IMG/VR virus record: IMGVR_UViG_3300032282_004636
Coordinates: 1-21,161 of that record
Strand: one strand, 5' to 3'
Length of the DNA: 21,161 nt
Origin: a virus
Both the position numbers and the translations under genes were made by a program. Below the pieces are notes generated by a model. It was given only the letters and a program-made list of their open reading frames with translations. It was not told the origin of the DNA and did not search any database. Shown here piece after piece: positions 1-21,161 of the stretch. Each line of letters opens with the position of its first letter. Position 1 is the first letter of the stretch.

Positions 1-97
1 ATTTCTGGGCGAATTCCAACACCGCCAGCCGGTCCTGCACTGACAGCGACTGCGGATCGACCACCGCCATCAACGCCTTCAGTTGCTCAATCTCCAC
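1..97 (-). CDS. Partial unknown protein running off the left edge
   Basis: An open frame starts at a GTG at 97 and stays open for 32 codons to the edge (begins MEIEQLKALMAVVDPQSL). A purine-rich GAAGGGGG ribosome binding site lies about 6-8 nt upstream of the GTG, and a good promoter lies at 147-174. The visible part is mostly leucine- and alanine-rich with helical character. I do not recognise the family. It follows the integrase on the same strand but has its own promoter, so it may be regulated separately from int. With only the N-terminus visible no function can be given. Confidence 0.55.
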   Translation of the reverse strand, partial: MEIEQLKALMAVVDPQSLSVQDRLAVLEFAQK

Positions 98-146
98 TCC
101 GACGCCCCCTTCTGTTCCTCCCCGGAACTGATGTGTGCTGACCGCG

Positions 147-174
147 AATGTAGCAAAGCGGCACGACATGTCAA
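147..174 (-). promoter_or_regulatory. Sigma-70-like promoter for the gene leaving the left edge
   Basis: On the minus strand a perfect TTGACA (174-169) is followed, after a 16-nt spacer, by TACATT (152-147). This is four of six matches to the -10 consensus. It sits just past the integrase stop codon at 180-178 and about 50 nt upstream of the GTG at 97. The transcription start would fall near 140. Confidence 0.6.
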
Positions 175-177
175 TTT

Positions 178-1284
178 CTATTGACCTTTGATCATCGACG
201 CGAGCACGTCGGCGTTGTCGCGGCCCGCGCCCCGGTCCAGATGCCCGTACACGCCCACCGTGGTCAGGATCGACTCGTGCCCCAACTGGGCCTGCACGGC
301 AGGCAGCGGTCGGCCCGCCGCGATCAGCCACGACGCGCAGGTGTGCCGAAGATCGTGCACCCGCGGCGTTTTCCTCAAACCGGCGTCGGCGGCGCGGGTG
401 ACCGCCGGACCCCACACGTTCGGGTTGAACGAGTGGATGCGTACCACCCCGTCGAGGTTGCGCCGGCCCCGCCCCGAATTGGTGAACAGCCACTCGCGGC
501 CGTAGTCCAGTTGGGCCAGGACGTCGTCGTCGACGTTGATGGTGCGGACGCTTTTCTTCGTCTTGGGCACACCCAACCGGTAGCCGCCGGCGCCGGTCTT
601 CCATGCCCGGGTGATCCGCACTGTCCCCGCGGCGCGGTCGACGTCGTCGGGCCGCAACGCCGTGGCCTCTGACCAGCGCGCCCCGGACACCACCAGGAAC
701 TCCACCAGTGGCCGCCAAAACTCGGGCACCGCATCACGGAGCAGGTGGTACTCCCACGGCTCCAGGAAACACATTTCGGCGCGGTCCCAGCGCGGCAGCT
801 TCACCTTGTCGCACGGGTTGGACCGCAGGTGGCCACGGTCCACGGCGGCGTTGAGCGCCCCCGCCAGATAGCCGTGCTTGTTGGCCACCGTCTTACCCGA
901 GGGCACCGACCCGTCGCGGTTACGCAGCCCGTTCATCCAGGCGGCCACATCATCGGGGGTCAGCGCCGCCACCGGAATGTCGGCCAGCGCCGCGAAGTCG
1001 TTGTCGGCGTAGGAGGTGTAGCGGGCGATCGTGCCCGCATCAACCCCGGTCAGGTGGGCGTTGTGGTGGGCCAGCCACTGCCCCACCGTCATCGCCTTGT
1101 CCGAGGCGATGACGATCCGGGTGATCTCCAAAGCCTTGACCGGCCCGACCTTGACCAGCAGCTCCTCGAACTGCATCGCCTCGGCGTGGTCGTTGAACGA
1201 CAGCGACGTCTGGCGGGCGCCGAGCCGGAACCGGACCTGGGTGTAGACCGACCCGTCCGAGCGGGTGCGGAAACGCAGCGACAT
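178..1284 (-). CDS. int: Tyrosine-family phage integrase
   Basis: A 368-residue tyrosine recombinase that would join attP to a host attB by way of a covalent 3'-phosphotyrosine intermediate. The N-terminal part (about 1-60) looks like an arm-binding domain. A SAM-like core-binding domain covers about 65-160 and the catalytic domain about 170-360. Visible active-site residues are Arg203 (in SGARWSEA), a Lys around 241-244 (TKKS), His310 and Arg313 (HDLRH), His336 (LGHES) and nucleophile Tyr346 (VYGHL). All are present, so the enzyme looks intact. The ATG at 1284 is preceded by a TACAAT only 7 nt upstream, which suggests a leaderless message. attP lies directly upstream (1304-1508). The C-terminus (ASMIKGQ) carries no obvious ssrA-like degradation tag. 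Confidence 0.96.
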   Translation of the reverse strand: MSLRFRTRSDGSVYTQVRFRLGARQTSLSFNDHAEAMQFEELLVKVGPVKALEITRIVIASDKAMTVGQWLAHHNAHLTGVDAGTIARYTSYADNDFAALADIPVAALTPDDVAAWMNGLRNRDGSVPSGKTVANKHGYLAGALNAAVDRGHLRSNPCDKVKLPRWDRAEMCFLEPWEYHLLRDAVPEFWRPLVEFLVVSGARWSEATALRPDDVDRAAGTVRITRAWKTGAGGYRLGVPKTKKSVRTINVDDDVLAQLDYGREWLFTNSGRGRRNLDGVVRIHSFNPNVWGPAVTRAADAGLRKTPRVHDLRHTCASWLIAAGRPLPAVQAQLGHESILTTVGVYGHLDRGAGRDNADVLASMIKGQ

Positions 1285-1297
1285 GACCGCGATTGTA
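1285..1297 (-). promoter_or_regulatory. Probable leaderless integrase promoter (-10 element)
   Basis: The minus strand reads TACAAT (1297-1292) followed by 7 nt and then the int ATG at 1284. With the usual 6-7 nt from the -10 to the start site, transcription would begin at or next to the A of ATG. Leaderless mRNAs are common in mycobacteria. There is no ribosome binding site upstream of this ATG, which fits. No convincing -35 is visible. The region overlaps an arm-type repeat at 1304-1311, so integrase binding could autoregulate the gene. Confidence 0.45.
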
Positions 1298-1303
1298 CGA
1301 CCC

Positions 1304-1324
1304 GTGTGGACAGGGTGTGTGGAC
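1304..1324 (+). repeat. Arm-type integrase site pair, left side of attP
   Basis: Two direct copies of GTGTGGAC occur at 1304-1311 and 1317-1324, 13 nt start to start. The same octamer reappears on the other side of the core at 1490-1497. Paired short direct repeats flanking a core are the usual layout of arm-type sites for phage tyrosine integrases. Confidence 0.6.
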
Positions 1325-1357
1325 CTGCGTCCATCGTGCCAATTTTATGCCGTCTGA

Positions 1358-1420
1358 CCTGCGTGTTTTCTGTGGAGCTAAGGGGACTCGAACCCTTGCA
1401 CGCAAGCGCAAAAACACAGG
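1358..1420 (-). other. attP: attP core with tRNA/tmRNA 3'-end homology
   Basis: On the minus strand, 1397-1371 read as the 3' end of a tRNA-like gene: T-loop TTCGAGT, T-stem strand CCCCT and acceptor strand TAGCTCCA. No 5' half precedes it, so it is not a gene. It is the kind of segment that restores the 3' end of a host tRNA or tmRNA gene after integration. The flanks form an imperfect inverted repeat: CCTGCGTGTTTT at 1358-1369 against CGCAAAAACACAGG at 1407-1420. These could be core-type integrase sites. The acceptor ending suggests tRNA-Ala or a tmRNA as attB; I cannot choose between them without the host sequence. Confidence 0.72.
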
Positions 1421-1489
1421 TTGACGTGCAAAAAGACACTCATGTAACTATCAGTCGCGGTCACTGGTTACCTGCAGAAACACAGTCGC

Positions 1490-1508
1490 GTGTGGACCTG
1501 GTCCACAG
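1490..1508 (+). repeat. Arm-type integrase sites, right side of attP (inverted pair)
   Basis: GTGTGGAC at 1490-1497 matches the two copies left of the core. It is followed after a short gap by GTCCACAG (1501-1508), an inverted copy with one mismatch. Together they make a near-perfect palindrome. The same octamer on both sides of the core supports an intact attP spanning about 1304-1508. The rest of 1421-1489 contains A-rich direct repeats (GCGCAAAAACAC-like at 1407 and GTGCAAAAAGACAC at 1426) and no reading frame I can support. Confidence 0.58.
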
Positions 1509-1528
1509 AAGTTTGTGTCGGATGACGA

Positions 1529-1545
1529 CAATGCTGTCAGCATTG
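1529..1545. promoter_or_regulatory. Perfect 17-bp palindrome, possible operator
   Basis: CAATGCTG T CAGCATTG is a perfect 8-bp inverted repeat around one central base. It lies between the terminator (1553-1581) and the attP arm sites. No T-run follows on either strand, so it is not a good terminator. Its symmetry suits a dimeric DNA-binding protein such as an excisionase or repressor. No binding protein can be assigned. Confidence 0.4.
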
Positions 1546-1552
1546 AGGCAAC

Positions 1553-1581
1553 AAAAAACGGCCCCCACCCGAAGGTGGGGG
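1553..1581 (-). terminator. Strong rho-independent terminator after the tmRNA-like RNA
   Basis: On the minus strand CCCCCACC (1581-1574) pairs perfectly with GGTGGGGG (1569-1562) around a TTCG tetraloop. CCG and then six T residues (1558-1553) follow. The hairpin begins 3 nt after the CCA end of the tmRNA-like RNA, so it should define that transcript's end. It also stops late transcription before attP and int. Confidence 0.92.
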
Positions 1582-1584
1582 ATG

Positions 1585-1668
1585 TGGTGGAGCCGGTGAG
1601 AATCGAACTCACGTCCAGTCCGGTGCCGCGTGCGGCTTTCGTCGGTCTGTCGAAACCATTCCGGCCCC
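1585..1668 (-). ncRNA. ssrA: Miniature tmRNA: tRNA-like domain without a tag reading frame
   Basis: The 84-nt RNA begins GGGGCCGGAATGGTTTCGAC, the conserved tmRNA 5' end, and ends in CGGCTCCACCA. Acceptor arms 1668-1662 and 1595-1589 make a complete 7-bp stem with a G3-U pair, the alanyl-tRNA synthetase identity element. The T-arm is GTGAG/CTCAC around TTCGATT (1612-1596). The D-loop is tmRNA-type (GGTTTCGA). A P2-like helix joins CAGACCG (1649-1643) to CGGACTG (1622-1616) with one A-A mismatch, capped by a GCCG-CACG-CGGC hairpin (1636-1625). Normal tmRNAs are several hundred nt, with a tag frame and pseudoknots; none fits here. CCA is encoded and a terminator follows. Its first G is the last base of the preceding stop codon, so RNase P processing from the late transcript is likely. 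It could be a decayed relic, but the intact pairing argues for function. Confidence 0.85.
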
Positions 1669-1898
1669 TAGTCGGAGTCGACGTCGGAGTCGCACCGTAA
1701 CTCCAAGGCCGCCCGCATCAACCCGTCTGTCTGCCAGTCCGGCTGCTCGGGCGGTGACCAAACCCACGGTGTGGACTCGACCCGCCCATCGACGATGCGC
1801 TCCAGGCCCAAACAGATCACGAACTGGTCAACCTGCCATCCGTCACCGTCGTCAAGAATCTTTTGGATGCATCGCCGTAAATATTCGGCGGCGTTCAT
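1668..1898 (-). CDS. Small conserved-looking phage protein, unknown function
   Basis: 76 residues starting at the ATG at 1898, which overlaps the upstream stop as ATGA. A longer in-frame start at 2000 would run deep into the upstream gene and is rejected. The protein begins MNAAEYLRRCIQKILDD and contains FVICLGLERIVDG and STPWVWSPPEQPDW. It reads as a compact alpha/beta protein with an acidic end (DSDVDSD). It resembles small mycobacteriophage proteins I have seen near lysis genes, but I know no function. Its TAG stop shares its G with the first nucleotide of the tmRNA-like RNA, so it is the last protein gene of the late transcript. Confidence 0.75.
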   Translation of the reverse strand: MNAAEYLRRCIQKILDDGDGWQVDQFVICLGLERIVDGRVESTPWVWSPPEQPDWQTDGLMRAALELRCDSDVDSD

Positions 1899-2119
1899 CT
1901 GCCCATCCAGACCGCCAGCCGGTGCAGCGGATCCAGCGGGGCCGGCCACAGCCGCAGCAGATGCGCCGCGGTGTACACGATGCCCACCGTCGTCAGCCAC
2001 CGATGTTTGGCGCGGTAGCGGTCAACGGCCTCCGACAGCAGTTCTCCGGGCGGGGCGGCGATCTCGTAAACCGCCACCCCGACAGCCAACGCGATCCAGG
2101 CGCTGTCGCCGTGCCGCAT
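1895..2119 (-). CDS. Small two-segment membrane protein
   Basis: 74 residues (begins MRHGDSAWIALAVGVAVYE). One hydrophobic segment covers about 8-24 and a second about 43-58 (TTVGIVYTAAHLLRLW). Between them is a charged stretch, LLSEAVDRYRAKHRW. This pattern matches small membrane proteins common in mycobacteriophages (DUF7427-like, from memory). It could assist lysis or act in superinfection or immunity; nothing in the sequence decides. The ATG at 2119 lies 5 nt after the upstream stop, and the gene overlaps the next by ATGA, so translation is probably coupled. Confidence 0.72.
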   Translation of the reverse strand: MRHGDSAWIALAVGVAVYEIAAPPGELLSEAVDRYRAKHRWLTTVGIVYTAAHLLRLWPAPLDPLHRLAVWMGR

Positions 2120-2124
2120 CGCAG

Positions 2125-3426
2125 TTATCCCGGCAGCGGCTGGGTGGGTGTGACGTCGTAGGCTTCGTAGGCAATCGGTTCGATCGCCGACGACAACAGA
2201 CTGGTGTTCCAGATCATGCCCACATATTTTCCGGTGCCGGTGAATTCGTAGTCGAAGTAGTACGACAGAATGGGGGCGGTGTTCGCCCCTTTGTACACCT
2301 TGATCGTGTTGGTGGCGTCGTTGTAGGTGACGGTGTAGGTGTCACCGCTTGTGACGATCCGGGTCGATTCGATGATCTCTTTGAGGGTGTGCGGCACCGA
2401 CCCTTTGGCGAGGATGTTTTCGTACAGCACACCGGTGCCGATGACGGGCTGGATGCGGTTGTCGTTCAGTTCCTGAATGAACCGGACCCCCACCCAGTTG
2501 GTCATGGCGGCGTTGGAACGGACCACCAACGTGAATTCGCCGGTGAACCACCGCAGCACGGTGGTGACCACCTTGACCGAGTTGGTTTGCATCGGGTCCG
2601 CCCACAGCACTGCGGCGGTGTCGAACTGGGTGCGGTTCGGGCCGAGGGAATTCGGTTGGAACAGATGCTGGTTGACCCGCACCCCATTGTATTTCGGTGT
2701 CCATTTCGGGTGGACGGTCAGCGAGTCGATCGGGTCGTACACCGTGGGCGCCGGATCGTCCTCGTCCCACGCTTCCAACGAATCGAATTTCGGGCCGATG
2801 CCCAAATACCAGACCGCCGCCATCACGATGCCGACGTAGCGGTTTCCGGGGCCGTGGGGGATGTCCGCCGGCGGAAAGTATTGACTGCACACCTCCGAAC
2901 CGTTCTTGTACACGCGCACAGTGGAATTCATGCGGTCGTACCACACCTCGAACTCATCGCCGACGCTGATTGACACGGTGGTCGTCGCGTACCGGTCGGC
3001 GGCGATGCTGGAGGTGCCGCGGATGATCGCGACCTGGCTGCCGAAAATGGTGTATTGAATAGCGACGCCGTAGTAGCGGTTCATGCGGGCGTCGGAGCAG
3101 ATCACCAGCCGCGATTCGCCGCCGAACAGGATGCCGTCGTTGATTTTCACTTTGGCGCGGCAGTTGTCGGTCAGCAGCACCGTTTTGTGGACCGCCGCCC
3201 CGTAGGTCAGGCCGTTGACCAGAACGTCGGAGGTGTTACCGCCGGACACCTGCAGGCGGCCGTGCACCGGAATCCAGGCGTTGAGGGTGTTGAAGTCGTC
3301 GTACAGGTAGGACAGGCCGGTGACCCGGGTGGAAATGTCGACCCCGCCCTGAACGCCTTTGGCGTAGCTGTCGACCCAGCGCGGAGCTACCGGACGGGGA
3401 TCTTTGGTGTCGGCTTCGCCGATCAC
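2125..3426 (-). CDS. Minor tail protein with two tandem lectin-like beta domains
   Basis: 433 residues starting at GTG 3426 (GTGA overlap with the upstream gene). After a short N-terminal segment there are two similar beta-rich domains at about 41-215 and 228-425. Both end in a related motif: RYVGIVM...FDSLEAWD and KYVGMIW...IAYEAYD. Both also contain strand patterns ending in VRVYKNGSEV or IKVYKGANTA. Such jelly-roll or concanavalin-like domains are common in tail proteins that bind cell-surface glycans. The gene lies beyond the lysis genes, with two other small tail-type proteins, away from the main tail block. This suggests an accessory receptor-binding module. Assignment rests on fold-like features, not on a known family. 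Confidence 0.75.
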   Translation of the reverse strand: MIGEADTKDPRPVAPRWVDSYAKGVQGGVDISTRVTGLSYLYDDFNTLNAWIPVHGRLQVSGGNTSDVLVNGLTYGAAVHKTVLLTDNCRAKVKINDGILFGGESRLVICSDARMNRYYGVAIQYTIFGSQVAIIRGTSSIAADRYATTTVSISVGDEFEVWYDRMNSTVRVYKNGSEVCSQYFPPADIPHGPGNRYVGIVMAAVWYLGIGPKFDSLEAWDEDDPAPTVYDPIDSLTVHPKWTPKYNGVRVNQHLFQPNSLGPNRTQFDTAAVLWADPMQTNSVKVVTTVLRWFTGEFTLVVRSNAAMTNWVGVRFIQELNDNRIQPVIGTGVLYENILAKGSVPHTLKEIIESTRIVTSGDTYTVTYNDATNTIKVYKGANTAPILSYYFDYEFTGTGKYVGMIWNTSLLSSAIEPIAYEAYDVTPTQPLPG

Positions 3427-3737
3427 GACTTGGCCTCCACCGTGAACTCAACAAGGACACGAAGGTTCTGCGGATCGGGCAGGGTGACGTTCAACGGTCT
3501 CGCGTGGATGAATTCCGAGTCGTCCCACAATCCGACGTGGGTGTAGGTGCCCGCAGGGACGTCGACGAATTCGACGGTGGCCCGCATGTAGCCGCGGGCC
3601 GGTGTCGACCACACCAACGTCTGTTTGGTTTCCCCGGAGTCGTTGTCGCCGAGGTTGCCGGGGTCACCGGTGTGAAGACTCGCTTTGTTGATGTTCTGCA
3701 GACCGGTGACCATCAAGTTCAGTTGAGTGACCAGCAT
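3423..3737 (-). CDS. Small tail-associated beta protein (HTGDPG motif)
   Basis: 104 residues starting at ATG 3737, preceded by GGAGGAGAAAC and overlapping the upstream stop as TGATG. The earlier GTG at 3752 lacks this spacing. The protein contains ASLHTGDPGNLGDNDSGE followed by beta strands and THVGLWDDS. The H-T-x-D-P-G segment is common in small phage tail or fibre-base proteins, where it often precedes a Y/L-x-R element. It sits between an LtfC-like protein and the tandem lectin-like protein, so it probably belongs to the same accessory tail module. Gp80-like is one family name I associate with it, from memory. Confidence 0.72.
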   Translation of the reverse strand: MLVTQLNLMVTGLQNINKASLHTGDPGNLGDNDSGETKQTLVWSTPARGYMRATVEFVDVPAGTYTHVGLWDDSEFIHARPLNVTLPDPQNLRVLVEFTVEAKS

Positions 3738-4048
3738 CAGTTTCTCCTCCACACTCGGCCGCGGTACCAGATGAGGTCAGTGCCGTCGGCGTATTCGACG
3801 TGGACCCGGAACACGCTGGCGTCGGGCACCAGATCAAGGTCTTCGGCGGTGATCTGAACCTGGGCGCCGCCGGGCTGCACCGTCACCGCCGGCCACGCCC
3901 CGATCTGGTTGGATTCCCGATCGAAAATTCTCAACGTGACTCCCGTTCCGGCGGGGAACGGGTCGTCGGGTTCCACGCCGAAGAAGTGGCTGAAATCCTG
4001 CCCGGTGATCACCACCATCTTTTCGACCAGGGGCTCGTAGCCGATCAT
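3737..4048 (-). CDS. LtfC/p132/Gp6-like beta-sandwich tail protein
   Basis: 103 residues starting at ATG 4048 with AAAGGA 7 nt upstream. The TTG at 4054 is too close to that site to be the start. The order of elements is: VVITGQDFSHFF, a G-T-x-V-T-L-R-I-F-D strand, a central beta hairpin, ITAEDLDLV, then RVHVEYADGT and RGRVWRRN. The layout resembles the protein at 7288-7614, which has [25 protein letters not shown] and VGRFERNDG. Both look like the small beta-sandwich family annotated as LtfC/p132/Gp6. A structural role in the tail tip or fibre is likely. Confidence 0.68.
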   Translation of the reverse strand: MIGYEPLVEKMVVITGQDFSHFFGVEPDDPFPAGTGVTLRIFDRESNQIGAWPAVTVQPGGAQVQITAEDLDLVPDASVFRVHVEYADGTDLIWYRGRVWRRN

Positions 4049-4066
4049 CGTCAAGTCCTTTCTTGG

Positions 4067-4882
4067 TCACACCGAACGGATAAAGCTCATCCGCTCCGGG
4101 GAGATACTGATGCGGCTGTAGCCGCCGCAGTTAGCGCAGCGGCGCATTGAATAGGTGAGCACGTTGGCGACGAAGCGTCGCGGGATTGGGTCGGTGTCGT
4201 GGCCGCAGCGGTGACACACCCGCAAAGGATCCTGGCCGTCGACGAACAACGCCGGATGGTTGGCGATGTAGGGCCGCAGATAGTCGTAGAGCCCTTGGGT
4301 GGCGATGCAGTCCCCGGCGCAGTAGTCGGTGAGGCGGCGGCGGTCCTCAACCGATTTCTGGCTTACGGCCCGCTCCATCGCGGCTCGGTCATAACGGTCA
4401 GTTTTGGCTGGGATGCCGACGATCTGGCAGAACGCGTCCAACGATTTGAACGGTGCCCCGGCTTTGAACTGGCGGCGCAAAATTTTGAGGGTGTCAACGG
4501 TTTTCATCGGCGGCAGCGGAGGCAGGTTCGCCTCAAGGTACAGGTCGCCGGCCAGCCACGGAATGTCGGCGTTGTCGATGTTGTGGCCGACGACGATGTC
4601 GGCGGAACTGAGGAGGCGGTGCACTTTGGTGAGAAACTTTTTCCGGCCTCCGGGATCCCATTCGGCCAACTCGATGACGTCGGCCTGGTCGTACCATTTG
4701 GCGCACACGATGGTGGTGCGGGGACTTCGCGTGACCGTTTCGTAGTGAATGTAGCGGTTCTTGAGGTCACCGCGGTCCCACCAGTACTGCTCGGTGATGC
4801 CGGGGAGGCGTTCGACGTCGAGGATCAGGATGCGGTTGCGTACCGATTCCCGCATCGCGGTGAGGCGTGCCTCAAGAGCCAT
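4067..4882 (-). CDS. DnaQ-like (DEDDy) 3'-5' exonuclease with C-terminal zinc ribbon
   Basis: 271 residues with the RNase H-like exonuclease pattern. ExoI is LDVER (Asp22, Glu24), ExoII is GHNIDNADIPWL (Asp103), and ExoIII is DYCAGD (Tyr187, Asp191). TVDTLKIL (Asp130) also fits the fold. All metal-binding positions appear present. Residues 223-252 add a probable zinc ribbon, CHRC and CANC, which may bind nucleic acid. It resembles predicted exonucleases related to the PolB proofreading domain; degradation or trimming of DNA or RNA 3' ends is the likely activity. It lies among lysis and tail genes rather than with replication genes, which is unusual. The start at 4882 overlaps the preceding gene by 11 nt; no strong ribosome binding site is seen. 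Confidence 0.85.
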   Translation of the reverse strand: MALEARLTAMRESVRNRILILDVERLPGITEQYWWDRGDLKNRYIHYETVTRSPRTTIVCAKWYDQADVIELAEWDPGGRKKFLTKVHRLLSSADIVVGHNIDNADIPWLAGDLYLEANLPPLPPMKTVDTLKILRRQFKAGAPFKSLDAFCQIVGIPAKTDRYDRAAMERAVSQKSVEDRRRLTDYCAGDCIATQGLYDYLRPYIANHPALFVDGQDPLRVCHRCGHDTDPIPRRFVANVLTYSMRRCANCGGYSRISISPERMSFIRSV

Positions 4883-5117
4883 AAACTCGGTGGTGTCGTT
4901 GATGCATCCGTACCGCCGTCAACGACACGTTCAACGGGTTGTCGGTGTCGGAGCTGGCCACCTCATGCAGTTGGGCGAGGCTGCGGCCCTCAGCGATCCA
5001 TTGATCCCAGGCGATGCGGTCGCCGTCGGACAGGGTTTGCAGCCAGGCGCAGGTGACGCATCCGCTGTTGGATCGGGTGGCCACCACTGTCGCCAACCGT
5101 TTCGCCAGCGACACCAT
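4872..5117 (-). CDS. Small CxxC protein with a helix-turn-helix-like C-terminus
   Basis: 81 residues from ATG 5117 (TGATG overlap with the upstream stop). It contains CVTCAWLQTLSDGDRIAWDQW and then LAQLHEVASS, VSLTAVRMHQRHH. The second half has the spacing of a small helix-turn-helix or homeodomain-like element, and the two cysteines might bind metal or form a disulphide. Similar short proteins are frequent in mycobacteriophages without known function. DNA binding is an inference from the pattern only. It is co-translated with the membrane protein before it and the exonuclease after it. Confidence 0.72.
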   Translation of the reverse strand: MVSLAKRLATVVATRSNSGCVTCAWLQTLSDGDRIAWDQWIAEGRSLAQLHEVASSDTDNPLNVSLTAVRMHQRHHRVYGS

Positions 5118-5416
5118 CAGCGGCGACGCTCAATGTCGTCGCGCAGTTCGGCAATCTGCTGCCGGCGCCGGTCCTCTTCGGTGGCAAGATCCTGCCGCAA
5201 ACCCCGCACATCGTGACTTAAGGATTCCACCGCGGCGATCGCCCGATCCAGATCGTCGCGCAGATTGGTTTTGTGGGCGTTCTTCACCTGGTCGCGGACT
5301 TCGGCGATGCCTTTGTGGTTTCTGTGTGCCAGCCACGACGGAACGATCCCGATCAACGCCACCGCGACGATGGTGAATACATCGAGGGCGTTCTGCGGGT
5401 CGGGAATGGTGTTCAC
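5117..5416 (-). CDS. DUF2746-like membrane/coiled-coil protein, possible second holin
   Basis: 99 residues starting at GTG 5416 (GTGA overlap). One transmembrane segment covers about 13-31 (VFTIVAVALIGIVPSWLAH). It is followed by KGIAEVRDQVKNAHKTNLRDD and a long charged coiled coil to the end. This matches the DUF2746 family found next to mycobacteriophage holins. The predicted form is a single-pass protein with a cytoplasmic helical tail. It may act as a holin partner or lysis regulator; this rests on its position right after a two-TM holin. Confidence 0.8.
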   Translation of the reverse strand: MNTIPDPQNALDVFTIVAVALIGIVPSWLAHRNHKGIAEVRDQVKNAHKTNLRDDLDRAIAAVESLSHDVRGLRQDLATEEDRRRQQIAELRDDIERRR

Positions 5417-5793
5417 GGCAGTTTATTGATGGCCTGCTGCGCCAACGGCCCCAGCACCGGAACGTCCTGAATGGCCGAGGTCACCGCATCTTTGACGCGG
5501 TCCACCTCGGACTGGGCGTGTTGGGCTTGGGCTATCACCGAGTCGATGCCGGTGATCACCTGATCGGCCGGCGACGACGGTGCGATGCTTCCGTTGTTGA
5601 TCTGCTTGGACACGTTGTATCCGGCCACACCCGAAATGGTCACCCCGAACACCCCGAGGATCGACGTCAACGCCGCCGATACCGAGCTGGCGGTGTTCGG
5701 GTCGATGATGCGGAACGTTGACAGCAAGGTCAGGAGGCTGAACGCCACCACACCCAGCACGTAGAGGACTTGCCGAACTTTCGGTGTCATCAT
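5413..5793 (-). CDS. Holin, two transmembrane segments
   Basis: 126 residues. Segment 1 covers about 9-27 (VLYVLGVVAFSLLTLLSTF) and segment 2 about 40-60 (ALTSILGVFGVTISGVAGYNV), with a short DPNTASS turn between. A polar amphipathic C-terminal region (about 63-126) follows. This architecture, with IDP-TAS between two helices, is typical of mycobacteriophage holins that permeabilise the inner membrane and time lysis. It follows the endolysin by 4 nt. Translation can begin at either of two adjacent ATGs (5793, 5790), a feature seen in holins with dual starts; whether both are used is unknown. GAAAGG lies about 8-10 nt upstream. Confidence 0.86.
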   Translation of the reverse strand: MMTPKVRQVLYVLGVVAFSLLTLLSTFRIIDPNTASSVSAALTSILGVFGVTISGVAGYNVSKQINNGSIAPSSPADQVITGIDSVIAQAQHAQSEVDRVKDAVTSAIQDVPVLGPLAQQAINKLP

Positions 5794-5797
5794 CTTT

Positions 5798-6619
5798 TCA
5801 GCCTTTCGTTGCTAGGAACTGTTGCAGGGCGGCCGGGTTCGTGTTTTCCAGGCGGGCCAAGGCCCGCTTGGCGCGGCTGTCTGTTTTCGCGGCCTTCACC
5901 AGCCATCCGACCGCGTCGACATCGCCGTAGGTGACCGCCAGATGGTCGATGTGGGTGAGCCACACAGCATCCCAATCCGGTTGTTTGATTGCGGCTGCCG
6001 CGGTGGCAGGTTCGGTTTTCGGTTTCGCGCTGACCACCACATCGGCGGCGTAGGCGTATGAATGCGGCACGATCAACTGGGCCACCTGTTCAACGCTGCA
6101 CCAAAACCCGTGCGGGGGCATTCCGGGGTCGGCGATCCAGAAATGCCGGCCGCCCGGACCGTCGTCGACGACCCCCATGCACGCCACATAGTGATAGATG
6201 GTGTTGTTGCCGCGGTAGTCGGGGCTTACCGACCCTCGGGTACCTTTGGGCCGATTCCACGGCGGGGAAACGAAATTGAGGATGCAGCCCCGCGGGGTGT
6301 CGGCGTTGATGGACCGCGACACGTTTTTCCACAACGCCTCCACCTGGGCGGCGGTAGCCGGGTCTTTGGTCAGCCACTCCACTTTGTAGCCCGACCCGGG
6401 CAGCAACGCATTCAGGACTGGGGTAATCAGCCCGCAGTGGTTTGTGCCTGCTGTGGAGGTGCCGATCTGCTGGATCAGCCAGTCTTCTGATCGTTCAATT
6501 CCGGCGGCCTGCAACACTATTTGCGCTGATGCTGGTCCGCAATCCCACGAATATTGCTGTGTGACACCGTCGTATGATCCGACAGCCGACCGTGAATAGG
6601 TCAGTATTTTCTCGGCCAA
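5798..6619 (-). CDS. Endolysin component with C39-like peptidase domain
   Basis: 273 residues starting at TTG 6619 with GGAGG 5 nt upstream. The N-terminal domain (about 1-195) is a papain-like C39-type peptidase. It has an oxyanion Gln in QQYSW, Cys27 (WDCGPAS), His143 (YHYVA) and Asp164 (ADPG). In mycobacteriophages such domains usually form the N-terminal part of lysin A and cut peptidoglycan peptides. Here the protein stops after a short helical C-terminal domain (about 213-273), with no amidase, muramidase or obvious cell-wall-binding module. It is therefore either a stand-alone peptidase or one half of a split lysin. No lysin B or glycosidase gene is present in the window. The holin follows at once. 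Confidence 0.88.
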   Translation of the reverse strand: MAEKILTYSRSAVGSYDGVTQQYSWDCGPASAQIVLQAAGIERSEDWLIQQIGTSTAGTNHCGLITPVLNALLPGSGYKVEWLTKDPATAAQVEALWKNVSRSINADTPRGCILNFVSPPWNRPKGTRGSVSPDYRGNNTIYHYVACMGVVDDGPGGRHFWIADPGMPPHGFWCSVEQVAQLIVPHSYAYAADVVVSAKPKTEPATAAAAIKQPDWDAVWLTHIDHLAVTYGDVDAVGWLVKAAKTDSRAKRALARLENTNPAALQQFLATKG

Positions 6620-6620
6620 C

Positions 6621-6710
6621 CTAGCCTCCCCAGATCGCGGCGAACAACATGCCGATTCCGGCGCAGAAAAGTGTGAACAATGCGAGCGCGGTGATGGTGT
6701 CGTTAGTCAT
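6621..6710 (-). CDS. 29-residue single-pass membrane peptide
   Basis: The frame runs from ATG 6710 to TAG at 6623-6621 and reads [20 protein letters not shown] then MLFAAIWGG. Nearly all of it is one transmembrane helix. Its end, coding for IWGG, supplies the GGAGG ribosome binding site of the endolysin, so the two are tightly linked. It overlaps the preceding small ORF by 8 nt. Position just before the endolysin suggests a lysis-related role such as an antiholin- or pinholin-like peptide, but this is inference. It is very short, so it could be missed by gene callers. Confidence 0.55.
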   Translation of the reverse strand: MTNDTITALALFTLFCAGIGMLFAAIWGG

Positions 6711-6822
6711 CGTCATCGCCGAAGTTGATGTCGTCGTTGAAAACGCCGCCGGCGGCGCCGAGCCAGAAGCTGCCCCCGAGGACGATCACGATGAGGACGC
6801 ACCCCAGGATTGCGCGTCTCAT
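6703..6822 (-). CDS. 39-residue membrane peptide with acidic tail
   Basis: ATG 6822 overlaps the stop of the collagen-like gene as ATGA. The product starts [20 protein letters not shown] and ends NFGDDDD. A basic N-terminus, one hydrophobic helix (about 4-22) and a strongly acidic end give a single-pass or signal-anchor layout. A Cys at position 8 is present, but no clear lipobox context. Coupled overlaps on both sides support real translation. Function unknown; the neighbourhood points to lysis or envelope interaction. Confidence 0.55.
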
Positions 6823-7298
6823 ATTGTTGCCGTGCCGTCGGAGTTGTCAGTGATGGTGGGAGTTGCGCCGGTCGGGCCGGTTGCACCGGTCGGGCCGGTC
6901 GCACCGGTCGCGCCTTGCGGGCCGGTCGGGCCGGTCGGGCCAGTCGCCCCTTGCGGCCCGGTGTCGCCCTTCTGGCCTTGAATCCCTTGGGCTCCAGTGG
7001 CACCCGTGTCACCTTTAGATCCCTGCGGGCCGGTCGGGCCCGTAGGCCCCATGGACCCGGTAGCGCCAGGGTCACCGTTGAGGCCCTGCGGCCCAGTGGC
7101 TCCAGTGTCACCTTTCGGGCCTTGAATACCCTGCGGGCCGGTCGGGCCAGTCGCCCCTTGCGGCCCGGTAGCGCCCTGCGGGCCGGTAGCCCCGGGCAAT
7201 CCAGTGGGGCCAAGCACCAGAATCCGCTCAACGGTGGGAGGTTCGGCGATGGCGACGTCAACAACGTCGTCCTGGTGGATTACGACGCTATCCGTCAT
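6819..7298 (-). CDS. Collagen-like minor tail protein
   Basis: 159 residues. A short N-terminal head (1-29) is followed by 39 uninterrupted Gly-X-Y triplets (30-146) and a 13-residue end. Triplets such as GPT, GPQ, GAT and GDT recur. Phage collagen-like stretches form triple-helical rods in tail fibres and often show length variation. The head would trimerise or attach the rod; the tail ([13 protein letters not shown]) is short, so no large receptor domain is attached. The ATG at 7298 overlaps the upstream gene by 11 nt. It follows the fibre-like and LtfC-like genes and precedes the lysis block. Confidence 0.9.
6861..7211 (-). repeat. Low-complexity Gly-X-Y coding repeat
   Basis: 39 in-frame GXY codon triplets produce imperfect 9-nt-based DNA repeats, for example recurring gggccggtcgggcc on the plus strand. 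It is a likely spot for slippage or recombination that changes rod length. Confidence 0.85.
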
Positions 7299-7614
7299 TG
7301 CGCTCGAACCTGCCGACCAACACCGGAATTTCGACGTCGCCCTGGTCCCAGACGATTTGCCACCGGGTTCGGTTGCGGACTTGATCTAGCACGGTAGACG
7401 GCAGTAGGAACGCCGCCTCGGACCCCGAAACGGCCGCCTCGACCTTCGTCGGGTCCGACACGTCAATGTCGACCCACATGTAAACCGTGGTTCCCATTCC
7501 GAAATTCACCGGGTCGCCCTGGTCGTCGACACGGCGGATAGTGAACGCGCGATCCGCGCCCCGTGTGACGGGAATGGTCCGCTCGGCGACCGGTGAAATC
7601 AAGTAGTCGGTCAT
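7288..7614 (-). CDS. LtfC-like beta-sandwich tail protein
   Basis: 108 residues from ATG 7614 (ATGA overlap with the fibre-like gene). The in-frame start at 7734 lies far inside that gene and is rejected. The order is [14 protein letters not shown], a G-T-T-V-Y-M-W-V strand, [13 protein letters not shown], then [10 protein letters not shown] and GRFERNDG. This beta-sandwich pattern matches the small LtfC/p132/Gp6-like family and resembles the protein at 3737-4048. It probably forms part of the fibre or tail tip, perhaps as an adaptor between the neighbouring fibre and collagen-like proteins. Confidence 0.7.
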
Positions 7615-8780
7615 GAGGTTGCCAGTCCGAAGTACACGGTGTTGGGGGTGTCCACCACGCTGGCCGCGCTCACCGTTGACGGCAGGTCGGTCTGCGAGAG
7701 GACAGTGCCGACGATCCTCGGGTCCAAGCCCCACTCGGTGTTATCGGGGCACACAATTCCGACCATCGTCGGTGACGTTGTCGCGCCGACCACCAGCGCC
7801 CCGACCGCGTACCTAGTGCCCCGCACTTTGGAAAAGTTGCTCGTCAGCGCCGTCGAGTAGCTTGTCAGGGAGCCGGTCCACAGGTTGGTGGTGGCCGCGC
7901 TGCTGGACGCAAGCAAGGTCAAGTCGCCATTACCGGCGACCGAGTAAACCCCGACCCTCGTCAACGTCGCCCCGGCCCCTGCGGTTGTGCCGCTCCGGGT
8001 TCGGATTTTGGTGATCGTCTCCGTCTTTTTCGCCGTGAAATACGTGAGGCGCAGCGATCCGTTGGGCATGGATGCCGTGTTGCTCACCATGTAGAAACGG
8101 GAAAAGACTCCTTCGCCGCTGGTCAATTCGGCGGTCTGGGTGTCGGTAGCGGTCGGGACGACCACACCCTCCACCGCTATCACCCCGGCTGCGGAGCGCG
8201 ACAACGTGGTGTCGCTGGCATGACCCAATTCCAGCGACCCCACACCCAACGCTGTGGACGTTGAGGCCGTGATGCCAGCAACCGGCAGTCCGGTGCAGTT
8301 CGTCAGGGTGCCACTTGCAGGTGTCCCCAGTTGGGGCGTGGTCAACGTCGGAGACGTGAGCGTCTTGTTGGTCAGAGTTTGAGTGGCATCCACATTCACC
8401 ACCGCCGAGTTCACCGAATGCACTGTCCCGGTGTACGCCCAGTATTTGGTGCCGCCGATGGAAACGACCTGAAGTTCCCGCTGCCCACCCGCCATGAACA
8501 ACGTCAACGACGTGGTAAGGCCGTCGTAAAACTTGTCGCTCCCGGCGCAACTCACGGTGACCGTCCGCGACGAGACGTCACCGAGATGCTTGGCGACGAT
8601 CAAACGCGACCCGACGTTCAGTCCTGACAAGGCAGGCAAAGTGGTGGTGGCGTTCACCCCTGAGGTGGTGGTGTCGTAGACGTTGATCTTGCCGACGGAC
8701 GGCGAGGTAGCGGCCGCGACACCCGACGCCGGGACGATCAGAGACGACCCCGTCAGCGGGGTCTGCACAGTAGTGGGCAT
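7611..8780 (-). CDS. Tail fibre-like minor tail protein
   Basis: 389 residues starting at ATG 8780 with CGGAGA 6-7 nt upstream. An N-terminal beta domain (about 1-125) is followed by the repetitive fibre segment [20 protein letters not shown] (134-153). Then comes a [20 protein letters not shown] motif (183-202), typical of phage fibre or baseplate trimer shafts. The C-terminal half (about 215-389) is a beta-rich Ser/Thr-rich domain, plausibly the receptor-binding head. Composition is low in charge and cysteine-poor, as expected for a trimeric fibre. It lies between the beta-helix protein and an LtfC-like protein. Confidence 0.84.
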
Positions 8781-8792
8781 ACAAAATCTCCG

Positions 8793-11700
8793 TTACAGGT
8801 AGGCGGTTCCGTCGTTGATGGTTTGCGTGCTGTCGACTTGATCAGACAACGTTCCGGCCAGATCGAAAACGCCCAGAACTGACTGTGTGACAGTGACATC
8901 GGTGGCCGAGCCCAACCGGTAGCCGACCGGGTCGGCGTTGTCGACGATGCGGGCCACTGTGCGGATTCGCGAACCCGCGTCCAGGATCAGCTTGTTGGTG
9001 ATCGGTGCCCAATGATTTCCGCTGGTAAACAGCCAATCGTTGCTGGTGTTGCTGAAACCCACCAGATGGTAAGTGGCGTTGTTGTTCTGGTAGACCAGCG
9101 TCTGATAGCCGGTGCTGGGCAGCGTCGAGCTGTTGTAGCCGCTTTCCAGGTTCTTGGTGGGGTCGAGCATCACCGACGCTGTCCTGGCCGTTTGGGTGGC
9201 CGACTGGCGCGACAACACCACCGTGTCGTGAGATTCCCAATCGACCAGATACCAGCCGGCGTTCGGGGCGAACACCGAGTAATAGTTGTTCTTCCCCGAG
9301 GACGTCAGCACACCGTTCACCGAGAAGCTGTTCCCGCGGCCGGTGATCCGGGATGGTGTGATCGGCACACCGTCGTCGTACATGGCGGCGGTGGCGTCGG
9401 TGACCGAAATCGCCGCCCGAGTCGGCAACACTTGGTTGTGGTACATCTGGTTCTGCACGAAAGTGCAGCCCTGAATGGTCAACTCTGACCGCCAGCCACT
9501 GGAAAGCAAGAAATTCCCCCACCCGCCATGCAGAATGACTGTGGCGTCGGTGATCGTCAACGGCGACAACGGGAAACCGAAATTTACGGTGCTGATCGCC
9601 CTAGTACTCACTCCGTTTGAGTTCTCGATCCGCGACCGCACTGAATGAATGGCGGTTTTGTGGGTTTCGACGAACGTCACTGTGGCGCCGGCGGAATGCG
9701 ATGCGGCGCTGGTGCCGTTGAGGCCGCGCCATAGCGTCACCGTCGCTTCGGGGCTGCTGCCGCCGGTCGCCGCGGTCACCTCATACCAACACAATTCGGT
9801 GTCGATCAGGGCCACCCCGGCGCGGTCAACGAAATTCGCGGCACTCAGTGCGATGGCGGTCATGTCGATCTGGAAAACCGCCGTCGTCACGCTGGAATTG
9901 GTGGCGCTTTTCAGGGTGGTGGTGACCGGTCCGGCGCTTGTTCTGGCGGGGACGGAAAAGTTCTGGAAGAACAACGGGACGGCGGTGTCGCGCCACACGC
10001 AGTCCACCTCGATGGCGTGCCACGGATTGTCTACCTCCAAGCCGACGTCGTGCGAACGTCGGCCTTCGCAGCGCACCACCGCCACCCGCCCCAGCCACCC
10101 GTAAGTGCTGCCGATCATGAAATTCAGACCGGCCCCGCCGCTGGTGTTGGTAAGCCACCAGTCGTTGAGGGTGTCGTGATAGCAGTCGATGAACGCGATG
10201 TCGTTCAGCCACGCTTGGGTGCCTGAATTTCTGCCGCCGGGGCCGATGCAGAATCCCACCTCGCCGCCGAAACCCCGCACCCGCTCAAACCGCACATTCT
10301 GAACGTCGGAGTACTTCGTCAAGTTAGTGGCAGGATCGGTGTTTCCGCGCTGCGGGGAAATCTGGGCCACAGCGTTGTAGTTCGCCGGGTAGGTTGCCAC
10401 CGCACCCGTTCGGGTGTACACGTTGATGGCGTCAATGTCGTGGACGTACAGATTTTGCAGGCTGTACCCGAGATTGCCGGCTGCATACCCGGCCCCTTGA
10501 AAGTCGGCGATGTACGTATCACCGACGATGGTGTGTCCCTGAACCGTGCCTTGCACCGTGTTGCCGTTGTTGAGGGTCAACGTCGCATACCAGGCCATCA
10601 CCTGATATTGGGAAGTGTTGGCCGGATTGACCCTGCCGCGCAACACATATCCCGACGCGGTGCCCGACTGTCCCGACGGAACATACACCGCCTCACAGTG
10701 TTTGAACGTGACACCGGAAATCCCCGGCAACGTGACCCACACACACTGCACCCGGCTGTAGGCCGACCCCGACCAGGTGTACGAGTGGTTGTTCGCGGCG
10801 TCGATGTACACATTTCCGACTGTTCCGGTGCCGGGAAACGCCGCCACGTTGGCGTAGCTGCCGACCTTGGTGTAATCCGACACCGACACCACCGACCCCG
10901 ACAGCGGCCCGTCGGTGCTGGGCGGTATCCGCACCGTCGTCGACGAGCCGGACGGCGTCACCACCGCAGTATTCGCGGCGACATCAGTGCCCTTCAAATT
11001 CTGCTTGTCGATAGTCATGTCGCACAGTTCAATGTCGCGGAAGTACCGGTAGCCGCCGGTGTAGGGAGCCGGAAGATACAAGTCGAATGCCCGCTGGAAT
11101 CCCGCTGACAGCTTCAACGTGGTGTTGTTGCGGCCCTGCCCCATGATTTTGATGGGGGTGTTGAACGGCAGCGGAATTCCGCCCTTGTTGGTGTAGGTGC
11201 GTCCCGAATCGGCGGTGACCGTGGCACCTTTGACTGACTCGGAGGTGACGATGACACCCGCCGGCAGTACCACCGTGCCGCCCCCGGCAGCAGCGCACTG
11301 GGCCACCACATCGAGCAGGTTGGCCACATTGTTATGGGTTTGCCCGTCGGCGACGACCCCGTAATCGCGGGCATCGAACACCGCCGGCCCCACCGCCAAC
11401 CTGGCCGCCGATTGCGACGCCGCGGTCACCAAAGAACGCCCCAACGCTGTCGAATCGGTGATGCCCGAGGCGGTGATCCTGTCTGAAATCCGCAGATACG
11501 CCGAACCTGTCCAACGGTAGGAATCTCCGGTCGACTTGTCGACGTAAATTTTTCCGGTTTCCCCCACCGCGGGGAACCCTGTGATTCCGCTGTTTGGGCC
11601 GTCAGCGAACTCCAACACATCGTCCATGTAGGACGGCAAATTTGCGGGCGGCACCGTGCCGAACAAATCCCAAAACGCTTCTTCGTCGGTCGATCGGACA

Positions 11701-12179
11701 ACGTCACGGCCGAACGCACCCGAGTCGGAAATGTTGTCAACCGCCGCTGGCACACCAGTGATCTGGTTGGTGGTCGTCCCGGTCGCGGTCGTGCCCGGAA
11801 CGTGCGCTAAAAACCGTAAATCGACGGTGTCGCCGTCGTCGGGTGCGGTGAACCACCACGACGTGATCTCACGGTCAAAACCCAGCGCGGTGGCGCGGCG
11901 GAAAACCACCCGCCACTGCAACGGAACGTCCAAGTTCAGCGCCGCATCATTCGCCAGCAACGTCACCCCAGGATCGCCGTCAAGGTTCTCCAGCTCCCCG
12001 TCGGTGTTGATGACGCCGCGCACCGGTTCCAGCCGGTACAGCGACGCATTCAACGGCAGCAGATCGCCGTCGGTGATGTTGGGGTAGAACCAAACTTCGG
12101 TGCCCTCAAAAGCGATTTCATCGACACCGATCAACGCCGATAGGTCGCCGATGGTGACCGTGCACTGCGGAATCGTCAC
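8793..12179 (-). CDS. Large minor tail protein with pectate-lyase-like beta-helix
   Basis: 1128 residues from GTG 12179, with AGGAGGG 8 nt upstream. Residues 1-130 are a beta-rich tail-attachment domain. Residues 238-264 (ASGITDSTALGRSLVTAA and on) are a connector motif seen in many actinophage fibres. From 266 the sequence FDARDYGVVADGQTHNN, then GGGTVVLPAG, is the classic start of a Pectate_lyase_3 right-handed beta-helix, which continues to about 1000. A short module occurs twice: GFPAVGETGKIYVDKSTGDS (201-220) and AFPGTGTVGNVYIDAANNHS (448-467). Each is followed by YxWxGSAYxR. The second copy sits inside the beta-helix region. Likely role: polysaccharide or glycolipid binding or cleavage at adsorption. 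No catalytic residues can be named with confidence. Confidence 0.88.
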   Translation of the reverse strand: MTIPQCTVTIGDLSALIGVDEIAFEGTEVWFYPNITDGDLLPLNASLYRLEPVRGVINTDGELENLDGDPGVTLLANDAALNLDVPLQWRVVFRRATALGFDREITSWWFTAPDDGDTVDLRFLAHVPGTTATGTTTNQITGVPAAVDNISDSGAFGRDVVRSTDEEAFWDLFGTVPPANLPSYMDDVLEFADGPNSGITGFPAVGETGKIYVDKSTGDSYRWTGSAYLRISDRITASGITDSTALGRSLVTAASQSAARLAVGPAVFDARDYGVVADGQTHNNVANLLDVVAQCAAAGGGTVVLPAGVIVTSESVKGATVTADSGRTYTNKGGIPLPFNTPIKIMGQGRNNTTLKLSAGFQRAFDLYLPAPYTGGYRYFRDIELCDMTIDKQNLKGTDVAANTAVVTPSGSSTTVRIPPSTDGPLSGSVVSVSDYTKVGSYANVAAFPGTGTVGNVYIDAANNHSYTWSGSAYSRVQCVWVTLPGISGVTFKHCEAVYVPSGQSGTASGYVLRGRVNPANTSQYQVMAWYATLTLNNGNTVQGTVQGHTIVGDTYIADFQGAGYAAGNLGYSLQNLYVHDIDAINVYTRTGAVATYPANYNAVAQISPQRGNTDPATNLTKYSDVQNVRFERVRGFGGEVGFCIGPGGRNSGTQAWLNDIAFIDCYHDTLNDWWLTNTSGGAGLNFMIGSTYGWLGRVAVVRCEGRRSHDVGLEVDNPWHAIEVDCVWRDTAVPLFFQNFSVPARTSAGPVTTTLKSATNSSVTTAVFQIDMTAIALSAANFVDRAGVALIDTELCWYEVTAATGGSSPEATVTLWRGLNGTSAASHSAGATVTFVETHKTAIHSVRSRIENSNGVSTRAISTVNFGFPLSPLTITDATVILHGGWGNFLLSSGWRSELTIQGCTFVQNQMYHNQVLPTRAAISVTDATAAMYDDGVPITPSRITGRGNSFSVNGVLTSSGKNNYYSVFAPNAGWYLVDWESHDTVVLSRQSATQTARTASVMLDPTKNLESGYNSSTLPSTGYQTLVYQNNNATYHLVGFSNTSNDWLFTSGNHWAPITNKLILDAGSRIRTVARIVDNADPVGYRLGSATDVTVTQSVLGVFDLAGTLSDQVDSTQTINDGTAYL

Positions 12180-12180
12180 C

Positions 12181-12471
12181 TCAGGAGCCCTCCTCGATCA
12201 ACTCGTCTGGATGGTCGGCGTTGAATGCGGCCACGGTCATCGTTTCCACCGTCACCCCGTCCGAGATGACCACATCGGTGCGGGACGCCGACACCATCCG
12301 CCGTTCCGCCGGCAACGACAGACCGACCACCCACTTCACGTCCGAACCGTCCAGGCCGCAGGCAATTTGGCAGGACCATCCCTTCAACGCCAATGACGTG
12401 AATAGGTCGGTCAGATCGGTGTCGACCCACAGCCGATACACCTCCGCTGTTCTGGTGATCACAGGGCGCAC
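12181..12471 (-). CDS. Small tail-region protein, unknown function
   Basis: 96 residues from GTG 12471, with AGGAG 6 nt upstream overlapping the previous stop. The sequence is beta-rich (ITRTAEVYRLWVDTDLTDLF, CQIACGLDG, WVVGLSLPAE, VVISDGVTVETMTV) and ends in an acidic tail (ADHPDELIEEGS). There are no membrane segments. It is co-transcribed between a minor tail protein and the beta-helix protein and may be a small baseplate or assembly component. I do not recognise the family. Confidence 0.75.
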   Translation of the reverse strand: MRPVITRTAEVYRLWVDTDLTDLFTSLALKGWSCQIACGLDGSDVKWVVGLSLPAERRMVSASRTDVVISDGVTVETMTVAAFNADHPDELIEEGS

Positions 12472-12480
12472 ACTGAACTC

Positions 12481-13710
12481 CTAGTTGTCGGATGCCGAAA
12501 ACACGGCGATCGTTCCCGGTGATGTTTGAGTCAAAAAAATTCCGCGGTGCGCGGCATACATGAAGAACCCCACCGACCGGTAATCCTCACCCTTGACTGA
12601 GACATGAGATCCGTCGGTATTGTTCTCGGGGCTTGAATCGTCAACATAGGTGAGAACGTCGACCCCGTTGCGCCGCAACCGCAACGAGTAGTCATTTACC
12701 TCGGACCCGATGTAGAAATCCCACACATCGCCGTCCTGGGTGGCGCATCCCGTTGAGGAAAAAACCGTTTCAGTGTTGTTGGTTACACACCCCAACGCCA
12801 CCGAGTTATGGCCAATCTGCGCCCACATATACGACGTTTGGGCGGTGTTCATGCGGCCTAAGATTCGCAGCCACGACTCCGGGGTGGTGTACTGGTTGAT
12901 CAGCGGTGCCCATACCGGGGACTGCACCCGGTTGGGCATGACGATCGTGATGACCTGGTTATCGGTGTCGGTGGTCTGGTCGATGTAGCGGGCCAACGCG
13001 GCGCGCGTGACCGCACCGACACCGTCCCACCAGCAGTTGCCCCGACCGTCCTGCGCGGGAGTTCCGCCGGCAAAACCCTGATCAAAATATTGGATCACCC
13101 ACAGGGCGGCGTTCAATCCGCCGGCCGCGCCGTCGAACAAGTCTTTAATCAGCCGCGTCGATACCGCCAGTTGCGCGTTGGCGTAGTCGGCGGCGTCCTT
13201 GGCGTTGATGATGTCACGCCACTTGCCGGAAAAGTTAGAGGCCAACGCCCCGAAGGCGTCATCGACATCGGAAAAGAAATCGGTGATGTCATCGAACACC
13301 TCATGCACCACCGCCTCGATGAGGGCGGCGATGAACGGCTTACCCTGCGACAGGCCCGCGAACAACCCACCGAGCACACCCGCATCGCCCCACCGGTTCT
13401 CCTCGGCGGTGTAAATCTCGTCAGTCCAGTCGGTTTCGGTTTTCGCCGCGAAATCCGACAGCGATGTGTAGTTCACGGACTGGTCGGTGGTGATCTGCCC
13501 CGACACCCGCTCCCACACCGCCCCGGTGTACACCACCGAATCGCCCACCACGAACGTGATCGCACCCGACCCTAGATCGCGGGTTCCGGCGACGGTGACG
13601 TGATAGAACACCCCCGCCGTGCCGGTGCCGTCCACCAAACCGGGACTGTTCGTGGCGGCGTTCCAGTTGCCGCCGTCGGTGATCAGTTGCGGCACGTCAA
13701 CACCCGCCAC
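12481..13710 (-). CDS. Minor tail protein with C-terminal lectin-like domain
   Basis: 409 residues. The N-terminal module (about 14-72) runs NAATNSPGLVDGTGTAGVFY to VGDSVVYTGAVWERVSG. This beta unit recurs in actinophage tail proteins and parallels the GSAY module in the next large gene. The middle (about 88-225) is helical and amphipathic. The C-terminal part (about 235-405) is a beta domain with MPNRVQSPVWAP, YSLRLRRNGVDVLTYVDD and RSVGFFMYAAH, resembling concanavalin-like folds. The GTG at 13710 overlaps the upstream gene by 28 nt and has no clear ribosome binding site; GTG 13695 is an alternative start. Role: receptor binding or tail tip structure. Confidence 0.8.
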   Translation of the reverse strand: MAGVDVPQLITDGGNWNAATNSPGLVDGTGTAGVFYHVTVAGTRDLGSGAITFVVGDSVVYTGAVWERVSGQITTDQSVNYTSLSDFAAKTETDWTDEIYTAEENRWGDAGVLGGLFAGLSQGKPFIAALIEAVVHEVFDDITDFFSDVDDAFGALASNFSGKWRDIINAKDAADYANAQLAVSTRLIKDLFDGAAGGLNAALWVIQYFDQGFAGGTPAQDGRGNCWWDGVGAVTRAALARYIDQTTDTDNQVITIVMPNRVQSPVWAPLINQYTTPESWLRILGRMNTAQTSYMWAQIGHNSVALGCVTNNTETVFSSTGCATQDGDVWDFYIGSEVNDYSLRLRRNGVDVLTYVDDSSPENNTDGSHVSVKGEDYRSVGFFMYAAHRGIFLTQTSPGTIAVFSASDN

Positions 13711-14147
13711 ACCACGTCACGCTGATGGTCGGTCAACCCGTTGGCGGCGTTCCCGGCCGGGGTGTCCGGCAGCGGGTCACCGTCCCGCCAACACTGCAAC
13801 GCCTGCTTCAACTCGGCCCGCTGCTGCATCGACATCCGATCCACGATGTGGCGGGCCTGCTCATCCTCGGTGATGGTCGCCGCCGTCCCCGCCGGCACCC
13901 ACCGACCCGGGGAAGTCATCCAGTGCGCTTCAGTCGCCGACGGCGCCACCCACTCCAACGTCGGCGGCTCCACCTGACGGAACCCCAAATCCCACAACCT
14001 TTTACTGACCATCCGGTAGTAGTCCGGTGGCATCAGCAGCGGTGCGCCGCGAACCCCGGGCAGCGCCGCGAACGCCCACAACGCGAACTCTTCCGGGTCG
14101 TTGGGGTCGCAGTTGTCCCGGGTGGGGAACTGTCCTCTACCGGGCAT
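13683..14147 (-). CDS. Minor tail-associated protein, DUF2744-like
   Basis: 154 residues from ATG 14147, which overlaps the upstream stop as TGATG and has GGGGG 7 nt upstream. The GTG codons at 14153 and 14150 are less likely starts. Near the N-terminus it reads CDPNDPEEFALWAFAALPGV, then APLLMPPDYYRMVSKRLWDL. It ends with a helical segment and Cys-Arg-Asn. This fits the small protein found after the second minor tail gene in L5-type mycobacteriophages (DUF2744, from memory). No function is established for the family as far as I know; the place in the tail operon implies a tail tip role. Confidence 0.78.
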   Translation of the reverse strand: MPGRGQFPTRDNCDPNDPEEFALWAFAALPGVRGAPLLMPPDYYRMVSKRLWDLGFRQVEPPTLEWVAPSATEAHWMTSPGRWVPAGTAATITEDEQARHIVDRMSMQQRAELKQALQCWRDGDPLPDTPAGNAANGLTDHQRDVVWRVLTCRN

Positions 14148-15838
14148 CACCACACCCCCAGATCGCGCATCGCGGCGATCATCTGCTCAATTTTTCCCCA
14201 CGCCCGCTGCGCCGGATCCTGCAGATTCCGCGGATCTCCGATGGTGGGAACCCACTCCGGGAACGTCTCCGAATCCCACTTCAACTCAATTTTTCGGGCA
14301 CGGTCGATCCACACCTGCCCGGTGGGGTCGTTCTCCAGGGCGAACCCGATCCGATCGTCGAGGAAGTAATGCCCTAACCCGTTGCCGCCCACCAGATAGG
14401 GGGAGGCATCCAACACTGTCATTTCGTTTGCCAACACTGTTTTGGTGGCCCAAAACCCGGCCCTGAGCACCATCAGCGAAGCGATGGTGTACGCCTTGCC
14501 GGTGGACCCGCCGACGTCCTGGAAAAACTCTTCGTAACGGCTCCATCCGGCGTTGGCGGCCCGGTTCAAATTCTTCACCGACATCCACGCCAGCAGCGTG
14601 TCTTCATAGATCGGTTTGATCATCGTGTCGATGGTGCCGCCCAAAGACCCGACCATCACCAGGTTGCCCCAGATGTCGCCCACCGCCTGGATGGAGGCGC
14701 TGATGGCCTCGTTCACCCCCGGCATCGAGTGCCCACCCACGGCCACGGTGACCGCTTTCGCCGGTGAGTTGATGAACTTCGAGGTTTCCACCCCGGACCC
14801 CTCACCGGTCCGGTACACCACGTACGGGTACTCCCGGTTAGTGGCGTAGTAGTCGGGCAAAAAATAGTCGGCGGGATACTCGTTGTCGCGGATCAAATTG
14901 TCTGTGGAATCCAAGAAGTCGTCGGTGAACTCGGCGACCGTCCGCACCAAACCGTCGAACAGGCTCCCGCCGGCCGAGGTGCCGATATGTTTACCCGACT
15001 TGTCCTCAATGTCGATCACGAGGGTTCCCGGCCGTAAGTTCGCCCCGTCCCACGGCGACGGGTCACCCTCAAGGAACCTGGTGCACGTCACCGTCAGTTC
15101 GGAGTCTTCCAACAAAATCTTCGCCATGTCGTGCCAGTTGGCCCACCGCGACGACACCAACCCCCACACCGCACCGGATTTCATCGCATCCACAAACGAC
15201 TGCGGTTTGACCACCATCGGCCAATTGGATTGGTCGAACGCATCGTCCCACTGCGTGATGTCCAGCGGATCGTCGGGAATCGTGATGAGCGGGTTGTGGA
15301 TTCGCCACAAATTGACGTGCAGGGTGGTCAGCAGTATCCACGGCACCGGACCGGCCAGAAGCCACGCCCGCGGCAACTGCACAGGTGCCCCCAGGAACGG
15401 ATTGCTCCAGCAGGTGATGAATTTGAGGTTCTCGTAGTCGTGGGCGAACGCCAACGACATGACCGTCGACCCGTCATCGCGGGATTCCACCACCGCCTTA
15501 TCCAGACGGCCCGACCACCTCGAACCGCAATAGTCGACGGTCATGTGGACGTTCCTGCCCTCACCGCGATCAATGCGGCCCTGCGAATCATGGATCCACA
15601 ACGCAGCGGGATGATCAAACGGAATCTCAATCATCCCCGGCCCGGTGTCATTGGACACCCACGTGAAACTGGCCTCATACTCAATGCCCGAAATCACATG
15701 CTGGCAGGCCCATTCGGCATCGAAGAGCCGGATCACCGGCGGTTCACGGCGCCGCCGATCCTCGGCGGACTTGTGTTCTCTGGTCAGCCGCCACGTGTCG
15801 GCACACTGCTGCTGCAGCGGCAACGTCGTATCAAGCAC
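14147..15838 (-). CDS. Minor tail protein, siphovirus Gp37-like
   Basis: 563 residues from GTG 15838, overlapping the upstream stop by 8 nt. It begins with a helical region, then VIRLFDAEWACQHVISGIEY, a beta domain with GMIEIPFDHPAALWI, and VDYCGSRWSGRLDKAV. Long alpha/beta regions rich in aromatic residues follow. This agrees with the Siphovirus ReqiPepy6 Gp37-like family, the second minor tail protein after the tape measure in mycobacteriophages such as L5. These proteins form part of the baseplate hub under the distal tail ring. Length is within the usual 500-600 residues. Confidence 0.88.
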   Translation of the reverse strand: MLDTTLPLQQQCADTWRLTREHKSAEDRRRREPPVIRLFDAEWACQHVISGIEYEASFTWVSNDTGPGMIEIPFDHPAALWIHDSQGRIDRGEGRNVHMTVDYCGSRWSGRLDKAVVESRDDGSTVMSLAFAHDYENLKFITCWSNPFLGAPVQLPRAWLLAGPVPWILLTTLHVNLWRIHNPLITIPDDPLDITQWDDAFDQSNWPMVVKPQSFVDAMKSGAVWGLVSSRWANWHDMAKILLEDSELTVTCTRFLEGDPSPWDGANLRPGTLVIDIEDKSGKHIGTSAGGSLFDGLVRTVAEFTDDFLDSTDNLIRDNEYPADYFLPDYYATNREYPYVVYRTGEGSGVETSKFINSPAKAVTVAVGGHSMPGVNEAISASIQAVGDIWGNLVMVGSLGGTIDTMIKPIYEDTLLAWMSVKNLNRAANAGWSRYEEFFQDVGGSTGKAYTIASLMVLRAGFWATKTVLANEMTVLDASPYLVGGNGLGHYFLDDRIGFALENDPTGQVWIDRARKIELKWDSETFPEWVPTIGDPRNLQDPAQRAWGKIEQMIAAMRDLGVW

Positions 15839-16754
15839 GCAGTTCCAGCCCCCACGGCCGCGGCCAGCGCCGAGGCTGAATCAACTGCACCAGCGCCCCC
15901 TCGTCGGGCACGTTCTCCACGAACACCGGCAACGTCGTTTTCTGCGTGTACGGCGGGATCGGATACTGAAAGTATTTGCCGCCGAACCGGGCCAAAATGT
16001 TGGTGTTGTTCGCGCTGCGGGCCATCAGCTCCGTCATGTCCAGGTCGATGGTCATGCCGCCGTCACCGGCGGTCACCTCCGGGCAGGCGATGTATCGGCC
16101 GGCGTGCACACCGCCCGGGTAGCGGCCCCCTTTCGGGCCGCGCCACGAAAAGTCCGGCAACGTCCACGTCGCCTGCGTCACAACCCATTTGTGCAGCATC
16201 GGCCGCGGGGTCGGGTTTTCCACCACCACCTCACCCCAACCGTCAGCGTTGAAGAACCTTTCCGAGATGACGTCGTCCTGATACCAGTCCGGGTTGCCCG
16301 ACCGCAGCTTCAACACCGGTTTGAGTAACTGGTGCATGATCGGATCCTGATCGGTCTTCAGATCAGGTTCTTCGTATTGCACGATGTCCAGATCCCGCCA
16401 CCCCGACACGTCGGTGGTGACCCGCAGGCGGGCGTAGGCGGCGTCGTCGTCCCACGCATCGAGCCCGTATCCGATGGCCTGCACCAGATAGGATTCGTTC
16501 TCCTCCGCGGAATGGGTGGGAGTTTCCTTGCAAATGAACTGCAAATCCATGTCCCGGGCCAGGATTTTGCGGTTGACCTGTTTGGAACCGATCTGGCGGG
16601 CACCGGACTTCCACGTCTGTTTCTCGGGGGAGTCGTAAATCCCCATCACCCCGCGCTCGGCTAGGAACACACCGCGGTCGCCGGCGGATTCGCCGTGCAC
16701 ACACAGGTATTCGTCGTTCTGCCCGAAAATTTCGATTCGGATGATGCCGGTCAT
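15831..16754 (-). CDS. Distal-tail-like minor tail protein
   Basis: 307 residues from ATG 16754, which overlaps the tape measure stop as ATGA. The in-frame start at 16901 would lie inside the tape measure gene and is rejected. It begins MTGIIRIEIFGQNDEYLCVH and has RGVFLAERGVMGIYDSPEKQ, KILARDMDLQF, and a second half with PMLHKWVVTQATWTLPDF and MTIDLDMTELMA. Position straight after the tape measure, and the two-half beta layout, match the distal tail protein (Dit) role, as in L5 gp27-type proteins. It would form the ring joining tail tube and baseplate. Confidence 0.87.
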   Translation of the reverse strand: MTGIIRIEIFGQNDEYLCVHGESAGDRGVFLAERGVMGIYDSPEKQTWKSGARQIGSKQVNRKILARDMDLQFICKETPTHSAEENESYLVQAIGYGLDAWDDDAAYARLRVTTDVSGWRDLDIVQYEEPDLKTDQDPIMHQLLKPVLKLRSGNPDWYQDDVISERFFNADGWGEVVVENPTPRPMLHKWVVTQATWTLPDFSWRGPKGGRYPGGVHAGRYIACPEVTAGDGGMTIDLDMTELMARSANNTNILARFGGKYFQYPIPPYTQKTTLPVFVENVPDEGALVQLIQPRRWPRPWGLELRA

Positions 16755-19700
16755 GAACGGCCCGCGTACTGCATCACGTTGCGGTTCTGAACTTTCTGCA
16801 ACTGCCGGATCGCGTCCTGCATGTCCTGGGCGTACAGGTTTTGCACCAGCGGTGCCGCCGCTGATTGCGGGTTGGCTGACGTGGCGGCGATCGCATCCCA
16901 CTGCTGCGGTGACAGCACCGCCTCAGGCCGCCCGGTCAGGTTGATGCCCATACCTCCGGGTGGAAGCCAGCCACCGTCATCGAACAACCCCAGCAGCGCA
17001 CCGATTCCGGGGTTCTGCGGATTGGTTGGCTGAATCACCGGAGCCGGATCGACCGCCGCGCCGGGCGGTGGCGCGGCAAACGGGGCAGGCGCGGCAGGAC
17101 CGGGACCGGCACCAGGCATGGTAGCCGGATTCACCGGGCCACTAGGCCCCGCCATCGCATCCGCGGACGCTGCCTGCACCACACCGACCGGCGCTGGCGG
17201 GCCGCCGCCCGGGGCGGGTGCGTTCTGCGGATTGAACGCATTCTTGATCACGTCCGTGCCTTGTTTTTCAATCGTCGACGTCAACGCCTGCTGAATGCCG
17301 AGCTGCGGCGCCAAACTGGTGTAGTCATAGGACAGCCAACGCGGCGCACCGAACGGAAACAGTTGTTCGATCAGCGAATCAGCACCGATCGACGCCATCT
17401 GGTAGGCCCACGTGACGCCCCGCTTGAGGGCTTGTGTGCCCATCTGGATTCCATAGTTCGCCGCCCCGGCCGCTATCGGTGCCGCCGGTGCGGCACCACC
17501 GAAAGAGCCCGTCGCCGCGCCGGTCATGATCGCCGCTGTGACCGCTGTCTGCAGCAGACTGGAGCCGGTGTCGATGACCGTCCCCACGATCTGGTTGCCC
17601 ATGTTCAACACCCCGGCCAGCGAGGACGTCCCCGCCACACCAGTATTGGAGGCGTTGGCGGGCATGAAACCTTCAGTGCGAAGCAAATCACCCAAACCCG
17701 ATTGGTCGGCGGCGGCGATGACGTCCTGCCCGGATTGCGGCCCAGGTGCCGACCCCGCCCCGGTGCCGTGAACAATCGACGACGGATCAACCCCGGTGGT
17801 GTTCGCGACCTGCTGCTGCTGCTCGGCGGTCATCACCAGTTCGGGTTTACCGGTGTTGTTGACCGCCGCGGTCTGCCCGGGAAGAAGCCAGCCACCGTCA
17901 TCGAAAGCGACGTGCACATGGTTGTTATGCGGGCCGGCCTGGTTGTTGGTGTAGTAGGCGCCGAACGGTCCCTTCACCGCGCCGTTGTTGATCGTGCGAC
18001 TGAACCCAGGATGGTCGAAGATCAGCTCTTTGAGCTGCCCGCCGTAGTTGTCGGCCATGAAATTAGCGAACGCCAGCATCTGTTCTGGGCTGCCCGAAAA
18101 GTCATGTGCGCGACCGGAACCGTGGAAAGACTTGTTCGCAGCCACACCGGAGATCGCAGGGCCGTTCGGATCTCTGAATCCCGACGTCATGGACAGGTTG
18201 AACTGGCTGGCGGCGATCTTGTCCAAGGCGGCGAAATTACCGGGCTGCGCCACGACCCCATCCATCGCGTTGCCGATAGACGTGGAACCCCACGGCATCG
18301 GGAAACCCCGACCCGAGGTGCCTTTCATGCCGCCACCGGTCGGCGCGAACCCACCACCAAAAATGGGGTTGCCACCCGAATTCAACGTGATTCCCGCAGA
18401 ACCGCCGCCGGAACTGGGAACGCCGAGGCTGATCTTCCCATCCGGTCCTACAGTGAATCCGCGACCACCCGGGCCGGTGAATACTTGCGATCCATCAGCG
18501 CCCGTTGATGGCGTCGGATTCCAGATCGGATTGGATTTGCCCAACTCGTATGCGGCGTAAATTTGTCCGATAATCGGTAACGCTTTGCTCAACCCCGCCG
18601 CGATACCGGCGCCGGCAATAGCGGCGTCAGCGGGCAACGTCACCCGCAGCAGCTTAGAAATAGCCGAAATCGCCGTTGACAGGGCGGCGATCCCCTCAAT
18701 GGCTTTCCATGCCACAAACGCACCAGCCACAGCCTTAATCAAGCCTGGATGTTCCTTCAAGGCGTTGATAATCTTGCCCAGCACTGTCATCAAAGTGCCG
18801 GCAGCGTCTTTAGCAGCATCGAAAAACTGTCTGATCGAGTCTTTATGCGAAACGATCCAGTTGTTCAACCTGTTGAGCATCTCGGTGACACGCTGAACCG
18901 CGGACTTCAAACCCTCGGTGGCGTCACCGGTCGGCCCGCCGAAAATCGCTGACAGAAAATTCGCGCCGGTCTTCGCCAACGCGGTCTGCATGTTGTCGAT
19001 CGACCCTTGCAGCGTGTTGCCCAACGCCTGGCTCATGCCACCGGCGTGCTTCTCAATCGAGGTTTGCAGCATTTCCATGGTGACTTCACCATCGCGCTGC
19101 ATATTCTCAAACTGGTCAGACGTCAGCTTGTAGGAGTCCTGGATCCACGATTTCGCGGGCAGCCCAGCCTCCATGAGCTGCATCATCTCTTCGCCGGTCA
19201 GTTTGCCCTTGGCCTGAACCTGGTTAAATATCAACCCAATTCGGTCCAAGTCGGTTCCAGCGAAACCGGCAGCGTCAGCGACGTCAGTCATGAAACGTTT
19301 GATGTCTTTGACGCCGCCGCCGATCGCCGACACCGCAGTCGAGAACGCCTGATCCAGCGAAAACGGTGTTCCGGTCACGGAATCGGTGACATCCTTGACG
19401 ATTCCGGTCACTTCGCTTGCGTCGCGGCCAGCCGACTTCAGGATCGACTTTAGTTTGTATTGGGCGGTGTCCAAGGCGACGAGCCGGTCAAAACCTTTCG
19501 ACAGGGCGATGCCGATACCCGCAGCACCGACCCCGACGCCGGCAGTGATCCCCGCCGACAACGATTTGCCTGCCAGAAGTCCGATGGAATGCATCGCCCC
19601 GTTGCCGCCGAACTCTCGACGCCACCGCGAAATCAGCGACCCCACACCCACACTGCCCGCACCTTCGGCGAACGAATGCCCGAACTGTGCGCCCGCTTCG

Positions 19701-19981
19701 CGGGCTTTCAACCCGGCGACGACACCCTTGCCGATGATCTGCCCGATCCGGGCGCCGATCCGGTCCAGTTTCGTGTCAGGAATCCCAGCCATGATGTCCT
19801 GGTCGGGTTTCCACCCGTCCCGCATCGCTTTCGACGCCGTCGCAGACAGCCGCTTACCGATGTCGGCGCCGACCTGGTCGGCGTTCTTCACCGCGTTCGA
19901 CATCGCGGACTTGATGCCCGCCTCAAGCTTTGAGGTTTCCGGCACGATGGACACATAGCCGACGGCTAACTCAACTGCCAC
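16751..19981 (-). CDS. Tape measure protein with embedded peptidase-like domain
   Basis: 1076 residues from GTG 19981 (1-nt overlap with the upstream stop as TAGTG). The N-terminal part is helical with a TP901-type tape measure core, GLIFNQVQAKGKLTGEEMMQ (249-268) and LMEAGLPAKSW. Hydrophobic segments lie at about 141-160 and 415-480. At about 1.5 angstroms per residue the tail would be near 160 nm. Residues 590-692 look like an M15/VanY-type zinc peptidase: SFHGSGRAHDFSG (His620, Asp627) and HNNHVHVAF (His688/690). This could open peptidoglycan during DNA entry. A unit FDDGGWLxPG...N-TG-PExV occurs twice (693-716 and 1000-1022). The region between is Gly/Ala/Pro-rich. The long length and place after the chaperones settle the identity. 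Confidence 0.96.
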   Translation of the reverse strand: MAVELAVGYVSIVPETSKLEAGIKSAMSNAVKNADQVGADIGKRLSATASKAMRDGWKPDQDIMAGIPDTKLDRIGARIGQIIGKGVVAGLKAREAGAQFGHSFAEGAGSVGVGSLISRWRREFGGNGAMHSIGLLAGKSLSAGITAGVGVGAAGIGIALSKGFDRLVALDTAQYKLKSILKSAGRDASEVTGIVKDVTDSVTGTPFSLDQAFSTAVSAIGGGVKDIKRFMTDVADAAGFAGTDLDRIGLIFNQVQAKGKLTGEEMMQLMEAGLPAKSWIQDSYKLTSDQFENMQRDGEVTMEMLQTSIEKHAGGMSQALGNTLQGSIDNMQTALAKTGANFLSAIFGGPTGDATEGLKSAVQRVTEMLNRLNNWIVSHKDSIRQFFDAAKDAAGTLMTVLGKIINALKEHPGLIKAVAGAFVAWKAIEGIAALSTAISAISKLLRVTLPADAAIAGAGIAAGLSKALPIIGQIYAAYELGKSNPIWNPTPSTGADGSQVFTGPGGRGFTVGPDGKISLGVPSSGGGSAGITLNSGGNPIFGGGFAPTGGGMKGTSGRGFPMPWGSTSIGNAMDGVVAQPGNFAALDKIAASQFNLSMTSGFRDPNGPAISGVAANKSFHGSGRAHDFSGSPEQMLAFANFMADNYGGQLKELIFDHPGFSRTINNGAVKGPFGAYYTNNQAGPHNNHVHVAFDDGGWLLPGQTAAVNNTGKPELVMTAEQQQQVANTTGVDPSSIVHGTGAGSAPGPQSGQDVIAAADQSGLGDLLRTEGFMPANASNTGVAGTSSLAGVLNMGNQIVGTVIDTGSSLLQTAVTAAIMTGAATGSFGGAAPAAPIAAGAANYGIQMGTQALKRGVTWAYQMASIGADSLIEQLFPFGAPRWLSYDYTSLAPQLGIQQALTSTIEKQGTDVIKNAFNPQNAPAPGGGPPAPVGVVQAASADAMAGPSGPVNPATMPGAGPGPAAPAPFAAPPPGAAVDPAPVIQPTNPQNPGIGALLGLFDDGGWLPPGGMGINLTGRPEAVLSPQQWDAIAATSANPQSAAAPLVQNLYAQDMQDAIRQLQKVQNRNVMQYAGRS
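16963..16984. repeat. 22-bp perfect direct repeat, copy 1 (tape measure)
   Basis: These 22 bp (beginning gaagccagccaccg) are identical to 17884-17905. Both copies encode the FDDGGWL motif in the C-terminal part of the tape measure, so this is a coding duplication. Recombination between them would delete about 920 bp out of frame or in frame depending on the exact points; the 921-bp offset is a multiple of three, so it would stay in frame. Confidence 0.8.
17884..17905. repeat. 22-bp perfect direct repeat, copy 2 (tape measure)
   Basis: Identical to 16963-16984, 921 bp away. It encodes the first FDDGGWL unit, right after the peptidase-like domain. The surrounding protein unit (N-TG-PE-V) is also shared at lower identity, so the conserved nucleotides mark an older duplication or strong constraint. 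Confidence 0.8.
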
Positions 19982-20747
19982 TATCCACCTGCCTTTCTAC
20001 GTTTCAACGCAACGCGACGTTGCGCTACCTGTTCGGCCGACAACTTCGATTTGGACCGTTCCCGGGGCCGTCTCACCGGCTGAGGTTTGTCGCCCTTGCC
20101 GCCGCCGCGCTGCCAGTTCGCCCACTGCGCCGCGTTCAGCAGCGCGGCAAAGAAATCAAACTCAGGCGTCCACCACCACGACGCCGGGTTATGGGCACGG
20201 AACAAAGCGCACTCCGGGACGGGAGGCAGGTGAGCGACGAAATCCCGCAGATGACACCACGAAAACTGGTCACCGATATCGTCGACGGTCACCCCGACGC
20301 GGGTCATCAGGTCATAGTTGACGGCCCCGCCATGCTCATCTAGGAGCTGGTCGAGGCCGCCAATTCCCCCACCGTCATCGCGGAGCCCTCCTGAATCGCC
20401 GTGGCGATCTGCTCCAACTCGAACAGTCGAAGTTTCCCGACGACCAGGAGTTGCTCTGCGGTGATGAATGGGCGGACCATCGCCAGCACCGCCTCGATGC
20501 CCCGATCCTGAGGCGACAACGGGTTGCCGTCCTCGTCTTTGAGGTCATCAAGTTCGCTCAGTTCTTTGTTCAATGCCTTGAATTCGGTACGTGTCATGCA
20601 GTCGAACCGAGGAACGCTGAACTCGACTGGGGTTTTGCCCTTGATGGGTCGGCCGTTTTCGTCGAACGCGTAGTCGCCGTCGAGGTCGACGGGCAGCACG
20701 ATCGTGATGCGGGTGTCGCGCCGGTTGGCGCCGAGAATCATTTTCAT
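19981..20747 (-). CDS. Tail assembly chaperone G-T fusion via -1 frameshift
   Basis: Reading starts at ATG 20747, follows the G frame to GGG at 20369-20367, slips back one base at GGGGGAA, and continues through 19981. Join: 20747-20367 plus 20367-19981, 255 residues. The T part begins GIGGLDQLLDEHGGAVNYDL then MTRVGVTVDDIGDQFSWCHL. This is a very typical T-domain opening for mycobacteriophage chaperones. It ends in a basic tail (RRPRERSKSKLSAEQ, ALKRRKAGG). In long-tailed phages G and G-T bind the tape measure during tail assembly and are absent from virions. The T frame alone has only a poor internal start (20307), which supports frameshift expression. Confidence 0.92.
20340..20747 (-). CDS. 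Tail assembly chaperone G
   Basis: 135 residues from ATG 20747 (ATGA overlap with the upstream gene, GAAAGG about 10 nt upstream). It opens with MKMILGANRRDTRITIVLPV, then FDENGRPIKGKTPVEFSVPR, and ends with helical FELEQIATAIQEGSAMTVGE. The fold is a beta N-terminus and helical C-terminus, as usual for G proteins before the tape measure gene. Most ribosomes should end at the TAG at 20342-20340. A fraction slips at 20370-20364 to make the longer G-T product. Confidence 0.92.
   Translation of the reverse strand: MKMILGANRRDTRITIVLPVDLDGDYAFDENGRPIKGKTPVEFSVPRFDCMTRTEFKALNKELSELDDLKDEDGNPLSPQDRGIEAVLAMVRPFITAEQLLVVGKLRLFELEQIATAIQEGSAMTVGELAASTSS
20364..20370 (-). promoter_or_regulatory. Programmed -1 frameshift site GGGGGAA
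   Basis: The minus strand reads GTG GGG GAA in the G frame, giving the heptamer G GGG GAA. A -1 slip on GGG continues into the open T frame as GGA ATT GGC. GGGGGAA-type heptamers are used by many mycobacteriophage chaperone pairs. The site lies 24 nt upstream of the G stop codon. Confidence 0.82.
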
Positions 20748-21161
20748 GGGACGGGCCTTTCACTTAACGGGGTTGGGACGGACCTGCGGTGAGACCACAT
20801 ATCAAAGTCGTGGGGGTAGTCGAAGTCTTCAGACCAGTCGTCAATGACCTGATAGTTCGTGGTCATGGTGTGATCGTTGAGGTTCTGGTTGAGCAGCGCC
20901 CGATACAAAGGCCATCCGCCGCATCGCCCCGTTTCGCCGAGCGCACCCATGCCGGCCAACCAGACCAGGGTTTCGCGGTATCGCTGATGTGTGTGTTCAG
21001 GAAGGGAGAAGGCCCAACATTCGCCGTACGGTTTGCCCGTGATGGTCGACGGCCCCGGCCGGCAGTACAACGTCCAATCCGAAACGGGTTGGCACATCGC
21101 GTCGACCGCGTCTTCAGTGAAATAGCAGTCACCCAAAACCACCAAGGTGTGACCGGACCAC
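20744..21161 (-). CDS. Partial unknown protein upstream of the tail chaperones
   Basis: The frame is open to the right edge (WSGHTLVVLGDCYFTEDAVD is the visible start) and ends at TGA 20746-20744, overlapping the chaperone start as ATGA. A TTG at 21145 is a possible start, but the open frame before it suggests the gene begins outside. It contains PGPSTITGKPYGECWAFSLP, YRETLVWLAGMGALGETGRC, and an acidic part DDWSEDFDYPHDFD. It does not read like a major tail protein, which usually occupies this place. Family unknown; a tail or head-tail role is suggested only by position. Confidence 0.7.
   Translation of the reverse strand, partial: WSGHTLVVLGDCYFTEDAVDAMCQPVSDWTLYCRPGPSTITGKPYGECWAFSLPEHTHQRYRETLVWLAGMGALGETGRCGGWPLYRALLNQNLNDHTMTTNYQVIDDWSEDFDYPHDFDMWSHRRSVPTPLSERPVP

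Follow-up and report, generated by a model that had tools for sequence, protein, structure and literature searches.

Among the tmRNAs described for phages, that of Mycobacterium phage DS6A was listed in 2014 as 'TLD only' (PMC4131195), meaning that this mycobacteriophage RNA is little more than the tRNA-like domain (TLD). An RNA like that of DS6A was reported to strongly inhibit tmRNA in E. coli (Mao et al. 2009, as recounted in PMC4131195 and PMC11915505), whereby, according to the account in PMC4131195, the inhibition did not need chargeability. Later, nine 'standard, no CDS' sequences were identified among 97,179 tmRNAs (PMC11915505, 2025), and DS6A was treated as a single phage case in both PMC4131195 and PMC11915505. 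For TLD-SmpB, the formation of polyalanine without mRNA was described in vitro (Shimizu and Ueda 2006, as cited in PMC3929946). tmRNAs are also encoded by Bxz1, Wildcat, phage G and other phages, but these are full-length and were listed as ssrA without a 'TLD only' remark (PMC4131195).

The RNA described here is encoded by a 21,161-base linear viral contig from IMG/VR, which was analysed over its whole length and is referred to as the window. It is likewise one-piece and phage-borne, whereby it is likened to the DS6A RNA by description only. The 5' GGGGCCG..GGTTTCGAC, the T-arm, G3-U70 and CCA are shared with bacterial tmRNA (ssrA, RF00023), whereas the window RNA possesses neither the tag reading frame nor the pseudoknots and comprises 84 nt as compared to a model of 374 positions. 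A tRNA-like domain without tag frame is also known from CDS-less mitochondrial tmRNAs (RF02544) and from the ~65-bp tmRNAs of Mallomonadaceae plastids, but both are organellar and the mitochondrial ones are usually permuted, in contrast to the window RNA, which is of one piece and has its own terminator. With DS6A having been reported, the kind of RNA is therefore already known, and the remark of a first-pass annotation of the window that no such RNA was known from a phage does not hold, the more so as further phages carry it. New are this member, the breadth of the family, its conserved apical hairpin and its strictly conserved charging signals; for the latter three, no description was found among the open papers that were examined, a body of text which omits most subscription journals.

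The RNA gene and its surroundings

The window RNA is a TLD-only tmRNA and belongs to a phage RNA family which is widespread and whose structure is conserved. Its 84-nt gene occupies positions 1668-1585 on the minus strand, reads GGGGCCGGAATGGTTTCGACAGACCGACGAAAGCCGCACGCGGCACCGGACTGGACGTGAGTTCGATTCTCACCGGCTCCACCA and includes an encoded CCA. The following parts were identified:

1585-1668, minus strand: TLD-only tmRNA gene
1662-1668, minus strand: acceptor stem 5' strand GGGGCCG, holding G3 of G3-U70; 7 of 7 pairs
1649-1657, minus strand: D-region GGTTTCGAC, its GG at least 90% conserved in the family though the search left GG out
1617-1648, minus strand: P2 stem, A-rich internal loop and apical hairpin, replacing pseudoknots and tag frame
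within 1617-1648, minus strand: P2 stem AGACCG/CGGACT with one A-A mismatch; 5 of 6 outer pairs
1625-1636, minus strand: apical hairpin GCCG-CACG-CGGC
1596-1612, minus strand: T-arm GTGAG-TTCGATT-CTCAC (RF00023 alignment; the T-stem covaries in the family)
1588-1595, minus strand: acceptor 3' strand CGGCTCC and discriminator A73 (RF00023 alignment and family)
1552-1581, minus strand: strong intrinsic terminator, 8-bp stem and T run, starting three bases past CCA; CCCCCACC-TTCG-GGTGGGGG-CCGTTTTTTG occupies 1581-1562

RF00023, the Rfam tmRNA model, covers the element end to end (model 1-374) with 68.0 bits (E 7.7e-25; gathering score 47 bits), whereby some 300 central model positions are absent from it, and this is the sole tmRNA match within the record. 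On a covariance model of the family (R1), which was built from relatives with the window left out, the element obtained 65.6 bits, the tRNAs of the same phages reaching at most about 26 bits. Thus a tmRNA model and a TLD-only model, the pair proposed by the first-pass annotation as a check, both support its claim of a tmRNA reduced to the tRNA-like domain. The acceptor, the D-region GG..TTCGAC and the T-arm are all present (RF00023), together with G3-U70 and A73, whereby the D-region corresponds to the conserved SmpB-binding region of tmRNA. Just 32 nt separate the D-region from the GGAC, pseudoknots PK1-PK4 are absent, and the insert offers no tag reading frame leading from an Ala resume codon to a stop; the loss of both elements and the presence of an own terminator had been recognized correctly from the start. 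The assumption that all helices are intact held true insofar as the helices are under selection, as judged by family covariation, but the A-A mismatch in the P2 of the window departs from it. ARAGORN did not report the element on the window, presumably because it has no tag. A permuted tmRNA match at 1559-1612 was discarded, as its 29.5 bits are below the cut-off of 47 and the same T-arm together with the terminator stem accounts for it. The minimum-energy fold of the window sequence alone does not give the tmRNA fold (z -1.5); single-sequence folding is hence uninformative, and the evidence for the structure comes from the covariation seen in relatives, which is considered decisive.

The surroundings of the RNA gene comprise:

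1668-2000, minus strand: DUF7213 gene, upstream of the RNA (Pfam PF23850, E 1.6e-13)
1895-2119, minus strand: DUF7427 gene, used to locate relatives without the RNA (PF24202, E 5.5e-29)
178-1284, minus strand: tyrosine integrase (PF00589, E 4.3e-18), 55% identical to Mycobacterium phage Peanam
1349-1395, minus strand: attP-like tRNA 3' end adjoining the integrase, separate from the TLD

The DUF7213 gene is the last late gene, and its TAG stop shares one base with base 1 of the RNA; it is 46% identical to the gp38 region of Mycobacterium phage Aminay, and a search of IMG/VR with its protein revealed no relatives. The integrase, holin, DUF7213, DUF7427 and DnaQ-like genes group the contig with temperate mycobacteriophages that are similar to those of clusters F and K. 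At 6819-7298 (minus strand), amid tail and lysis genes, a collagen-like GPT/GPQ repeat protein is encoded. The stretch at 1349-1395 shares 89-93% identity with sequences located at the tyrosine integrase of Gordonia phages and probably represents attP, its acceptor appearing tRNA-Ala-like by eye.

The closest relatives at the locus, i.e., 21 DUF7427 loci in IMG/VR, do not possess the RNA (no match exceeding 18.5 bits), and in one of them (L261) the DUF7213 stop is directly followed by the terminator. Considering this, the RNA looks like a gained accessory gene, inserted between the last late gene and the late-gene terminator. The first-pass annotation had named a full-length tmRNA in relatives, with a private deletion in the present copy, as the case speaking against its view; relatives at the window locus were found to carry no tmRNA of any kind.

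Breadth and covariation of the family

IMG/VR was scanned with a pattern in which TTCGAC, the GGAC/T-arm letters and TCCA were fixed, with 18-48 free bases between, and at least 120 stretches were obtained. Once duplicates and five odd matches had been discarded, 92 distinct RNAs were kept among the matches listed, a set which includes the window and four rows of known phages and whose loci form, among these listed matches, 42 DNA clusters without 300 bp of detectable mutual similarity (GC 36-65%). Matches L020 and L089 were regarded as chance or unrelated, and L048, L064 (longer P2) and L104 (shorter) were kept out of the statistics. L048 (11908-12002) and L064 (11235-11329), each 95 nt in length with a greatly extended P2 stem and a paired acceptor, may form a subclass.

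Altogether, TLD-only RNAs are found in more than 80 IMG/VR contigs, and blastn revealed the same RNA form in the Streptomyces phages LuckySocke, GiJojo, BRock and pSt2308 and in Stenotrophomonas phage Jojan60. One TLD adjoins the capsid gene of Pontimonas phage phiPsal1, for which a complete record and a cultured host are available. DNA searches against known phages with three carrier regions gave none or distant relatives only. The copies in known phages are unannotated or lie under a dubious ORF; the start of GiJojo gene 44 (L006 2999-3241), an annotated protein which may be spurious, overlies the TLD gene. Large phages carry the element within tRNA clusters, a location found in several carriers, and many others have no tRNA close by. 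Two TLD-only genes (L055, L082) are present in a viral record of 135,953 bases (G009), and another one of 123,582 bases (G003) encodes a 392-nt full-length tmRNA plus a TLD-only copy (L022/L281, L280). From one odd case, DS6A, the view is thus extended to a family of more than 80 distinct RNAs from some 40 groups of viral sequences, which spans actinobacterial phages as well as a phage of Stenotrophomonas. Almost all of these RNAs lack an annotation, probably because the tag is what gene finders search for.

When the pattern was applied to 84,980 genomes of bacteria and archaea, 107 matches were obtained, 8 of which pass the stem filter. When seven TLD-bearing bacterial genomes were searched, a full-length tmRNA was identified in five (116-174 bits) and a 390-nt tmRNA match, scoring 70 bits and lying at the end of a contig, in the sixth; the seventh, Prochlorococcus, gave no full-length tmRNA match, which was perhaps missed owing to a permuted gene. 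The element thus occurs mainly in viruses and side by side with the tmRNA of the host. An Acidimicrobiales MAG and Parafrankia sp. EUN1f (L180, L242) have TLD-only genes that are followed by terminator-like inverted repeats.

Common to the family are the acceptor, the T-arm, P2 and the apical hairpin. A MAFFT alignment misplaces the acceptor and the P2 register, so the statistics rest on an anchored count and a model-fitted alignment. In the anchored count, whose positions were set by the flanking motifs only and are hence independent of the model-fitted alignment, the six outer P2 pairs are paired in 92.5% of cells (92 RNAs, among the matches listed) as compared to 43% +- 2.3% with partners shuffled. 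For the second alignment, 101 distinct matches were fitted to a covariance model from 14, window excluded; here 96.1% of cells are paired and the covariation score is 0.715 as compared to 0.145 +- 0.009 after shuffling and no more than 0.11 after sliding, whereby this alignment leans towards its own model by construction and contains six weak matches. Changes on both sides are seen in each of the four helices. The compensatory changes in acceptor, T and P2 stems, which the first-pass annotation had suggested to seek in relatives, do therefore exist, and its argument against random decay is upheld family-wide.

G3-U70 is present in 92 of 92 RNAs (among the matches listed), U70 having been among the letters searched for. 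In a second scan, for which the acceptor was not used as criterion, all 33 distinct elements have seven acceptor pairs, G1-C72, G2-C71, G3-U70 and A73, with acceptor pairs 4-6 varying freely between several pair types. G3-U70, A73, G1-C72 and G2-C71 are identity elements of AlaRS, so chargeability with alanine seems to be under selection. An encoded CCA is missing from many relatives. The idea of a hidden short tag was rejected, as Ala..stop frames occur in 20 of the 92 inserts (among the matches listed) as compared to 24 expected from shuffles, with none above chance. Commonly, the apical hairpin reads AAAG-CCGCAYGCGG-A, while CCACAAGTGG and other covarying forms occur as well and an A-rich loop precedes it; we know of no tmRNA counterpart to this hairpin.

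Possible functions during infection

The window RNA probably serves as a TLD decoy, which competes with host tmRNA and thus suppresses trans-translation during infection. The suggested mechanism assumes that transcription of the late operon probably continues through the RNA gene up to its own terminator, whereupon host RNase P would trim the 5' end of the RNA and host AlaRS, as the strict G3-U70 and A73 imply, would charge it. Next, the RNA may bind both SmpB and EF-Tu of the host. It would thereby compete with host tmRNA for SmpB as well as for stalled ribosomes whose A site is empty. As it provides no template, tagging of proteins and release of ribosomes would fail, and trans-translation would be suppressed. 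This reading is favoured because of the family covariation, the invariant charging signals, the presence of host tmRNA, the missing tag frame and the lack of SmpB in carriers, which was found in none of 37 other whole carrier records (control: 10 of 14 genomes), while in the window record, a 21-kb fragment, none of ten scanned proteins is SmpB. It is further favoured because, as far as the cited accounts go, a DS6A-like RNA inhibits tmRNA and TLD-SmpB acts on ribosomes template-free in vitro. The many relatives without encoded CCA and the fold of the window itself, which does not favour the tmRNA fold, count against it. According to those accounts inhibition does without charging, yet the charging signals are strict; the natural function may hence be expected to involve the ribosome itself, which suggests that simple titration of SmpB is not the whole story.

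One could speculate further, with considerable reserve, that TLD-only tmRNAs form a common phage RNA class needing alanylation, whose members would, together with host SmpB, gain access to stalled ribosomes and attach alanine without a template, trans-translation thereby becoming a dead end or an alanine-tailing that favours the phage, with the apical hairpin as specific functional part. The polyalanine synthesis cited for TLD-SmpB leaves room for such tailing and equally for a minimal rescue factor, in which Ala-TLD and SmpB would take over the stalled chain and peptidyl-TLD would be freed otherwise (peptidyl-tRNA hydrolase or ArfA/ArfB-type release), so that the phage recycles ribosomes while its own proteins stay untagged. 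The strict alanylation identity, implying work on the ribosome beyond binding, and the persistence of CDS-less mitochondrial tmRNAs alongside SmpB argue for rescue, but hosts already possess a full tmRNA and the similar RNA was recounted to inhibit rather than help in E. coli, which makes this function unlikely. A regulatory or protein-binding RNA, with the apical hairpin as its main business and the TLD for stability or maturation, would agree with the conservation of that hairpin, but it would not need the strict alanine identity signals and is considered improbable.

That the element is what decay has left of a full-length tmRNA, be it of the phage or of the host, could be read from the P2 mismatch of the window and from the one related record in which a full tmRNA and a TLD occur together. 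This view is already contradicted by the compensatory changes in all four helices; intact charging signals, the own terminator and locus relatives without full tmRNA speak against it as well, rendering it highly implausible. Hardly any credence is given to an integration-site relic, i.e., a phage copy of the host ssrA 3' end serving as attP: some mycobacteriophages do integrate in the tmRNA gene and the integrase is close to the element, but both tmRNA ends are present instead of the 3' part alone, and the same element resides in tRNA clusters of large phages and, in phiPsal1, by the capsid gene. The relic was rejected on the separate tRNA-type attP at 1349-1395, which adjoins the integrase.

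The decoy reading and the breadth of the family suggest that RNA-mediated interference with ribosome rescue is common among phages, an idea which is testable because carriers are available from public records (BRock, LuckySocke, GiJojo, pSt2308, Jojan60) or as cultured strain (phiPsal1). As a separate observation, permuted tmRNA genes that are not covered by any annotated gene were identified in Achromobacter phage JWDelta and Tunturiibacter phage Tunturi_5 (L008 1970-2354 and L010 1966-2262; RF04321, 96 and 86 bits).
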